A stretch of 58,422 nt of DNA from Hyphomonadaceae bacterium. GTDB taxonomy: Bacteria; Pseudomonadota; Alphaproteobacteria; Caulobacterales; Aquidulcibacteraceae. This document shows positions 1 through 58,422 of this stretch, piece after piece (positions within the stretch are counted from its first letter, which is position 1; the number at the start of each line of letters is the position of its first letter). Under the pieces are notes generated by a model, which saw only the letters and a program-made list of their open reading frames with translations, did not search any database and was not told where the DNA came from. Both the position numbers and the translations under genes were made by a program. The stretch covers positions 1-58,422 of the forward strand of contig JAKFWO010000043.1 of the NCBI GenBank assembly GCA_021731815.1, given 5' to 3'.

Positions 1-1
1 C

Positions 2-940
2 CCGCAGGCGGCGCGGGAATTCTACGCCGAATCCCTCGCGACTCGCCGCCAGCTTGCGGCCGAGCTCAAAACACCGGAGGCCCGGCGCGATCTCTCCGTC
101 TCGCTCGACCAGCTCGGCGGGGTGGAGGAAGCCCTCAACGGCCCGCAGGCGGCGCGGGAATTCTACGCCGAATCCCTCGCCATCGCGCGCCAGCTTGCGG
201 GCGAGCTCAAAACACCGGAGGCCCGGCGCGATCTCTCCGTCTCGCTCGACCAGCTCGGCGGGGTGGAGGAAGCCCTCAACGGCCCGCAGGCGGCGCGGGA
301 ATTCTACGCCGAATCCCTCGCGACTCGCCGCCAGCTTGCGGCCGAGCTCAAAACACCGGAGGCCCGGCGCGATCTCTCCGTCTCGCTCGACCAGCTCGGC
401 GGGGTGGAGCAAGCCCTCAACGGCCCGCAGGCGGCGCGGGAATTCTACGCCGAATCCCTCGCCATCGCGCGCCAGCTTGCGGCCGAGCTCAAAACACCGG
501 AGGCCCGGCGCGATCTCTCCGTCTCGCTCGACCAGCTCGGCGGGGTGGAGGAAGCCCTCAACGGCCCGCAGGCGGCGCGGGAATTCTACGCCGAATCCCT
601 CGCCATCGCGCGCCAGCTTGCGGGCGAACTCAAAACACCGGAGGCCCGGCGCGATCTCTCCGTCTCGCTCGACCAGCTCGGCGGGGTGGAGGAAGCCCTC
701 AACGGCCCGCAGGCGGCGCGGGAATTCTACGCCGAATCCCTCGCCATTGCCCGCCAGCTTGCGGGCGAGCTCAAAACACCGGAGGCCCGGCGCGATGTCT
801 CCCTCTCGCTCAACCAGCTCGGCGGGGTGGAGGAAGCCCTCAACGGCCCGCAGGCGGCGCGGGAATTCTACGCCGAATCCCTCGCCATCGCCCGCCAGCT
901 TGCGGGCGAGCTCAAAACACCGGAGGCCCGGCGCGATGTA
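2..940 (+). repeat. 141-bp in-phase tandem repeat array (about 6.7 copies)
   Basis: Successive copies are spaced exactly 141 bp and are almost identical, including silent positions. Variation is confined to a few sites: TRR or IAR, LAA or LAG, EEA or EQA, and one copy with DVSLSLN. The variants are shuffled between copies rather than forming a gradient, which points to unequal crossing over or gene conversion. Because 141 is a multiple of three, a gain or loss of a unit keeps the frame. Confidence 0.95.
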
Positions 941-1132
941 GCGGTGTCGTGTCACAGGCTGGGTCTAAACGCCATGGCGCTCCCTGCACCCGCCGAGGCG
1001 CGGGGCTTTTACGACGAGGGCATGGCGGCGATCAACGCCTATGAACGACAGATCGGTCCGATCCCGGATGTCGCGGCGATGCGCGGCGCCTTTGCGGAAC
1101 TTGACGCGGCGATAAAGGTCGCCGGGAGCTGA
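2..1132 (+). CDS. TPR-repeat protein, C-terminal part (5' end outside window)
   Basis: The reading frame is open from the window edge, so the true start lies upstream. It is built from 47-residue units of the form VEEALNGPQAAREFYAESLA, which begin at 122, 263, 404, 545, 686 and 827, with a partial unit before them. The alpha-helical pattern with ARE-Y-ESLAI and RRDLSVSLDQLG is typical of tetratricopeptide repeats of the kind seen in large bacterial TPR scaffold proteins. The last unit diverges (RRDVAVSCHRLG) and leads into a unique tail of about 60 residues ending in AAIKVAGS. Units are nearly identical at DNA level. The frame ends 18 bp from the convergent der gene. The N-terminal effector domain, if any, cannot be seen, so the function is unknown; protein-protein interaction is the likely role of this part. 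Confidence 0.8.
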   Translation, partial: PQAAREFYAESLATRRQLAAELKTPEARRDLSVSLDQLGGVEEALNGPQAAREFYAESLAIARQLAGELKTPEARRDLSVSLDQLGGVEEALNGPQAAREFYAESLATRRQLAAELKTPEARRDLSVSLDQLGGVEQALNGPQAAREFYAESLAIARQLAAELKTPEARRDLSVSLDQLGGVEEALNGPQAAREFYAESLAIARQLAGELKTPEARRDLSVSLDQLGGVEEALNGPQAAREFYAESLAIARQLAGELKTPEARRDVSLSLNQLGGVEEALNGPQAAREFYAESLAIARQLAGELKTPEARRDVAVSCHRLGLNAMALPAPAEARGFYDEGMAAINAYERQIGPIPDVAAMRGAFAELDAAIKVAGS

Positions 1133-1150
1133 CGCTTCAGGCCGGTGCCC

Positions 1151-2599
1151 TCAGGTTTCCGGGTCGAAGCGGTTGCGGTTCTGGCGCACGATCAGGCGGA
1201 TCGGCACGCCGGGCATGTCGAAGGCCTCGCGCAGGCCATTGACCAGATAACGCTTATATGAATCCGGCAACGCCGAAGCCCGCGAACACATCATGACAAA
1301 GGTGGGCGGGCGCGATTTGATCTGGGTGAGATATCGCGGCTTGATGCGCTTGCCGTCCACCGCCGGCGGGGGGTGCCGCTCGATCATATATTTCAGCCAG
1401 CGATTGAGATCGCCGGTTTTCGCCTTGGCGTTCCAGTCCTTGTGCGCTTTCATCAATGCCGGCATGAATTTTTGCAGGCCAATTCCGGTCTGGGCGGACA
1501 AAGCGAGAATCACCGCCCCACGCGCTTGCGGCAAGAGCCGGGTAGCCTTGTCCTTCAGTTCCGCAAACAATGCCTGGGGGTTTTCCACCAGATCCCATTT
1601 GGTGAGCACAAAGACCAGCGCCCGCCCCTCTTCCACCACCAGATCGGCGATCTGGAGGTCCTGTTTTTCGAAGGCGTCGCGCGCATCCATGGTCAGCACG
1701 CAGATCTCGGCATATTGGATGGCGCGCAGGGATTCCGCGACCGAGAGCTTTTCCAGCTTTTCCGCCACCCGCGCCTTGCGGCGCAGACCCGCCGTGTCAA
1801 CAAGCTTGATCGGCTGGCCGCGCCAGTTCCAGTCCACGCTGATGGAATCGCGGGTGATGCCGGCTTCCGGGCCGGTGATCAGGCGCTCCTCGCCCAACAG
1901 CGCGTTGGCAAGCGTGGATTTGCCGGCATTGGGTCGCCCGATTATGGCAAAGGCCAGCGGCTTTTGCGGTGCGGGCGCGGATGCGCCCGCACCTTCCCCT
2001 TCACCTTCCCCTTCAGGCTGCGCGGTCTTCGCCCTGAGTTCGGCGGCCGCGGCGAAGATTCGGCGCGCGGCGCGCTTTTTCGAAGGCTTCGCGCCCAATT
2101 GTGCCGGCGCAAGCTTGCTGCTGATGGCGGCATAGAGGTCGCTCATACCCTCGCCATGCTCAGCCGAAAGCGCGACCGGCTCGCCAAACCCCAGCGACCA
2201 CGCTTCCATCAGGCCTTCATCGCCCTTGCGGCCCTCGCATTTATTGGCGACCAGCACGACGGGGGCTTTTTCCCGGCGCAGGACTTCCGCGACCTCTTCA
2301 TCGAGCCCGGTCACGCCCTCGCGCGCATCGAACAGGAACAGGATGACATCGGCCAGCGCCGCCGCCGCCAGGGCCTGGGCGCGCATCCGCGCCTCGAGGC
2401 TGTCACCTCTGGTGCGGTCGATGCCCGCCGTGTCGATGATCGACAAGGCCAGATCGCCCAATTGGCCGGGCCCCTCGCGCCGGTCGCGGGTGACGCCAGG
2501 GCGATCATCGACCAAAGCGAGGCGCCGCCCGGCAAGCCGGTTGAACAGGGTCGATTTGCCGACATTCGGCCGCCCGATAATGGCGAGCTTGACAGCCAT
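1151..2599 (-). CDS. der: Ribosome biogenesis GTPase Der (EngA)
   Basis: A tandem-GTPase that assists 50S subunit maturation. Two P-loops are visible: GRPNVGKST at residues 9-17 and GRPNAGKST about 220 residues on, each followed by its DxxG (DTAG) and NKxD-type (NKCE, TKWD) motifs. The C-terminal KH-like domain closes the protein, which at 482 residues is near the family norm. I start at the ATG at 2599, since it directly precedes AVKLAIIGRPNVGKST; an upstream extension would overlap hslV. The linker between the G domains carries an acidic EGEGEGEG stretch made by a 12-bp duplication at 1991-2014. It is the last gene of the ispH-anmK-hslV-der run. Confidence 0.97.
   Translation of the reverse strand: MAVKLAIIGRPNVGKSTLFNRLAGRRLALVDDRPGVTRDRREGPGQLGDLALSIIDTAGIDRTRGDSLEARMRAQALAAAALADVILFLFDAREGVTGLDEEVAEVLRREKAPVVLVANKCEGRKGDEGLMEAWSLGFGEPVALSAEHGEGMSDLYAAISSKLAPAQLGAKPSKKRAARRIFAAAAELRAKTAQPEGEGEGEGAGASAPAPQKPLAFAIIGRPNAGKSTLANALLGEERLITGPEAGITRDSISVDWNWRGQPIKLVDTAGLRRKARVAEKLEKLSVAESLRAIQYAEICVLTMDARDAFEKQDLQIADLVVEEGRALVFVLTKWDLVENPQALFAELKDKATRLLPQARGAVILALSAQTGIGLQKFMPALMKAHKDWNAKAKTGDLNRWLKYMIERHPPPAVDGKRIKPRYLTQIKSRPPTFVMMCSRASALPDSYKRYLVNGLREAFDMPGVPIRLIVRQNRNRFDPET
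1991..2014. repeat. 12-bp tandem duplication inside der linker
   Basis: The unit ACCTTCCCCTTC occurs twice in direct succession. On the coding strand it encodes part of the EGEGEGEG linker between the two GTPase domains, so the frame is kept. Confidence 0.9.
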
Positions 2600-2687
2600 G
2601 GGCCGCGCTTTCCGGAATCTGATGAAATCTGGCGCTCTTTCTGCGGCCGGACGCCCGAAAAAGCAAATCCTGCGCCGTAATGCCGGT

Positions 2688-3227
2688 TCAGGCCGGCAGG
2701 CTGACCAGTTCGACACTCTGGTTGGTATAGAGGTCGATATCGGCCGCAATCGCCATCGACTGGCGGGCGATCATTTCGGGATCGTCGAGATATTCATAGA
2801 GCGCGCGCGCCGCCGCCAATGCATAGCCCGCACCCGAGCCGGCCGCAGCGACCTTGTGCTCAGGCTCCATGACATCGCCCGAGCCGGTGAGCAGAAAGGT
2901 CTCGCGCGCATCGGCGACGATCAGCATCGCCTCCAGCCGCCGCAGATAGCGGTCCATCCGCCAATCCTTGCCGAGTTCCACGCAGGCCCGCGCCAATTGC
3001 GCGGGAAAGCGTTCGAGCTTTTGCTCCAGCCGTTCGAGCAGTGCCAGCGCATCCGCCGTCGAGCCGGCAAAACCCGCAATCACCCCGCCTTGCGCCAGCA
3101 CGCGAACCTTGCGCGCATTGCCCTTCAGAATGGATTGGCCAAAAGTGACCTGGCCGTCACCGGCGATGACAATCCGCCCGTTCTTGCGCACGGCGAGGAT
3201 CGTGGTGCCATGGAGCGGTTCACGCAT
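2688..3227 (-). CDS. hslV: ATP-dependent protease peptidase subunit HslV (ClpQ)
   Basis: Threonine peptidase of the HslUV (ClpYQ) complex, an N-terminal nucleophile hydrolase related to proteasome beta subunits. The start at 3227 gives [11 protein letters not shown]; in this family the propeptide is removed so that the first Thr of the TT pair (here Thr8) becomes the nucleophile. Family landmarks are [25 protein letters not shown], the [14 protein letters not shown] segment and YTNQSVE near the C terminus. At 179 residues the length is normal. The ATG overlaps the anmK stop by 8 nt. The ATPase gene hslU, its usual neighbour, is not on either side. Confidence 0.95.
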
Positions 3228-4395
3228 GGGCGGGGATTCCCTGGCCGGGAAGAGACAGGCACCCACCCGACAACGGTGCCGTGACGCCCGTGGTGCCCGG
3301 GAAACTCAAGGGTAATTGGCGGAGCGAACGCGCGGCAAGAAACGCAAAGGCCTCGGCCTCGATTGCGTCCCCGCGCCAGCCCACTTCCTCGGCCTGCATG
3401 ATTCGTGCGCCGGTGCGGGCTGTGATTTCGGCGACGAGTGCCGGATTCTTGCGCCCGCCACCGCACAGGATCAGCGTTGCGGGGCGGGTCGGCAAATGAT
3501 CGAAAGCGCGCTGAATTCCAGCCGCCGACAGCGCCGTCAGGCTCGCGGCACCATCGGCCGCTGACAGGCCTTTCGCGAGATCAGCGTTGAAATCATAGCG
3601 GTCGAGGCTTTTGGGGAAGGGTGCCGCGAAAAATTCATGGGCGAGCCAATGCGCGAGGCGGGCTTCATCGACCTGTCCGGCCCGGGCGAGCGCCCCGTCG
3701 CGATCCATGATGCCGAGCCCCAGACGCTCCACCCATTCATTGATCGGGCCATTGGCCGGACCCGTATCGAACGCCGCAAGGGATTCCGTTGCGCCGTCCC
3801 AACAGGTGATATTCGCCACACCTCCGAGATTGAGCACCGCGGCGGGCGGAGCGATCCCGGAGAAGGCCAGCAATGCCGCGTGATAGACCGGGGCGAGGGG
3901 TGCCCCCTGCCCGCCTGCACCGACATCATTGCTGCGGAAATCGTGAATGACCGGCATCCCCACCCGCCGCGCCAAAGCCGCGCCATCGCCCAATTGACGG
4001 GTGCGCCCCCTCTGCCCGCCTTTCGGCGCCTGATGAAGGACAGTCAGTCCGTGAAGCCCCGCGCAATGAATATCCGCGGGCTTCATGCCGGCCTGATCCA
4101 GCAATCGGGTAATCGCCTGGGCGTGAATATCGGTCAGGACCTGCTCGGCGGGGCGGAAGCTCCCGGGTTCGGGTCCGACAAAATTCCACTGCCGCGCGTC
4201 ATTGATCGCTTCCGCGAGGGTTACACGTTCTTCTGCCGAATAGGGAAACAGGCCCCAGGGGCCCAGTTCCGCAATCCGCTCACCATCGCTGCGCAACAGT
4301 GCCGCATCCACCGCACCATCGAGCGCGGTTCCCGTCATCAGGCCAAGTGTCCAGAGGGCCTCCTCCGCATATCCAGGATGTTTCAGGCTGTGCAT
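3220..4395 (-). CDS. anmK: Anhydro-N-acetylmuramic acid kinase
   Basis: Converts 1,6-anhydro-MurNAc, released by lytic transglycosylases, to MurNAc-6-phosphate in peptidoglycan recycling. It belongs to the ASKHA sugar-kinase fold. Visible motifs: [17 protein letters not shown] at the N terminus (phosphate 1 region), [33 protein letters not shown] and the late [11 protein letters not shown]. The length of 391 residues is in the family range. The ATG at 4395 is the first start that does not overlap ispH. It sits 10 nt after the ispH stop and overlaps hslV by 8 nt, so it is probably cotranscribed. Confidence 0.95.
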
Positions 4396-4405
4396 GCGCT
4401 TCCCG

Positions 4406-5374
4406 TCAGTCGAGCACGCGCGGAAGTCTGAAACGGACATCCTCGCGTCGGGTGAGAATTTCGGTGACTTCAGTGTCGAAACGGCTGCAAATCGCGGCGA
4501 CGATTCCGCCCACCAGATCTTCAGGCGTCGACGCTCCGGATGTGAGACCGACCATATGCACATCCTCGAACCACGACCAGTCGATTGCCCTGACATCCTC
4601 CACGAGAAAAGCCGATCGTGTGCCGGATTTGAGCGCCATCTCGACCAGGTGCCGGGCATTGGAGCTTGCTGGTGAGCCTACCACCAGAACAAGGTCCGAT
4701 TCCGGGGCGATTGCTTTCACCGCCTCCTGCCGGTTGGTGGTAGCATAACACACGTCTTCCTTGTGCGGAGCCGCGATATCTGGAAAGCGCACCCGCAAAG
4801 CCGCCACAATATCGGCAACATCGTCCATCGACAGTGTGGTTTGCGTCACATAGGCCAGATTCCGGGGATCCCGAGGCTTGAAAGTCGCCACATCAGCAAT
4901 GGTCTCGATCAGCGTGATCGAGCCCTCCGGCAATTGCCCCATCGTTCCAATCACCTCGGGATGGCCTTCATGGCCGACCAGCAGGATTTCGCGTCCCAGG
5001 CGGAAATGGCGCTCGGCCTCGATATGGACCTTGGAGACCAGCGGACAGGTACCATCCACATGAATTAAATTGCGCCTCGACGCTTCCGCGGGAACCGAGC
5101 GCGGAACGCCATGGGCCGAGAAAATCACCGGCCGGTCATCGGGGCATTCCGCAAGATCCTCGACAAAAATCGCGCCCATTCGCTGCAAGCGTTCAACGAC
5201 GCTGGTATTGTGAACGATCTCATGGCGGACATAGACGGGTGCCCCGAATTTTTCGATCGCGCGCTCCACGATCTGGATTGCACGTTCAACACCTGCACAA
5301 AAGCCCCGCGGGGCCGCGAGGAGGAGCTGAATGGAATTTGTCCGGCCCGGGTTCTCCGTGAGGAGGTCTGCCAC
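4406..5374 (-). CDS. ispH: 4-hydroxy-3-methylbut-2-enyl diphosphate reductase
   Basis: Last enzyme of the MEP isoprenoid pathway, a 4Fe-4S protein making IPP and DMAPP. The three cluster cysteines are visible in [11 protein letters not shown] (Cys26), [11 protein letters not shown] and [10 protein letters not shown], together with substrate-binding HEIVHN, SAHGVP and HEGHPEV. I start at the GTG at 5374, because GGGAGA lies just upstream at normal spacing and the resulting 322 residues match the family. An in-frame ATG further out would add a tail unlike IspH. It heads the minus-strand run with anmK, hslV and der. Confidence 0.95.
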
Positions 5375-5465
5375 TGGTCTCTCCCTGTGTGCCCGTGATC
5401 GATTGCACCGGAATCGGACGGTCCTGTGATTTATGATACCGTGCCTGCAGCTTTTGAGGCAGGGA

Positions 5466-5503
5466 TTTCGCAAGATAGCAGCATTAATTTCGCAAGATTA
5501 ATG
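5466..5503. promoter_or_regulatory. Operator-like repeats between ispH and a lipoprotein gene
   Basis: TTTCGCAAGAT occurs twice as a direct repeat, at 5466-5476 and 5488-5498, exactly 22 bp apart (about two helical turns). The second copy lies inside a perfect inverted repeat, CATTAAT at 5482-5488 and ATTAATG at 5497-5503 with an 8-nt loop. The position about 90-130 bp upstream of both divergent starts suits a regulator site. The regulator is unknown. Confidence 0.35.
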
Positions 5504-5607
5504 TAGGCTATGCCCTCGCGCATTGCGAGGTGCTGGCCTGCCCGATATCAGGGAGATGGTGCCCTTGGCCCTTCGGCCAGAGCGGGTTTTCACGATTGGC
5601 TTCCTTC

Positions 5608-6303
5608 ATGATGAAACCGGGTCGATACCTTGTTCCAGCAATCCTTGGCTTCGGGCTGCTTTCCGGATTGGCGGGGTGCGCTTCGAATCGCGAAAAGATC
5701 GAAGACATTGAAAAGGATGTCGCAGAGCAGGAACAGCAGGCCCGATCCGGGTTTCTGCGCAGGCTTTCGGGCGGAAAGCCCAATCCCGCGCCCTGCCCGG
5801 GCACCGGGATTCTGCACGACGCCGAACGCGTCGTGCAGTTCGAGGCCGATTCCGTGCGGTTCGCAAACGTCAGTTTCACGGGCGAGATTACGAAAGTGCG
5901 CGGTTTTTGCCGCTATTGGGATGACCAGCCGATCGAGATGGAAGTCGAGATCGAATTCGCCTTTGGTCGGGGCCCCGCCGCCACGGAACGCGCGCATGAA
6001 TATCGCTATTTCGTGGCCGTGACACGAAAGAACCTCGTAACTCTTGCCCGCGAGACCTATTCCCTGCCCATCAAATTCCCCGAGCGGTCGGATGTGATGC
6101 TGGCGAACGAGGCGATCGAGCGCATTTCGATTCCGCGGCGTTCGTCCGATGTTGCAGGCGAGAATTTCGAGATTGTGGTCGGATTTGAACTCACGCCTGC
6201 CCAATTGGCGTTCAACCGTTCGGGGCAGCGGTTCAGGGCCAATGTCGCCGATCGGCCGACCGCCACCACCGGCAATGCGAGTTCTGCGTCAACAGACAAA
6301 TAG
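5608..6303 (+). CDS. Putative lipoprotein of unknown function
   Basis: A 231-residue protein with a lipoprotein signal peptide: MMKPGRYLVPAILGFGLLSG, then the lipobox LAGC with Cys24. A short charged, coiled-coil-like stretch follows (EKIEDIEKDVAEQEQQ), then a beta-rich domain of about 140 residues and a Thr/Ser-rich tail. I do not recognise the domain with certainty; similar lipoproteins occur upstream of unrelated genes in alphaproteobacteria. The start is one of two adjacent ATGs (5608 or 5611). The gene is divergent from ispH and is followed by a 127-bp gap before the TSUP permease. Export and lipidation are supported, the role is not. Confidence 0.75.
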   Translation: MMKPGRYLVPAILGFGLLSGLAGCASNREKIEDIEKDVAEQEQQARSGFLRRLSGGKPNPAPCPGTGILHDAERVVQFEADSVRFANVSFTGEITKVRGFCRYWDDQPIEMEVEIEFAFGRGPAATERAHEYRYFVAVTRKNLVTLARETYSLPIKFPERSDVMLANEAIERISIPRRSSDVAGENFEIVVGFELTPAQLAFNRSGQRFRANVADRPTATTGNASSASTDK

Positions 6304-6430
6304 ACACCAGGAATTTCGGGGAAGAATTTAACCGGACGACAGCGCAGCCGTGCTAAGCCTGTGGGTAATGTCTGTTCCGGCGATTCAGCTTCTGGCCTGA
6401 AGCAGATACAATTGAAAGTTCCGGGGCCTC

Positions 6431-7351
6431 ATGCAGGTCTATCTGCCCATCGCCGAAATCTCATTGAACGCCTTCGCTCTGGTGGCGGTGGGATCCATGG
6501 TGGGTTTCCTGTCCGGCATGTTTGGCGTGGGCGGGGGCTTTCTGCTGACGCCGCTCCTCATCTTTATGGGTGTGCCGCCGTCCGTGGCGGCGTCGACCAG
6601 CGCAAGCCAGGTGGCGGCGTCGAGCGTTTCCGGGGCGATTACCCAGGCCCGCAGACGGGCCGTGGATTTCCGGATGGGGCTCGTTTTGTTTGGGGGCGGA
6701 TTTGCCGGAACCATTTTCGGCGTCCAGATCTTTGCATTGTTGAAGCTTTCCGGCCAGATCGATATTTTCATCCCGCTGATTTATGTCGTGTTATTGTCGA
6801 CGATTGGCGGGCTGATGCTGGCGGAGAGCGTCGCTGCCATTCACCGCCGCCGCCGGGGGCGGGAAATTCCCAAAAGCACCGCAGCCGCCGGGACCAGATG
6901 GGCCAGATTGCCGTGGAAAATGCATTTCCCACGGTCGAAACTGACCATCAGCGTGCTGCCGCCTCTGTTTCTGGCCTTTGGGGTCGGCTCGCTTTCGGCG
7001 GTCATGGGCGTGGGCGGCGGCTTCATCATGGTCCCGGCCATGATCTATCTTTTGCGCATGCCGCCCAATCTGGTGGTCGGAACTTCCCTGTTTCAGGTCC
7101 TGATCATCGCGAGCTGCGTGACGCTGCTCCAGGCATTCCAGAACCACACCGTTGACATCGTCCTCGCGGCCCTGCTGCTCTTGGGTGGAGCGCTCGGGGC
7201 ACCGCTCGGATTGCGCGCGGCTCAAAGGCTCAAGGCGGATGAGTTGAGGGCTTTGCTGGCGCTGCTGGTGCTCGGCATGGGTCTGAAATTGTTTATCGAT
7301 CTTCTGGGCGAACCCCGGGAGCTTTTCGTGCTGGCACCGGGGGCTGCATGA
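6431..7351 (+). CDS. TSUP (TauE/SafE) family anion permease
   Basis: A 306-residue membrane protein of the TSUP family, whose characterised members export sulfite, sulfoacetate or related anions. The two halves carry the internally repeated family signature: VGFLSGMFGVGGGFLLTPLL near the N terminus and LSAVMGVGGGFIMVPAMI in the middle. About eight hydrophobic helices are visible, separated by a basic cytoplasmic loop (HRRRRGREIPK). Its stop overlaps the start of the next gene by 4 nt (ATGA), so the two are coupled. The substrate cannot be read from sequence. Confidence 0.9.
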   Translation: MQVYLPIAEISLNAFALVAVGSMVGFLSGMFGVGGGFLLTPLLIFMGVPPSVAASTSASQVAASSVSGAITQARRRAVDFRMGLVLFGGGFAGTIFGVQIFALLKLSGQIDIFIPLIYVVLLSTIGGLMLAESVAAIHRRRRGREIPKSTAAAGTRWARLPWKMHFPRSKLTISVLPPLFLAFGVGSLSAVMGVGGGFIMVPAMIYLLRMPPNLVVGTSLFQVLIIASCVTLLQAFQNHTVDIVLAALLLLGGALGAPLGLRAAQRLKADELRALLALLVLGMGLKLFIDLLGEPRELFVLAPGAA

Positions 7352-8214
7352 AACGGCCGGCAATATTGCTGTTGACCCTGTGGGCGATCGCAATCCCGAT
7401 CTCCGCCCCCGCCCAGACTTTGTCCGCCCCGACCAACCCGGCTGAGGTCTCGCCGCCTTCATCCCTGCCCGGATCCCGGCCGGACGTGCGAACGCAAATC
7501 CGCGACGAGGCGCTGATTGCCGCTGATCCTGACATCAATGAAGCGGGCGAATTGTCGACCCTGCTGTCGGACGAAATCATTGCCGTTGGTGCGACCTTTG
7601 CCGGAGCCAAGATCGCCCTGTTCGGGGCCTTGCCGGACCGCAAGCGGGGCGATGTCGTGATCGCGCTCAAGGGTCCGGAGCTTCCGGCAAGGATTTTGAA
7701 ACGCCGGCGGATTCTCGGATTATGGATCGCGGGTGAACCACGGATTTTGTTGGGTGCGCCTGCATTTTACCGTGTTCTGACGTCTAAACCATTGGTCGAG
7801 ACCGCCCCTGCCGGATTGTTGCGGCGCCTCGAAGCGCTGCCCGACAGTGTCGCCGCGGGTCTGGGCGGACCGGATGTATCTGAAGAAGCCCGGGCCTTTG
7901 TCCGCATCAAAACCGCGGAAAAGCTCTATGGCGTCGAGGAATCAGCCATCGAAACCCGGGCCGGTGGCCTGTTCAAGGTTGATTTGCGCATTCCCGCCAA
8001 TGCCCCGGTCGGACTCTATGAAGCCAAGGTGCATCTGTTCCGCGACGGGCGATTCATCTCGTCCACCACCACGAGTTTCCATGTCGCGAAGACCGGATTC
8101 GAGCGCGAAATCGCCCAATTGGCCCAAAACAGTTCGCTGCTCTATGGCCTGCTATGCGTCGGCCTTGCTTTGTCCTGGGGCGCGGCCGCCGCAGCCTTGC
8201 TGCGCCGGCCCTGA
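7348..8214 (+). CDS. TIGR02186-type membrane-anchored protein
   Basis: A 288-residue protein with an N-terminal signal peptide (ILLLTLWAIAIPISAPAQT), a periplasmic beta-rich domain and a C-terminal membrane helix (LLYGLLCVGLALSWGAAAAALL). This layout and the coupling to a TSUP permease match the TIGR02186 family of uncharacterised alphaproteobacterial proteins, which I know to sit next to TauE/SafE-like permeases. The ATG overlaps the permease stop, so the protein is probably a periplasmic partner of that transporter; this is inference from context. It ends 9 bp from the convergent clpA. Confidence 0.8.
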   Translation: MKRPAILLLTLWAIAIPISAPAQTLSAPTNPAEVSPPSSLPGSRPDVRTQIRDEALIAADPDINEAGELSTLLSDEIIAVGATFAGAKIALFGALPDRKRGDVVIALKGPELPARILKRRRILGLWIAGEPRILLGAPAFYRVLTSKPLVETAPAGLLRRLEALPDSVAAGLGGPDVSEEARAFVRIKTAEKLYGVEESAIETRAGGLFKVDLRIPANAPVGLYEAKVHLFRDGRFISSTTTSFHVAKTGFEREIAQLAQNSSLLYGLLCVGLALSWGAAAAALLRRP

Positions 8215-8223
8215 ACCCGGTGA

Positions 8224-10548
8224 CTATTCGGCGAGCTCCGGCTCCTCGGGTTCCTTCGCATTGCGGGAGGGGGGCTCGTTTTCGATGATCGTGAAAGTCA
8301 GCGCATCCTTGTTTTCCGGATCGGTGGCGATCTTGACGAGGCCGCCACGCTTCAGGCGCCCGAACAGCAATTCATCCGCCAGGGGCTTTTTGATATGCTC
8401 CTGAATCACGCGGCCAAGCGGCCTTGCGCCAAAGGCTTCGTCATAGCCGCGCTCGGCCAGCCAATCGGCGGCGGAATCGGAGATCTCGAAACTGACCTGC
8501 CGTTCGCCCAATTGCAGCTCGAGTTGCAACACGAATTTCTGCACCACCTGACGAATGATTTCGCGCGTGAGGCCCGAAAACGGAATGGTCGCATCCAGCC
8601 GGTTGCGGAATTCGGGTGTAAACAGGCGCTTGATTGCTTCCGCGTCCTCGCCCTCGCGTTTGCCGCGGCCGAAGCCCACCGATTCGCGCGCAGCATCCGC
8701 CGCCCCGGCATTGGTCGTCATGATAAGGATGACATTGCGGAAATCGACCTTCTTGGCGTTGGCATCGGTCAATTTGCCATGGTCCATGACCTGCAAAAGG
8801 ATGTTGAAAATGTCGGGATGGGCTTTCTCGATCTCGTCGAGCAGCAAGACGCAATGCGGGTGCTGATCGACGGCATCGGTCAGCTGCCCGCCCTGATCAT
8901 AGCCGACATAGCCGGGTGGTGCCCCGATCAGGCGCGACACGGTGTGACGCTCCATATACTCGCTCATGTCGAAACGGATCAGCTCGACGCCGGTGATCAA
9001 GGCCAATTGGCGCGCGACCTCGGTTTTTCCAACACCCGTGGGGCCCGAAAACAGATAGCAGCCGATCGGCTTGTTGGGTTCGCGCAAGCCTGCACGCGCG
9101 AGCTTGATGGCCGAAGCCAGCGCCTCGATGGCCTTGTCCTGACCGAACACGACGCGTTTGAGATCCGTCTCGAGCGAGCGCAGGGATTCGGCATCGTTAC
9201 GCGACATGTTTTTTGGGGGAATGCGCGCCATCCTGGCGAGCACGATCTCGACTTCCTTGAGGCCGATCACCTTGCGGCGCTTTGATTCCGGCAGCAATTT
9301 TTGCGAGGCCCCGGCCTCGTCAATCACATCAATCGCCTTGTCAGGTAATTTGCGGTCGCCAATATAGCGGGCCGATAATTCCACAGCCGCCTTGATGGCG
9401 TCCGCAGTATACCGGATCCCATGAAATTCCTCGTAATAGGATTTCAGTCCCTGAAGAATTTTGACTGCGTCCTCGACCGAAGGTTCATTGACATCGATCT
9501 TCTGGAACCGCCGCACAAGGGCGCGATCCTTTTCAAAGTGCTGGCGATATTCCTTATAGGTGGTCGATCCGATGCAGCGCAACTGACCCGATTGCAGGGC
9601 TGGCTTGAGCAAATTGGAGGCATCCATGGCCCCGCCGGAGGTTGCACCAGCCCCGATGACGGTGTGGATCTCGTCGATGAACAGGATCGCCTTGGGATGG
9701 TTTTCGAGCTCGCGGACCACTGCCTTCAGACGTTCCTCGAAATCGCCGCGATAGCGTGTGCCTGCCAGCAATGCGCCCATATCGAGCGAGAAAATCGTCG
9801 CGTCCTCAAGCACATCGGGCACGTCGCCCTCGATGATCTTCCGGCCAAGGCCTTCGGCGATGGCCGTCTTGCCGACCCCGGGATCACCGACGAGCAGCGG
9901 ATTATTTTTCTGGCGCCGGCACAGGATCTGGATGCAGCGCTCGACCTCGCTGGTTCGGCCGATCAAGGGATCCACGCGGCCCTTGCGGGCTTTCTCGTTC
10001 AAATTCACGCAATAGGCCTGCAGCGCCTCGCCGCCTGATTTCTGGGGAGGATCGGTCCGCTCCTCGCCTGCGCCCGTGCCGCGTGCCGGTTTCGAGGGGG
10101 AGGCACCCGGCTTCTTGGCCACGCCATGGCTGATGAATTGCACAGCGTCATAGCGGGTCATTTCCTGCTGGTTCAGGAAATAGACGGCATGGCTCTCGCG
10201 CTCGGCAAACAAGGCCACAATGACATTGGCACCGGTCACATCGTCGCGGCCCGAATTCTCAACATGCAGAATCGCCCGCTGCATCACCCGCTGGAAGCCG
10301 GCGGTGCGCCGCGCATCCGAGGGCTCGTCATCAGCGATATTGGCGAGCGTATTGTCCACGAAATGCGTGACATCGGCGCGCAATTTCTTGAGATCCACCC
10401 GGCAGGCTTCCATCACCTTCCTGGCGTCCTCGTCATCGAGCAGCGCCAGAAGAAGATGTTCGAGCGTCACATATTGATGACGCCGGCGCACGGCATGTGC
10501 GATGGCCCGCTGAACGGTCTCTTCCAGATTGCGGGTGAACGAAGCCAC
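8224..10548 (-). CDS. clpA: ATP-dependent Clp protease ATP-binding subunit ClpA
   Basis: AAA+ unfoldase that feeds substrates to ClpP, with the adaptor ClpS binding its N domain. Order of parts: Clp N domain (residues 1-145, LEHLLLALLDD), a variable linker with PSKPARGTGAGEE, the first AAA+ module (GDPGVGKT, then FIDEIHTVIGAG), the second module (GPTGVGKT, then LLDEIEKAH) and the D2-small domain. The 774 residues fit ClpA, and the lack of the long middle coiled coil excludes ClpB. I start at the GTG at 10548, since AAGGAG stands 6 nt before it. A charged Glu/Pro tail ends the protein. Confidence 0.96.
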   Translation of the reverse strand: MASFTRNLEETVQRAIAHAVRRRHQYVTLEHLLLALLDDEDARKVMEACRVDLKKLRADVTHFVDNTLANIADDEPSDARRTAGFQRVMQRAILHVENSGRDDVTGANVIVALFAERESHAVYFLNQQEMTRYDAVQFISHGVAKKPGASPSKPARGTGAGEERTDPPQKSGGEALQAYCVNLNEKARKGRVDPLIGRTSEVERCIQILCRRQKNNPLLVGDPGVGKTAIAEGLGRKIIEGDVPDVLEDATIFSLDMGALLAGTRYRGDFEERLKAVVRELENHPKAILFIDEIHTVIGAGATSGGAMDASNLLKPALQSGQLRCIGSTTYKEYRQHFEKDRALVRRFQKIDVNEPSVEDAVKILQGLKSYYEEFHGIRYTADAIKAAVELSARYIGDRKLPDKAIDVIDEAGASQKLLPESKRRKVIGLKEVEIVLARMARIPPKNMSRNDAESLRSLETDLKRVVFGQDKAIEALASAIKLARAGLREPNKPIGCYLFSGPTGVGKTEVARQLALITGVELIRFDMSEYMERHTVSRLIGAPPGYVGYDQGGQLTDAVDQHPHCVLLLDEIEKAHPDIFNILLQVMDHGKLTDANAKKVDFRNVILIMTTNAGAADAARESVGFGRGKREGEDAEAIKRLFTPEFRNRLDATIPFSGLTREIIRQVVQKFVLQLELQLGERQVSFEISDSAADWLAERGYDEAFGARPLGRVIQEHIKKPLADELLFGRLKRGGLVKIATDPENKDALTFTIIENEPPSRNAKEPEEPELAE

Positions 10549-10671
10549 GGGGCGCTCCTTTGTCGGGATATGCAACGGCCTGCGCGGTCAGGTCCGGCCA
10601 AATGTCACCCTGCCAACAGACAATATGGGCGGCATAAAGCCTTTCGCCAAGACACTCTGTCGCGAGACATG

Positions 10672-10701
10672 TCATCGCTGACAAACTCATCGCTGACAGA
10701 C
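10672..10701. repeat. 15-bp tandem duplication upstream of clpA
   Basis: TCATCGCTGACAAAC and TCATCGCTGACAGAC follow each other directly in the 276-bp clpS-clpA intergenic region. They differ at one base. This gap must hold the clpA promoter or leader, so the repeat could be regulatory, but a slippage origin is as likely. Confidence 0.8.
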
Positions 10702-10824
10702 AAGGCACAACCGCGCCGGATTTCATGCAGCTTAAACAAACCGGCGACGGTGCCAAGGGGGGAACACCGTCAAATCCGAGCCTGCGGGCGAATTGTTAAG
10801 ATATTGCGGCGGGGTGACGGAAAC

Positions 10825-11157
10825 TCAGTCCTTTTCCATCACACATTGCAGTGGATGCTCGTTCCGCCGGGCGAGGTCGAGCACCTGGGTGACCTTGGTC
10901 TCGGCGACCTCATAGGTAAACACCCCACAGACGCCAACACCATGCTGGTGGACATGCAGCATAATTCGCGTGGCATCTTCCCGCGATTTGTTGAAAAAGC
11001 GCTCGAGCACGTAAATGACGAATTCCATCGGCGTATAATCGTCGTTGAGCAACAATACCCGATAAAAAGCCGGCTTTTTCGTTTTGGGTTTGGTGCGCGT
11101 CGAGACCCCGGTGCCCGGATTCTCTTCGCCGTCATCTTTGAAAGGATCGTCGCTCAT
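10825..11157 (-). CDS. clpS: ATP-dependent Clp protease adaptor ClpS
   Basis: Small adaptor that binds N-degron substrates and docks on the ClpA N domain. The start at 11157 gives [15 protein letters not shown], a flexible acidic tail, followed by the conserved core [23 protein letters not shown], the helix with [23 protein letters not shown] and the C-terminal [15 protein letters not shown]. The pocket residues (DDYTPMEFV and H-x-x-G) are all present. The 110 residues are typical for alphaproteobacteria. clpA follows on the same strand after 276 bp. Confidence 0.96.
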
Positions 11158-11459
11158 GCCGATCGTCCATTCCCGGTGAAAAGGGAAGCGCACCGTGATT
11201 TTGCCATCCGGCACCTTTGCGACTTCGATATCGCGAATTTTTGTCTGTCGTGGTCTGCTACAGCACCCGTTTCCCGCAGCCCTCTAATGAATTACGCGGG
11301 TCAATGCAAGCATGGCTGAGCGGTGCGAGCGTTAACGGCTTCTTCCGGTGAAGCTGGCAATCCGCGCCAAGAGTGCAAAGCGACCTTAGCAGCACGCGGT
11401 ATATAGATGTCCCGGGATGCGCGAAACCGCGCGATCACTTTTCGGGGAGACCCACGGCC
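11158..11459. other. Divergent intergenic region clpS / response regulator
   Basis: No gene is visible. The region holds the two divergent promoters. On the plus strand a TATATA hexamer at about 11399-11404 could be the -10 element of the response regulator gene; I see no clear partner -35 box. No repeats or hairpins of note. Confidence 0.4.
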
Positions 11460-11894
11460 ATGACGATCAATTCTGCCAATCCCGGGTTTGCCGACGAAGA
11501 AGGCGGCTGGCCTCTCATCCTGGTCGTTGACGATGTCGAGGACAACCGACGAGTGCTGTCGCGCCGTCTGATGGCGGCGGGCTTTCGCTGCGAGACCTGT
11601 CCTGATGGCCCGAGCGCCATCGCGCGTCTGGCCGACGGCGTGCTGCCCGATGCCGTGCTCATGGATTACATGATGCCCGATATGTCGGGCGTGGATGCGG
11701 TGAAACTCCTGCGCGAAAGCTGGAGCATCGAGGATCTGCCGATCCTGATGGTTACCGCACGCGATGATGACCCGACCCTCGTGAAGAGCTTCAATGCCGG
11801 GGCCAATGATTACATCACCAAGCCGATTTCCTTTGCTATTCTCGTAGCACGCCTGAAATTTCATCTGCGCGCAAAATTGCCGAAAGTCGCCTGA
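11460..11894 (+). CDS. Single-domain response regulator
   Basis: A 144-residue protein with only a receiver domain. The acidic pocket is Asp24-Asp25 (LVVDDVEDNRR), the phospho-acceptor is Asp69 (LMDYMMPDMSG), and the switch and lysine residues are Thr99 (MVTARDDD) and Lys121 (YITKPISF). No DNA-binding or enzymatic output domain follows, so it should act by protein contact or as a phosphate shuttle, in the manner of CheY- or DivK-type proteins. GGGGAGA upstream of the ATG at 11460 supports the start. No kinase gene is adjacent, so its partner is unknown. Confidence 0.92.
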   Translation: MTINSANPGFADEEGGWPLILVVDDVEDNRRVLSRRLMAAGFRCETCPDGPSAIARLADGVLPDAVLMDYMMPDMSGVDAVKLLRESWSIEDLPILMVTARDDDPTLVKSFNAGANDYITKPISFAILVARLKFHLRAKLPKVA

Positions 11895-12069
11895 ACAGCC
11901 CCTTTTCGGGTGGCGGAAATTGGGCGTATAGAGATCGGGAGGCCATGGATGGCCCCCTGAAGGACTGATGAAATGTGGTCGTAAAATCGGCGCATTCCGC
12001 TTTTTCTATGGGGGATGTTTCGTAGTTGCCACGGCTGATTCCCTGGCCGTAGCGGGAACTGATATATCT

Positions 12070-12120
12070 CTGGCCAATTCTCTCTGGCCAATTCTCTCTG
12101 GCCAATTCTCTCTGGCCAAC
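12070..12120. repeat. 14-bp tandem array upstream of yqgE
   Basis: The unit CTGGCCAATTCTCT is repeated at 12070, 12084 and 12098, with a fourth partial unit at 12112-12120. Each unit holds the palindrome TGGCCA. The array ends about 30 bp before the yqgE start, in the leader or promoter region, so copy number could influence expression. Confidence 0.95.
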
Positions 12121-12151
12121 CGAATTGCCCCCCCGGAAAGGAGCCCCGCTG

Positions 12152-12712
12152 ATGAGCGATTTTCTGACCGGCCGGGTGCTGATCGCCTCCCCCTGGATCG
12201 GGGACCCGCGATTCGAACAAAGCCTGATCCTGCTGTGCAAACATTCCGATGAAGGCGCGCTCGGAATTGTCGTCAACAAGCCCCTCGAGGGGGTGACGCT
12301 TCCGGAAATTCTCGAGCAATTGGATATTCGACCCGTGGGCGGGCTGTCGGATCGCCGGGTGCTCAATGGCGGCCCGATCAATCGCGATCGCGGCTTCGTT
12401 CTGCACAGCGATGATTATTATCTCGAGGAATCCACCCATCAGGTCGTTCCGGGGATCAATCTCACCGCCACACGCGAAGTGTTGTCGGCCATTGCGCGCG
12501 AAGGTGCACCGCGCCAATCGGCACTTGCACTCGGCTATGCCAGCTGGTTTGGCGGGCAATTGGAAAGCGAACTCGAACAGAATGCCTGGCTGATCGGTGC
12601 GGCCGATTCCGGGTTGGTCTTTGGCCCTGAGCATGAGCAGAAATGGCTGCGCGCGCTCGACCGGATCGGCGTCGATCCCATGCGCTATTCCTCCGAAGCG
12701 GGTCATTGCTGA
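12152..12712 (+). CDS. YqgE/AlgH family protein (UPF0301)
   Basis: A 186-residue member of the UPF0301 (YqgE/AlgH) family, whose biochemical role is not settled. Diagnostic segments are LIASPWIGDPRFEQSLILLCKH at the N terminus, ALGIVVNKPL, GGPINRDRGFVLH and ALGYASWFGGQLESEL with NAWL after it. The start at 12152 has AAAGGAG at good spacing. In many proteobacteria this gene stands next to ruvX/yqgF, but here it stands alone between two tandem arrays and a strong terminator. Confidence 0.93.
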   Translation: MSDFLTGRVLIASPWIGDPRFEQSLILLCKHSDEGALGIVVNKPLEGVTLPEILEQLDIRPVGGLSDRRVLNGGPINRDRGFVLHSDDYYLEESTHQVVPGINLTATREVLSAIAREGAPRQSALALGYASWFGGQLESELEQNAWLIGAADSGLVFGPEHEQKWLRALDRIGVDPMRYSSEAGHC

Positions 12713-12725
12713 TCGTTCGGCGCCG

Positions 12726-12779
12726 ACCTTCCAGACCGGACCTTCCAGATCGGACCTTCCAGGCGGACCTTCCAGGCGG
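12726..12779. repeat. 13-14 bp tandem array downstream of yqgE
   Basis: Four units starting with ACCTTCCAG: two of 14 bp (ending ACCGG and ATCGG) and two of 13 bp (ending GCGG). The array starts 13 bp after the yqgE stop and lies before the terminator. Its sequence is unrelated to the array upstream of the same gene. Confidence 0.93.
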
Positions 12780-12801
12780 AATTACGGGTTTCTGAATTGA
12801 C

Positions 12802-12834
12802 AAACAGCCGGTGGCAGATGCCACCGGCTGTTTT
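12802..12834. terminator. Bidirectional intrinsic terminator, yqgE / permease
   Basis: A perfect 15-bp inverted repeat: the left arm at 12802-12816 ends in CCGGTGGCA, and the right arm at 12819-12833 begins TGCCACCGG. The effective loop is 4 nt. The arms end in TTT on one strand and in AAA at the other side, so it can work for both convergent genes. It is the clearest intrinsic terminator in the window. Confidence 0.9.
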
Positions 12835-12863
12835 CGTTCGCGGCGTTTTCGTATGGTCCGGGC

Positions 12864-14429
12864 CTATTCCGATGGCGCGATCCGGGATGTCCCCATCCGG
12901 CGTTCCTTGCCCAGATGGGAATGGTGCATCGAATAGCCGAAATAGATCAGCATCCCGATTGCCAGATAGGCGGCGAAGAACTGCGCCGTGGTAAAGCGCA
13001 GCCCAAAGAACGCCCGGGATTCGGGGTCGGCAAACAGCTCGAACAACAGCCAGCCGCACATCAGGGCACCGGCAGGAGCGACAATCCAGAACAGGGGTGC
13101 CCTGAACGGTCGCGCCATGTCCGGACGTGCTACCCGAAGATAGAGCACGGTGAAACAGACCATCGCAAATGCCATCAGCGAGCCGACATTGGTAAGATTG
13201 GAGAGCGCGTCGAGCGAAAGGAATCCCGCCGCCAGCGACACCGCAAAGCCGACCACCAAAGTATTGATCCAGGGCGTCCGGAATTTGGAATGAACAGTAG
13301 AAAATGCGCGCGGCAGCAGGCCGTCGCGCGCCATGGTGAAAAAGATCCGGGTCTGGCCGAACAACAGCACCAGCATGACCGAAGACAGGCCGGCAATGGC
13401 ACCGATTTTCACGGCAATTGCGAACCAGGGCATGTTCATGCGGTCGACTGCCTTGGCGATCGGGGCGGCGACATCGAGCTCGGTATAGGGCACGATACCG
13501 ACCATCACGCCCGCAGTCAGAATGTAGAGCAGCGTGCAGATGATCAGCGAGCCAATGATGCCAATCGGCATGTCGCGCTTGGGATTGCGTGATTCCGCGC
13601 CCGCGGTCGATACAGCCTCAAAGCCCAGATAGGCGAAGAAGATGACTGAAGCGCCCGAAATCAGCCCTCGAAAGCCATAGCGCCCCTGTTCGTCGGCACT
13701 GCCCTCGATCCGTTCCGGGATGACCGGGTTCCAGTTCTCCGGATTGACGAAAAACGCGCCGATCACGATGAAGGCGATGATCACAGTGAGCTTGATTGCA
13801 ACAATGACATTGTTGGCGGCCGCCGATTCCGAGACGCCGACGACGAGGATCATGGTCACCACCAGAATGCCGAGCAGCGCCGGCAGATTGATGATCCCGG
13901 TGCCAATGACCTCGCCCGCCTTGTTCTTGATCATTTCACCTGGCGCACCGAGCAATTCGGGCGGCAATTGGATATGGAGATTTTCTGAAAGCAGGCTCGA
14001 CACATAGCCCGACCAGCCCACGGCCACGGTCGAAGCCGCGAGGCCATATTCCAGCAACAACAACAGGCCCATGACCCAGGCGACGATTTCGCCCATGGAG
14101 ACATAGGAATAGGAATAGGCCGATCCCGAAACCGGCAAGGCCGCCGCGAGTTCGGCGTAGCACAGGGCGACAAAACCGCACAAAACGCCGGTAATGACGA
14201 AGGAGAGCACGATACCCGGCCCCGCATGCTGGGCGGCGGCCTGTCCCGTGAGGACGAAAATCCCTGTGCCGATGATGCAGCCAATGCCCAGAAGGATGAG
14301 ATTCCATGGCCCGAGGGTGCGCTTCAGCCCGCCATGTTCGGTTTCAGCCTGCACCTGTTCGATCGATTTGCGCAGGAACAGCCGGCCAAGCCCGCCGCCT
14401 TCGTTCCCGCCCCTTTGGACATCGGTCAT
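12864..14429 (-). CDS. APC-superfamily amino acid permease
   Basis: A 521-residue polytopic protein with about 12-14 hydrophobic helices. The first helix carries GIGCIIGTGIFVLTGQAA, the glycine-rich substrate loop of the APC superfamily, and helix 6 has the usual FFAYLGFEAVSTAGAES signature. The overall pattern fits the cationic amino acid transporter (CAT, YfnA-like) branch rather than gamma-aminobutyrate or APA antiporters. The N terminus is cytoplasmic (MTDVQRGGNEGG, then KSIEQVQAE). It is a single-gene unit that ends at the shared terminator with yqgE. The exact substrate cannot be assigned. Confidence 0.9.
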   Translation of the reverse strand: MTDVQRGGNEGGGLGRLFLRKSIEQVQAETEHGGLKRTLGPWNLILLGIGCIIGTGIFVLTGQAAAQHAGPGIVLSFVITGVLCGFVALCYAELAAALPVSGSAYSYSYVSMGEIVAWVMGLLLLLEYGLAASTVAVGWSGYVSSLLSENLHIQLPPELLGAPGEMIKNKAGEVIGTGIINLPALLGILVVTMILVVGVSESAAANNVIVAIKLTVIIAFIVIGAFFVNPENWNPVIPERIEGSADEQGRYGFRGLISGASVIFFAYLGFEAVSTAGAESRNPKRDMPIGIIGSLIICTLLYILTAGVMVGIVPYTELDVAAPIAKAVDRMNMPWFAIAVKIGAIAGLSSVMLVLLFGQTRIFFTMARDGLLPRAFSTVHSKFRTPWINTLVVGFAVSLAAGFLSLDALSNLTNVGSLMAFAMVCFTVLYLRVARPDMARPFRAPLFWIVAPAGALMCGWLLFELFADPESRAFFGLRFTTAQFFAAYLAIGMLIYFGYSMHHSHLGKERRMGTSRIAPSE

Positions 14430-14568
14430 CTTCTTGTTTCTCCAGATATTTCGCAGGACATTCGCCTCTGCCCCTCGTGACTGAGGGCTCCCCTATCCTC
14501 TCACGATAGCTGCGGATCCGGGGGGCGGCAATCCTTCCCACCGGGTCAATTCCAGCAAAAGACCGGAT

Positions 14569-15411
14569 TTATCCCGAAAATTCGTGGATTTGTGCCCGAA
14601 TTTCGGCCGGGCTCGCCCCCGCCCTGCGCAATGCGCGCAGACCCGTCGCGCCATCGCGCTTGGAAAGCTTGCGACCGGTAACGGGATCAGGGATGAGCTT
14701 ATGGAAGCGATAGATTGGCACCGGTAATCCCAGCAAAGTCTGCAACAGACAGTGCAGATGGGTGGCCTCGCGCAGATCCTCCCCGCGAATGACATGCGTT
14801 ATGCCCTGAAGCGCGTCGTCGCACACGACCGCCAGATGATAGCTTGCCGGGCTGTCCTTGCGGGCAAGAATCGCATCGCCCAGCCGCCCGGGCTCGGCCG
14901 GGTGGAATATTCGCTCAATTCCTTCCCGTGACACGCGTTCTTCGACAAAGCCGAGCCCCTGCCATCCGGTTTGCAGTGCCGATCGCGCTGCCGCGAGCAA
15001 GAGCCGCCAGGCGATTGGAGATTCTGAAAGGGACTCCGCAGTGACCGCCTCCATCGAATCGATCCACTCGCCGGCACTCCCCTCCCCTGCCATGGCCTTC
15101 CGGCGGGAGCGGCGGCTGGGATAGACCAGGCCCTGGTCATGGAGTTTTTGCAGTGCCGCGCGGTAATCGCTGAAATGCTCCGATTGTCGCCGCACGGGGA
15201 TTTCCCATTCCACGCCGAGCCAGGCGAGGTCTTCAAGGATTGCGGCCTCGAATTCGGGTCGGCTGCGGGTCTGGTCCACATCCTCGATGCGCAGGAGAAA
15301 ACGTCCACCGGCGGCGCTCGCTGCATCAAAGGCCGTCAGCGCAGAGAGCGCATGGCCGAGATGGAGAAACCCCGTCGGCGACGGCGCAAATCGCGTGACA
15401 AATGCGCTCAC
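14569..15411 (-). CDS. gluQ: Glutamyl-queuosine tRNA(Asp) synthetase
   Basis: A truncated glutamyl-tRNA synthetase paralogue that attaches glutamate to queuosine 34 of tRNA(Asp). The class I signature is FAPSPTGFLHLGHALSA (HIGH-like), and the KMSKS-like motif is KLSKRDGAT. The 280 residues lack the anticodon-binding domain, which separates it from GltX. It opens with a GTG at 15411 that overlaps the ynjD stop by 4 nt (GTGA), so it is translated with the ABC transporter genes. A link between that transporter and queuosine chemistry is not established. Confidence 0.94.
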   Translation of the reverse strand: MSAFVTRFAPSPTGFLHLGHALSALTAFDAASAAGGRFLLRIEDVDQTRSRPEFEAAILEDLAWLGVEWEIPVRRQSEHFSDYRAALQKLHDQGLVYPSRRSRRKAMAGEGSAGEWIDSMEAVTAESLSESPIAWRLLLAAARSALQTGWQGLGFVEERVSREGIERIFHPAEPGRLGDAILARKDSPASYHLAVVCDDALQGITHVIRGEDLREATHLHCLLQTLLGLPVPIYRFHKLIPDPVTGRKLSKRDGATGLRALRRAGASPAEIRAQIHEFSG

Positions 15412-16118
15412 CCCGGTCGCTCCGGCCCGTTGACCCCCTGAAGCGTGATGACCGGACCGCCAGCCGCTTCAGCATCGGCAGCATCATGGGTGACAAGGAT
15501 TGCCGGAAGCCCGCTGCCTGCAATGGCATCGAACACGAACCGGCGAATCTGGGCGCGCAGATCGGTGTCGAGCCGGGAAAAGGGTTCATCGAGCAGGATC
15601 GCACGCGGCTCGGCCAGCAGCGCCCGGAACAGGGCCACCCGCGCCCGCTCTCCTCCCGAAAGGGTCCCCGGGTCGCGTTTTTCGAAGCCCGGAAGCCCGG
15701 CTTTTTCCAGCGCATCGGCGATTGCTTTTCGCCGTGCTTCGCCGCGGAAGCGACGCGACAATCCGAAGCCGAGATTTTGCTCGACCGACAAATGCGGAAA
15801 CAAGGCGGCGTCCTGTAACAACAGGCCGATCCGGCGATTTTCAGGCGGGCGTTGCGTGATATCCTCGCCATCGAGAAACACCCGGCCCGAAGCCGTCACT
15901 CCCGGTGACAAAACACCCGAAAGAAAGGCCAGCAATGTCGATTTGCCCACTCCCGACGGGCCCATCAGGCTGACGATTTCTCCGGGCCCGGCATGAAATT
16001 CCACCGCCGGAAACAGGATTCGGCCATCGATTCTGAATTCCAGGCTACATGCATGCAATCCCGTGCGCGGAATTTCGTTCGCCCCGATTTCGCAAATATC
16101 CGGATCATGACCTGTCAC
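15408..16118 (-). CDS. ynjD: YnjD-type ABC transporter ATPase
   Basis: A 236-residue ABC ATPase. Walker A is GPSGVGKST, the Q loop is LLQDAALFPHL, the signature is LSGGERARVALFRALL, Walker B is ILLDEPFSRLD and the switch His is in VTHDAADA. I start at the GTG at 16118, which forms a GTGA overlap with the ynjC stop and has GGAG 7 nt upstream. Similar to the short ATPases of thiamin and ferric transporters. Together with the two neighbouring genes it matches the YnjBCD arrangement. The substrate is unknown. Confidence 0.9.
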   Translation of the reverse strand: MTGHDPDICEIGANEIPRTGLHACSLEFRIDGRILFPAVEFHAGPGEIVSLMGPSGVGKSTLLAFLSGVLSPGVTASGRVFLDGEDITQRPPENRRIGLLLQDAALFPHLSVEQNLGFGLSRRFRGEARRKAIADALEKAGLPGFEKRDPGTLSGGERARVALFRALLAEPRAILLDEPFSRLDTDLRAQIRRFVFDAIAGSGLPAILVTHDAADAEAAGGPVITLQGVNGPERPG

Positions 16119-17827
16119 GCTGTCGCTCCATTGAGTCCGGACCGGTTGCGCAGCAGCCATTTCGGAGCAAGCGCACTCCCCTCCACCGCAATCAGCGGCA
16201 ACACCATCATGGCCAGTGCCAGCGCTCCGAGGAGCCGCCGGTCACCCGATTGCGACAAGGCAATGCTCTCGGTAGCCAAGGTTGTGATGCGCCCGCCCCC
16301 TGCCAGCAAAGTAGGCAGATAGAGCGATGCCGATACCAGCGCCGCGATACCGAAGCCCGCGAGAATGGGGGCGGCGAGGCCGGGGATCTTTACCCGAAAA
16401 AATGCCCCCCAGCGTCCCGCACCCAGAAGTCTCGCTGAAATCACCAGCCCCTCGTTGAAGTTCCGGAAGGGGCCCGCAACAATCAACCAGCAATAGGGTA
16501 TCGTGAATAACAAATGGGCCCATAACACGGTCAGCCAATGACCATCGAGCCGAAGGGCCGCCCAGAACCCGCTCAGGCCGAACATCAGACTGATATCCGG
16601 AATCACCAGCGGGACAAACATCAATGCGTGCAGGGTGACCGCGAGCCGGCGGTGATTGTGGCTGGCTTCGAGAGCGGCCAGCACCCAGAGTGTTGATACG
16701 ACCGCCGAAGCCAGCGCCAGCCCCGCGCTGGTGCCTGCCGCCGGCGCGATGGCGCTCAGCGCGCCCCCGAAAATATCGAGGCTGAATCCGCCAGGCCAGT
16801 CGTCGGGGAAGCGCCAATGACTGGCAAAAGCGTTCAGTCCGAGGCCAAACAGCCCGGTCGTGGTCAGTGTCAGCGTGAGGACACCAAGCCCGGCCCCGGT
16901 GCGCATCGCGCCATCCACCGGGCCGGTGCGCCGCCCGCTCGCTGCGCCATAATGGATGAAGGCTGCAAAGCCCTTTTCGCCCAGCCACCAGATCGCAAAA
17001 CCAAGCGCCGTCAGGGCCACGAGCACCAGCGCGCCCGCCGCCAGCGGAAAGCGCGCACCCAGATCGGAATCATTGAACCATTGCAAAAGCCGCACCGACA
17101 GGATGGGTGCCGGGCTTGAGCCAAGCACCAGCGCCTGATCGACCGAGGAAATGGCATAAGCGAGCGCGACATAGACCGGAAAGCGCAGGCGTGTGGCCAA
17201 TTGGGGAGTGACAACCAAAGTGAAGGCGCGCAATGGCCCATATCCCATGGAGGCTGCGGCATGGAGCGCCGGGCGCGGATTGATCGGACCCAATTGGGCA
17301 ATCGCCAGGCCCAGCAGAAACGGAAATTCCTTCACCGCAAGGCCGGCAATGAGAGCGAGACCCCAGGGATCCTGTGGGAACAGATAATCAGGCGGGCTGG
17401 TCCAGCCGGTAGCCCAGGGCGACAGCCAGCGCATCATCAGCCCGGATGGCGTGAACAGGAAGGCGATCGACAAGGCGATGGCCACATGGGGGGCAACGAG
17501 AATGAGCCGGCTCTGCCACGCCAGCGGCGCAAACCAGCGGCTGGTATAAAATGCGGCGAGCGTGGAATGCGTGAGGATGACTGCCAGAAAGGTTGCCGAA
17601 AGACCGACATAAAGGCTCTGCCCCATCGCCCTGAAAATGCCCGGCGCGGTGAAAAACCGCACGAAGGGATCGAGACTCAGTTCCGTTCCACCGAGCGTCG
17701 GCAAAAACCCGAAGGCGGGGGCAAGAACCCCCGCGGCGGCGATGGCCAAAGTCCCTCCCAGCACAATTGCGAGGCCATAGCCCGGCCAATCCCCCGCGAG
17801 GCCGGCCCTGCGACTAGTTTGCGCCAT
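16115..17827 (-). CDS. ynjC: YnjC-type ABC transporter permease, two fused domains
   Basis: A 570-residue inner membrane protein with two BPD-type permease domains in tandem. EAA-like loops can be seen after HAAASMGYGPLRAFTLVV in the first half and SARLLGAGRWGAFFRVKIPGLAAP in the second. About twelve hydrophobic helices are visible. A single fused permease with one ATPase and one periplasmic protein is the layout of YnjBCD and ThiBPQ. The ATG at 17827 overlaps the ynjB stop by 14 nt. Confidence 0.92.
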   Translation of the reverse strand: MAQTSRRAGLAGDWPGYGLAIVLGGTLAIAAAGVLAPAFGFLPTLGGTELSLDPFVRFFTAPGIFRAMGQSLYVGLSATFLAVILTHSTLAAFYTSRWFAPLAWQSRLILVAPHVAIALSIAFLFTPSGLMMRWLSPWATGWTSPPDYLFPQDPWGLALIAGLAVKEFPFLLGLAIAQLGPINPRPALHAAASMGYGPLRAFTLVVTPQLATRLRFPVYVALAYAISSVDQALVLGSSPAPILSVRLLQWFNDSDLGARFPLAAGALVLVALTALGFAIWWLGEKGFAAFIHYGAASGRRTGPVDGAMRTGAGLGVLTLTLTTTGLFGLGLNAFASHWRFPDDWPGGFSLDIFGGALSAIAPAAGTSAGLALASAVVSTLWVLAALEASHNHRRLAVTLHALMFVPLVIPDISLMFGLSGFWAALRLDGHWLTVLWAHLLFTIPYCWLIVAGPFRNFNEGLVISARLLGAGRWGAFFRVKIPGLAAPILAGFGIAALVSASLYLPTLLAGGGRITTLATESIALSQSGDRRLLGALALAMMVLPLIAVEGSALAPKWLLRNRSGLNGATA

Positions 17828-19115
17828 AACGGATGCGCCAGGCCTTCTCCAATGCCTCCATCCAGGACGGGTGAGGCTCGGCAAGAACGGGACCCGGAAT
17901 TTCGGCGCTGGCCAAATGGCCTTTCGCCGCGAGAGTTGCAAAACGCGCCTGTTCGGCTGCTGGCAGTCGATCAATGGCCAGCACCCCGGAATCGCCCCAC
18001 AGGCGGATGTCTGATTTACGGGCCTGGGCTTCCGGCGAAAGCATGAAATTGATGGTGACCAGCGCGGCCTCCCTGGCTTTGGCATTCACCGGGATGGCCA
18101 AAAAATGGGCGTTGGCGACGCTTCCCGAACGAAAACCATAGCTGCGCGCCGTTTCCGGCAATTGCCCGCTGGCGGCGGCGGCGCGCGCGTCGGAGGGATT
18201 GAAGGCCATGGACAGATCTACCTCGCCATCGGCCAGTAATTGGCGCTGGGCCGGCCCATTGGCCGGAAAGGTCGCACCCTTGCGCCACAGAAACGGATGC
18301 AGCGCATCGAGATAGGCCCAGAGTGGTGCCGAAATTTCTGCAAATTGCTCCATCTTTACCGGGGCCGCGAACATATCGGCTTTTCCGGGCGAGAGCGACA
18401 ACAGCGCCTGTTTCAGAAAGGTCGAACCGATAAAGTCCGGGGGGGCAGGATAAGTGAAGCGACCCGGATGCGCCCTGGCCCATTTCGCCAGTTCGGAAAA
18501 ATCCCGTGGAGGAGCCGGCGTCCGAGCTGAATCATGGGTGAAGACAAAAAAGGACAGCCCCCAGGGGGCCTCATATCCCTCCACCGGAATGGTAAAATCG
18601 CTCGAAAATACCGGTTGCCTGGCGAAGTCGATGAATTCAGCCGCCGGCAAACGTGGAACAAATGGCCCCAACAACAGATTGCGCGCCTTGAGGGCGGCAA
18701 AATTCTCGCCATTGATCCAGACGAGATCGACCGATCCATCCCGGTCGCGTCCGGCGCTTTTCTCGGCGACGATGCGGGTAACGGCCTCCGCCGTGTCCTG
18801 GGTCTTGACATGGACGAGCGTAATGCCGTGCCGCCGGCGCAACTCGACCGCGGACCAGGCAATGAAGGCATTGACCCGGTTATCCCCGGCCCAGGCGTTG
18901 AAATAGACATTTTGGCCGCGGGCCTCCCGCTCGATTTCCGCCCAGCCCGCTTCGGGCCGGTCAGCCGGGAAACGCTTTGCACTTCCCTTGTCCGGTGCTT
19001 GCGCGCCAGGATTGCATCCTGCAAGCAATACAAGCCCCAGAAACGCGAAAATGCCCGCGCCAATGGCACGACCCAAGCCTGCGCGCGGTCCCCGACCGAT
19101 TCGTTCAATGCCCAT
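17814..19115 (-). CDS. ynjB: YnjB-type ABC transporter substrate-binding lipoprotein
   Basis: A 433-residue periplasmic solute-binding protein with a lipoprotein signal (LGLVLLAGC, Cys34). Strong resemblance to YnjB is seen in the segments GQNVYFNAWAGDNRVNAFIAW, VHVKTQDTAEAVTRI, EKSAGRDRDGSVDLVWINGENF and YEAPWG. I start at the ATG at 19115, preceded by GAGGAA; an ATG 39 nt upstream is also possible. The gene opens the ynjB-ynjC-ynjD-gluQ operon. YnjBCD is an uncharacterised COG4134-4136 system, so the ligand is unknown. Confidence 0.9.
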   Translation of the reverse strand: MGIERIGRGPRAGLGRAIGAGIFAFLGLVLLAGCNPGAQAPDKGSAKRFPADRPEAGWAEIEREARGQNVYFNAWAGDNRVNAFIAWSAVELRRRHGITLVHVKTQDTAEAVTRIVAEKSAGRDRDGSVDLVWINGENFAALKARNLLLGPFVPRLPAAEFIDFARQPVFSSDFTIPVEGYEAPWGLSFFVFTHDSARTPAPPRDFSELAKWARAHPGRFTYPAPPDFIGSTFLKQALLSLSPGKADMFAAPVKMEQFAEISAPLWAYLDALHPFLWRKGATFPANGPAQRQLLADGEVDLSMAFNPSDARAAAASGQLPETARSYGFRSGSVANAHFLAIPVNAKAREAALVTINFMLSPEAQARKSDIRLWGDSGVLAIDRLPAAEQARFATLAAKGHLASAEIPGPVLAEPHPSWMEALEKAWRIRYGAN

Positions 19116-19213
19116 CAAGCTGTAATTCCTCGCCGCCGTCCAGAACGGCACCATGCGCGAGGATGGTTTGAGGAATCAAGTCCGGTGCACTTTTTCGAAA
19201 TTACCATACCAAC

Positions 19214-19231
19214 GCGCATAAACACATGCGC
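19214..19231. promoter_or_regulatory. Inverted repeat in ynjB / ahcY divergent promoter region
   Basis: A perfect dyad GCGCAT, 6-nt spacer, ATGCGC lies about 95-113 bp upstream of the ahcY start, next to an AT-rich stretch with CTTTATATG that could hold a -10 element. The layout suits a repressor or activator site for ahcY, ynjB or both. No known motif was recognised and no riboswitch was seen. Confidence 0.3.
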
Positions 19232-19326
19232 AAATCTTTATATGAGGGTGGCGTTTTGCCGAACCCTTTGCTAGAAGGCAATCAGCAGCGCGTCTGTTCG
19301 CGCAGATGATCTCGGAAGCAATTGTC

Positions 19327-20727
19327 ATGACAGGTGAATTCTTCGTAAAGGATATCAGTCTTGCGGATTTCGGGCGCAAGGAAATCGCAATTGCCGAAGG
19401 CGAGATGCCCGGCCTTATGGCGGTTCGCGCCGAATATGGTCCAGCCCAACCCCTGAAGGGCGCGCGGATTGCCGGCTCGCTGCATATGACCATCCAGACC
19501 GCCGTGCTGATCGAGACCCTGAAATCACTCGGCGCCGATATTCGCTGGGTGAGCTGCAATATCTATTCGACCCAGGACCATGCCGCCGCCGCCATCGCCG
19601 CCGCCGGCATCCCGGTCTTCGCCTTCAAGGGCGAGACCCTTGTGGAATATTGGGATTTTACCGCGCGTCTGTTCGACTGGCCAGGCGAGGATGGTCCCAA
19701 TATGATTCTCGATGACGGGGGGGATGCGACAATCCTCGTTCATCTCGGCGTTCGCGCGGAAAATGGTGATGTGGCCTTCCTCGACAAACCCGGGTCCGAG
19801 GAAGAGGAAATCCTGTTCGCCCTGATCAAGCGCCTGCTGCGGGAAAAGCCCAAAGGCTGGTTTGCCCAAATCGCGGCCGGTATCCGCGGTGTTTCCGAAG
19901 AAACCACCACCGGCGTTCACCGGCTTTATCAGATGGAGAAAGAGGGCAAGCTCCTCTTCCCGGCCATCAATGTCAATGACAGCGTGACCAAGTCGAAATT
20001 CGACAATCTCTATGGCTGCCGGGAAAGCCTGGTCGACGGCATTCGCCGCGGCACCGATGTCATGATGTCGGGCAAGATCGCCATGGTTGCCGGCTATGGC
20101 GATGTCGGCAAGGGGTCGGCCGCGAGCCTGCGCAATGCAGGATGTCGGGTGATGGTTTCGGAAATCGACCCGATTTGCGCACTTCAGGCGGCCATGGAAG
20201 GCTATGAAGTGGTGACCATGGAGGATGCGGCCCCGCGGGCCGATATTTTCGTGACGGCCACCGGCAACAAGGATGTCATCCGCATCGAGCATATGCGAGT
20301 GATGAAAAACAATGCCATCGTCTGCAATATTGGCCATTTCGACAATGAGATCGAGGTCGCGAGCCTGCGCAATCATAAATGGACCAATATCAAGCCGCAG
20401 GTCGATCAGATCGAGTTTCCCAATGGCAACCGGATCATCCTGCTCTCCGAAGGGCGTCTTGTGAATCTCGGCAACGCCACCGGTCATCCGAGTTTCGTGA
20501 TGAGCGCTTCATTCACCAATCAGACGCTTGCCCAGGTGGAATTATTCGCCAATCCCGGGAAATATGAGCGGCGGGTCTATACCTTGCCCAAGCATCTCGA
20601 TGAGAAGGTTGCGCTTCTGCATCTCGAAAAGGTCGGCGCGCGCCTGTCGCGCCTGACACCCGAACAATCTGCCTATCTCGGAATCGAGCCCCAGGGCCCG
20701 TTCAAGAGTGATCATTACCGTTACTGA
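19327..20727 (+). CDS. ahcY: Adenosylhomocysteinase (S-adenosylhomocysteine hydrolase)
   Basis: NAD-dependent hydrolysis of S-adenosylhomocysteine to adenosine and homocysteine, which removes product inhibition of methyltransferases. Landmarks: [20 protein letters not shown], the NAD-binding [23 protein letters not shown], and the C-terminal FKSDHYRY conserved in the family. The insert after GDDGGDAT-like residues is the one usual in proteobacterial enzymes. Length is 466 residues. The ATG at 19327 has GGAAG at good spacing. It is a single gene, divergent from ynjB. Confidence 0.97.
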
Positions 20728-20825
20728 GGGAAAGCTGTTCGCCCGGGTGTCTCCCCCAATCCCCCGCATTTTTCGCGCACACAATGGCTGTGGCGAAAGA
20801 TGCGAGGGACCAGCGCTCAAACGGT

Positions 20826-21161
20826 TCATCGCCGGTGGACGGGCTCGGTTATGAAATGGCGACCATCCCGGTCCTCGATTTCCACCAGCCACAGATCCGG
20901 GTCTTGTATGAGGCGTTTCTCGATCCAGGCAGCGATCGCAGCCGGTTGTTGGTCCGGGTTCCCCCCTGACACATCAAGATAGATGAGTTCGCCGACCCCA
21001 TCACGCGCGGGGATATAGAGCGTCGTCCTGTTACGGTCCTGCGAGACAAGGACGAGACAGGCACCGGCATCGGGATCGCCCCGCCGCAATACGCAGGCGA
21101 AAGCCCCGCCGGTTTCCGCGCGCCGGATCAACGCCGATACCCAGATATTCGCCTTGATCAT
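20826..21161 (-). CDS. DUF1491 family protein
   Basis: A 111-residue protein with the DUF1491 opening NIWVSALIRRAETGGAFACVLRRGDPDAG and the later DLWLVEIEDRDGRHFI. The family is small, alphaproteobacterial and uncharacterised, with no signal peptide. It lies convergent to ahcY, and a 276-bp gap with a tandem array separates it from the merR-type gene upstream. Confidence 0.85.
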   Translation of the reverse strand: MIKANIWVSALIRRAETGGAFACVLRRGDPDAGACLVLVSQDRNRTTLYIPARDGVGELIYLDVSGGNPDQQPAAIAAWIEKRLIQDPDLWLVEIEDRDGRHFITEPVHRR

Positions 21162-21353
21162 CGGGAATTTGCTGTCGGAATGTCACGGCGGTCGGGGTGC
21201 CCCCATTGGACCTCAGACCCATCGGAAACAATGTGAACGGACACATGTCCGCACGATCATTTCTCTGCCCGGAAACCACCGGGCCTTCTGCGCCGGGAAG
21301 CTGGCATTCAGCCAGAACTCACCGCGAGCAAGAAGGCCCATCCCTCATGCCAC

Positions 21354-21437
21354 GTCATCCGGGCCAAGTCATCCGGGCCAGGTCATCCGGGCCAGGTCAT
21401 CCGGGCCAGGTCACCCCGGTCAGGTCACCCCGGTCAG
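21354..21437. repeat. 14-bp tandem array, six units
   Basis: Units start at 21354, 21368, 21382, 21396, 21410 and 21424. The first four are GTCATCCGGGCCAG or differ in the last base, and the last two are GTCACCCCGGTCAG, so two subfamilies were amplified in turn. The array touches the stop codon of the MerR-type gene (21439-21441) and fills much of the gap before the DUF1491 gene. Confidence 0.96.
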
Positions 21438-21438
21438 G

Positions 21439-21888
21439 TTATTTCTGACCCTTGCGCAGTTTTGCAGGCTTGATCTTGGTCGGTTCCGGTACTTCTTCCG
21501 AAGCAACGGCCAAATGCGATTCGATCGACGCCACTTCATTGCGCAATTCATTCAGCGCGGCATCAATTTCCGACCGTTGCTGAACCAGCATTTCTGCCTG
21601 GGATTTGTATTTTTCGACGGTGCGCTTCATTTGCGCAACTTTTCCGTCCGGAGAATTATACAAATCGAGCAATTCCCGAATTTCCATGAGGGTAAGCCCG
21701 ACGCGTTTCCCGCGCAGGATCAGCTTGAGCCGGGCGCGATCGCGGCCTGAATACATTCGCACGACACCTGAGCGAAACGGGCTCAGCAGCCCTTTGTCTT
21801 CATAGAACCGCAATGCGCGAGGGGTAACGTCAAATGCCCGGGACATTTCCCCGATCGAGTGAAGCTCGTCTTCTTCCTGCTTCTTCAT
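21439..21888 (-). CDS. MerR family transcriptional regulator
   Basis: A 149-residue regulator with an N-terminal winged helix-turn-helix (IGEMSRAFDVTPRALRFYEDKGLLSP, then YSGRDRARLKLILRGKRVGLTLMEIRELL) and a long coiled coil (residues 80-120) for dimerisation. The Lys-rich tail KIKPAKLRKGQK replaces an effector domain, and no cysteines for metal binding are present. The form resembles the LiuR-like alphaproteobacterial MerR proteins linked to branched-chain amino acid or fatty acid catabolism, but no such genes are adjacent. Operator-like repeats lie about 110-150 bp upstream of the start. Confidence 0.9.
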   Translation of the reverse strand: MKKQEEDELHSIGEMSRAFDVTPRALRFYEDKGLLSPFRSGVVRMYSGRDRARLKLILRGKRVGLTLMEIRELLDLYNSPDGKVAQMKRTVEKYKSQAEMLVQQRSEIDAALNELRNEVASIESHLAVASEEVPEPTKIKPAKLRKGQK

Positions 21889-23069
21889 GGCCTATACCAA
21901 CCTGTTCCTGAACCAACCCCAAGCCTGAACTCTTCGCAAATCCGATTCGGACACGGGGCACTTCCCGCGCGATCCGGCATAAGCATCCATTCACATTGGC
22001 ACTATATATTGGTGCCAATACACCCATTTATAGTGCCATCGATGCGCCCGGCGGCAAAAACCGCGCTATGCACAAATCACGCCAAATCAAGTGACGGATT
22101 TTTCTTGTCGACAGTGCACACTGATAATCCTTGACCAGGGCATTCCCTCTCCCCGTTCGGTGACACACGCACCCGAGGTTCTACACCTGGTCTGAGACCC
22201 GGATATCAAACCTTGTCGTCGAAGAACCCGCGATTCCCGATTATGGCTCCGTCAATCCGGTCCAATTGTAAAAGGAATTCGGACAGTACTCCAGAAACTT
22301 TCCTGAATATAATTTGAAACACCCAAAAATTCAGGCAAAGCCACCCGACATCTCCGACAACAAGGAAATGCGATATTCCGTACGAACTTTGCAAGCGATG
22401 ACTTCCCGAAAATAACTTTATCCAGTATTGATATTACGTAAATTTTATAAAAAATTAACCCGCACATCAAACTTCCCGTGCGGGAGACTGCAGGGCAATA
22501 TCAAAAACAACCCCGTTGTAATTTCCTGTGGGTCAGTATCACGCGTAATGCGGAACTGCGTCAAGCTTTTTCTTTGCCGGCGTCCGGGAATGTGGGGAAA
22601 TCAGCCCGGACGCCCAATGGTGATTTGGGCGCACCGCGCCTGACTGCCTCTTAATGGTGCCGGTGAATCCCGGCGGGCGGCTGATAATTGCCCCTTCTTG
22701 GTTATCGGCGACTTCCTGGTAACGACTGGTGGTGCCGATTCAGACAAAGTCAGTGCCGGGGTCAAAAGCGGTACTCCGAATCGTGTAAGGTCGCCGGGCG
22801 TTGTCAGAATACTGCGCGCATCCTGCAAGGACCATCTCCGGGAACCCGACCGAATGCGTAATTGGAACCGGGTCTCGGCAATCGGGAGAAGGCCCGGGCC
22901 GGGTTTTAAACGGAATACCACTTGATGGCACATCCTGGTGCCCGGAATTTGGATCACGATTGTCGCTCCCGGGTCCTTCGTCCGGCGACTGCCTTTCACC
23001 CAACTCGCACAGACAATTCTTTCGTAACCGCCACCCGCTTCTTCTCACCGATCATTCCGGAAGGCTTCC
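21889..23069. other. 1.2-kb intergenic region, partly AT-rich
   Basis: I see no convincing gene. Short frames exist but have no family features, no ribosome binding sites and overlap on both strands. The interval 22250-22560 is clearly richer in A and T than the surroundings (for example near 22440-22460) and may be acquired or decayed DNA. The start holds the dyad at 21995-22039. The end carries the chpT ribosome binding site GGAAGG just before 23070. Confidence 0.6.
21995..22039. promoter_or_regulatory. Operator-like cluster of three half-sites upstream of the MerR gene
   Basis: ATTGGCAC at 21995-22002 and GTGCCAAT at 22012-22019 form a perfect 8-bp inverted repeat with a 9-nt AT-rich spacer. 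A third half-site, TATAGTGCCA at 22030-22039, pairs with TGGCACTATA at 21997-22006 over 10 bp. The position upstream of the MerR-type gene suggests autoregulation. A sigma-54 promoter was considered and rejected on spacing. Confidence 0.5.
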
Positions 23070-23729
23070 ATGATCGACGCTGATCGCCTGTCGACCCTCA
23101 TTTGCGCAAAGATCCTTCACGATCTTGCGTCACCCATTGGAACAATAAACAACGTATTGGAATTGATGGATGACAAGGCATCCGGAACTCCCCCGAAAGT
23201 AGCTTTCGATCTTTTGAAGTCGAGCACGCACAATGCCATGACCCGCGTGCATCTGAATCGTTTCGCTTATGCCATGCGCGAAGATTCACGATCCCCAGAA
23301 AGTCTTGAGAATGCACGCAGTTTTATTTCTGCGGCCCTCGAAAATACCAGGATTGAGCTCTTGTGGAATGCGGGGAGCGGCCAGGCACCCGGCCTCTTTG
23401 TCAAATTCATGACCAATCTGGTTCTCCTCGGGCTCGAATGCGCCCCCCGTGGCGGCAGGATCAGTGTACAATTATCGGATTCCAGGACGCGCAACGAAGC
23501 TGTCGTCGAAGTCGAAGGGGCACATGTGGCGTTTCAGGCACATGTGAGCGGGGCACTCGGTGGAATGGCATTGCCTCCGGATCTGGCGGCACGCGATGTG
23601 CAGGCCTGGTTTGTAAGGCGACTTGCGGACAAGATCGGAGCCGAATTATCCGCGCGCGAAGAGGAAGGACGCGTCCGGTTTCTCGCGCTTATGCCCGAGG
23701 GGTGGGGAATCAACGACGGCTCCGGCTGA
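23070..23729 (+). CDS. chpT: ChpT-type histidine phosphotransferase
   Basis: A 219-residue protein with the histidine kinase-like dimerisation helix KILHDLASPIGTINNVLELM, where His17 is the expected phosphorylated residue, followed by a degenerate ATPase-like domain without the N, G1 and G2 boxes. This is the ChpT layout: it relays phosphate from CckA to CtrA and CpdR and thus controls the alphaproteobacterial cell cycle. GGAAGG stands just before the ATG. Neither cckA nor ctrA is in the window. The gene lies alone between two gaps. Confidence 0.88.
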   Translation: MIDADRLSTLICAKILHDLASPIGTINNVLELMDDKASGTPPKVAFDLLKSSTHNAMTRVHLNRFAYAMREDSRSPESLENARSFISAALENTRIELLWNAGSGQAPGLFVKFMTNLVLLGLECAPRGGRISVQLSDSRTRNEAVVEVEGAHVAFQAHVSGALGGMALPPDLAARDVQAWFVRRLADKIGAELSAREEEGRVRFLALMPEGWGINDGSG

Positions 23730-23962
23730 TTCGCACTGCCAGATCCGGCCTCGGCACCGGCGTGCCCGGCGGGAATCGTGTCGCGCGGCCCGCTTTGCGT
23801 CCGGACACGCAATTCCAACACGTGAAAGCCAAAATGGCTCTTCCCGGCGCGCTGCGGGACACGGGTTCCCATTCGGTTCCTGACGGTTTAATCTCCGCGC
23901 GCCAGACTGTCAGGCTGGCGGGGTGCCTGACCGTAGACCGGCCATCAGAAACAGGATGATCG

Positions 23963-24850
23963 ATGACCGACACACGTGTATTGGGGGCGATTGCGCTCTT
24001 GCCGCTTTGCCTGTTGGCCGCCTGTGGAAACGGGTCGCGGCGGGTATCGGCGCAGTTTCAGGACGCACGGCCCGTAGAGACCCTCTATAACCGCGGAACT
24101 GCAGCGATCGAACGCAAACTCTATGCTGAAGCAGCCGCAGCCTTCGAGGAAGTGGAACGCCAGCATCCGTTCTCTGAATGGGCGCGGCGATCGATGATCA
24201 TGTCAGCATATGCCAATTACAAGGCCAATAAATATGAAGAAGCGATCGCGGCGGCGGATCGTTTCATAGGGCTTCACCCCGGCAACAAGGACGCGCCATA
24301 CGCATATTATCTGATCGCCCAGAGCTGGTTCGATCAGATTCTGGATGTGGGACGCGATCAGGCCACCAGTGCCAATGCTCTCCAGTCGCTGACCGAAGTG
24401 GTCAAGCGCTTTCCCGACAGCGAATATGCGCTCGATGCCCGCGTCAAGATGGACATGGTCCGGGACCAATTGGGCGGCAAGGATATGGAAGTCGGACGCT
24501 TTTACCTCCGGCAGCGCCAATATATCGCGGCTATCAATCGCTTCAGAAATGTCATTGACCGTTACCAGACCACGTCGCACGCGCCGGAAGCCCTGCATCG
24601 GATGGTCGAGGCCTATACCAGCCTTGGCCTGATGGAAGAAGCAAAGCGAACGGCCGCAGTGCTCGGATATAATTATCCGGGAACGGTCTGGTACGAGGAT
24701 ACCTATCGGATCATGGCGCAGGCTGGCCTTGTGGAGCAGGAATTCGCCAGCAATGCGTCGCGACCGGCCGATATACCGGACGAACGCCCCAACCCGGCAC
24801 CGGTTGATATCGCGCCCGCGCCCGACAAAGAGGTGCCTCCGTCGCAATAG
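23963..24850 (+). CDS. bamD: Outer membrane assembly lipoprotein BamD
   Basis: A 295-residue lipoprotein with lipobox LAAC (Cys21) and five TPR-like helical repeats in the order typical for BamD: LYNRGTAAIERKLYAEAAAAFEEVERQHPFSEWA, then YAYYLIAQSWFDQI and FYLRQRQYIAAINRFRNVIDRY. It works with BamA to insert beta-barrel proteins in the outer membrane. The tail after residue 255 is Pro-rich and probably disordered. In alphaproteobacteria lpxC often precedes bamD; here chpT does. recN follows 75 bp later. Confidence 0.95.
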   Translation: MTDTRVLGAIALLPLCLLAACGNGSRRVSAQFQDARPVETLYNRGTAAIERKLYAEAAAAFEEVERQHPFSEWARRSMIMSAYANYKANKYEEAIAAADRFIGLHPGNKDAPYAYYLIAQSWFDQILDVGRDQATSANALQSLTEVVKRFPDSEYALDARVKMDMVRDQLGGKDMEVGRFYLRQRQYIAAINRFRNVIDRYQTTSHAPEALHRMVEAYTSLGLMEEAKRTAAVLGYNYPGTVWYEDTYRIMAQAGLVEQEFASNASRPADIPDERPNPAPVDIAPAPDKEVPPSQ

Positions 24851-24925
24851 TGACCGCAAAAGAAACTGCAGCGATGCGTTCTTTTTTTGTTCCAAAGTGC
24901 CGAAAAATGCGCTATATCGCGCGGC

Positions 24926-26878
24926 ATGATTGTTCACCTTTCGATCCGAAACCTGCTATTAATTCGCGCCCTCGACATAGAAGCAAGGGCGGGGTTGACA
25001 GCGCTGTCCGGCGAGACCGGAGCAGGGAAATCCATAATCCTGACGGGATTGTCCCTTGCATTAGGGCTACGCGCCGGGCGCGGACTCGTTCGGAACGGGG
25101 CCGAAAGATCGATTGTCGCGGCGCGATTTGAGGTCTCACCCACGCATAAGGCTTGGCAGATTCTCGCTGACGCAGGAGTCGAGGCAGATCCCGAGTCGGG
25201 CCTCTGTTTGCGCCGTGTAATCGGGGCTGACGAGCGAAGCCGTGCTTACGTCAATGACATTCCGGTCAGCGCCGGATTGTTGCGTTTGATTGGCGAAAGC
25301 CTGTGTCGGATCCATTCCCAGTTCGATGCCTTAAGGCTGTTCGATACGGCCTGCTGTCGCGCGATGCTGGATGAATTTGCGGATCTTGGGGAGCGACGAC
25401 TCCAATGCGCACAAGTCTTCGCAATTTGGAAGGACGCAGAATTCGGTCTGACCGAAGCACGGTTGAGACAGGCCGGGATTGTGCGGGAACGTGAATATCT
25501 TGAAACGGCGCTTTCGGAACTGGATGGACTGGCCCCCCTTCCGGACGAAGAGAAAAATCTCGTTTCGGAACGACTTTTTTTCCTGTCGCTCAATCGGGTC
25601 TCTGAAGCCCTTGCCGAAGCGCAGGCGCGGGTTTCGGACCGAAATGGCCCACTTCCCCAATGTTCCGCGATTGCGCGGGCACTGGAACGCGCCGCACGCG
25701 GACCGGGGCTTGAAAACCACGACGCAATGTCCGGGCGGATATCGCTGGTGAATTCCCTCGAACAAGGCACGAGCGCAATTGAGCGAGCAATGCTGGAAAT
25801 TGAAGAAGCCTCCGCACAGGTAAACGCATGTCTCGACCAGACAAAGGTCGATTCATCCGCGCTCGAGCGATTGGAAAACCGCTTGTTTGCGCTGCGCGCG
25901 ATCGTCCGAAAATTCGGGAATGCCGGGGAGGAAGCGCACGTCATCCACGAACGGATACGCTCAAATCTCGCGACCATTGTCCGGAATGACGAGACATTGG
26001 CGAGATTTGAAGTATCGGCGAGAGAAAGCGAAGCACGTTATCGCGACCTTGCCATGGAATTGCGTGCGGCGAGACTTGCCGCGGCGCCGGAATTGGCACG
26101 GGCTGTTATGCGTGATCTCGCGCAAATGCAATTGGGTGCTGCGCAATTCGGGGTGGAATTGATGCCACGCGAATGGTCGGAGGCAGGACCGGACGGCGCA
26201 GATCTGTGTGAATTCATGCTGGTCGCCAATCCGGGTGAACCAGGTGGCGTTCTGCGCGAAACGGCATCCGGCGGTGAACTGTCCCGGGTGGCGCTGGCGC
26301 TGACGGCTACGCTTGCGACACGCACACCCATGGGAAATCCGGTGCATAAGGACTTACCCACTTTGGTTTTTGATGAAGCCGATCAAGGACTTGGAGGGGC
26401 GCAGGCGGCGGCAATCGGGGCAATTCTGTCCCGGCTTGCGGGCGCGCGGCAAGTTCTTGCCATCACACATTCGCCACAGGTCGCAGCCTGCGCCGATCAC
26501 CATTGGAAAGCGACAAAGCAGGTCGCGGGCACCGTCACATTCTCGGAGGTCGAGACGCTCTCGGGCCGCGAACGGTGCGAGGAAATTGCACGGATGTTGT
26601 CTGGCGAGCATTTGTCTCCCGAGGCATGGCGGGCCGCGGAACGGTTGCTGGCGGAATCCGGCGGAAGGGATCAACAAAAGCGACCTCGCCGTACCGGGGT
26701 TCCAAATGACTTGATCCATGAATTTCGGGACCCGTCCCACCATGTTGGGTCATCGTCACCGGACAGAGGTTTAATGGATGAATCCTTGTCGGGATTTGTT
26801 GCGTTACCGACCGAGAGCTTTCCCCGATCCGCGGCCTGTCGGACCCACGGGAATGCTGATTCCGGTGCTCAGGCATAA
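24926..26878 (+). CDS. recN: DNA repair protein RecN, with C-terminal extension
   Basis: SMC-like ATPase of double-strand break repair. Walker A is GETGAGKS, the signature is TASGGELSRVALAL and Walker B is LVFDEADQGLGG. The central coiled-coil region spans about residues 150-390. The start at 24926 (MIVHLSIRNLLLIRALDIEA) matches the family. The core seems to end at AERLLAESGG, and 70 further residues (RDQQKRPRRTGVP onward) have no counterpart that I know and look like translated non-coding DNA. The protein is thus 650 residues where about 550-580 is usual. Confidence 0.93.
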   Translation: MIVHLSIRNLLLIRALDIEARAGLTALSGETGAGKSIILTGLSLALGLRAGRGLVRNGAERSIVAARFEVSPTHKAWQILADAGVEADPESGLCLRRVIGADERSRAYVNDIPVSAGLLRLIGESLCRIHSQFDALRLFDTACCRAMLDEFADLGERRLQCAQVFAIWKDAEFGLTEARLRQAGIVREREYLETALSELDGLAPLPDEEKNLVSERLFFLSLNRVSEALAEAQARVSDRNGPLPQCSAIARALERAARGPGLENHDAMSGRISLVNSLEQGTSAIERAMLEIEEASAQVNACLDQTKVDSSALERLENRLFALRAIVRKFGNAGEEAHVIHERIRSNLATIVRNDETLARFEVSARESEARYRDLAMELRAARLAAAPELARAVMRDLAQMQLGAAQFGVELMPREWSEAGPDGADLCEFMLVANPGEPGGVLRETASGGELSRVALALTATLATRTPMGNPVHKDLPTLVFDEADQGLGGAQAAAIGAILSRLAGARQVLAITHSPQVAACADHHWKATKQVAGTVTFSEVETLSGRERCEEIARMLSGEHLSPEAWRAAERLLAESGGRDQQKRPRRTGVPNDLIHEFRDPSHHVGSSSPDRGLMDESLSGFVALPTESFPRSAACRTHGNADSGAQA

Positions 26879-27170
26879 TAAGCAATGGCCGTGTCATCCG
26901 GATTTCGGTCAGCCAGCCGGTGCGCAGGAAACAGCGGGGTACGAAATGACGGGGTTCGCACCGAAAAAGCGGAGCTGGCTTATGTCCAATCGCACTCTAA
27001 ATGTTTGAAAACATTCTGTGTATGAATGAAACGGAGCCAAACCTTACTCGCGCGCCCGCCCCGCGTCGACAGGGATCCGCGTCAGATCGCGGCAGGAAGG
27101 AAAACCGTCGAAGATTGCCATAAGTGCGCTGGGCAGGGGACAAGAAATATATTCAGGAACCGGGCGTTAG

Positions 27171-27282
27171 AGCATTTTCAAGGAAATCCGAGCCGAATGT
27201 CTGAATTGAAAATGCGCGGATTCAATAATTTTGAGCGCGCTCAGGCGAAGAACCGGACTCCACTTTTTCTGAGCGCGCGCTA
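27171..27282 (-). repeat. Two-hairpin dispersed repeat, copy A
   Basis: About nine in ten positions match copy B at 52871-52981 in the opposite orientation. Hairpin 1 has arms GCATTTTCAA (27172-27181) and TTGAAAATGC (27206-27215). Hairpin 2 has arms GAGCGCGCTCAG (27233-27244) and CTGAGCGCGC (27269-27278), with loop sequence around AACCGGACTCCACTTTTT. The resemblance to the frequent intergenic repeats of other alphaproteobacteria containing AGTGGAAACCGGTT-like cores is clear. Probably a non-autonomous REP- or RIME-like element. Confidence 0.88.
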
Positions 27283-27285
27283 GTT

Positions 27286-27608
27286 GTGGGCTTTCAACAG
27301 GTTGTACCAGCCGCGCGATCTGCCCGATGAGTTCGCGGCAGTGACGCTTCGTCCAACGGACGGAGTAACCCTTTGTTCTCATGGAGGTATTTTTGCGCTT
27401 GGCTAGCGATAGTCAAGGATTTACCGCTATGCGGCGCGCCTTCGGCGCGTCCTTGACGATCGCTAGACAAGCGCTATGGTTCTACCATGAAAACAATGTC
27501 TTAGCCTAACAATAAGGCGTTGCTGGTCTTGCGTCGGCGCTGTTTCGGTTCGGTTTTTCACCGGATTTCAGCTATTTGCCGGGCCGGGACAACCTGTTGA
27601 AGTTCCAC
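27286..27608. mobile_element. MITE-like element with terminal inverted repeats
   Basis: The ends at 27286-27312 and 27582-27608 are imperfect inverted repeats (about 22 of 27 positions match, sharing TTCAACAGGTTGT). The hexamer GCTAGT flanks both sides at 27279-27284 and 27610-27615, each 1 nt from the repeat, as expected for a target duplication. Inside lies a long hairpin (27404-27465). No transposase frame is present. The right flank supplies the TAG stop of the sugar transporter gene. A small decayed or non-autonomous transposon is the best reading. Confidence 0.6.
27404..27465. repeat. Long imperfect hairpin inside the MITE-like element
   Basis: Arms of 16 bp, TAGCGATAGTCAAGGA (27404-27419) and TCCTTGACGATCGCTA (27450-27465), pair with one mismatch. 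The 30-nt loop holds a second GC-rich hairpin (GGCGCGCC followed by TTCGGCGCG). Confidence 0.9.
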
Positions 27609-27610
27609 AG

Positions 27611-28912
27611 CTAGTGAGCAATTTTCGGTGAACCACTCTCCCCGCCCAGGGAATGGATTTTTGCCTTGTGGGCAGCAGCGGCAAAGAAAGCAATTCCGAC
27701 ATAGGCCAGGGCAGGAATAGCAAAAGCCGGAGACAAGCCGTGGAGATCGCCCGCCTTGCCGACCAGCAGCGGGATAAGTGCTCCACCCACGATCGCCACA
27801 CACAGCAATCCGGAGGTCGAGGATTGCGAGACACCGGAACGCTCCAATGTGATCGTAAAAATGGTCGGGAACATGATTGAATTAAAGAAGCCCACGCCAA
27901 GCGCTGCGAAGGCCGCGGCTGGACCCGAGCCAAAAACCACAAACGCACACAGCGATGCCGCGATTATGGCGGCCCCCGTCAACAGGGTCGGGGCCTTGAT
28001 CCGGGTCAGCAGAAAACTGCCGATGAAGCGGCCGACCAGGGCACCGCCCCAATAGAAATTGGCGAGCCAGGCCCCGGCTTCTTCCGGTTGCAAGCCAAGA
28101 ATTTGCTGCTGTTGAAGAAAATTGATCATGATCGAGCCGATCGACACCTCGGCACCAACATAAAGAAAGATGGCCATCGCCCCGAACAATGCCCAGCGCG
28201 CGCGCAAGGCAGAAAAGACGGATCCGTGTTCACCGCTGGCAATGCCGGCCGCCGCCGCGGCAATTCGTGCTCGCAGCGCCCAGATGAAGGCCATAAGCGC
28301 AAGCAGTGAGGCACCGATCAGCAGAAAAGCCCGGCTGACGGCGGCAATAGCTTCGCCGCGCGCGTCAGGGTTGGCAGCAAGAACAGTCGCATCTGTAACG
28401 ATTCCGTCGCCCAGCATCAGGCGGGAACCGTAATGAACGCCCAGCACGACTCCGAGAGAATTGAAGGCCTGCGCAAAGGTCAGCCGGAAATGACTTTTTT
28501 CCGGCGATCCAAGGGCAGCTGCGAGAGGATTGGCCGCGATTTGCAGCATGATAATTCCGGTCGCCAGAACGAACAGTCCAACCAGAATCACCCAATAGGC
28601 ATCAAGCGGGCCCACGCCCTGCATGATCAGGCATCCGCCCACCATGACCATCAGCGCAAGCAGGATCGAATTGACGGCACCGATCCGGTTTTGCAGTCCG
28701 GCAGCCGGCAGTGACAACAGGCCATAGGCGATGAAAAAAGCAAATTGGGTGAGAAGAGCTTCCGTATAACTTAAATCAAAAATTGATTTAAGAGATGCAA
28801 TCAATGGGTCATTGTTGGAGGTAATAAATCCCCACGCAAAAAACAACGTTGTAATCGTTGCGAAGGCAATGAGCGTTTTGTTCCCTGTATTGCTTTTTTT
28901 AATTTCTTCCAC
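27611..28912 (-). CDS. gluP: Sugar:H+ symporter, FucP/GluP family (MFS)
   Basis: A 433-residue major facilitator with 12 hydrophobic helices, matching the glucose/galactose (GluP) branch of the FucP family. Diagnostic segments are FFAWGFITSNNDPLIASL in helix 1, LTQFAFFIAYGLLSLPAA in helix 2, QIAANPLAAALG in helix 4 and FFNSIMFPTIFTITLE late in the protein. A GTG start at 28912 with GGGGGG upstream is preferred; an ATG at 28942 would add 10 residues. The stop codon TAG lies in the GCTAGT flank of the MITE-like element, so the extreme C terminus may have been altered. The substrate within the sugars is not certain. Confidence 0.88.
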   Translation of the reverse strand: MEEIKKSNTGNKTLIAFATITTLFFAWGFITSNNDPLIASLKSIFDLSYTEALLTQFAFFIAYGLLSLPAAGLQNRIGAVNSILLALMVMVGGCLIMQGVGPLDAYWVILVGLFVLATGIIMLQIAANPLAAALGSPEKSHFRLTFAQAFNSLGVVLGVHYGSRLMLGDGIVTDATVLAANPDARGEAIAAVSRAFLLIGASLLALMAFIWALRARIAAAAAGIASGEHGSVFSALRARWALFGAMAIFLYVGAEVSIGSIMINFLQQQQILGLQPEEAGAWLANFYWGGALVGRFIGSFLLTRIKAPTLLTGAAIIAASLCAFVVFGSGPAAAFAALGVGFFNSIMFPTIFTITLERSGVSQSSTSGLLCVAIVGGALIPLLVGKAGDLHGLSPAFAIPALAYVGIAFFAAAAHKAKIHSLGGESGSPKIAH

Positions 28913-29346
28913 TGAATGCCCCCCGATTTTTTTAAAATTCAAATGTCAATTTTTATTATGCGAAGAATCGGAGTTCCCGGAATGAACAAGCCATCTGTGC
29001 TAATCCGGCAGTCTGACCAGCCGCAGGAAAGCGCCGTGCCTCCCCCGCTACCGGCAGAGTGGCCATTGCTTGCACTTCGCGTCAAGTCTTCGGTGCCAGG
29101 GAAAAGCCGTGCACAATCCCCTTCTCATCCAATGGATCGTCGCGACACTTCATGTTGAGCTCCCCGATGGCCGCTCCCTGGCACAGCTCCATGGGCATTT
29201 CGGGAACCGCGGGCAGTCGATTGCCACCGGTCGCTGCCGCCTGCGTACTGCAAAATGCCGGGTCCGGATCCATTTTGTCAGTATTGCATCGCGGCACAAT
29301 GGGATAGTGATCTGGTGCGGAGAAGGAACGAACGAGGATTTCCAGC
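28913..29346. other. Divergent intergenic region gluP / mlaA
   Basis: No gene is supported. The first 60 bp are AT-rich (a TTTTTTTAAAATTC-like run) and probably hold the gluP promoter. The rest is GC-rich, without a clear hairpin, repeat or known riboswitch. The mlaA promoter must lie in the last 100 bp, but I cannot define its boxes. Confidence 0.5.
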
Positions 29347-30411
29347 ATGTTAATTCGGTCAACGGCCTTGGCCGCGCTCGCAGCAATCGCCGGGGGAAGT
29401 GCAGCCGTGAGTCAGGCCCTGCCAGTTTCGGGGCCCGAACAGCAGGCGGCCTCGCAGGAAATTCCGGCCACTGTTCCGGCGGAATCCCGAACCCAGCCGG
29501 ATGCTGAGCTTCAGCCTGCGGAATCCGCAGCCGCGACCGATGTCCGCCCAAGGAAGGGGGAAGTCCGGGATCCATGGGAGGGTCTCAATCGCAGGCTGTT
29601 CGCGACCAATCTGGTCATTGACAAATACACCCTCGAGCCAGCAGCCAAGAGCTACCGGGCTGTTACGCCCCGGCGTCTGCGGCGCGGCATTTCGAACATG
29701 CTGGCCAATATGCGGGCCCCGAAAAATGTGGCGAACAACCTGCTTCAGGGGCGTCCGCTGGAAACATCAAAAAGCATTTTTCGATTCGCGATCAATTCTA
29801 CGATCGGCATTGGCGGATTTTTCGACGTGGCCGCCAAAATGGGTGTCCAGCGGCGCGAGGAAGATTTTGGCCAGACCCTGGCGGTCTGGGGCGTTCCGTC
29901 GGGACCGTATCTCTTTGTGCCCCTGCTCGGACCTTCAACGGTTCGCGATACGTTGGGGGCAATGGTCGACAACGCCTTCGAGCCGTTCAATTATCTCCGC
30001 TTCCGCGGGGAAACGCCCTTGCGTGTCAGCCGTTTTGCACTCGCAGCGGTCAGCGGGCGCGAAGGTGCCATTGAGGCGATTGAGTCTATCAATTCCAGCG
30101 CCGCCGACCCATACACGGCCTTCAAGGCGGCCTATGCGCAGAATCGCGCTTTCGAGATTCGCAATGGCAAGGAATCATTCGACGATCTCCCTGAATTTGA
30201 GGAAGAGGAAGTCGGGGTTCCAGCGGGCGAAGCCGTTGACCCTGCGACTCCGGATCTGCCTTCCGAAGTCAGTCCTGAAACCGGACCGACGCCCGACGAA
30301 GAGCCCACGCCGGAATCCGAATCCGCGTCAGAGCCGTCTCTTTGGTCCGCATCCGCCTGGACTGGTTCCTCTGGCTACGACATTGTCCCCTTCGTGCAGG
30401 AATCACTCTGA
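29347..30411 (+). CDS. mlaA: MlaA (VacJ) family phospholipid transport protein
   Basis: Outer membrane component of the Mla system, which removes misplaced phospholipids from the outer leaflet. Core motifs: DPWEGLNRRLFATNLVIDKY, FAINSTIGIGGFFDVAAKMG, EDFGQTLAVWGVPSGPYLFVPLLGPST and DPYTAFKAAYAQNR. A signal peptide is present (ALAALAAIAGGSAAVSQA), but there is no lipobox cysteine, so unlike E. coli MlaA it appears not to be lipidated. The tail of about 80 residues is acidic and Pro-rich. It is followed after 5 bp by mlaC. Confidence 0.92.
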   Translation: MLIRSTALAALAAIAGGSAAVSQALPVSGPEQQAASQEIPATVPAESRTQPDAELQPAESAAATDVRPRKGEVRDPWEGLNRRLFATNLVIDKYTLEPAAKSYRAVTPRRLRRGISNMLANMRAPKNVANNLLQGRPLETSKSIFRFAINSTIGIGGFFDVAAKMGVQRREEDFGQTLAVWGVPSGPYLFVPLLGPSTVRDTLGAMVDNAFEPFNYLRFRGETPLRVSRFALAAVSGREGAIEAIESINSSAADPYTAFKAAYAQNRAFEIRNGKESFDDLPEFEEEEVGVPAGEAVDPATPDLPSEVSPETGPTPDEEPTPESESASEPSLWSASAWTGSSGYDIVPFVQESL

Positions 30412-30416
30412 TCGCC

Positions 30417-31100
30417 ATGAATTCTGACATGACCCCCGTTCCTGCAGATCGCCCGGGGCGCCGGTCCGTGCTGCGCTTCGTGGCCGGATTGACGGGGCTG
30501 GCGATGCTCGCGCCATCCGCCTTCGCCGACCGGGGATCCGAAAGTTTTGTGCAGAGAAATGCCGATCTCGCGCTTGTCTCGCTCAACGATCCAAAACTCA
30601 CGCTGGAGCAGCGCCAGAAGGCGTTTGCTGAACTTATGGCGCGCTTTGCCGATCTCCCGCGCATCAGCCGTTTTGTGCTGGGTCGTTATGGGCGCAATGT
30701 AAGCCCGAGCCAGCTCAATCTGTTTCGCGACCGGTTTACCCGTTATGCCATCGCGGTCTATGCTACCCAGCTCGACCAGTTCCGCGGCGATTCCATACGC
30801 GTCACGGGATCAATCGATCCACGAGCCGGAGAATCCATCGTAACGTCACGCATCAGCCGGCGTGCGGGTTCGCCTTTGCTCGTTCGCTGGCGCGTGCAAC
30901 GTTATTCCAATGGCGAGTTCCGGATTATTGATGTCGAACTGGGCGGGGTATTTCTGGCGATCCAGCAGCGCTCGGATTTCGAGGCTTTTCTCGAACAGGC
31001 CGGCGGCAAGCCTGAGGCGCTCATTACGCGGCTTGAGACTCTCACGGCACAATTGCAGGCCCAGGCCGCAGCCCGCGACGCCAGCAAGCCATTGCGATAG
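30417..31100 (+). CDS. mlaC: MlaC (Ttg2D) family periplasmic phospholipid carrier
   Basis: A 227-residue periplasmic protein with an RR-containing N terminus (DRPGRRSVLRFVAGLTGLAMLAPSAFA) that acts as signal peptide, possibly Tat-dependent. The core shows SRFVLGRYGRNVSPSQLNLFRDRFTRYAIAVYA and WRVQRYSNGEFRIIDVELGGVFLAIQQRSDFEAFL, which is the MlaC/Ttg2D pattern. It should shuttle phospholipid between MlaA and the inner membrane ABC complex MlaFEDB, whose genes are not in the window. A second ATG at 30429 is possible. Confidence 0.92.
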   Translation: MNSDMTPVPADRPGRRSVLRFVAGLTGLAMLAPSAFADRGSESFVQRNADLALVSLNDPKLTLEQRQKAFAELMARFADLPRISRFVLGRYGRNVSPSQLNLFRDRFTRYAIAVYATQLDQFRGDSIRVTGSIDPRAGESIVTSRISRRAGSPLLVRWRVQRYSNGEFRIIDVELGGVFLAIQQRSDFEAFLEQAGGKPEALITRLETLTAQLQAQAAARDASKPLR

Positions 31101-31106
31101 GCGTCC

Positions 31107-31988
31107 ATGACCGGTGGCACTGGCGGACATTGGCTGGTGAGGGCCGAGGGCGCGCGGGCCGCCATTGAGGCTGCGGCAGACGCGCTTGATGCGGTCGATC
31201 CCTGGCCGATGCTCTCGCTTGCAAGCTTTGAACTCGATCGCAATGAGTGGCGGCTGGAAGCCCTGGCCAGCGATGAGATGGCCGCCGCGGCTCTGGGTGA
31301 ACTGATTTCCAATATCTCGCCCCAACTCGAAGTTTCAGCGGGAATCGCACCCGAGGCCGATTGGATCGCATTGTCCCTGGCCGGACTGCCAGCCATCCAT
31401 GCCGGCCGCTTCGTGATCGCCGGGGCCCATGCGGCCGCGGGAATTTCGCCAGGCAAGAAGGCGATATTTATCGAGGCATCCGAGGCCTTTGGCACCGGCC
31501 ATCACGGGACCACCCGTGGCTGCCTGCTGGCACTTGATCGCCTGGCGCGAATGGGACCGGTGGGCAGGACACTCGATATCGGAACCGGCTCCGGCATCCT
31601 GTCGATCGCGGCGGCAAAAATTCATGCACGCGGGCTGTGGGCCAGCGAGATCGACCCCGTCGCGGCCGGTCATGCCCGGGCCAATGCGCGGCGAAACCGC
31701 ACACCGGGCGTAAGGATTCGCATTGGCGCGGGACTTAACCGGGCGGATTTGCGCAAGGCCGGCAGATTCGATCTCGTCTTTGCCAATATCCTGTTCCGGC
31801 CCCTGGTCCGGCTCGCGCCTTCCATCGTTGCCGTCCTCAGGCCGCGCGGGAGGGTTGTACTATCGGGCCTTCTGAACGCCCAGGCACCCCTCGCGCGGCT
31901 GGCTTATGAAAGCCGTGGCTTGACGCTCGAGCATTGGCGAAAGCTCGAAGGCTGGACGACCCTTGTCCTGCGCAAGGGCGTGCCGTGA
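31107..31988 (+). CDS. prmA: Ribosomal protein L11 methyltransferase
   Basis: A 293-residue methyltransferase that trimethylates L11. The substrate-recognition N domain is followed by the SAM-binding motif LDIGTGSGILSIAAAKI and by DLVFANILFRPLVRLAPSI (NPPF-like motif IV variant typical of PrmA: ANIL). The segment AFGTGHHGTTRGCLLALD is a PrmA hallmark. It starts 6 bp after the mlaC stop, so it is probably cotranscribed with the mla genes, and it ends 70 bp from the convergent murJ. Confidence 0.95.
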   Translation: MTGGTGGHWLVRAEGARAAIEAAADALDAVDPWPMLSLASFELDRNEWRLEALASDEMAAAALGELISNISPQLEVSAGIAPEADWIALSLAGLPAIHAGRFVIAGAHAAAGISPGKKAIFIEASEAFGTGHHGTTRGCLLALDRLARMGPVGRTLDIGTGSGILSIAAAKIHARGLWASEIDPVAAGHARANARRNRTPGVRIRIGAGLNRADLRKAGRFDLVFANILFRPLVRLAPSIVAVLRPRGRVVLSGLLNAQAPLARLAYESRGLTLEHWRKLEGWTTLVLRKGVP

Positions 31989-32058
31989 TATGTCACTGAG
32001 CTCCTTGCCAGCGGCTGTGGAGAGACCAGGGACGGGACAATCAGGACAATTGCCTTCG

Positions 32059-33633
32059 TCATTCCTCACCGGTTGAGACTTGCCCCTCCTCCTTCGGTGC
32101 GCGCGAAAAAGCCTTGCGCAGCTGGCGATAATTCATGCCACCAAGCCCGAATACCAGAAGGAAATAGGCGCTGGCCCCGATCAGGCTCGCCGCGAGCGCC
32201 GCGAGAAGCACCGAATCGAACAGGACGTCAGCGATCCACACATGCTCAAGTTCGGCAAAACCCAGAATCACGGCCAGCACCAGACTGGCAGCTGAAATGC
32301 GCAAAAGCTGGTCGATGGCCTCCCAGGAAGGGCGATATAATCCGCGCCGATGCACGCCGCGCGCCAGCAGTACAAAATTCACCCAGGCGGCAGCCGAAGT
32401 TCCGGCTGCGATCCCCTGAAAGCCGATGAGCTGGAACAAGGTCGCGCCCAGAACAATATTCACCGCCACCGATACCAGCGCATAGCGCATCGGCGTGCGC
32501 GTGTCCTCCATGGCAAAGAATGGCGGCGTATAGAGTTTGATCAGCACAAAGGCCGGCACGCCCCAGCCATAATGAAACAGCGCCAGCGCCGTCTGGGCGG
32601 CGTCCTGCCGTGAAAACAGCCCGCGTGCAAACAGCCCGTCGATCAGCAGAAATGGCATGGCGAGCAGCGCCGCCGCCGCCGGCAGGGTCAGCGCCATGGC
32701 GAAGGTCAGCGCCTCATCCATCTGGCCCTGGGCGCGCGCCGCATCCTTCGTCTTCAGGCTCATGGACAGGCGCGGCAGCAGCGCCACCCCGATCCCCACC
32801 CCGACAATGCCCAGCGGCAATTGATAGAGCCGGTCTGCCGTCGCAAGCCAGGTGCGAGCCCCGTCGACAAAGCTCGCAAACCACGAGGAAACCAGAATAT
32901 TGACCTGGGTTGCAGATGCAGCCAATGCGCCGGGTGCTGCGAGCAGCAGAATGCGCCGTACCGCCGGCGTCAGTCCAGGAAGCTGAATGCGAATGCGCGC
33001 GCCGGCCCGGCGTGCCGCCCAATAGAGCACCGCGACCTGCACCGCGCCTGCGGCCGCGACCCCCCAACTGCCATAGAAAGCAGCGCCCTCCGCGGTTTTT
33101 TGGGGCCAGACAAAGGCCAGCACCACGAGATTGAGCAGGGATTGCACCCCGGCCGCCGCAATATACCGCCCGCGGGCGTTGAGAACGCCCGAAAACAGCG
33201 CCGCAATCGCCATGGCCGGCAGATAGGGCATGGTGATCTGGGTCAGGATCACGGCGAGCTTGAATTTTTCTGGATCGGCGACAAAGCCCGGCGAAATCAG
33301 CGCCATCAGCCAGGGCATGGCCAATTGTGCCGCCAGGGTCAGGAGGATAGTGCCGAACGCCAGCGCGGCCATGGCCTCGGAGGCCTGCCGGTCGGCCTCG
33401 CCCGGTCCGTTGCCGCTCAATTCGCGCGAATAAAGCGGGACAAAGGCGGTCGCAAAGGCCCCCTCGGCAAAAATCCGCCGCCACAGATTGGGAAACTGGA
33501 TGGCGGTATTGAAGGCGTCCGCCGCCCCCCCTGCCCCCATCACAGCAGTCAGCACGAGGTCGCGCGCGAGTCCCAGAAACCGGCTGACCATGGTCAGCCC
33601 GCCGGTCACCGCGGATGATCTGAGCAGGCTCAT
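32059..33633 (-). CDS. murJ: Lipid II flippase MurJ (MviN)
   Basis: A 524-residue membrane protein with about 14 helices that transfers lipid II across the inner membrane. The start at 33633 gives the typical MSLLRSSAVTGGLTMVSRFLGLARDLVLTAVMGAG. Other landmarks are FPNLWRRIFAEGAFATAFVPLYS and the mid-protein QLPLGIVGVGIGVALLPRLS. The conserved charged residues of the central cavity (Arg in RDLV and RRIFAEG) are present. It lies about 2 kb from the dcw cluster, on the same strand but separate from it. Confidence 0.95.
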   Translation of the reverse strand: MSLLRSSAVTGGLTMVSRFLGLARDLVLTAVMGAGGAADAFNTAIQFPNLWRRIFAEGAFATAFVPLYSRELSGNGPGEADRQASEAMAALAFGTILLTLAAQLAMPWLMALISPGFVADPEKFKLAVILTQITMPYLPAMAIAALFSGVLNARGRYIAAAGVQSLLNLVVLAFVWPQKTAEGAAFYGSWGVAAAGAVQVAVLYWAARRAGARIRIQLPGLTPAVRRILLLAAPGALAASATQVNILVSSWFASFVDGARTWLATADRLYQLPLGIVGVGIGVALLPRLSMSLKTKDAARAQGQMDEALTFAMALTLPAAAALLAMPFLLIDGLFARGLFSRQDAAQTALALFHYGWGVPAFVLIKLYTPPFFAMEDTRTPMRYALVSVAVNIVLGATLFQLIGFQGIAAGTSAAAWVNFVLLARGVHRRGLYRPSWEAIDQLLRISAASLVLAVILGFAELEHVWIADVLFDSVLLAALAASLIGASAYFLLVFGLGGMNYRQLRKAFSRAPKEEGQVSTGEE

Positions 33634-33703
33634 GAAGCGAATCCCCGCCGCGCGGACGCATTTCCGGCACATAGGGTTTCCCGCCGCGCGCCCGCGCTGT
33701 CAA

Positions 33704-34075
33704 TCAGTCAATACGCTGGCAGTCAATACGCTGCAGAGGATCAGGAAACAGTACAAAGGCCGCACCCTTCATGGCCGCCTGGCGAAGGGCCGCGAGCAGA
33801 CTCTCATCGCAAGGCAGGCCAGAGGGTGAGAGTGGGTCGGCGCGTTCGATCCGGATATCGCGCCAGTCTGCCGATGTCATTTCGGTGAGCAGTCGGGCGG
33901 TGGCCGTGTCCCGGTCCTCGCCCCGCGCAATTCCGAGAAAAGCGTAGACGGCCCCGGGAATTGCGTCGGTCGCAGCCTGCCCCGCACATGCCCGGCCGAG
34001 CATGGCCCAGAAGGTGCCGGACAGGTGAGGAGAAGAAAATTCCAAACCGCTTTGCCCCCAAACGGAATCGCTCAC
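33704..34075 (-). CDS. Hypothetical protein coupled to hbd
   Basis: A 123-residue protein with no family that I recognise. It begins with a GTG that overlaps the hbd stop by 4 nt (GTGA), which argues that it is translated. The N half has WAMLGRACAGQAATDAIPGAVYAFLGIARGED and the centre WRDIRIERADPLSPSG. No signal peptide or membrane helix is seen. The end RIDCQRID is produced by a 15-bp tandem duplication across the stop region, so the original C terminus may have been shorter. Confidence 0.6.
   Translation of the reverse strand: MSDSVWGQSGLEFSSPHLSGTFWAMLGRACAGQAATDAIPGAVYAFLGIARGEDRDTATARLLTEMTSADWRDIRIERADPLSPSGLPCDESLLAALRQAAMKGAAFVLFPDPLQRIDCQRID
33706..33734. repeat. 15-bp tandem duplication at the end of the orphan gene
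   Basis: AGTCAATACGCTGGC at 33706 is followed at once by AGTCAATACGCTG-C. On the minus strand it encodes the doubled RID ... QRID at the C terminus of the preceding hypothetical protein. Confidence 0.85.
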
Positions 34076-34950
34076 CGCGTGGGAACGGGGATGTCCCCGC
34101 GATAATCATAGAAGCCGCGCTTGGTCTTGCGGCCGAGCCAACCCGCCTCGACATATTTGACGAGCAGCGGACAGGGGCGATATTTGGTGTCGGCCAGCCC
34201 CTCATGCAGCACCTGCATGATGGAAAGACAGGTATCGAGCCCAATGAAATCCGCAAGTTCCAGCGGGCCCATGGGGTGATTGGCCCCGAGCCGCATGGCG
34301 GTATCGATTCCTTCGACCGTTCCCACCCCTTCATAGAGGGTATAAATGGCTTCGTTGATCATCGGCATCAGCACGCGATTGACGATGAAGGCGGGAAAAT
34401 CCTCGGAATTGGCGACCGTCTTGCCCAGCCGGCGCGTCAGGCCAACAGCCATGTCATAGGTTGCCTGATCGGTGGCCAGCCCGCGAATGATCTCCACCAG
34501 TTTCATGACCGGAACCGGGTTCATGAAATGAAGCCCGATAAAGCGCTCCGGCCGGTCGGTCACGGCCGCCAGCCGGGTAATGGAAATCGAGGATGTATTG
34601 GTCGCCAGAAAGGCATCAGGCCGCAAAACCGGGCATAATTCCATGAAAATCTGGCGCTTGACCTCGGGCTTCTCGGTCGCGGCCTCGATCGTCAGTTCGC
34701 AATCCCCGAGAGATGTCAAACCATCCCCAGGCCGGATGCGCGCAAGTGCGTGATCCATCGCATCCTGGGTGATGAGATGACGGGCCACCTGTCGCGACAG
34801 ATTGCCGCGAATGGTCTCCATTCCGGTTTCGAGCCGCGCGCGGTCGATGTCCAATAGCCGGACATCATATTCAGCAAGTGCGCAGACATGGGCGATACCA
34901 TTGCCCATCAGGCCGGCACCGACCACGCCAATTGTTTTGATTTCGGTCAT
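34072..34950 (-). CDS. hbd: 3-hydroxybutyryl-CoA dehydrogenase
   Basis: A 292-residue NAD(P)-dependent 3-hydroxyacyl-CoA dehydrogenase. The Rossmann motif is VVGAGLMGNGIAHVCA, the catalytic part shows FIGLHFMNPVPVMKLVEIIRG (His of the His-Glu pair) and FPAFIVNRVLMPMINEAIYTLYEG, and the C domain has LADFIGLDTCLSIMQVLHEGL. The length and the lack of a hydratase domain fit the short Hbd/PaaH type, for butyrate or PHB metabolism. etfAB, a frequent neighbour, is absent. The following orphan gene overlaps the stop. Confidence 0.93.
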   Translation of the reverse strand: MTEIKTIGVVGAGLMGNGIAHVCALAEYDVRLLDIDRARLETGMETIRGNLSRQVARHLITQDAMDHALARIRPGDGLTSLGDCELTIEAATEKPEVKRQIFMELCPVLRPDAFLATNTSSISITRLAAVTDRPERFIGLHFMNPVPVMKLVEIIRGLATDQATYDMAVGLTRRLGKTVANSEDFPAFIVNRVLMPMINEAIYTLYEGVGTVEGIDTAMRLGANHPMGPLELADFIGLDTCLSIMQVLHEGLADTKYRPCPLLVKYVEAGWLGRKTKRGFYDYRGDIPVPTR

Positions 34951-35342
34951 AAGACCACTTTCATGTCAAAAGATCCGGCACTTCAATATACCCGACATGA
35001 CCACAGATCCGGCATGTCACGCCACCCGGGTTCCCGATCCCACGCTTCCGGCCCATCTACGCCATCAGGACCGCCAACAGACCTCGCCCTGTCGTGCTTT
35101 GCCCGATCGCGCAGCAGATCCTGCTAACCCCTGGCAAGCGTCTGTTTCGATACGAGATCACATCGATCAATCTTCCCGGATGGGCGTAATCAAAAGATGT
35201 TCTGGTCGGCTATATTGCAGAGGATCATATCGCCGCGCCAGTGGCTGCGGGCATAATCGGGCAGGATTGTGCAGTGCATCATAGCACGGTCGGCGCATTT
35301 GGGTCTTCCCACGGGGCATTTGCCGGATTATGCAGACCCGAT
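34951..35342. other. Intergenic region hbd / tRNA-Pro
   Basis: No gene is supported. The region must contain the hbd promoter at its left and the tRNA promoter at its right. GATTAT at 35326-35331, about 12 bp before the tRNA, is a possible -10 box, but I cannot find a -35 box at standard distance. No hairpin or repeat of note. Confidence 0.4.
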
Positions 35343-35419
<77 letters not shown>

Positions 35420-35773
35420 TCGGTTGAGACCCACCTCCAATACGAAAAGGGCCGCGCCAAAGGTATCGCTGGCACTGATCCCGGTTTTGCGTGGGGCCCC
35501 GTCCGTCCCGGCAGTGCGTTCGACCAAATGAACGGGTGTGCCACTGGAGCCGAACGCGGCCCGGAGATCGGCCCCATGGATGCGGAGCCCGTTCAGCCGC
35601 TGTTCGAAGCGCAGATAATTCCGCCCCAGGCCATCCGAATGCCGGCCCGTTTCGACGAGGCTTTCAGAATTCCGCTTTCATCCTCCACACATTGTCCGGC
35701 TTGAGCAGGGTCTCACATACCCGAACGGAACGGAACGGCACACTTGCTTCACGTGGGCCTGCGCCGGGGCGGG
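35420..35773. other. Intergenic region tRNA-Pro / ftsW
   Basis: No gene is supported, no remnant of murG or murC is visible, and I find no second copy of the tRNA 3' end that would mark an integrated element. A short GGAAC repeat (GAACGGAACGGAACGG) lies near 35725-35740. No strong terminator hairpin was found. Confidence 0.5.
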
Positions 35774-36967
35774 TTACAGGCCGATCGCGGTTCCATTCCG
35801 GGGGCGCATGAGCGCCAATGCCATTCCCACCGTGATTGCAGTACCGATCAGCGAAGATCCACCATAGGAAATGAAAGGCAGGGTCATTCCCTTGGCGGGC
35901 GCGGCATCAAGGCTCACGGCAATATTGATCGTCGCCTGCGCACCCAACAGGGCAAAAAGTCCGAAACCCGCGAGCCGGGAGAAATTATCGTTGGATTCCG
36001 CGGCAAGCTTCATCCCCCGCAGGCAAAGAAACGCAAAGATTGCCAGAATTGCCGCGGCTCCCGGAAAACCGAATTCCTCTCCGAAAACCGCCAGCGGAAA
36101 ATCCGCATGGGCCTCCGGGATCGACGTCTTCCCCCTGCCTTGCCCGGGCCCGGTACCAAACATCCCACCGCGAGCAAGGGCATCGAGGGCGCGCTGTACC
36201 TGATAAGGTGGTTCACCGAAACTGAAAAAGTCAAGCAATCGGACGCGCCCATGGGTCGAAAAGAAAAAGGCTGCCAGCATTCCGGTGGTCAGCATGGCGA
36301 TTCCGGCCGCCATCCAGCGCCAGGACATACCGGTGACGAAAAAGAGCATGAAGAAGACAGATGTTAACAGGAATGTCTGTCCCCAATCGGGTTGGGCGAT
36401 CAGAACCGCCGCCGTCGTGGCGAGCATTGTACAGGCAACCAATGTCCACAGCCGCTTCATCGACTGGCCGCGCGGCCCGGATCCCTGGCGGGCCCGCTCG
36501 CTCAGGCCGAAGGCGCACAGCACAACAAAGCCGGGCTTCATGAATTCGACGGGTTGAAGGGAAACCGGCCCGAAATCGATCCAGCGCGCCGCCCCTGATC
36601 GGGCCGTGCCGGCAATATTCAGCCCCAGTGTCAGGATGAACATGCCAAAAAACAGCGCCAGCGCCAGGCGCCGGACGCCACGCGGCGTCAGCGCATGCGC
36701 AACCATTCCCGCAAGAAGGGCTGCACCCGCAAAGGCCGCTTGCCGATAAAAATAGATGAAAGGATCGGCCCCGGCCGATCCAACGGCTCCGGGGCTGGCG
36801 GCCAATTGCAAAACAAGGCCGATACTGACCAATCCGGCGATCGCGGTCAGAATGAGCCGGTCGGGAAGGATCGCAAAGGGCCTCGGGACAAAGACGGGAG
36901 CCCAGAACGCGTCCCACATCGCCCGAAAGCGCGCGGGTTTTGCCGGAGCTGCCGCCATTTGACGCAT
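35774..36967 (-). CDS. ftsW: Peptidoglycan glycosyltransferase FtsW
   Basis: SEDS-family septal glycosyltransferase, partner of FtsI. A 397-residue protein with about ten helices. Landmarks are ARWIDFGPVSLQPVEFMKPGFV, VLIAQPDWGQTFLLTSVFF (conserved Asp and Gln-Pro), and the C-terminal segment AEESNDN-like loop with LPFISYGGSSLIGTAI. I start at the ATG at 36967, 4 nt after the murD stop, with GGGGA upstream; starts further up would overlap murD. It is the last gene of the dcw cluster here; murG should follow but does not. Confidence 0.95.
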   Translation of the reverse strand: MRQMAAAPAKPARFRAMWDAFWAPVFVPRPFAILPDRLILTAIAGLVSIGLVLQLAASPGAVGSAGADPFIYFYRQAAFAGAALLAGMVAHALTPRGVRRLALALFFGMFILTLGLNIAGTARSGAARWIDFGPVSLQPVEFMKPGFVVLCAFGLSERARQGSGPRGQSMKRLWTLVACTMLATTAAVLIAQPDWGQTFLLTSVFFMLFFVTGMSWRWMAAGIAMLTTGMLAAFFFSTHGRVRLLDFFSFGEPPYQVQRALDALARGGMFGTGPGQGRGKTSIPEAHADFPLAVFGEEFGFPGAAAILAIFAFLCLRGMKLAAESNDNFSRLAGFGLFALLGAQATINIAVSLDAAPAKGMTLPFISYGGSSLIGTAITVGMALALMRPRNGTAIGL

Positions 36968-36971
36968 GCGC

Positions 36972-38420
36972 CTATCCCCGCTTGCCTGCATGAATTCGGG
37001 ACCCCGCCGCCCCGGCTTCCGCACCTTCAATGACGTCCGCTACTATTGCCTTGAACACGTCGCCGCGATGTTCGAAGTCCCTGAACTGGTCAAAGCTCGC
37101 ACATGCCGGGGAAAACAGAATGATCTCGGTCAGACGCGTGGATTGCTCCGCATCGGCAAATGCCGTGAGGGTCGCAGTATCAACGTCGCCACAGATCATC
37201 GCATCGACCCCGTGCGAGGTCAGCAGCGCCTGGAATTCCGAAGCGGCGTCGCCGATGAGATAGGCCTTCACGATTCCCGGAAACAAGGGCACGAGGCTCG
37301 CGATCCCGCCCTCTTTGGGCTCGCCACCCAGAATCCAGCGCACGCCGGAAAAGGTTTTCAGGGCCTGTTCGGCAGCATCGGCATTGGTTGCCTTGGAATC
37401 ATTGATGAATATCGTCTTGCCCACCCGACCGGCGCGTTCCAGCCGATGCGCGAGGCCCGGAAAGCTCGCAATGGCCTGCGCGATGTCGCGCGGGGCAAGT
37501 CCCAGCGCGCGTGCTGCCGCATAGGCCGCGGCGGCATTCTGCCAATTGTGACGGCCGGGAAGGGACTCGGCCTCGACCATGTTCATGACGAGCGAGGATC
37601 GTCCCCGAAAGGATTCATAGAGTTTCCCGCCCACCACGCAGATTCCACGCCCCAGTGCCGATTGATTGGAAACGGGACAGACAAATCCCTTGCCTTCGGT
37701 GGCAAGCGTTCCGCAAATGCTGCGTGTGATGGGATCGTCGGTGCCGACAATCGCCCAATCCTTGCCCGTCTGATTGCGGAAAATCTGTTTTTTGGCACGA
37801 ATATAACCGTCCATTCCGCCATGGCGGACAAGGTGATCAGGGCTGATATTGAGCAGGATTGCCGCATTGAGCCGCAATTGATCGACGAGATCGAGCTGAT
37901 AGGACGACAGCTCCAGCACATAGACAGCACCCGGATGCAAGGGCTCGAGCCCCAGCACCCCGTAACCGATATTGCCCCCCACCCGCACATCGCGCCCGCA
38001 GGTCGCAAGGATGTGCCCGATCAGTGCGGTCGTCGTGGATTTGCCATTGGTGCCGGTAATCCCGACCAGCTTCGGGCGCTGGGCTTCCGGCAATGCATTC
38101 ACCGCACGCGCAAATAATTCGATATCGGAAACGATTGGCACACCCACCATCTCGGCCAATTCGACGACGCGATGGGGTTTGGGATGCCGAAGCGGCACCC
38201 CGGGTGAGAGCACCAGACAGGCAAATTGCCGCCAGTCGCGCCGATTGATGTCATCGACCGGAATTCCGGCCTCAAGAGCCGCCAGCCGCGATGCCTCGGT
38301 ATCGTCCCAGGCGCGAACGATCGCCCCGCCCGCCATCAGCGCGCGCACAGCCGGGAGCCCGGTACGGCCCAGGCCGAAAACAGCGACTTCGCGTCCCCTG
38401 AACTCGGTGATCGGTATCAT
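36972..38420 (-). CDS. murD: UDP-N-acetylmuramoylalanine--D-glutamate ligase
   Basis: Adds D-Glu to UDP-MurNAc-L-Ala. The ATP-binding motif GITGTNGKSTTTALIGHIL, the nucleotide fold VAVFGLGRTGLPAVRAL at the N terminus, LELSSYQLD, NISPDHLVRHGGMDGYIRAK and INDSKATNADAAEQAL are all typical. The length of 482 is within the alphaproteobacterial range. It follows mraY after 31 bp and is nearly joined to ftsW. Confidence 0.97.
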   Translation of the reverse strand: MIPITEFRGREVAVFGLGRTGLPAVRALMAGGAIVRAWDDTEASRLAALEAGIPVDDINRRDWRQFACLVLSPGVPLRHPKPHRVVELAEMVGVPIVSDIELFARAVNALPEAQRPKLVGITGTNGKSTTTALIGHILATCGRDVRVGGNIGYGVLGLEPLHPGAVYVLELSSYQLDLVDQLRLNAAILLNISPDHLVRHGGMDGYIRAKKQIFRNQTGKDWAIVGTDDPITRSICGTLATEGKGFVCPVSNQSALGRGICVVGGKLYESFRGRSSLVMNMVEAESLPGRHNWQNAAAAYAAARALGLAPRDIAQAIASFPGLAHRLERAGRVGKTIFINDSKATNADAAEQALKTFSGVRWILGGEPKEGGIASLVPLFPGIVKAYLIGDAASEFQALLTSHGVDAMICGDVDTATLTAFADAEQSTRLTEIILFSPACASFDQFRDFEHRGDVFKAIVADVIEGAEAGAAGSRIHAGKRG

Positions 38421-38451
38421 GACTTTTCCCTGGCCTTGTGTTTGGCCATTC

Positions 38452-39642
38452 TCAACGCAATTTCAGCGTGGCGAGGCCCGCCAGCGCCAACAGGACCGAA
38501 ATAATCCAGAACCGGATCACAATGGTCGGCTCCTTCCAGCCAAGCTTTTCGAAATGGTGATGGATCGGGGCCATCAAAAACACGCGTTTTCCGGTGAGCT
38601 TGAAATAGCCGACCTGGATGATGACGCTCAGTGCCTCGGCCACGAACAGGCCGCCAACAATCGCCAGCACCAGCTCGTGCTTGGTCGCCACCGCGACGAC
38701 CCCCAGAAGCCCGCCCAAAGCGAGCGAGCCGGTATCACCCATGAACACCCTGGCGGGGGGGGCATTGTACCACAAAAAGCCGAGCCCTGCGCCGATCAAT
38801 GCCCCCAGCACCACCGCGAGTTCCCCGGTGCCGGGTGTGAAATGGATCTGCAGATAATCGGAATAGAGCGCATTGCCCGCGAGATAAGCGATTACAGCGA
38901 AGGTCGCTCCGGCAAACATCACCGGAACGATGGCCAGCCCGTCGAGCCCATCGGTGAAATTGACGGAATTCGCGGCCCCCACGATCACCAGCATTCCGAA
39001 CAGGATGAAGAAACCCGACAGTGGAACAACGGTGTCCTTGAAGAAGGGCAGCGCCAAACCGCCGGCAAAGGCCTGCGCCACACGGGGCGTGTCGGGTGTG
39101 ACCGGCGCCAGATTGGCGAGCCATCTGGCAAGCCCGTCAAAGGGTCCCCATTGGGCGAATCCTTCCTGGGTAGAGGCTCCATGCAACCCCATGATGACGG
39201 CACAAGCGAGCGCAGCAACGAGGAATTCTGCGCCAAGCCGGAGCCTGGCCGATACGCCATCGGCCCGCTGTTTCGTCACCTTGTGATAATCGTCGACAAA
39301 GCCGATCGCCCCATAACATGCGGTCACAAACAACACGGTCCACACATAGGGATTGGACAGATCCGCCCACAATAACGCGCCCGCGAACACGCCGAGCCAG
39401 ATAAGAAAACCACCCATGGTGGGCGTTCCCTTCTTGGTCAGCAAATGGCTCTGGGGGCCGTCATCGCGGATCGGTTGCCCCTTGCCCTGTTTCGAGCGCA
39501 GCCAGTCGATGAAAGGGCGTCCGAACACGAATACCACGACCGCCGCCGTCGCCAGCGCCATGCCGGTCCGGAAGGTCAAATAAGTGAGCAGATTGAAGAG
39601 CGGCAATTCACCGGCGAAATGCTCGCCCAGGATCGACAGCAT
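38452..39642 (-). CDS. mraY: Phospho-N-acetylmuramoyl-pentapeptide transferase
   Basis: Forms lipid I on undecaprenyl phosphate at the inner membrane. A 396-residue protein with ten helices. Family motifs: [12 protein letters not shown], the aspartate-rich [38 protein letters not shown] and [12 protein letters not shown]. An insert of about 20 residues around [21 protein letters not shown] is usual in alphaproteobacteria. It lies between murF and murD. Confidence 0.97.
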
Positions 39643-39713
39643 GAATTTCCCTCTGTTTGCGTTTCGTCAGATGGCTGTGGGGGCGCAAGGAGCACCGGAA
39701 AGAAGGCGGGGAA

Positions 39714-41162
39714 TCATTCGCCGCTTCCCCCCCGGTATGATGGTGTACGAAAATGCGTAACGATGGATCGCATGCCCGAGGCATTGGACCCCTTGACGAG
39801 CAGATGATCGCCTGATTCCAGCTTTGTTTCGATCGCGGGGATGAGTGCGGCGGCATTCCCGGCCCGCGCACCTCTTTTTACGGGGCTGAGGCTCGCCCAT
39901 AAATCATCCCACACGCTTCCGCCGGCGAGAAAAACGAGATCAATGTCGGTGAGCCCCGCCGCCAGTCCGGAATGAAGCGAGCCCGCAGCCGGGCCCAATT
40001 CCCGCATTTCGCCCAATGCTGCGATTTTCCGGCCAGGATGCTGCGACAGGCCGACCAGTGCTGCGGCCATCGAGACCGGATTGGCATTGTAGGAATCGTC
40101 GATCAGCGTGAAGTTTTTCCCCGATGGCGATTGCAGTTCGAAACGCGCGCCGCGGCCCTCGGGCGGCCGGAAATGTGTCGACAGCGCCTCCGCCCCTTCT
40201 TTGGCCGGAATACCCGCCGCCGCCCCGGCCAGCAGGGCGATCACGGCATTGACACCCCAATGCGTTCCTTCAATGGGAAGCCGGAATTGCACCCGCGTTC
40301 CCAGAATTTCGGCCTCGCCCGCGCTTTCGCCCGGGCCAATCGTGGCAAAGGACAAAAGCCGGCCTTCGGCTCCCGCCGACATCCCGAAGCGCCATTTGCC
40401 GGCGGCCCCGTGCGCAGCAGCTTTTCCGGCGAGGAAATCGCCGAATTCATCGACATCGCTGCCGGGGACCAATGCGATGCCTTCCAGGCCGAGGGCCTCG
40501 AAAATTTCGGCCTTGGCCGCGGCAATCCCGGCAATGCCGTCGAAAAATTCAAGATGGGCGGGCGCAATCCGCGTCACTATGGCGCAATGGGGTCGGATCT
40601 GCGCCCCAAGCACCCGGATTTCACCCGCTGCGCTCATGCCGAGCTCGAACACCGCGCGTTGTGTCGCGGCCGGCATGCGGGCGAGCGTGAGGGGAACCCC
40701 CCAATGATTATTGTAGGATTTCACGGAATGATGTGCCGGCCCGCTGGCATGGAGGATCGATGCCACCAACTCCTTGACGCTGGTTTTCCCCACCGAGCCC
40801 GTCACGCCGATCCGAAAAGCCCGCGCGCGATCGCGCGCGGCCGCGCCGAGCCTTTCGAGTGCCGCTTGCGTGTCATCAACGAGAAGACATGAACCGCCTT
40901 CGATTCTCCGCACAACCAGCGCCGCTGACGCCCCTTTGGCGAAGGCCTCGGGCACGAAATCATGCCCGTCGCGTGCGCCCTTCAGGGCCACAAACAGATC
41001 ACCGGGCACGAGGTCGCGCGTATCGATGGCCACGCCCGTCGCCGCAAATGGATGGCTGGAGGTCCCGCCGGTCGCGGCTTCGGATTCCGCGGCCGTCCAG
41101 AGAATATCGCTGTCGCGCCTGATCGAGGCGTGGTCGGCCGGGAAATGATCGGAATCGCTCAT
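39714..41162 (-). CDS. murF: UDP-MurNAc-tripeptide--D-Ala-D-Ala ligase
   Basis: Adds D-Ala-D-Ala to complete the pentapeptide. 482 residues with VAIDTRDLVPGDLFVAL in the N domain, ATP-binding IGVTGSVGKTSVKELVASIL, VFELGMSAAGEIRVL, the central NITP-like IAPAHLEFFDG and the C-terminal IDDSYNANPVSM. The start overlaps the murE stop by 4 nt (ATGA). A 71-bp gap follows before mraY. Confidence 0.97.
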   Translation of the reverse strand: MSDSDHFPADHASIRRDSDILWTAAESEAATGGTSSHPFAATGVAIDTRDLVPGDLFVALKGARDGHDFVPEAFAKGASAALVVRRIEGGSCLLVDDTQAALERLGAAARDRARAFRIGVTGSVGKTSVKELVASILHASGPAHHSVKSYNNHWGVPLTLARMPAATQRAVFELGMSAAGEIRVLGAQIRPHCAIVTRIAPAHLEFFDGIAGIAAAKAEIFEALGLEGIALVPGSDVDEFGDFLAGKAAAHGAAGKWRFGMSAGAEGRLLSFATIGPGESAGEAEILGTRVQFRLPIEGTHWGVNAVIALLAGAAAGIPAKEGAEALSTHFRPPEGRGARFELQSPSGKNFTLIDDSYNANPVSMAAALVGLSQHPGRKIAALGEMRELGPAAGSLHSGLAAGLTDIDLVFLAGGSVWDDLWASLSPVKRGARAGNAAALIPAIETKLESGDHLLVKGSNASGMRSIVTHFRTPSYRGGSGE

Positions 41163-42643
41163 GTCACCGATCCTCCCTGCGAACCGAGAAAATTGCGCGC
41201 TGTTTCGTGATCGGAAAACGGGAGAATCATGTCCTGTACGATCTGGCCGGTCTCGTGCCCCTTGCCGGCGATCAGCACGACATCCCCGACCCGGGCTTCC
41301 ATGAGTGCGGTTTCAATCGCCATGGTCCGATCGCCGATCTCGCGCCCGCCTGGCACCTGCGCGAGGATCGCTGCACGGATAGCCGCAGGCGACTCGGAGC
41401 GGGGATTGTCATCGGTGACGATTACGAGATCGGCGAGCCGTGCGGCAATCGCGCCCATTTTGGGCCGTTTGAGAGCATCGCGGTCCCCGCCACAGCCGAA
41501 AGCGAGGATCACCCGACCCGCCGCATGGGGACGCACTGCCCGCAACAGGGTTTCGAGCCCGTCTGGCGTGTGGGCGTAATCGACGAAAACGGGTACACCC
41601 GCGGCGGTCTCGCCGACCTGCTCCAGTCGCCCTCGCACACCCTTGAGATGTTCCATGGCGGCGAACACCGCCCCGGCCTCGAATTGCGGCGCGCGCGCGT
41701 TCAACACCAGCACGAAGGCCGCCGCACAAATGGCGTTGAGGGCCTGAAATTCACCGATCAGCGGCAGTTCGAACGCGAAATCCTGGCCGCGCCAGCGCAC
41801 AAAGACCCGCTGCCCGGCCTTGCGCGGCATGAGTTCGGTGATCTTGAGGTCTGCACCCCGCCAGCCAAAGGTCGCGGCCTCGAGCCCGTGTTCGGTGCAG
41901 GCAGCGAGAAACGCGTCGCGTTCGGGACTGTCGGCATTGACAATGGCCGGGATGCCCCTCGGTGCCAGTTCCGAGAACAGTCGCAATTTGGCCGCGCGGT
42001 AGGTCGGCATGTCGTGGTGGTAGTCGAGATGGTCCTGGGTGAGATTGGTAAAGCCCACCGCCGCGAGACGAACGCCATCGAGCCGCTTCTGGTCGAGGCC
42101 ATGGCTCGATGCTTCCATGGCGGCAAAGCGTACCCCCTCCTCGGCCAGACGCTGGAGCGTGGCGTGAATCGCCACCGGATCCGGCGTCGTGTGGCCGAGA
42201 TCGACCACTCCCTCGGGTCCGATCGCACCCAGGGTGCCGAGGCTCGCCGCCCGGAATCCCAGTGTGGCCAGAATTTGCCGGAAATAGTCGACTGTCGAGC
42301 TTTTGCCATTGGTTCCGGTGATCGCCACCACATTTTCAGGGGCGCGCGGGAAGAACCGGGCCGCTGCCAATGCCAGCGCACGCCGTGCATCGGGCGCTCG
42401 CAGGACCGGAATTCCCGGATCGGCCGCGAGAACGGCGTCGTGATCGGCCAGAATGGCAATGGCCCCATTGAGCTTTGCAGACGCAGCAAATTGTCCCCCG
42501 TCGGCCTTTGCCCCGCGAAGCGCTGCAAAAACGTCGCCGGGCACGATCTTACGGCTGTCCGAAGACAGACCTGTCACCGATATGGAAGCAAGCTCCGGCC
42601 CGAGGCCTGCGACCAGTTCAGGAAAAAGCTCCGCCACTTTCAT
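41159..42643 (-). CDS. murE: UDP-MurNAc-dipeptide--meso-diaminopimelate ligase
   Basis: Adds the third residue of the peptide stem. 494 residues with VTGLSSDSRKIVPGDVFAAL, ATP-binding ITGTNGKSSTVDYFRQIL, MEASSHGLDQKRLDGV, FVDYAHTPDGLETLL and, near the end, VTDDNPRSESP. The DNPR motif is the established mark of meso-diaminopimelate specificity over lysine. It follows ftsI after 64 bp and overlaps murF. Confidence 0.97.
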   Translation of the reverse strand: MKVAELFPELVAGLGPELASISVTGLSSDSRKIVPGDVFAALRGAKADGGQFAASAKLNGAIAILADHDAVLAADPGIPVLRAPDARRALALAAARFFPRAPENVVAITGTNGKSSTVDYFRQILATLGFRAASLGTLGAIGPEGVVDLGHTTPDPVAIHATLQRLAEEGVRFAAMEASSHGLDQKRLDGVRLAAVGFTNLTQDHLDYHHDMPTYRAAKLRLFSELAPRGIPAIVNADSPERDAFLAACTEHGLEAATFGWRGADLKITELMPRKAGQRVFVRWRGQDFAFELPLIGEFQALNAICAAAFVLVLNARAPQFEAGAVFAAMEHLKGVRGRLEQVGETAAGVPVFVDYAHTPDGLETLLRAVRPHAAGRVILAFGCGGDRDALKRPKMGAIAARLADLVIVTDDNPRSESPAAIRAAILAQVPGGREIGDRTMAIETALMEARVGDVVLIAGKGHETGQIVQDMILPFSDHETARNFLGSQGGSVT

Positions 42644-42707
42644 GAGACCGCCAGTTATACCCGAAAAACATCGCCCGTCTGGCGAGCGTTAACCAATGCA
42701 TGAATGC

Positions 42708-44459
42708 TCATAAACCGCGTCGGCTTTCGCCGTCCTGTTTGCGCTGCACATTTCCTTCATCGACCGTGGCCGGTTCCTGTTTCGAAATCCCCAGCAGCGG
42801 CGCTGCGCGTGCGATCACCCGCGCGGCCAACGGAGCCGCCGCCGCTGCCCCGCCGGCTTCACCTTCAGCACCCGCGGGCTCGTCCAGAAGGATGGCCACG
42901 ACATAATGCGGGGCGAATCCGGGGAAGATGCCGGCAAAACTGGCCAGTCGGCGATTTGGATCATAGCCATTTTCGACGGCTTTTTCGGCGGTGCCGGTCT
43001 TGCCGATCACATCGAGCCCGGCCACCGCTGCGGGTTTGCCGGTGCCGCGGATGACAACCTCGCGCAAGGCTGAACGGACACTCCCGGCAGTGGCGGCCGA
43101 CATGACCCGAACGCTTTCAGGATCGCGCCACGGATCCCGTTTGACGAGCGTCGGCAACACGCGCACCCCGTCATTGGCCAGCGCCCCATAGGCCGAAGCC
43201 AGCATGACCAGATTCACCTGAAAGGAATATCCATACCCGGACACCGCGGTCTGCGCGGGGTCTCCCGACACCAGAGCCGGCGCACGAAATCCCTCAACCG
43301 TTTCAACCCCCGCCGTGCCTTCAAATCCAAGCCGGCGAAAAAAGGCGTGGAGTTCCCCGCCTCCGAGCCCGAGTGCGGTTTGCGCCGCCGCGACATTGGA
43401 CGAAACCGCCAGAACATCGTCAATGCTGGCCCCCGGTCCCACCGGCACCGGATCACGTCGCTGCCATTGGCCAACCGCCACGCCGCCACGGGTATCGAAT
43501 TTTGCATCGCCCGGGAGCGTTCCCGCCTCGAGCGCCGCGGCATAGGTAAAAGGCTTGATAACCGATCCCATTTCAAAGGCTTCGGTCAATGCGCGGTTGC
43601 GCCGCCAATCCGCGTCGGCGGTAGCAAAGCTGTTAAGGTCGAACGCCGGCCACGACGCCAGCGCCAGAATCTCGCCAGTGCGGGAATCGAGAATGATTCC
43701 GGCTGCTCCCCTGGCCTGCCAGTTTTTGGCTGCGGTGCCGAGTTCGCTTTCAAGCGCGGCCTGCACGGGTGACGACAATGAGAGCACCAGTGGAGCCGGT
43801 TGAACCGGCGCGGCCTTGCCGGGGGCGAGCCGGGTTTCCAGCCCGGCCTCAATTCCCGCGAGCCCCGATCCTCGGTCGCCTCCAACATAACCGAGCACAT
43901 GGGCGGCCAGCATCCCACCGGGATAGATCCGCCTGACATCGGGCGCGAGGCGAAACCCGCCCCGTCCCATCCCCAGAAAGCGGGCAGTTTCAGTGGCATC
44001 GAGATGGCGCTTGATACGGACTTCGTAACGACTGCTGCTGATTTGCGCGAGGATTCGCGCTTCGTCGAGCCCAGGAAAAGCACCCGCCAGCGCCGCGGCG
44101 GAGGCCTTTTTGTCATAAATATCTGAAGGCGTGCCGATAATCGACTGGGTTGCGACGCTGCGGGCGAGCAATTGACCGTCGCGATCGCGGATCTCGGCAC
44201 GCAACACCAGGTTTTGCGACGCGATTGCGCGAATTCTCGCCGGTTGCGAATCCGGTGCACGGGCCATGACAAAGGCCAGGCGAACGCCGAGTCCGACAAA
44301 AATCGCGCAGAACAACCAGGCAACGAATTCGATCCTGGCGGCCGGTGTTGCAAAGCGCGCCGTAAGAAAATCGCCGGCATGCCTTCCCTTTCCACGGGGA
44401 CGCGGGCCCGCAATCCGGGAAAAGACGAATGGCCGATCGCGATCAGGAAAAAATCTCAT
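42708..44459 (-). CDS. ftsI: Division-specific transpeptidase FtsI (PBP3)
   Basis: Class B penicillin-binding protein of the septum. The start at 44459 forms an ATGA overlap with ftsL. A short basic cytoplasmic N terminus is followed by a membrane helix (FVAWLFCAIFVGLGVRLAFVMA, about residues 45-66), a pedestal domain and the transpeptidase with SVIK (catalytic Ser), SSN and KTGTAEK motifs. At 583 residues the length is typical. The C-terminal tail ends in RKQDGESRRGL. Confidence 0.95.
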   Translation of the reverse strand: MRFFPDRDRPFVFSRIAGPRPRGKGRHAGDFLTARFATPAARIEFVAWLFCAIFVGLGVRLAFVMARAPDSQPARIRAIASQNLVLRAEIRDRDGQLLARSVATQSIIGTPSDIYDKKASAAALAGAFPGLDEARILAQISSSRYEVRIKRHLDATETARFLGMGRGGFRLAPDVRRIYPGGMLAAHVLGYVGGDRGSGLAGIEAGLETRLAPGKAAPVQPAPLVLSLSSPVQAALESELGTAAKNWQARGAAGIILDSRTGEILALASWPAFDLNSFATADADWRRNRALTEAFEMGSVIKPFTYAAALEAGTLPGDAKFDTRGGVAVGQWQRRDPVPVGPGASIDDVLAVSSNVAAAQTALGLGGGELHAFFRRLGFEGTAGVETVEGFRAPALVSGDPAQTAVSGYGYSFQVNLVMLASAYGALANDGVRVLPTLVKRDPWRDPESVRVMSAATAGSVRSALREVVIRGTGKPAAVAGLDVIGKTGTAEKAVENGYDPNRRLASFAGIFPGFAPHYVVAILLDEPAGAEGEAGGAAAAAPLAARVIARAAPLLGISKQEPATVDEGNVQRKQDGESRRGL

Positions 44460-44806
44460 CTCTGCGTGGTTTCCCAATTCGATGCGGGGAACGCGTGCGC
44501 GGACGCCTTTTCCGAAGCGGCAACCAGCTTCGGGCCCGATACCGACTTCAGTTCCGAGGATCGCCATTCGCGGTCGACCGTCATGGGCACCATGTTCAGG
44601 CGTTCGATCGCAGGCGCAAGCGTCGCCGCGGTTTCGGCACCCGCCAATTGCACTTCAAGCGCCTCAATCATACGCTTTTCCTTCGCCAGCGACTCATTCA
44701 GATTTGTCACATCCCGAAGGGCAAGTCCCGCCCTTTCCTTGACCTGATAGAGCGTGACGATCAACGCAGCGGTCAGAACCAGACCAATGGCGATTTTCTG
44801 TGTCAT
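44456..44806 (-). CDS. ftsL: Cell division protein FtsL-like
   Basis: A 116-residue bitopic protein with one N-terminal membrane helix (IAIGLVLTAALIVTLYQVKE) followed by a coiled coil (LRDVTNLNESLAKEKRMIEALEVQLAGAE) and an extracytoplasmic tail. Sequence conservation in FtsL is low, so the call rests on length, topology and position between rsmH and ftsI. It overlaps both neighbours by 4 nt, as is common in this cluster. It should recruit FtsB and FtsQ and activate FtsWI. Confidence 0.88.
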   Translation of the reverse strand: MTQKIAIGLVLTAALIVTLYQVKERAGLALRDVTNLNESLAKEKRMIEALEVQLAGAETAATLAPAIERLNMVPMTVDREWRSSELKSVSGPKLVAASEKASAHAFPASNWETTQR

Positions 44807-45852
44807 TTCGCTCTCCTGCGTGGATGATTTCCAGGGCGGGTCATATCGGCAAGCACGTTGATGGCCGGCGGATCGAGGAATTCCGTGTCGGGAATGGCCG
44901 GTGCGGCGAGCCGTTTTCCCCAGCGGATCCGCGCCGAGCGCGCCCGCGGATTGGCCTCGGCCTCCGCCGGGCCGGGCCCTGAACCCTGTGCGGGCTCCCC
45001 TTGCTCCGGCCGCAGGCTGAATCCCGGCGCGGCCATGGGTCCGGATTCCGGCGCATGACGCGATCCACCGGGCACCCGTCCGGCCCGCAAGGTGAAAAAC
45101 CGCTTGACGATGCGGTCCTCAAGCGAATGGAAACTGACAATTACCAGCCGGCCACCGGGCTTCAGCACGCGCTCGGCCGCCAGCAATGCGGTGCCGAGTT
45201 CGCCCATTTCGTCATTGACCGCGATGCGCAGCGCCTGGAAACTGCGGGTCGCCGGGTGGGTGCGCCCGAAAGCGGGTGCCGCCCGGGCGATAATCCCGGC
45301 CAGCGCAAGGGAATCGGCGATCGGGCGGGCCGCTACGATGAATTGGGTGATCCGGCGCGCGCGTTTTTCCTCGCCATAGATGCGCAGAATGGTTTCCAGC
45401 AGCTCCGGCGACGCGCGGTTGACGTAATCATCGGCGGAGGGGCCACCGGATTCCGGGCTCATCCGCATATCGAGCGGACCAGCCCGTTGGAAAGAAAAAC
45501 CGCGCCCGGCATCGTCAAGCTGGAAGCTCGACATGCCGATATCGAGGACGATGCCATCGGCCTCGTCCCAATGGGCGTCCTCCAGATGCGCTTCCAGCGC
45601 CGAAAACCGCCCATGCACGAGGCACAACCGGTCGGGAAAGCGACGCCGCAATTCCTCGCCGCGCGCGATGGCGCTCTGGTCGCGGTCGATCCCCATGATC
45701 TGCGCGCCGGCCACCAGCAGCGCTTCCGAATAACCGCCGCCGCCAAAGGTCCCGTCGAGAATCCGCGGCGACCTCCCCTCTCCCAACAGGGGCCCGAAAG
45801 CGGCCATGACCTCACCGCGCATGACGGGAATATGCCCCTCAGCTTTGGTCAT
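44803..45852 (-). CDS. rsmH: 16S rRNA (cytosine(1402)-N(4))-methyltransferase
   Basis: SAM-dependent enzyme formerly called MraW. 349 residues: HIPVMRGEVMAAF at the N terminus, motif I LDGTFGGGGYSEALL, the GIVLDIGMSSFQLDDAGRGFSF segment, FQALRIAVNDEMGELGTAL and LVIVSFHSLEDRIVKRFF. All are hallmarks of the family. The start overlaps the mraZ stop by 4 nt and the stop overlaps ftsL. Confidence 0.97.
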   Translation of the reverse strand: MTKAEGHIPVMRGEVMAAFGPLLGEGRSPRILDGTFGGGGYSEALLVAGAQIMGIDRDQSAIARGEELRRRFPDRLCLVHGRFSALEAHLEDAHWDEADGIVLDIGMSSFQLDDAGRGFSFQRAGPLDMRMSPESGGPSADDYVNRASPELLETILRIYGEEKRARRITQFIVAARPIADSLALAGIIARAAPAFGRTHPATRSFQALRIAVNDEMGELGTALLAAERVLKPGGRLVIVSFHSLEDRIVKRFFTLRAGRVPGGSRHAPESGPMAAPGFSLRPEQGEPAQGSGPGPAEAEANPRARSARIRWGKRLAAPAIPDTEFLDPPAINVLADMTRPGNHPRRRAK

Positions 45853-46310
45853 CCCGCCCCTCCCATGCCGGACCGGTTCGCGGCTCCGAGCAGGTGCTTG
45901 TCCCGATTGGCGCGGGCGAGAATGTCGGGCCGGCGCTCGGCATAGGCCCCGGGGGCCCAGATCTGGAAGCGTTCGATCATGCCCACAAACAGGGCCTTGT
46001 CCCCGAGCCCGGCATGGGCCCGCAATTCCTCAGGCAGCCCTACCCGCCCGGTCTGGTCAAACGCCAGAAAGGACGCGCCGCCGAAAATTGCCGCCGACAA
46101 TGCCTCCCGGGTCGGATCGAAAGGCGGCAAAAGCGCGAGGCTCTCGGCGTAATGGCGCATCAGCGCATCGCCGCCGGCTTCGAGAAACGGCCCCTCGAAA
46201 GAGGGCCAGCAATAGATCCCCTCCGCCCCCTTCAGCGCCGCGCGAAATCCCGCAGGGACGGATACCCGTCCCTTGAGATCGATCGCATTGGCGATGGTCG
46301 AGACGAACAC
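45849..46310 (-). CDS. mraZ: Transcriptional regulator MraZ
   Basis: A 153-residue AbrB-fold regulator with the two tandem half-domains of MraZ: FVSTIANAIDLKGRVSVPAGFRAAL, and later FLAFDQTGRVGLPEELRAHAGL with VGMIERFQIWAP. The start is a GTG at 46310 with GGAG 5 nt upstream. MraZ is known to repress its own cluster by binding repeated TGGG-containing sites. Three such sites lie 150-175 bp upstream. It heads the dcw operon. Confidence 0.95.
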   Translation of the reverse strand: MFVSTIANAIDLKGRVSVPAGFRAALKGAEGIYCWPSFEGPFLEAGGDALMRHYAESLALLPPFDPTREALSAAIFGGASFLAFDQTGRVGLPEELRAHAGLGDKALFVGMIERFQIWAPGAYAERRPDILARANRDKHLLGAANRSGMGGAG

Positions 46311-46576
46311 GCGAACTCCGGTGGTGTGACTTCAAAAGGCGGGATCAGGCCGAGGCGGAACGCATGTTCAAACCGCGAAAGCTTCGATTACCGCGCCCCG
46401 AAATCTCTTGAACAAATACAGAACATGGACGGGAATGACAGATTTAGCATAAGCCGTCATGGGATAACATGGGATTATATGGGATACAATGGTTTTTATT
46501 CCATTAGCGATGGGATGACTTTGCTTGACTGCGCCCGGGGCTTGACCCGCCCGGGTCAGGCGGCGCAAAGGGCGCG
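46311..46576. other. Divergent intergenic region mraZ / TPP riboswitch
   Basis: Holds the dcw promoter to the left and the promoter of the thiamin-related unit to the right. The middle part (about 46400-46515) is AT-rich and carries the MraZ-like boxes. No gene is present. I cannot define -10 and -35 boxes with confidence. Confidence 0.6.
46460..46494. promoter_or_regulatory. MraZ-box-like direct repeats
   Basis: On the plus strand TGGGA occurs at 46460, 46470 and 46480, followed by a degenerate TGGTT at 46490. The period is exactly 10 bp, so the sites are TGGGN with 5-nt spacers, which is the arrangement reported for MraZ operators. A further TGGGA at 46511 is out of phase. The location upstream of mraZ supports autoregulation of the dcw cluster. 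Confidence 0.8.
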
Positions 46577-46667
46577 ATCACCTGGGGAGTCCCTTGCGGG
46601 GCTGAGAGGCCGATTTTCGGCGACCCATGAACTTGATCCGGATCATGCCGGCGAAGGGAGGGGATTG
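46577..46667 (+). promoter_or_regulatory. TPP riboswitch (THI element)
   Basis: The conserved core GGGGCTGAGAGG (46598-46609) is followed by CGACCC, TGAACTTGATCCGGATCATGC and CGGCGAAGGGAGG, which is the classic THI-box order. Stem pairing is visible: GTCCC with GGGGC around TTGC, GCCGA with TCGGC, and P1 of ATCACCT at 46577-46583 with AGGGGAT at 46659-46665 (one mismatch). The 3' strand of P1 contains the ribosome binding site of the next gene, only 2 nt from its ATG, so TPP binding should block translation directly. Confidence 0.97.
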
Positions 46668-48869
46668 ATGACCCGATACCGGGCCGCACGCTGTGGCGTG
46701 CCGTTTGCTTCACTGTCTTTCGCGGTGTGGGCCGTTCTGGGCTCGGCCTCCGCCTTTGCCCAGGCCGGGCCAGAACCGGCCCGCGAGACCGATACCGGGA
46801 TCGAAGTGCTCACCGTGCTCGGGCACCGCCAGGAAGTGGCCAATATTCCGGCCTCGGTCGTGGTCCTGGATCCGCGACGGATCGAGGACCGGCGGGTCCA
46901 GACAATCGATGATCTCGCCCCGCTCGTTCCCGGCCTGTTTGTGATCAATGATCAGGATCCGGGGACCAATATCGTCAATCTTCGGGGGGTAACGACAGAC
47001 CGGCTCCAGCAGCCGGCCGTGGCCTATGTGCTGAATGGCGTTCCGCTCGGCGATACGGAGTTTTTCACCGCACCTTTGTTCGATCTCGAACGGGTCGAAG
47101 TGGCGCGCGGGCCCCAGGGGGCGGCCTTCGGAAAGAATGCCGCGGGCGGGGTGTTGTCATTCCGTACGCGGGACCCGTCTTTCAGCGCGCCGGACGGTTT
47201 TTTGCGCCTTGCACTCGGAAATGGCGGCTTTTTCGAGGCCGAGGCCGCGGCGGGCGGCCAGATCGGTGCCGGCTTCGGCCTGCGCGTGGCGGGATTGTTC
47301 CGCTCGGCCAATGGGTTCATCTTCAACGAATTTCTGGAACGAAAGACGGATTTTTTCGACAATGGCGCGCTGCGGGTTACGCTCACCCGGGACCTCGGTG
47401 CCTGGCGGCTGGCCGCGCGCGCGCAATGGCTGGACGAACAGGGGGGCGCGGCCTTCATTTCCTCGGGCGATGTAACCGGTGATTTCGGCGGCCGGCTGGC
47501 GGGGGCCGCGCTCACCAATCCGATCGGGGATTTTCCAGGTCACGCCGATCGCCGCTGGGGCCATTACGCGCTGGAAGCAACGCGCGAAAGCGAGAAATTC
47601 ACGGTTTCGCTCCATTATGCCCATGACGATTATTCCAAGAATTTCGAGGAAGAACTGGATTTCCGCAATGGCCCGGTGAGCCTGTTCGGGCTGCCTTTGT
47701 TTCCCGACGGAATCCAGCCGATCCGCCAGCCGGTCAATCTCGATGTCGAAACCTTTGAAGCGCGCATCGCAAGCCCCGGAAACGGCACGCGTCTTGACTG
47801 GCGCGCGGGCCTGTTCGTGCAGGATGTCGCGCGCATCCGGATTGATGATTTCGGACCGCTGCAATTTGGGTCCCCTGCCCCGCGCTTTGATGTCCATTCG
47901 ACGCAATTTGGCATCTTTGGCGGTTTCGATCTGGCCATCCTCACCGATCGCAGCCTCGTTTTCGCGGCCGATCTGCGTTATGACCGCGACGCGCGCAGCC
48001 AGACCATCAACTCCACCGCCGATGGGGGGCTGATCGATGACCGCCAGGACATATTTGAGCGGGCGCAGCCGAAATTGTCCCTGGCCTGGCGGCCTTTGGG
48101 TGCCGCCGCCGACCGTCCGGTAATCTATGCCACCTGGGGCGAGGCCTTCCGCACCGGCGGGTTCAATCCCCTGCCCGATGCCGATGACATTTTCGCGGCC
48201 TCCTTCGCACCGGAAATCGCCCGCTCGCTGGAGCTCGGCGGACGGGCCCGTTTCCGGGGCTTCCGGCTGGATGGCGCGCTTTATGCCACCAATGTCACCA
48301 ATTATCAGAATTTTACCTTTCTCGACGGGCGATCCATCACCTTGTCGGTCGATCGCGTTCGCATTCGTGGCCTCGAAATCTCTGCGCTGAGCCCGAAATC
48401 GAGAGGGTTCCGCTTCGAGGCCGCCTTTGCCCTGGTCAACGCCCGGATCGCGGAATTCGTCAGTCCCGATCCGTTGATTCCGGGTGCCACCCGGAATTCC
48501 TCGGGCGCGCGGGTTCCCAATGTCCCCGAATTCACCGGCACCTTTGGCGCGATCTGGCAGAAAAACCTGGGAGCGGGAGAACTCACCTTGCGCGCCGACG
48601 CCAATCTGATTGGTCGGGTGGTATTCGAACTCGACAATGTCCTCCATACGCCCACCCGCGCCACGCTCGATCTGCGCGGCGAATATGGCCGGGGCAAAGT
48701 CTCACTTGCGTTGTGGAGCAAGAATGCCACCGATTCCCGCAGCGCCATTTCAGCCTTTGGTCAGGGCCAATTGCCCTTGCTTCAGGGGCTTGGACCCAAT
48801 GGTCCCTTTGACAGTTTTACCCTGTCGCGCGGCCGGACCTTCGGCGCGGAATTGATCGCACGTTATTGA
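46668..48869 (+). CDS. TonB-dependent outer membrane receptor under TPP control
   Basis: A 733-residue receptor. Signal peptide to about residue 32 (SASAFAQA), a TonB-box-like segment around EVLTVLG, the plug domain (NIPASVVVLDPRRIEDRRV, IDDLAPLVPGLFV, IVNLRGV, LERVEVARGPQGAAFGKNAAGGVLSF) and a 22-strand barrel that ends in Tyr (ELIARY), as expected for BAM-dependent insertion. The TPP riboswitch upstream and tenA downstream point to uptake of thiamin, its phosphates or the pyrimidine moiety. This substrate is inferred. No inner membrane transporter is adjacent. Confidence 0.93.
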   Translation: MTRYRAARCGVPFASLSFAVWAVLGSASAFAQAGPEPARETDTGIEVLTVLGHRQEVANIPASVVVLDPRRIEDRRVQTIDDLAPLVPGLFVINDQDPGTNIVNLRGVTTDRLQQPAVAYVLNGVPLGDTEFFTAPLFDLERVEVARGPQGAAFGKNAAGGVLSFRTRDPSFSAPDGFLRLALGNGGFFEAEAAAGGQIGAGFGLRVAGLFRSANGFIFNEFLERKTDFFDNGALRVTLTRDLGAWRLAARAQWLDEQGGAAFISSGDVTGDFGGRLAGAALTNPIGDFPGHADRRWGHYALEATRESEKFTVSLHYAHDDYSKNFEEELDFRNGPVSLFGLPLFPDGIQPIRQPVNLDVETFEARIASPGNGTRLDWRAGLFVQDVARIRIDDFGPLQFGSPAPRFDVHSTQFGIFGGFDLAILTDRSLVFAADLRYDRDARSQTINSTADGGLIDDRQDIFERAQPKLSLAWRPLGAAADRPVIYATWGEAFRTGGFNPLPDADDIFAASFAPEIARSLELGGRARFRGFRLDGALYATNVTNYQNFTFLDGRSITLSVDRVRIRGLEISALSPKSRGFRFEAAFALVNARIAEFVSPDPLIPGATRNSSGARVPNVPEFTGTFGAIWQKNLGAGELTLRADANLIGRVVFELDNVLHTPTRATLDLRGEYGRGKVSLALWSKNATDSRSAISAFGQGQLPLLQGLGPNGPFDSFTLSRGRTFGAELIARY

Positions 48870-48889
48870 TCTGAAAAAATGAGGCTGAA

Positions 48890-49555
48890 ATGAGCTTTTG
48901 CAACCGGATCTGGACTGAAGCGGCTCCCTTGCTCGACGCAATCCACGCCCATCCCTTCAACCGGGAACTCGCGGAAGGCAGTCTCGACCGCGCTGCATTC
49001 CGGCATTATATGATTCAGGATTCGCTTTATCTTCAGGGCTTTGCGCGCGCGCTCAGTCTCGGAGCCGCCAAGGCACCCGGGGCGGCGGAGATCGAGGATT
49101 TCGCCCGCGCGGCCCAGGTGGCAATCGTGGTCGAGCGCGCATTGCACGCCGATTATCTCGGCCAGTTCGGGATCGATCCCGCCGAAGCGGCGGCTTCCGA
49201 TCACAGCCCGGCCTGTCAGGCCTATGTGGATTTCCTGCTAACACGGGCAGCCTTGGGGAGCTTTGGCGAATTGGCAGCGGCCATTCTGCCCTGCTTCTGG
49301 GTCTATCATGAGGTCGGGGCGCTGATCGCCACCCGATCCCGGCCGGATAATTTTTATCAGGCCTGGATCAATACCTATACCGATCCGGAATTTGCGGCGG
49401 CCGTCGCGCGGATGCAGGCCCATGTCGACAAGGCCGCCACCGGGGCCGGTGACGACGAACGCGCCCGCATGGGCAAGGCATTTCTGCGCTCGACCCAATA
49501 TGAATTTATGTTCTGGGACAGCGCGTGGCGGCAGGTCACCTGGCCGGTGGGATAG
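48890..49555 (+). CDS. tenA: Aminopyrimidine aminohydrolase TenA (thiaminase II)
   Basis: Salvages the HMP pyrimidine from degraded thiamin (aminomethyl to hydroxymethyl pyrimidine). The 221-residue all-helical protein keeps the catalytic Cys135 (ILPCFWVYHEVG) and Asp44 (YMIQDSLYLQGFARAL), as well as YQAWINTYTDPEF and the C-terminal STQYEFMFWDSAW. GAGG stands upstream of the ATG. It begins 20 bp after the receptor stop, so it should share the TPP-controlled transcript. Confidence 0.96.
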   Translation: MSFCNRIWTEAAPLLDAIHAHPFNRELAEGSLDRAAFRHYMIQDSLYLQGFARALSLGAAKAPGAAEIEDFARAAQVAIVVERALHADYLGQFGIDPAEAAASDHSPACQAYVDFLLTRAALGSFGELAAAILPCFWVYHEVGALIATRSRPDNFYQAWINTYTDPEFAAAVARMQAHVDKAATGAGDDERARMGKAFLRSTQYEFMFWDSAWRQVTWPVG

Positions 49556-49583
49556 CCCGGAACCGCCTTGCGGGCATGCCGTT

Positions 49584-51971
49584 TCAGGCGGCCTCCACAA
49601 AGTTCGCCAGCACCTTCTTTTCGCCGGCCTTGTCGAAGGCGATTGTGAGCTTGTCGCCCTCGATCTCGCGCACCCGGCCATAGCCGAATTTGATGTGGAA
49701 CACCCGCGCTCCGATTTTTATTCCACCAGGGCCGGTGGATTTAGGGCCGGTGGATTTACCCGATGGTGCCTCCACCCGCCCGGCCCGGCCTTCGAGAATG
49801 GGCGGCCTTCCGCCGAAGGTATGGCCATTGGTGGTCCGGCCGCCGGAAGGCGCAAAATCCTGCCCGCGATTTTCGGTGAGGCGCCGCCAGCCGGGACTGT
49901 CATAGCCGCCGGTCACCGCCGGTTCGGCAATTGTGGCGGGGCCGCGCTGTCCGAAAAAGCCGGTCTCGGAGACGGCCTCGACATGCGCTTCCGGGATCTC
50001 GTCAATGAAGCGGGATGGCAGCACATTCTGCCAGCGCCCATAGATCTGTCGATTGGCGGAAAACAGGATCACTGCCCGCTCCCGCGCGCGCGTCAGGCCG
50101 ACATAGGCAAGGCGGCGTTCTTCCTCAAGCCCCTTGATCCCGTTTTCATCGACCGAGCGTTGCGAGGGGAAGACCTGCTCCTCCCAGCCCGGCAGGAAGA
50201 CCAGCGGAAATTCCAGCCCCTTGGCCGCATGGAGCGTCATGATCTCCACCTCGTCATCGGCACCCGGACGATCGAGATCCATCACCAATTGCACATGCTC
50301 GAGATAGCCCGAAAGGCTATCGAAGCTGCGCATGGCCTCGACCAGTTCCTTGAGATTGTCGAGCCGGGACTGGCTTTGGGGTGTCTTCTCGGCCTGAAGC
50401 ATTTCGACATAGCCGCTCTCTTCGAGCACAATTTCCGCGAGCTCCGGAAGCGGGAGGCTGGTGGCCTGTTTCCGCCAGCGCGAGAGATCGGTCAGGAACC
50501 GGTTGAGCCCGGTGCGCGCGACGCCGCGGACTTCATCGGCCCCGCCATGGAAATCAGCCGCCTGGCACAGCGACACCCCGCGCGCACGGGCAAATATCTG
50601 AAGCTTTTGCAGCGAGCTTTCGCCCACCCCGCGCCGCGGATTGTTCACCACCCGTTCGAATGCCAGATCATCGTCGGGCTGGTGGACGAGGCGCAGCCAG
50701 GCATGGGCATCGCGGATCTCGGCGCGCTCGAAGAAGCGCGGCCCACCGATCACCCGATAAGGCAGGCCGAGCTGGATGAAGCGCTCTTCAAAGGCCCGCA
50801 TCTGCCATGAGGCGCGCACAAGGATGGCGCATTCGGAATATTTCCGGCCATTGCGTCGCCAGTCCTCGATCAGTTCGGAAACCTGGCGTGCCTCGGTCTC
50901 CCCGTCCCATACCCCGCGGACCTCGACCTTTTCGCCGCCTTCGGCTTCCGTCCACAGGGTCTTGCCCAGCCGCCCGGAATTGGCCGCGATGAGGCCGGAA
51001 GCCGCCCCCAGAATATGGGCGGTCGAGCGGTAATTGCGCTCGAGGCGGACCACTTTCGCACCGGGGAAGTCGCGCTCGAAACGCAGGATATTATCGACCT
51101 CGGCCCCCCGCCAGCCATAAATGGACTGGTCATCATCGCCCACCACACAGAGATTCTTGGTTCCCTGGGCAAGAAGCCGCAGCCAGAGATATTGGGCGGT
51201 GTTGGTATCCTGATATTCGTCGACCATCAGGAAGCGAAACCGGCCGCGCCAATCCTCCAGGATATCGGGATGCTGCTGAAAAATCGTGATATTATGGAGC
51301 AACAAATCGCCGAAATCGCAGCAATTCAGGGTTTTAAGCCGGTCCTGATAGGTCTGGTAGAGCTCGGCCGCGCGCCCGTCGGCAAAGCTTTTGGCCATAT
51401 GCGCATCCACGCGCCGGGGTGACAGCGCGCGGTTTTTCCAGGAATCGACGATTCCGGCAAACAGCCGTGCCGGCCAGCGCTTCTCGTCCACCCGGGCGGC
51501 TTCCAGCACCTGCTTGATCAGCCGGATCTGGTCATCCGTGTCGAGGATGGTGAAGCTCGAGCGCAGTCCGACCAATTCACAATGGCGGCGCAGGATCTGG
51601 TTGGCGATGGAATGAAAGGTTCCGAACCACTGGAGCCCTTCCGAGGCCGGCCCAAGCATGTGGGCGACGCGTTCCTTCATCTCGCGCGCGGCCTTGTTGG
51701 TAAAGGTCACGGCGAGAATCTGCCAGGGTTTTGCCCGTCCGGTGGCCAGAAGGTGAACCAGCCGCGTGGTCAGCACCCGGGTTTTCCCCGAGCCTGCACC
51801 CGCGAGGACCAGAACGGGCCCGTCCAGGGCTTCCACGGCCTCTTTCTGCTCGGGATTGAGTCCGGCGAGATAAGGCGCGGAAATGGCCACTCGTGGTGCT
51901 GCGCGCTGGGACACCGGAATTCCGGCGGAAGGGGCGGCAGATGTGGCAGGTGAGGTTGGGGAGACAGTCAT
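49584..51971 (-). CDS. uvrD: ATP-dependent DNA helicase UvrD/PcrA
   Basis: Superfamily 1A 3'-5' helicase for nucleotide excision and mismatch repair. Motifs in order: the Q-like LNPEQKEAVEALDGPVLVLAGAGSGKT (motif I), MVDEYQDTNTAQYLWLRLLA (II), VVGDDDQSIYGWRGA (III), ERNYRST (IV), TLHAAKGLEFPLVFLPGWEE (V) and YVGLTRARERAVILFS (VI). 795 residues including a flexible linker near the C terminus that holds GKSTGPKSTGPGG, made by a 15-bp duplication, and a Tudor-like end (GARVFHIKFGYGRVREIEGDKL). Confidence 0.96.
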   Translation of the reverse strand: MTVSPTSPATSAAPSAGIPVSQRAAPRVAISAPYLAGLNPEQKEAVEALDGPVLVLAGAGSGKTRVLTTRLVHLLATGRAKPWQILAVTFTNKAAREMKERVAHMLGPASEGLQWFGTFHSIANQILRRHCELVGLRSSFTILDTDDQIRLIKQVLEAARVDEKRWPARLFAGIVDSWKNRALSPRRVDAHMAKSFADGRAAELYQTYQDRLKTLNCCDFGDLLLHNITIFQQHPDILEDWRGRFRFLMVDEYQDTNTAQYLWLRLLAQGTKNLCVVGDDDQSIYGWRGAEVDNILRFERDFPGAKVVRLERNYRSTAHILGAASGLIAANSGRLGKTLWTEAEGGEKVEVRGVWDGETEARQVSELIEDWRRNGRKYSECAILVRASWQMRAFEERFIQLGLPYRVIGGPRFFERAEIRDAHAWLRLVHQPDDDLAFERVVNNPRRGVGESSLQKLQIFARARGVSLCQAADFHGGADEVRGVARTGLNRFLTDLSRWRKQATSLPLPELAEIVLEESGYVEMLQAEKTPQSQSRLDNLKELVEAMRSFDSLSGYLEHVQLVMDLDRPGADDEVEIMTLHAAKGLEFPLVFLPGWEEQVFPSQRSVDENGIKGLEEERRLAYVGLTRARERAVILFSANRQIYGRWQNVLPSRFIDEIPEAHVEAVSETGFFGQRGPATIAEPAVTGGYDSPGWRRLTENRGQDFAPSGGRTTNGHTFGGRPPILEGRAGRVEAPSGKSTGPKSTGPGGIKIGARVFHIKFGYGRVREIEGDKLTIAFDKAGEKKVLANFVEAA
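49728..49757. repeat. 15-bp tandem duplication inside uvrD
   Basis: AGGGCCGGTGGATTT occurs twice in succession. On the coding strand it encodes the doubled KSTGP in the linker before the C-terminal Tudor-like domain, in frame. Confidence 0.9.
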
Positions 51972-52151
51972 CCTTGAAGCCTAAATGATTCTGCGCATAT
52001 CTGTTAACGACAGATTACCGCACTTCATCGCGCGCTTGTGGAAAAATGCGAAGCCATCTAGCGATGGAAACGCCCTGAAATTTCGGTATCCATGACCCGA
52101 TAGCGCCTCCGTCGGGCCTGCGGGGGATGCGCCACCTTGTAACGAACGGAA

Positions 52152-52868
52152 TTGAACTTGGATATTTCGACCTGGTTTCTGCTCGCTGATACCACGCAAA
52201 TCGTCACGGCGGTCGCGGCCCCTGCCGCAGACGGAGGACACGGATCCGGAGGATTAACCGGAGGAGCCGCCCTTGCGTTGTTTCAGGTCATATTGATTGA
52301 CCTCGTTTTGGCTGGCGATAATGCAGTCGCTGTCGGCCTCGCGGCTGCCGGCCTTGCCGCCGGGATGCGGGCGAAGGTGATTTTCTGGGGCGTGGCTGCG
52401 GCAGTGGTAATGCGTATCGCATTTGCCCTGGTTGCCACCCGGCTTCTGGCGGTGCCTGGCCTGCTGCTGGCCGGCGGTCTGTTGCTGATCTGGGTTGCAT
52501 GGAAATTGTGGCGGGAATTGTCAATCGCCGCAAATGAATCCCAGTCAATGGTGCCCGGTGACCACCCGATCAGCGAAACCGCGCCCAAGACCTGGGGCGC
52601 GGCCTTCCGGCAGATCCTGATTGCGGACCTGTCAATGTCGCTCGACAATGTGCTGGGGGTCGCGGCGGCCGCGCGCGAGCATCCGGTGATCATGGCATTC
52701 GGCCTCGTTCTGTCGGTCGCGCTGATGGGCTGGGGTGCCACCTGGATCGCCAATGCGCTGCACAAGCATCGCTGGATCGGCTGGGCCGGCCTTGTGGTGA
52801 TCATCATCGTCGCGCTGAAAATGACCTGGGAGGGGGCTGAACAGCTTCTTCACCTCATTCCCGGCTAG
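52152..52868 (+). CDS. TerC family integral membrane protein (YjbE type)
   Basis: A 238-residue protein with about seven helices. The two internally similar halves carry FQVILIDLVLAGDNAVAVGLAAAG and IADLSMSLDNVLGVAAAAREH, the Asp-Asn pairs of the TerC family, some of whose members export manganese or supply metal to secreted enzymes. The start is uncertain: TTG at 52152 fits the frame, TTG at 52158 has better spacing from GGA. I looked for a yybP-ykoY manganese riboswitch upstream and could not establish one. The two-hairpin repeat copy B follows the stop. Confidence 0.88.
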   Translation: MNLDISTWFLLADTTQIVTAVAAPAADGGHGSGGLTGGAALALFQVILIDLVLAGDNAVAVGLAAAGLAAGMRAKVIFWGVAAAVVMRIAFALVATRLLAVPGLLLAGGLLLIWVAWKLWRELSIAANESQSMVPGDHPISETAPKTWGAAFRQILIADLSMSLDNVLGVAAAAREHPVIMAFGLVLSVALMGWGATWIANALHKHRWIGWAGLVVIIIVALKMTWEGAEQLLHLIPG

Positions 52869-52870
52869 AT

Positions 52871-52981
52871 GTGAGCGCGTTCAGAAAAAGTGGAATCCGG
52901 TTCTCGCCTGAACGCGCTCCAAATCATTGAATCCGGGCATTTTCAATTCAGACATTCGGCCCGGATTTCCTTGAAAATGCT
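52871..52981 (+). repeat. Two-hairpin dispersed repeat, copy B
   Basis: Inverted relative to copy A at 27171-27282. Hairpin 2 has perfect 12-bp arms GAGCGCGTTCAG (52873-52884) and CTGAACGCGCTC (52908-52919), and hairpin 1 has GCATTTTCAA (52937-52946) and TTGAAAATGC (52971-52980). Loops are 23 and 24 nt. It lies between the TerC-family gene and folA. Confidence 0.9.
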
Positions 52982-53034
52982 CCAGAGACCGGGCCATGCG
53001 CCAGTCGCACTCCTGCCGGGAACCGGATTCGGTC

Positions 53035-53565
53035 ATGCTGTCACTCATTCTCGCGCGCGGGCGCAATGGCGTGATCGGGGTCGGCGGCGGGCTTCCCTGG
53101 CGACTCGGGGCCGATCTCGCCTGGTTCAAGCGCGTGACCCTTGGCAAGCCGATGCTGATGGGACGACGAACCTGGGAGAGCCTGCCGCGCAAACCCTTGC
53201 CCGGGCGCCCCGCTGTGGTTTTGAGCCGGACAGAGACCGGCCCCTTGCCCGGAGCGCTCGTGTTTTCCGCCCTCGACAGGGCGCGCGCCGCCGCTGCCGC
53301 CATGGCCACCGCGCGCGGGGCTGACGAGATATTCGTGATCGGGGGCGCGGCGCTCTACCGGCAATGTCTCGACATCGCCGACCGGATCTATCTGACTGAA
53401 GTGGATGCAGAACCCGACGGCGATGTATTTGCGCCGGCCATCGGCCCGGAATGGGTCGGCATAGCGCCGGCAAGCTTCCATCCCGCCGATGATCGCAATT
53501 CGGCGGCCTTTACCACGCAGATTCTGGAACGTGTGGCACCGTCGTCTGGCACAGCAAATATTTGA
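53035..53565 (+). CDS. folA: Dihydrofolate reductase
   Basis: NADPH-dependent reduction of dihydrofolate. 176 residues with ARGRNGVIGVGGGLPWRL at the N terminus (Met20-loop region), the catalytic acidic residue in GADLAWFKRVTLGKPMLMGRRTWESLP, and FVIGGAALYRQCLDIADRIYLTEV. The start at 53035 matches the family. thyA is a frequent upstream neighbour but is absent here. It is preceded by the two-hairpin repeat. Confidence 0.95.
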   Translation: MLSLILARGRNGVIGVGGGLPWRLGADLAWFKRVTLGKPMLMGRRTWESLPRKPLPGRPAVVLSRTETGPLPGALVFSALDRARAAAAAMATARGADEIFVIGGAALYRQCLDIADRIYLTEVDAEPDGDVFAPAIGPEWVGIAPASFHPADDRNSAAFTTQILERVAPSSGTANI

Positions 53566-53728
53566 GAAATCACCGGACCCCAGCGACGCGCCCGCTTCGG
53601 TTCGGGCACTCAACGCCATTGACGCGGGCTGAGGCGCTCTATTGTGCGCGGCGGTGAAAGCAGTTTATCAGCATGGTGTGCCATGCGTTTTGGGCCCCTT
53701 TGGGGGCCACCGGGTGTTGGGAGCGAGA

Positions 53729-54349
53729 ATGCCGATCCGCCAGATGACAGATATCATCCGCTTCGAGGGTGAGGACGACGAGAAGGCCCAACCCGAAGCG
53801 GGCGAAGGCGTGCCAGCTGGCAAGGCTCTGTGGAAAGCGCGCACCATCCTGCTCACTGGCGAGATCAATGACAAGCAGGCATATCGGGTGTGCGGGCTTT
53901 TGCTGGCGCTCGCGGCCGAAAGCGATGACCCGATCACGCTGGTACTCTCGTCGCCCGGCGGGCATGTCGAATCCGGCGACATGATCCATGACATGATCGG
54001 CTTTGTGACACCGCGGGTGAAAATTCTGGGCACCGGTTGGGTGGCTTCGGCCGGCGCGCTGATTTTTTGCGGGGCGCCGCTCGCGGACCGCTTCTGCCTG
54101 CCCAATACACGGTTTCTCTTGCATGAACCGCGCGGCGGCGTAGGTGGTGCGGCCTCCGATGTGCAGATCCAGGCGCGCGAGATCCTGCGGATGCGCGAAA
54201 GGCTCAACCGCATTTTCGCCGCCGCCACCGGCCAGAGCTATGAGCGGATCAAGTCCGACACCGACCGCGATTACTGGATGCAGGCGCAAGAGGCGAAGGA
54301 ATATGGCCTGGTCGGTTCGGTCATCCGCACTGCAAGCGAGCTCAAATAG
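53729..54349 (+). CDS. ClpP-like serine protease, atypical paralogue
   Basis: A 206-residue ClpP-fold peptidase with an intact triad: Ser107 (GWVASAGALIF), His132 (LLHEPRGG) and Asp181 (SDTDRDYWM). The SPGGHVESGDMIHDMIGF and DVQIQAREILRMRERLNRI segments are ClpP-typical. The N-terminal part is unlike ClpP1: after MPIRQMTDIIRF comes an acidic Gly-rich stretch (EGEDDEKAQPEAGEG), and the usual axial-loop sequence is missing. It is probably a second ClpP with another partner or an independent activity. GGGAGCGA before the ATG at 53729 supports the start. Confidence 0.85.
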   Translation: MPIRQMTDIIRFEGEDDEKAQPEAGEGVPAGKALWKARTILLTGEINDKQAYRVCGLLLALAAESDDPITLVLSSPGGHVESGDMIHDMIGFVTPRVKILGTGWVASAGALIFCGAPLADRFCLPNTRFLLHEPRGGVGGAASDVQIQAREILRMRERLNRIFAAATGQSYERIKSDTDRDYWMQAQEAKEYGLVGSVIRTASELK

Positions 54350-54394
54350 GTCTCGGATCCCACCGACAATTGGCCGATCGGATCAGGAAGCCTT

Positions 54395-54460
54395 TAATAA
54401 ATGTTTTTAAAATCAATATGATTTAAAATATTTGTTCCGGAGGGGATTGTCACAATCCTC
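54395..54460. promoter_or_regulatory. AT-rich dyads at the clpP-like / arfB convergent junction
   Basis: An imperfect AT-rich inverted repeat (arms near 54399-54414 and 54420-54434, with TTTTAAAATC and GATTTAAAA) is followed by the small hairpin GGATTG, TCA, CAATCC. The block is strongly AT-rich for this chromosome. Its position between convergent genes suggests transcription termination, though a T-tract of the classical kind is not seen. Confidence 0.35.
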
Positions 54461-54498
54461 TCACCTGTCGGGTTTCGATCAGGCGCGCCTTTGACGAG

Positions 54499-54942
54499 TC
54501 ACTCCCGCTCCGCGCCTGATCGCCGCAGGCGCTTGACGGCACTGTCCCGGGCTTTGCCATCGAGCCTTCTTTCTTTCGCGGCTTTCCCCGGCCGCGTGGG
54601 AATCCGTTTCTTCTCGCGCAAGGCCGCCTGCCGGCATAAGGCCGTGAGCCGCTCCACCGCATCGGCCTTGTTGCGCTCAAGGTCGCGGAAACGCTGCGCC
54701 TTGATGACGATCACGCCATCCTTGCTCGCCCGGGTGCCGGCGAGGCGGAGCAGTTTTTCGACAATATCCTCAGGGATGCCGGCTGCGAGCGGCGCAAAGC
54801 GCAATTCGCAGGCCGATGACACCTTGTTGACATTCTGGCCCCCTGGGCCGGACGCCCGGATGGGAATAAGCTCGATCCGGTCGAGATCAAGCCCGAACCG
54901 GCCTCCGATCGCGATGAGCCGCGGCCCGGTCGGCTCACTCAT
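54499..54942 (-). CDS. arfB: Alternative ribosome-rescue factor ArfB (YaeJ)
   Basis: Peptidyl-tRNA hydrolase that rescues stalled ribosomes. The catalytic GGQ is at residues 34-36 (SGPGGQNVNKVSSACELRF), and the basic C-terminal tail for the mRNA channel is KKRIPTRPGKAAKERRLDGKARDSAVKRLRR. At 147 residues it matches ArfB and is too short for a release factor. The start overlaps the hmgA stop by 4 nt, so it sits at the end of the tyrosine catabolism operon without an obvious functional link. Confidence 0.94.
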   Translation of the reverse strand: MSEPTGPRLIAIGGRFGLDLDRIELIPIRASGPGGQNVNKVSSACELRFAPLAAGIPEDIVEKLLRLAGTRASKDGVIVIKAQRFRDLERNKADAVERLTALCRQAALREKKRIPTRPGKAAKERRLDGKARDSAVKRLRRSGAERE

Positions 54943-56066
54943 TTCCAGCTATCGACATAATCGCGACGTTCGACGCCTTCGGCCGCCGGGCCGACATCGA
55001 GCGGGTCGCGCGTGTCGATCATCACCGCATATTCGTCGGTGGCGGGCTTGTCCTGCACCAGCATCTTGCGGAGTGCCTTTGGATGCGGGCCATGGGTGAA
55101 GCCGGCCGGGTGAAAGGTCATCATGCCGGCCTTGATATTGTCGCGGCTGAAGAAATCCCCGGAATGATAGAACAGAACCTCGTCATAATCATCATTATTG
55201 TGGAAAAACGGGATCTTGATCGCGCCGGGATCGGTCTCGAAGGGCCGCGGGCAGAAGGTACAGACCACGAAGCGGTCGGAGACGAAGGTCGTATGCGCCG
55301 AAGGGGGCAGATGATATCGGTGCGAGACCACCGGCCGGAAATGCTTCACATTGATCCGCGCCACGGCAAGTTCCCCGTGCCAGCCCAGCGCGTCGAGCGG
55401 ATTATAGGGAAAGGTCGCCACCGAGACTTCCTTGCGCTTCTTGATCTGCACCGAAGTTTCGACATCCATTGCCTGGAACGCACGAAAGGCCTTGTCCATT
55501 TTCGGCGTGTCGAGCAGGGCCGGGTCAAAAAACGCATGTGGCCCCAACAGCCCGCGATCGGGAAGGGTGAAATGGGTATTGCTGGCCTCGATGGCCAGAA
55601 CCCGCATCACGCCTTTGAGCGAGACCCGCCACATGGTTCCCCGCGGGATATAGATATAATCTCCCGTTTCGATCACCAGCCGGCCGTAATCACAGAAGAA
55701 TTCGCCGGTTCCCTGATGGATGAACAGCAATTGGTCGCCATCGCCATTGCGCATCAGCCCCGGCCCGTTGCCCGCCACCTGCCAGAAGCGAATTTCGCAG
55801 GAGGCATTATGCAAAACGACCGGCGCATTCCACAGGGATTGCTCGGTCGAGTTCAGCGCGGTCAGGTCGAATGCGCGCGGCCGCAGCGGACCCTCGAATG
55901 AACTCCATCCCGTGGGGGGGCGTTTGTGGTAGACAAAGGATGCGGGACCAAAAAAGCCTTCCTTGGAAATTTCGCGCTCATAGGCCCCTTCGGGCAGATC
56001 GGCATGGGCCTGGCGGGAATATTGCCCCTCGGCGGCGCGGATCGGCAGAAAATTGCGGGACTTCAT
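54939..56066 (-). CDS. hmgA: Homogentisate 1,2-dioxygenase, short form
   Basis: Opens the ring of homogentisate in tyrosine and phenylalanine breakdown. A 375-residue cupin protein with GDGDQLLFIHQGTGEFFCDYGRLVIETGDYIYIPRGTMWRV in the first barrel and iron ligands expected in FHNNDDYDEVLFYHSGDFFSRDNI and HPAGFTHGPHP. It is shorter than the about 435-residue enzymes of Pseudomonas, but such short forms are known in alphaproteobacteria. It overlaps both neighbours by 4 nt. maiA and fahA, for the next steps, are not in the window. Confidence 0.9.
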   Translation of the reverse strand: MKSRNFLPIRAAEGQYSRQAHADLPEGAYEREISKEGFFGPASFVYHKRPPTGWSSFEGPLRPRAFDLTALNSTEQSLWNAPVVLHNASCEIRFWQVAGNGPGLMRNGDGDQLLFIHQGTGEFFCDYGRLVIETGDYIYIPRGTMWRVSLKGVMRVLAIEASNTHFTLPDRGLLGPHAFFDPALLDTPKMDKAFRAFQAMDVETSVQIKKRKEVSVATFPYNPLDALGWHGELAVARINVKHFRPVVSHRYHLPPSAHTTFVSDRFVVCTFCPRPFETDPGAIKIPFFHNNDDYDEVLFYHSGDFFSRDNIKAGMMTFHPAGFTHGPHPKALRKMLVQDKPATDEYAVMIDTRDPLDVGPAAEGVERRDYVDSWK

Positions 56067-57148
56067 CGTGGGTCGCCCTCATCCGCGAAAATGGAGATTT
56101 CCTTGTCGCCCGCCGAATCGAGGCGGGCGCGATACATGCCCGAAGTATTGAGCCCGAACGCGGTTTCTCCGCGCGGACCGATGGCGATCACCCCGCCATC
56201 GCCGCCAAGCGCGGTCAGTTCCGAGGTGATCACCTGACGCAGGGCCGCCTGAATCGATAATCCGCGCAGCTCGACCAGCGCGCAAATCCGCCGCGCCACC
56301 CCGAGCCGGAGGAAATATTCCCCCGTGCCGGTGGCGGATACCGCGCAGATTCCATCCTGGGCATAGGTCCCCGCCCCGATGATCGGCGCGTCACCCACCC
56401 GTCCCCAGCGTTTGCCGGTGGTGCCGCCGGTCGAGGTTCCCGCCGCCCATTGTCCCTTCTGGTCCATCACCGCAACGCCAACGGTGCCAAAGCCATGGGT
56501 CGCGGAGTCAATTGCGGCGGCCTTGACCGCTGTGTGGGCGACATTCTTCGCAGCTTTGGGGACACCGCGCGGCCTTTTGGGGGGTGCCTCGCCCCGGGCC
56601 GCCAGAAACCGCACCAGCCCCTGCCAGCGCCGTTCAGTGAAAAAATAACCCGGTTTCACCTGTTCGAGCCCATTGCTCGCCGCAAAGCGGTCGGCATCGG
56701 CCCCGGCCAGCAAGACATGCGGGCTTTTTTCCATCACCGCCCGCGCGGCCGAGATGGGGTGGCGCGTGGTCCGGAGCCCCGCGACGGCCCCCGCCTTCAG
56801 GCCCGTACCCTCCATGATCGAGGCATCGAGTTCATTGCGCCCCTCCGCGCTGAACACCGCCCCGCGCCCGGCATTGAACAGCGGATCGTCTTCCATCAGC
56901 GTGATAGCGGCCTCAATCGCGTCCAGCCCCGCCCCGCCTTCGGCGAGGATTTTGGCACCCGCGGCAAGCGCCTTGTCGAGCGCGGCGCGATAGGCAGCGT
57001 CGAGATCGGGTGACAGCTGCGCCCGATCGATCACCCCGGCTCCGCCATGGATGACGATCGACCAGCGGGGCGTTTCGGCGCGTGCAATGGTGAGGGAGCC
57101 CGCGACAGCCATGGCGGCACAGGCCGCGAGGATAAACCGGTGTTTCAC
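56063..57148 (-). CDS. Isoaspartyl peptidase/L-asparaginase, exported
   Basis: Ntn hydrolase of the plant-type asparaginase family. 361 residues with a signal peptide (ILAACAAMAVAGSLTIARAE), the opening WSIVIHGGAGVI, the autocleavage site before Thr in GFGTVGVAVMDQKG, and ISTGG-like TSTGGTTGKRWGRVGDAPIIGAGTYA. The precursor should be cut into alpha and beta chains in the periplasm. It starts with a GTG that overlaps the hppD stop (GTGA), and its stop overlaps hmgA. Why an exported peptidase lies in the tyrosine operon is unclear. Confidence 0.92.
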   Translation of the reverse strand: MKHRFILAACAAMAVAGSLTIARAETPRWSIVIHGGAGVIDRAQLSPDLDAAYRAALDKALAAGAKILAEGGAGLDAIEAAITLMEDDPLFNAGRGAVFSAEGRNELDASIMEGTGLKAGAVAGLRTTRHPISAARAVMEKSPHVLLAGADADRFAASNGLEQVKPGYFFTERRWQGLVRFLAARGEAPPKRPRGVPKAAKNVAHTAVKAAAIDSATHGFGTVGVAVMDQKGQWAAGTSTGGTTGKRWGRVGDAPIIGAGTYAQDGICAVSATGTGEYFLRLGVARRICALVELRGLSIQAALRQVITSELTALGGDGGVIAIGPRGETAFGLNTSGMYRARLDSAGDKEISIFADEGDPR

Positions 57149-58230
57149 TTGGCCTCCGCCGTCAGAACGCCGCGACGGATCTGGTCGAGTTCGATGGACT
57201 CGAACAACGCCCGGAAATTTCCCTCGCCAAAGCCTTCATTGCCCTTGCGCTGAATGAACTCGAAAAAGATCGGCCCGATCGCATCGCGCGAAAAGATCTG
57301 CAACAGCAGCCCCTGACCCTCGCCCGGGGCACCGTCGATCAGGATATGGCGCTGGCGCAAATCCTCGATGCTCTCGCCATGGCCGGGCAAACGCTGGTCG
57401 ATCAGCTCGTAATAGGTCCCGATGGTTTCCTGAAGATCAATTCCATTGGCACGCAGGCGATCGACGCTCGCATAAAGATCGTCCGAGCCCAGAGCGATAT
57501 GCTGGATACCCTCGCCATTATAGCGTCGGAGAAATTCCTCGATCTGATCGACCTTGCCCTCGTCGCCCTTGGATTCATTGAGCGGGATCCGGATCTTGCC
57601 ACAGGGGCTGGTCATGGCTTTCGAGACGAGGCCCGTGACCTTGCCCTCGATATCGAAATAGCGGATCTGGCGGAAATTGAAGATCCGCTCATAGAATTCC
57701 GCCCATTTAGCCATATTGCCGCGCAGGACATTATGGGTGAGGTGGTCGATATAGGTCAGGCCGATCGCGTTCTGCGCTGAATCAACCGACGCTTCCGGAC
57801 GGGGCCGGAAATCGACATCATAGATATTCTGTGCCCCATAACGATCGACAAAATAGATATTGACGCCGCCAATTCCCTTGATGGCCGGAATGTCGAGCTC
57901 CATTGGTCCGATCGGGCCATCCACGGGCTCTGCCCCTCGCCGGATCGCCTCGGCGAAAGCGTGACCGGCATCATGCACGCGAAAGGCCATGGCATTGGCC
58001 GAAGGGCCGTGCACGGCGCGAAATTCCGCCGGCTGGCCGGAATCTTCCATGTTGAGAATGAAATTGATGTCGTGCTGGCGGTAATGGACGACATTTTTCG
58101 AGCGGTGCCGACCGAATTCGACAAAGCCCATGCGTCGGAAAATTGTCGCGAGCGCCCCGGGATCGGGCCCGGTGAATTCCACGAATTCAAAGCCATCCGT
58201 ACCCACGGGATTTTCGAACAGATCGGCCAT
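57145..58230 (-). CDS. hppD: 4-hydroxyphenylpyruvate dioxygenase
   Basis: Converts 4-hydroxyphenylpyruvate to homogentisate. 361 residues with two vicinal-oxygen-chelate halves. Iron ligands are expected at His in YIDHLTHNV, His in IQHIALGSDD and Glu in IGPIFFEFIQRKGNEGFGEGNF, the C-terminal helix gate region. I start at the ATG at 58230, since AAGGGA stands 6 nt before it; an ATG at 58236 has too little space. It opens the hppD-peptidase-hmgA-arfB operon. Confidence 0.95.
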   Translation of the reverse strand: MADLFENPVGTDGFEFVEFTGPDPGALATIFRRMGFVEFGRHRSKNVVHYRQHDINFILNMEDSGQPAEFRAVHGPSANAMAFRVHDAGHAFAEAIRRGAEPVDGPIGPMELDIPAIKGIGGVNIYFVDRYGAQNIYDVDFRPRPEASVDSAQNAIGLTYIDHLTHNVLRGNMAKWAEFYERIFNFRQIRYFDIEGKVTGLVSKAMTSPCGKIRIPLNESKGDEGKVDQIEEFLRRYNGEGIQHIALGSDDLYASVDRLRANGIDLQETIGTYYELIDQRLPGHGESIEDLRQRHILIDGAPGEGQGLLLQIFSRDAIGPIFFEFIQRKGNEGFGEGNFRALFESIELDQIRRGVLTAEAK

Positions 58231-58422
58231 GGCCATTCCCTTTCGGCAGTTTTGCGCACGGCCATGGTGCACTTTGCGCGTTGATTTGGCAAATCCGGAA
58301 CGAATCCACCCATGGGGTGCGGATTCATGGAAAAGCTGTTCCTGAAACGGCCAATGGCCCCGTGAATCGCTGGCCTCCGAGGCGGGTCAGGAATCCGGCG
58401 ATTGACCTTGGCCCGGCCCCTT

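Follow-up and report, generated by a model that had tools for sequence, protein, structure and literature searches.

Background

The TonB-dependent outer-membrane receptor OMthi (BT2390) of Bacteroides thetaiotaomicron is described as regulated by a TPP riboswitch, with a deletion that raises the thiamin requirement when thiamin synthesis is also deleted (PMC5613172). The unit reported here was likened to it by description, as it too has a TonB-dependent outer-membrane receptor under a TPP riboswitch. In most gut Bacteroidetes, however, the described partners of OMthi are pnuT and tnr3, not tenA; in B. thetaiotaomicron this arrangement is split and the synthesis operon is complete, whereas the genome studied here gave neither a PnuC/PnuT nor a ThiC match. 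Another putative TonB thiamin receptor, omr1, lies near TPP riboswitches in clusters of SAR86 and Flavobacteriales (PMC10881298), and omr1 transcripts also come from Sphingomonadales, the specificity being called unclear (PMC12442306). It is again alike by description, as a TonB receptor near a TPP riboswitch, but the available parts of these two papers describe no omr1-tenA unit and no exchange for thiC.

The thiV-tenA arrangement of Pelagibacterales comes from ThiC-less alphaproteobacteria in which tenA and the gene of a pyrimidine transporter have a TPP riboswitch next to them (PMC10881298); that transporter is a sodium:solute symporter, whereas ours is an outer-membrane TonB receptor. In Variovorax, a TonB-dependent receptor-like gene is part of a TPP-controlled thiamin operon, but it sits within a synthesis operon together with a permease, and the genome has thiC (PMC10409787). 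Candidatus Phycosocius, bloom-associated freshwater bacteria of the same family as our bacterium (G001 and G009 in our survey), are reported thiamin auxotrophs without genes essential for thiamin synthesis and with putative thiamin uptake genes (PMC10008586). The main text of that paper mentions none of thiC, tenA, HMP, riboswitch, pyrimidine or thiazole; a general auxotrophy is described there, whereas the genes searched here confine the gap to ThiC. The transporters that import the pyrimidine vitamers FAMP and AmMP have been called unclear (PMC10470507).

TPP-controlled outer-membrane receptors are already known, in agreement with the predictions for other bacteria that an earlier sequence-only reading of this DNA had mentioned. 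What is new is a receptor-TenA unit in place of thiC.

Receptor and TenA

The window, i.e. the whole stretch of DNA analysed, is 58,422 nucleotides of a Hyphomonadaceae genome. It carries on the forward strand a TonB-dependent receptor gene at 46668-48869 (733 aa, stop included; ATG 46668-46670, stop 48867-48869), followed after 20 nt by tenA at 48890-49555 (221 aa, stop included). The receptor scores 69.9 bits with Plug (PF07715) and 93.8 bits with the TonB barrel (PF00593), both above cut-off, and has a predicted fold with pLDDT 78.7 and pTM 0.82. The second product is assigned to thiaminase II of the Cys type by TIGR04306 (139.6 bits, cut-off 130). The Pfam domains and TIGR04306 confirm the order of receptor and tenA that had been proposed from the sequence.

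The best solved match of TenA is 1to9, which we take to be B. subtilis TenA (E 4.2e-33, gap-free alignment). Asp44, Tyr47, Tyr112, Cys135, Tyr139, Tyr163 and Glu205 are all present, and none of them varies among 20 aligned TenA sequences, so that Cys135 and Asp44 are indeed intact, as first noted; Asp44, Tyr112, Cys135 and Glu205 presumably have active-site roles.

The structure allowed no conclusion on the ligand. The nearest solved chain to the receptor model is the siderophore receptor FyuA (4epa; TM by target 0.86, 19% identity), the 50 structural matches listed share 13-19% identity and are receptors for many ligands, and all 17 NCBIfam matches are below cut-off and belong to models of siderophore, heme, B12, PQQ and other receptors. 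Since neither fold nor family scores reveal the ligand, it could be unrelated to thiamin, for example a siderophore or cobalamin, with the position behind a TPP riboswitch being incidental. We regard this as very improbable in view of a pattern-based scan of about 85,000 species genomes with the receptor alone as query. It found 26 related receptor loci, of 37-49% receptor identity; a riboswitch over cut-off lies upstream in 22 of them and TenA directly downstream in 23. One locus (L102) has neither riboswitch nor tenA, and its examined DNA begins close before the gene. Within the family, furthermore, the riboswitch-receptor pair occurs only in genomes without ThiC.

Riboswitch and start of translation

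The TPP riboswitch aptamer (THI element, RF00059) covers 46573-46676 of the forward strand with 65.9 bits by cmscan, over the gathering threshold of 54.3 (E 9.5e-11 for the whole window), which bears out the riboswitch first read from the sequence before the receptor gene. By the Rfam alignment, P1 consists of 46578-46582 with 46660-46664, where four of five pairs are standard and A46580 faces G46662. Three more pairs, C46575-G46667, G46576-U46666 and A46577-U46665, can prolong the helix outward, and this extension is also found in the minimum-energy fold of 46573-46676 alone. The strands then become 46575-46582 and 46660-46667, the latter reaching the base before the ATG.

The Shine-Dalgarno sequence GGAGG (46657-46661) is wholly inside the aptamer and ends 6 nt short of the ATG; P4 contributes G46657, the junction G46658-A46659 and P1 G46660-G46661. 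The sequence-only reading had put AGGGG as the ribosome binding site in P1, 2 nt from the start codon. Its placement of the site inside the aptamer stands; AGGGG, however, is at 46659-46663, 4 nt from the ATG, and GGAGG, which spans P4, junction and P1, is the better Shine-Dalgarno match. The geometry is that of direct masking, as the Shine-Dalgarno sequence lies within the closed aptamer and adjoins the ATG at 46668. Such direct overlap has reportedly been noted earlier for THI elements of Alphaproteobacteria. From the aptamer and the Shine-Dalgarno sequence within it we infer TPP binding and translational control.

Energy folding is compatible with a switch as well as with its absence. Folded alone, 46573-46676 has an aptamer-like free minimum. 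With downstream sequence (46573-46700), the aptamer-constrained fold has -44.3 kcal/mol against -46.3 kcal/mol for the free minimum. The unpaired probability of 46657-46661 without ligand is, as an energy prediction only, 0.15-0.74 in 46573-46700 and 0.06-0.47 in 46540-46740, and a free Shine-Dalgarno sequence was not predicted in the unliganded ensembles of these stretches. The pairing of P1 is poor in relatives (by our own count, 36 of the 55 P1 cells from 11 elements are standard), and masking would therefore rest on the whole aptamer core and not on P1 alone.

The riboswitch might instead act on transcription, or via another downstream structure, with the Shine-Dalgarno overlap as a by-product. 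The short P1, imperfect in relatives, would fit this, as would the unliganded minimum about 2 kcal/mol from the aptamer with no free Shine-Dalgarno sequence predicted, and a terminator-like match at 46686-46701, within the first codons of the receptor. But the scan of 46300-49700 gave only three terminator-like matches, against an average of 4.2 in shuffles, and none between aptamer and start codon. Moreover, family riboswitches as a rule overlap the start codon with the 3' end of the aptamer: a rough script reported a start codon at most 25 nt from the aptamer core in 50 of 60. We consider action on transcription, or via another downstream structure, unlikely.

That count should be read with the script's errors. 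For the window's element it reported an in-frame TTG just before the ATG; at L038 a GTG only 1 nt past the core, where a GTG further on is likely the start; at L041 a TTG where thiC probably does not start; and at L017 a frame that the contig end cuts off after 6 codons. L029, with an ATG that leads into no more than a short frame, was missed. By our own reading, 27 of the 50 compact riboswitches precede an open reading frame with a thiC-like beginning. Compactness, to which the sequence-only reading had drawn attention, is ordinary in the family; riboswitches before thiC share this geometry, and it was therefore rejected as a mark of this unit.

Thiamin genes and proposed route

The genome is 99.77% complete and contains one TPP riboswitch, that of the window. 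No ThiC match was found in it, while the same search gave a match in 13 of 14 control genomes. ThiG (366.3 bits), ThiE (195.6 bits), ThiD (299.1 bits) and ThiL (255.3 bits) were all matched, so that only the pyrimidine half of thiamin is apparently missing, and the bacterium appears, judging from its gene set, unable to make it. This context supports the original proposal of uptake of a thiamin compound with salvage by TenA. A search of the genome for thiD, thiE and inner-membrane transporters under THI elements had also been suggested; both genes are present, and neither of the two types of inner-membrane carrier looked for was found. One is a CytX-like permease known here from genus g7, where TPP riboswitches precede it; it lacks a relative in this genome and occurs in three of the 60 family genomes surveyed, all of g7. 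PnuC/PnuT gave no match over cut-off in the same 60 genomes, the window's included, and one match below cut-off, in G057.

The best explanation, which we hold to be probable, is a two-gene TPP-repressed operon for uptake of a pyrimidine-bearing thiamin compound and its salvage by TenA, substituting for ThiC. When TPP is scarce, the aptamer would not be closed and the Shine-Dalgarno sequence formed from its 3' strand would be reachable, so that both proteins, outer-membrane receptor and TenA, would be made. The receptor would take thiamin or a breakdown product bearing the pyrimidine into the periplasm, and a putative inner-membrane carrier would pass it onward. TenA would free HMP, ThiD would phosphorylate it, ThiE would couple the HMP unit to the cell's own thiazole from the ThiG branch, and ThiL would make TPP, which in turn would close the switch. 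The sequence itself shows the receptor family with its predicted fold, the TenA active site and the thiamin gene set; what the receptor binds, how its cargo crosses the inner membrane and the flux through salvage are inferred.

Alternatively, the receptor may be specific for intact thiamin or its phosphates, like OMthi, with TenA mainly recycling thiamin damaged in the cell. In Bacteroides, a TPP-riboswitch receptor of this kind reduces how much thiamin a strain with deleted synthesis needs (PMC5613172), and thiamin would also satisfy an auxotroph lacking ThiC alone, if TenA splits it. A need for pyrimidine nevertheless fits better with the adjacency of receptor and tenA in 23 of 26 loci, the single switch and the retention of ThiG, and we rate specificity for intact thiamin as quite possible but short of probable.

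Distribution in the family

In the survey of 60 family genomes, the pair of riboswitch and receptor was found in 14, none with ThiC, against ThiC in 39 of the other 46. Thiaminase II, counted by a PF03070 match of at least 110 bits, is present in 16 genomes, namely these 14 and two further ThiC-less ones (ThiC in 0 of 16); all five weaker PF03070 matches tested were CADD-family proteins and not thiaminase II. The tenA gene does not adjoin the receptor in two of the 14, G015 (receptor cut by the contig end) and G022, and in G016 and G025 tenA stands without a receptor in surrounding contigs of 8.7 and 10 kb. Five genomes have neither a ThiC nor a thiaminase II match (G019, G040, G044, G049, G051). 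G019 has a riboswitch-linked CytX-like permease instead. The ThiC of G049 was possibly lost to assembly, because a thiC-like start stands behind its riboswitch. The nine genomes of genus group g2, to which Ca. Phycosocius belongs, gave no ThiC match and keep ThiG and ThiE, and should therefore need the pyrimidine half only.

Outside the family, the set of riboswitch, receptor and tenA recurs in Sphingobium and in Rhodospirillaceae MAGs, and this recurrence, together with that in family relatives, lends further support to uptake and salvage. ThiC accompanies the unit in five of the 17 genomes searched through receptor loci, all five being Sphingobium, which speaks against the best explanation.

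An origin of the receptor genomes as one clade within the family was rejected by the AU test (p 0.00039) on a ThiG+ThiE tree of 22 of the 60 genomes, seven with the receptor; deep support in this tree is weak and it may carry transfers of its own. G015 was left out because of its extremely long branch in a first tree. The link between receptor and ThiC loss therefore does not go back to one inherited event, provided that ThiG and ThiE were not transferred themselves.

HMP is small enough for porins, and a TonB receptor for it would be unusual, which also counts against the proposed route. As a tentative and rather doubtful extension, this receptor family may be devoted to pyrimidine vitamers (HMP, aminopyrimidine, formyl-aminopyrimidine) and not to thiamin, providing an energised step for a porin-sized molecule, and may together with TenA have taken over from ThiC on more than one occasion in Alphaproteobacteria, including some tied to freshwater algae.

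Conclusion

The receptor is a specific, testable candidate for the import of vitamin B1 or its pyrimidine precursors, and the bacterial family concerned includes bloom-associated freshwater members. The auxotrophy reported for Ca. Phycosocius is sharpened to a prediction for genus group g2, whose need should be confined to the pyrimidine half, and growth or mutant experiments can be envisaged in the named relatives Aquidulcibacter paucihalophilus, Ca. Phycosocius and Sphingobium. In several relatives the riboswitch, receptor and tenA take the place of the synthesis gene that was lost, and this suggests a route of scavenging.

Operon layout and proteins

The aptamer of the TPP riboswitch spans 46573-46676 (plus strand) and scores 65.9 bits against a gathering score of 54.3. 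Directly 3' of it, on the same strand, a TonB-dependent receptor of 733 aa is encoded (46668-48869), with Plug and barrel domains over the Pfam cut-offs. The tenA gene (48890-49555, plus strand) starts 20 nt past the receptor stop, and its product of 221 aa scores 139.6 against a thiaminase II cut-off of 130. Both flanks carry minus-strand genes, the dcw genes mraZ, rsmH, ftsL, ftsI and murE on one side and a UvrD-like helicase gene on the other, all named from ORF translations.

TenA aligns without gaps to 1to9, the solved structure of B. subtilis TenA. Asp44, Tyr47, Tyr112, Cys135, Tyr139, Tyr163 and Glu205 are present and invariant across 20 aligned sequences, so that Cys135 and Asp44 are intact, as the sequence-only reading had stated. 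The predicted structure of the receptor is that of a TonB receptor (mean pLDDT 78.7, pTM 0.82). Its best solved structural match is the yersiniabactin receptor FyuA at 19% identity, and a sequence search of solved structures likewise placed a FyuA entry, 4epa, on top; neither match indicates the ligand.

Four direct repeats (TGGGA, TGGGA, TGGGA, TGG) with 10-base spacing occupy 46460-46492, in the gap that separates the minus-strand mraZ from the riboswitch. They resemble the MraZ operator and could be part of a promoter region that the receptor operon shares. Closely upstream of the riboswitch, a strong inverted repeat (GACCCG/CGGGTC, 46544-46561) forms a hairpin in the computed fold and is followed by no T tail.

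Start site and riboswitch geometry

AGGGG occupies 46659-46663 and the receptor start codon (ATG) 46668-46670; the two are 4 nt apart, where the first reading gave 2 nt. The best Shine-Dalgarno (SD) match is GGAGG at 46657-46661, 6 nt before the ATG. Of this motif, the Rfam pairing puts G46660-G46661 in P1, the helix in which the earlier reading saw the ribosome binding site; G46657 is part of P4, and G46658 with A46659 form part of the junction that leads into P1. In the window P1 has 4 of 5 standard pairs and is extendable as far as the base preceding the ATG; eight bases of its 5' strand, GATCACCT (46576-46583), match the anti-SD tail of 16S rRNA. Under the same model ten relatives have 2 to 4 of 5 standard pairs, giving, by hand count, 36 standard cells out of 55 with the window element included. 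The constant feature across these elements is that the SD is supplied by the aptamer's own 3' strand. Ligand-free folding predicted no free SD, with unpaired probabilities of 0.15-0.74 (46573-46700) and 0.06-0.47 (46540-46740).

The compact switch of this receptor-TenA pair had been singled out as deserving study, but such compactness is ordinary in the family: a rough script placed a start codon at most 25 nt from the aptamer core in 50 of the 60 family riboswitches. By reading, a thiC-like ORF start stands behind 27 of those 50, and since the same geometry is found ahead of thiC we regard it as the family norm.

Thiamin genes and distribution in the family

The assembly of the window's genome (2.53 Mb, 48 contigs) is 99.77% complete, and the receptor-tenA element is its only TPP riboswitch match. 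A ThiC search gave no candidates in this genome, the same search being positive in 13 of 14 control genomes. ThiG (366.3 bits) and ThiL (255.3 bits) were matched, and a search for thiD and thiE, suggested by the sequence-only reading, found both (299.1 and 195.6 bits). With this gene content the thiazole half is expected to be made, and joining and phosphorylation to be possible, and the pyrimidine half not to be made.

Among 60 Aquidulcibacteraceae genomes searched, 55 carry TPP riboswitches (60 matches). Fourteen matches in 14 genomes precede a receptor relative: the window's own, nine of genus group g2, and G014, G015, G022 and G023. Directly behind the receptor, tenA is found in 12 of the 14, running into a contig end in G006, G007 and G014. 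In G022 tenA lies elsewhere. The G015 receptor is truncated at a contig end, and the tenA of that genome sits on a different contig that has no receptor. A second TPP riboswitch of G015 (L021, contig C274) precedes an ORF for a ThiO-like glycine oxidase, which scores 209.9 bits, under the model cut-off of 250.8. PF05690 matches adjoin the riboswitches in all nine g2 genomes, and in the seven g2 loci with listed ORFs an ORF read as ThiG is directly upstream.

ThiC was matched in none of the 14 riboswitch-receptor genomes, whereas 39 of the remaining 46 have it. Thiaminase II was called at PF03070 scores of at least 110 bits, a cut chosen after seeing a score gap at 88-110; it is present in 16 genomes, the 14 receptor genomes together with G016 and G025, and ThiC in none of them. 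All five weaker matches tested were CADD-family proteins (NCBIfam), and all four stronger ones, from G015, G016, G022 and G025, were over the thiaminase II cut-off.

The seven other genomes without a ThiC match are G016 (63% complete), G019 (99%), G025 (87%), G040 (65%), G044 (79%), G049 (91%) and G051 (99%). For G049 the assembly may explain the absence, because a thiC-like start stands behind its riboswitch. In G019 the riboswitch precedes a CytX-like permease, of which a close relative in G020 scores 237.9 bits, below the CytX model cut-off of 309.85. With this permease and no ThiC match, G019, a genome of genus g7, would represent another solution to the missing ThiC, here at the inner membrane.

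Three g7 loci (L012, L019, L033) have a TPP riboswitch ahead of a CytX-like NCS1 permease. In six loci of thiC-bearing relatives (L005, L006, L009, L013, L031, L046) the ORF behind the riboswitch encodes an unknown, membrane-like protein of about 140 aa, and a thiC-like ORF comes later; the L005 protein, the only one of these tested, matched neither Pfam nor NCBIfam.

Distribution beyond the family

One genome per species was scanned for the receptor (84,980 species), seeding by two short peptide patterns, so the 26 loci found are not exhaustive. Thirteen are family genomes already counted; of the others, five belong to Sphingobium, four are Rhodospirillaceae MAGs and four are further alphaproteobacterial MAGs. 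A TPP riboswitch over the cut-off lies upstream in 22 of the 26. The other four are L101 (the G022 locus, 47.9 bits, below the cut-off), L122 (visible by eye), the truncated L124, and L102, with no riboswitch in the short stretch present before the receptor gene. TenA is directly downstream in 23 loci, cut by a contig end in four of these (L100, L109, L114, L123). It is missing from this position in L101, L102 and the truncated L125.

The ThiC search took in 17 of these genomes, the 13 outside the family and four within it, and found ThiC in five, all Sphingobium; the unit can thus coexist with ThiC outside the family. ThiC was not found in the other 8 of the 13 (completeness not given). In Sphingobium terrigena the thiamin unit is followed at a short distance by two cobalamin riboswitches (L117:7809-8044 and 9328-9559), each scoring about 101 bits.

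Evolutionary history

A protein tree built from ThiG+ThiE covered 22 genomes, including seven that have the receptor; G015 was left out for its long branch. The receptor-bearing genomes do not group in this tree, and forcing them into one clade was rejected (AU p 0.00039). This implies that ThiC was lost, or the unit gained, repeatedly, provided that ThiG and ThiE did not move between lineages themselves. The receptor and TenA trees, midpoint-rooted, with partly different membership and compared by main groups, show the same main groups, which fits joint inheritance.

Known systems and proposed mechanism

TPP-regulated outer membrane receptors had been noted as predicted in other bacteria, and such cases are on record: in Bacteroides a TonB receptor linked to a TPP riboswitch contributes to thiamin acquisition (PMC5613172), and surveys of aquatic communities follow putative omr1 receptors, whose specificity is called unclear (PMC10881298, PMC12442306). 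Published work also describes a TonB receptor-like gene within a thiamin operon of Variovorax (PMC10409787), riboswitch, thiV and tenA together in Pelagibacterales without ThiC (PMC10881298), and Ca. Phycosocius without essential thiamin synthesis genes (PMC10008586); the words thiC, tenA and riboswitch are absent from the main text of the last. A unit of TonB receptor and tenA taking the place of thiC was not found described in the portions of open-licence literature searched.

Taking the anatomy and gene content as observed, we infer TPP binding, control, a ligand and an inner-membrane step in the following cycle. At low TPP the aptamer would stay open and leave the SD accessible; the receptor would import a pyrimidine-bearing thiamin compound, from which TenA would release HMP; ThiD, ThiE and ThiL would carry HMP through to TPP, which would close the riboswitch. 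Searches of the window's genome for CytX-like permease relatives and PnuC/PnuT identified no inner-membrane carrier.

Uptake of a thiamin compound with salvage by TenA, as first proposed, is supported as a candidate function by a genome that lacks a ThiC match and bears ThiG, ThiD, ThiE and ThiL. The receptor-tenA unit is thus a well-supported, genuine candidate operon for the uptake and salvage of vitamin B1.
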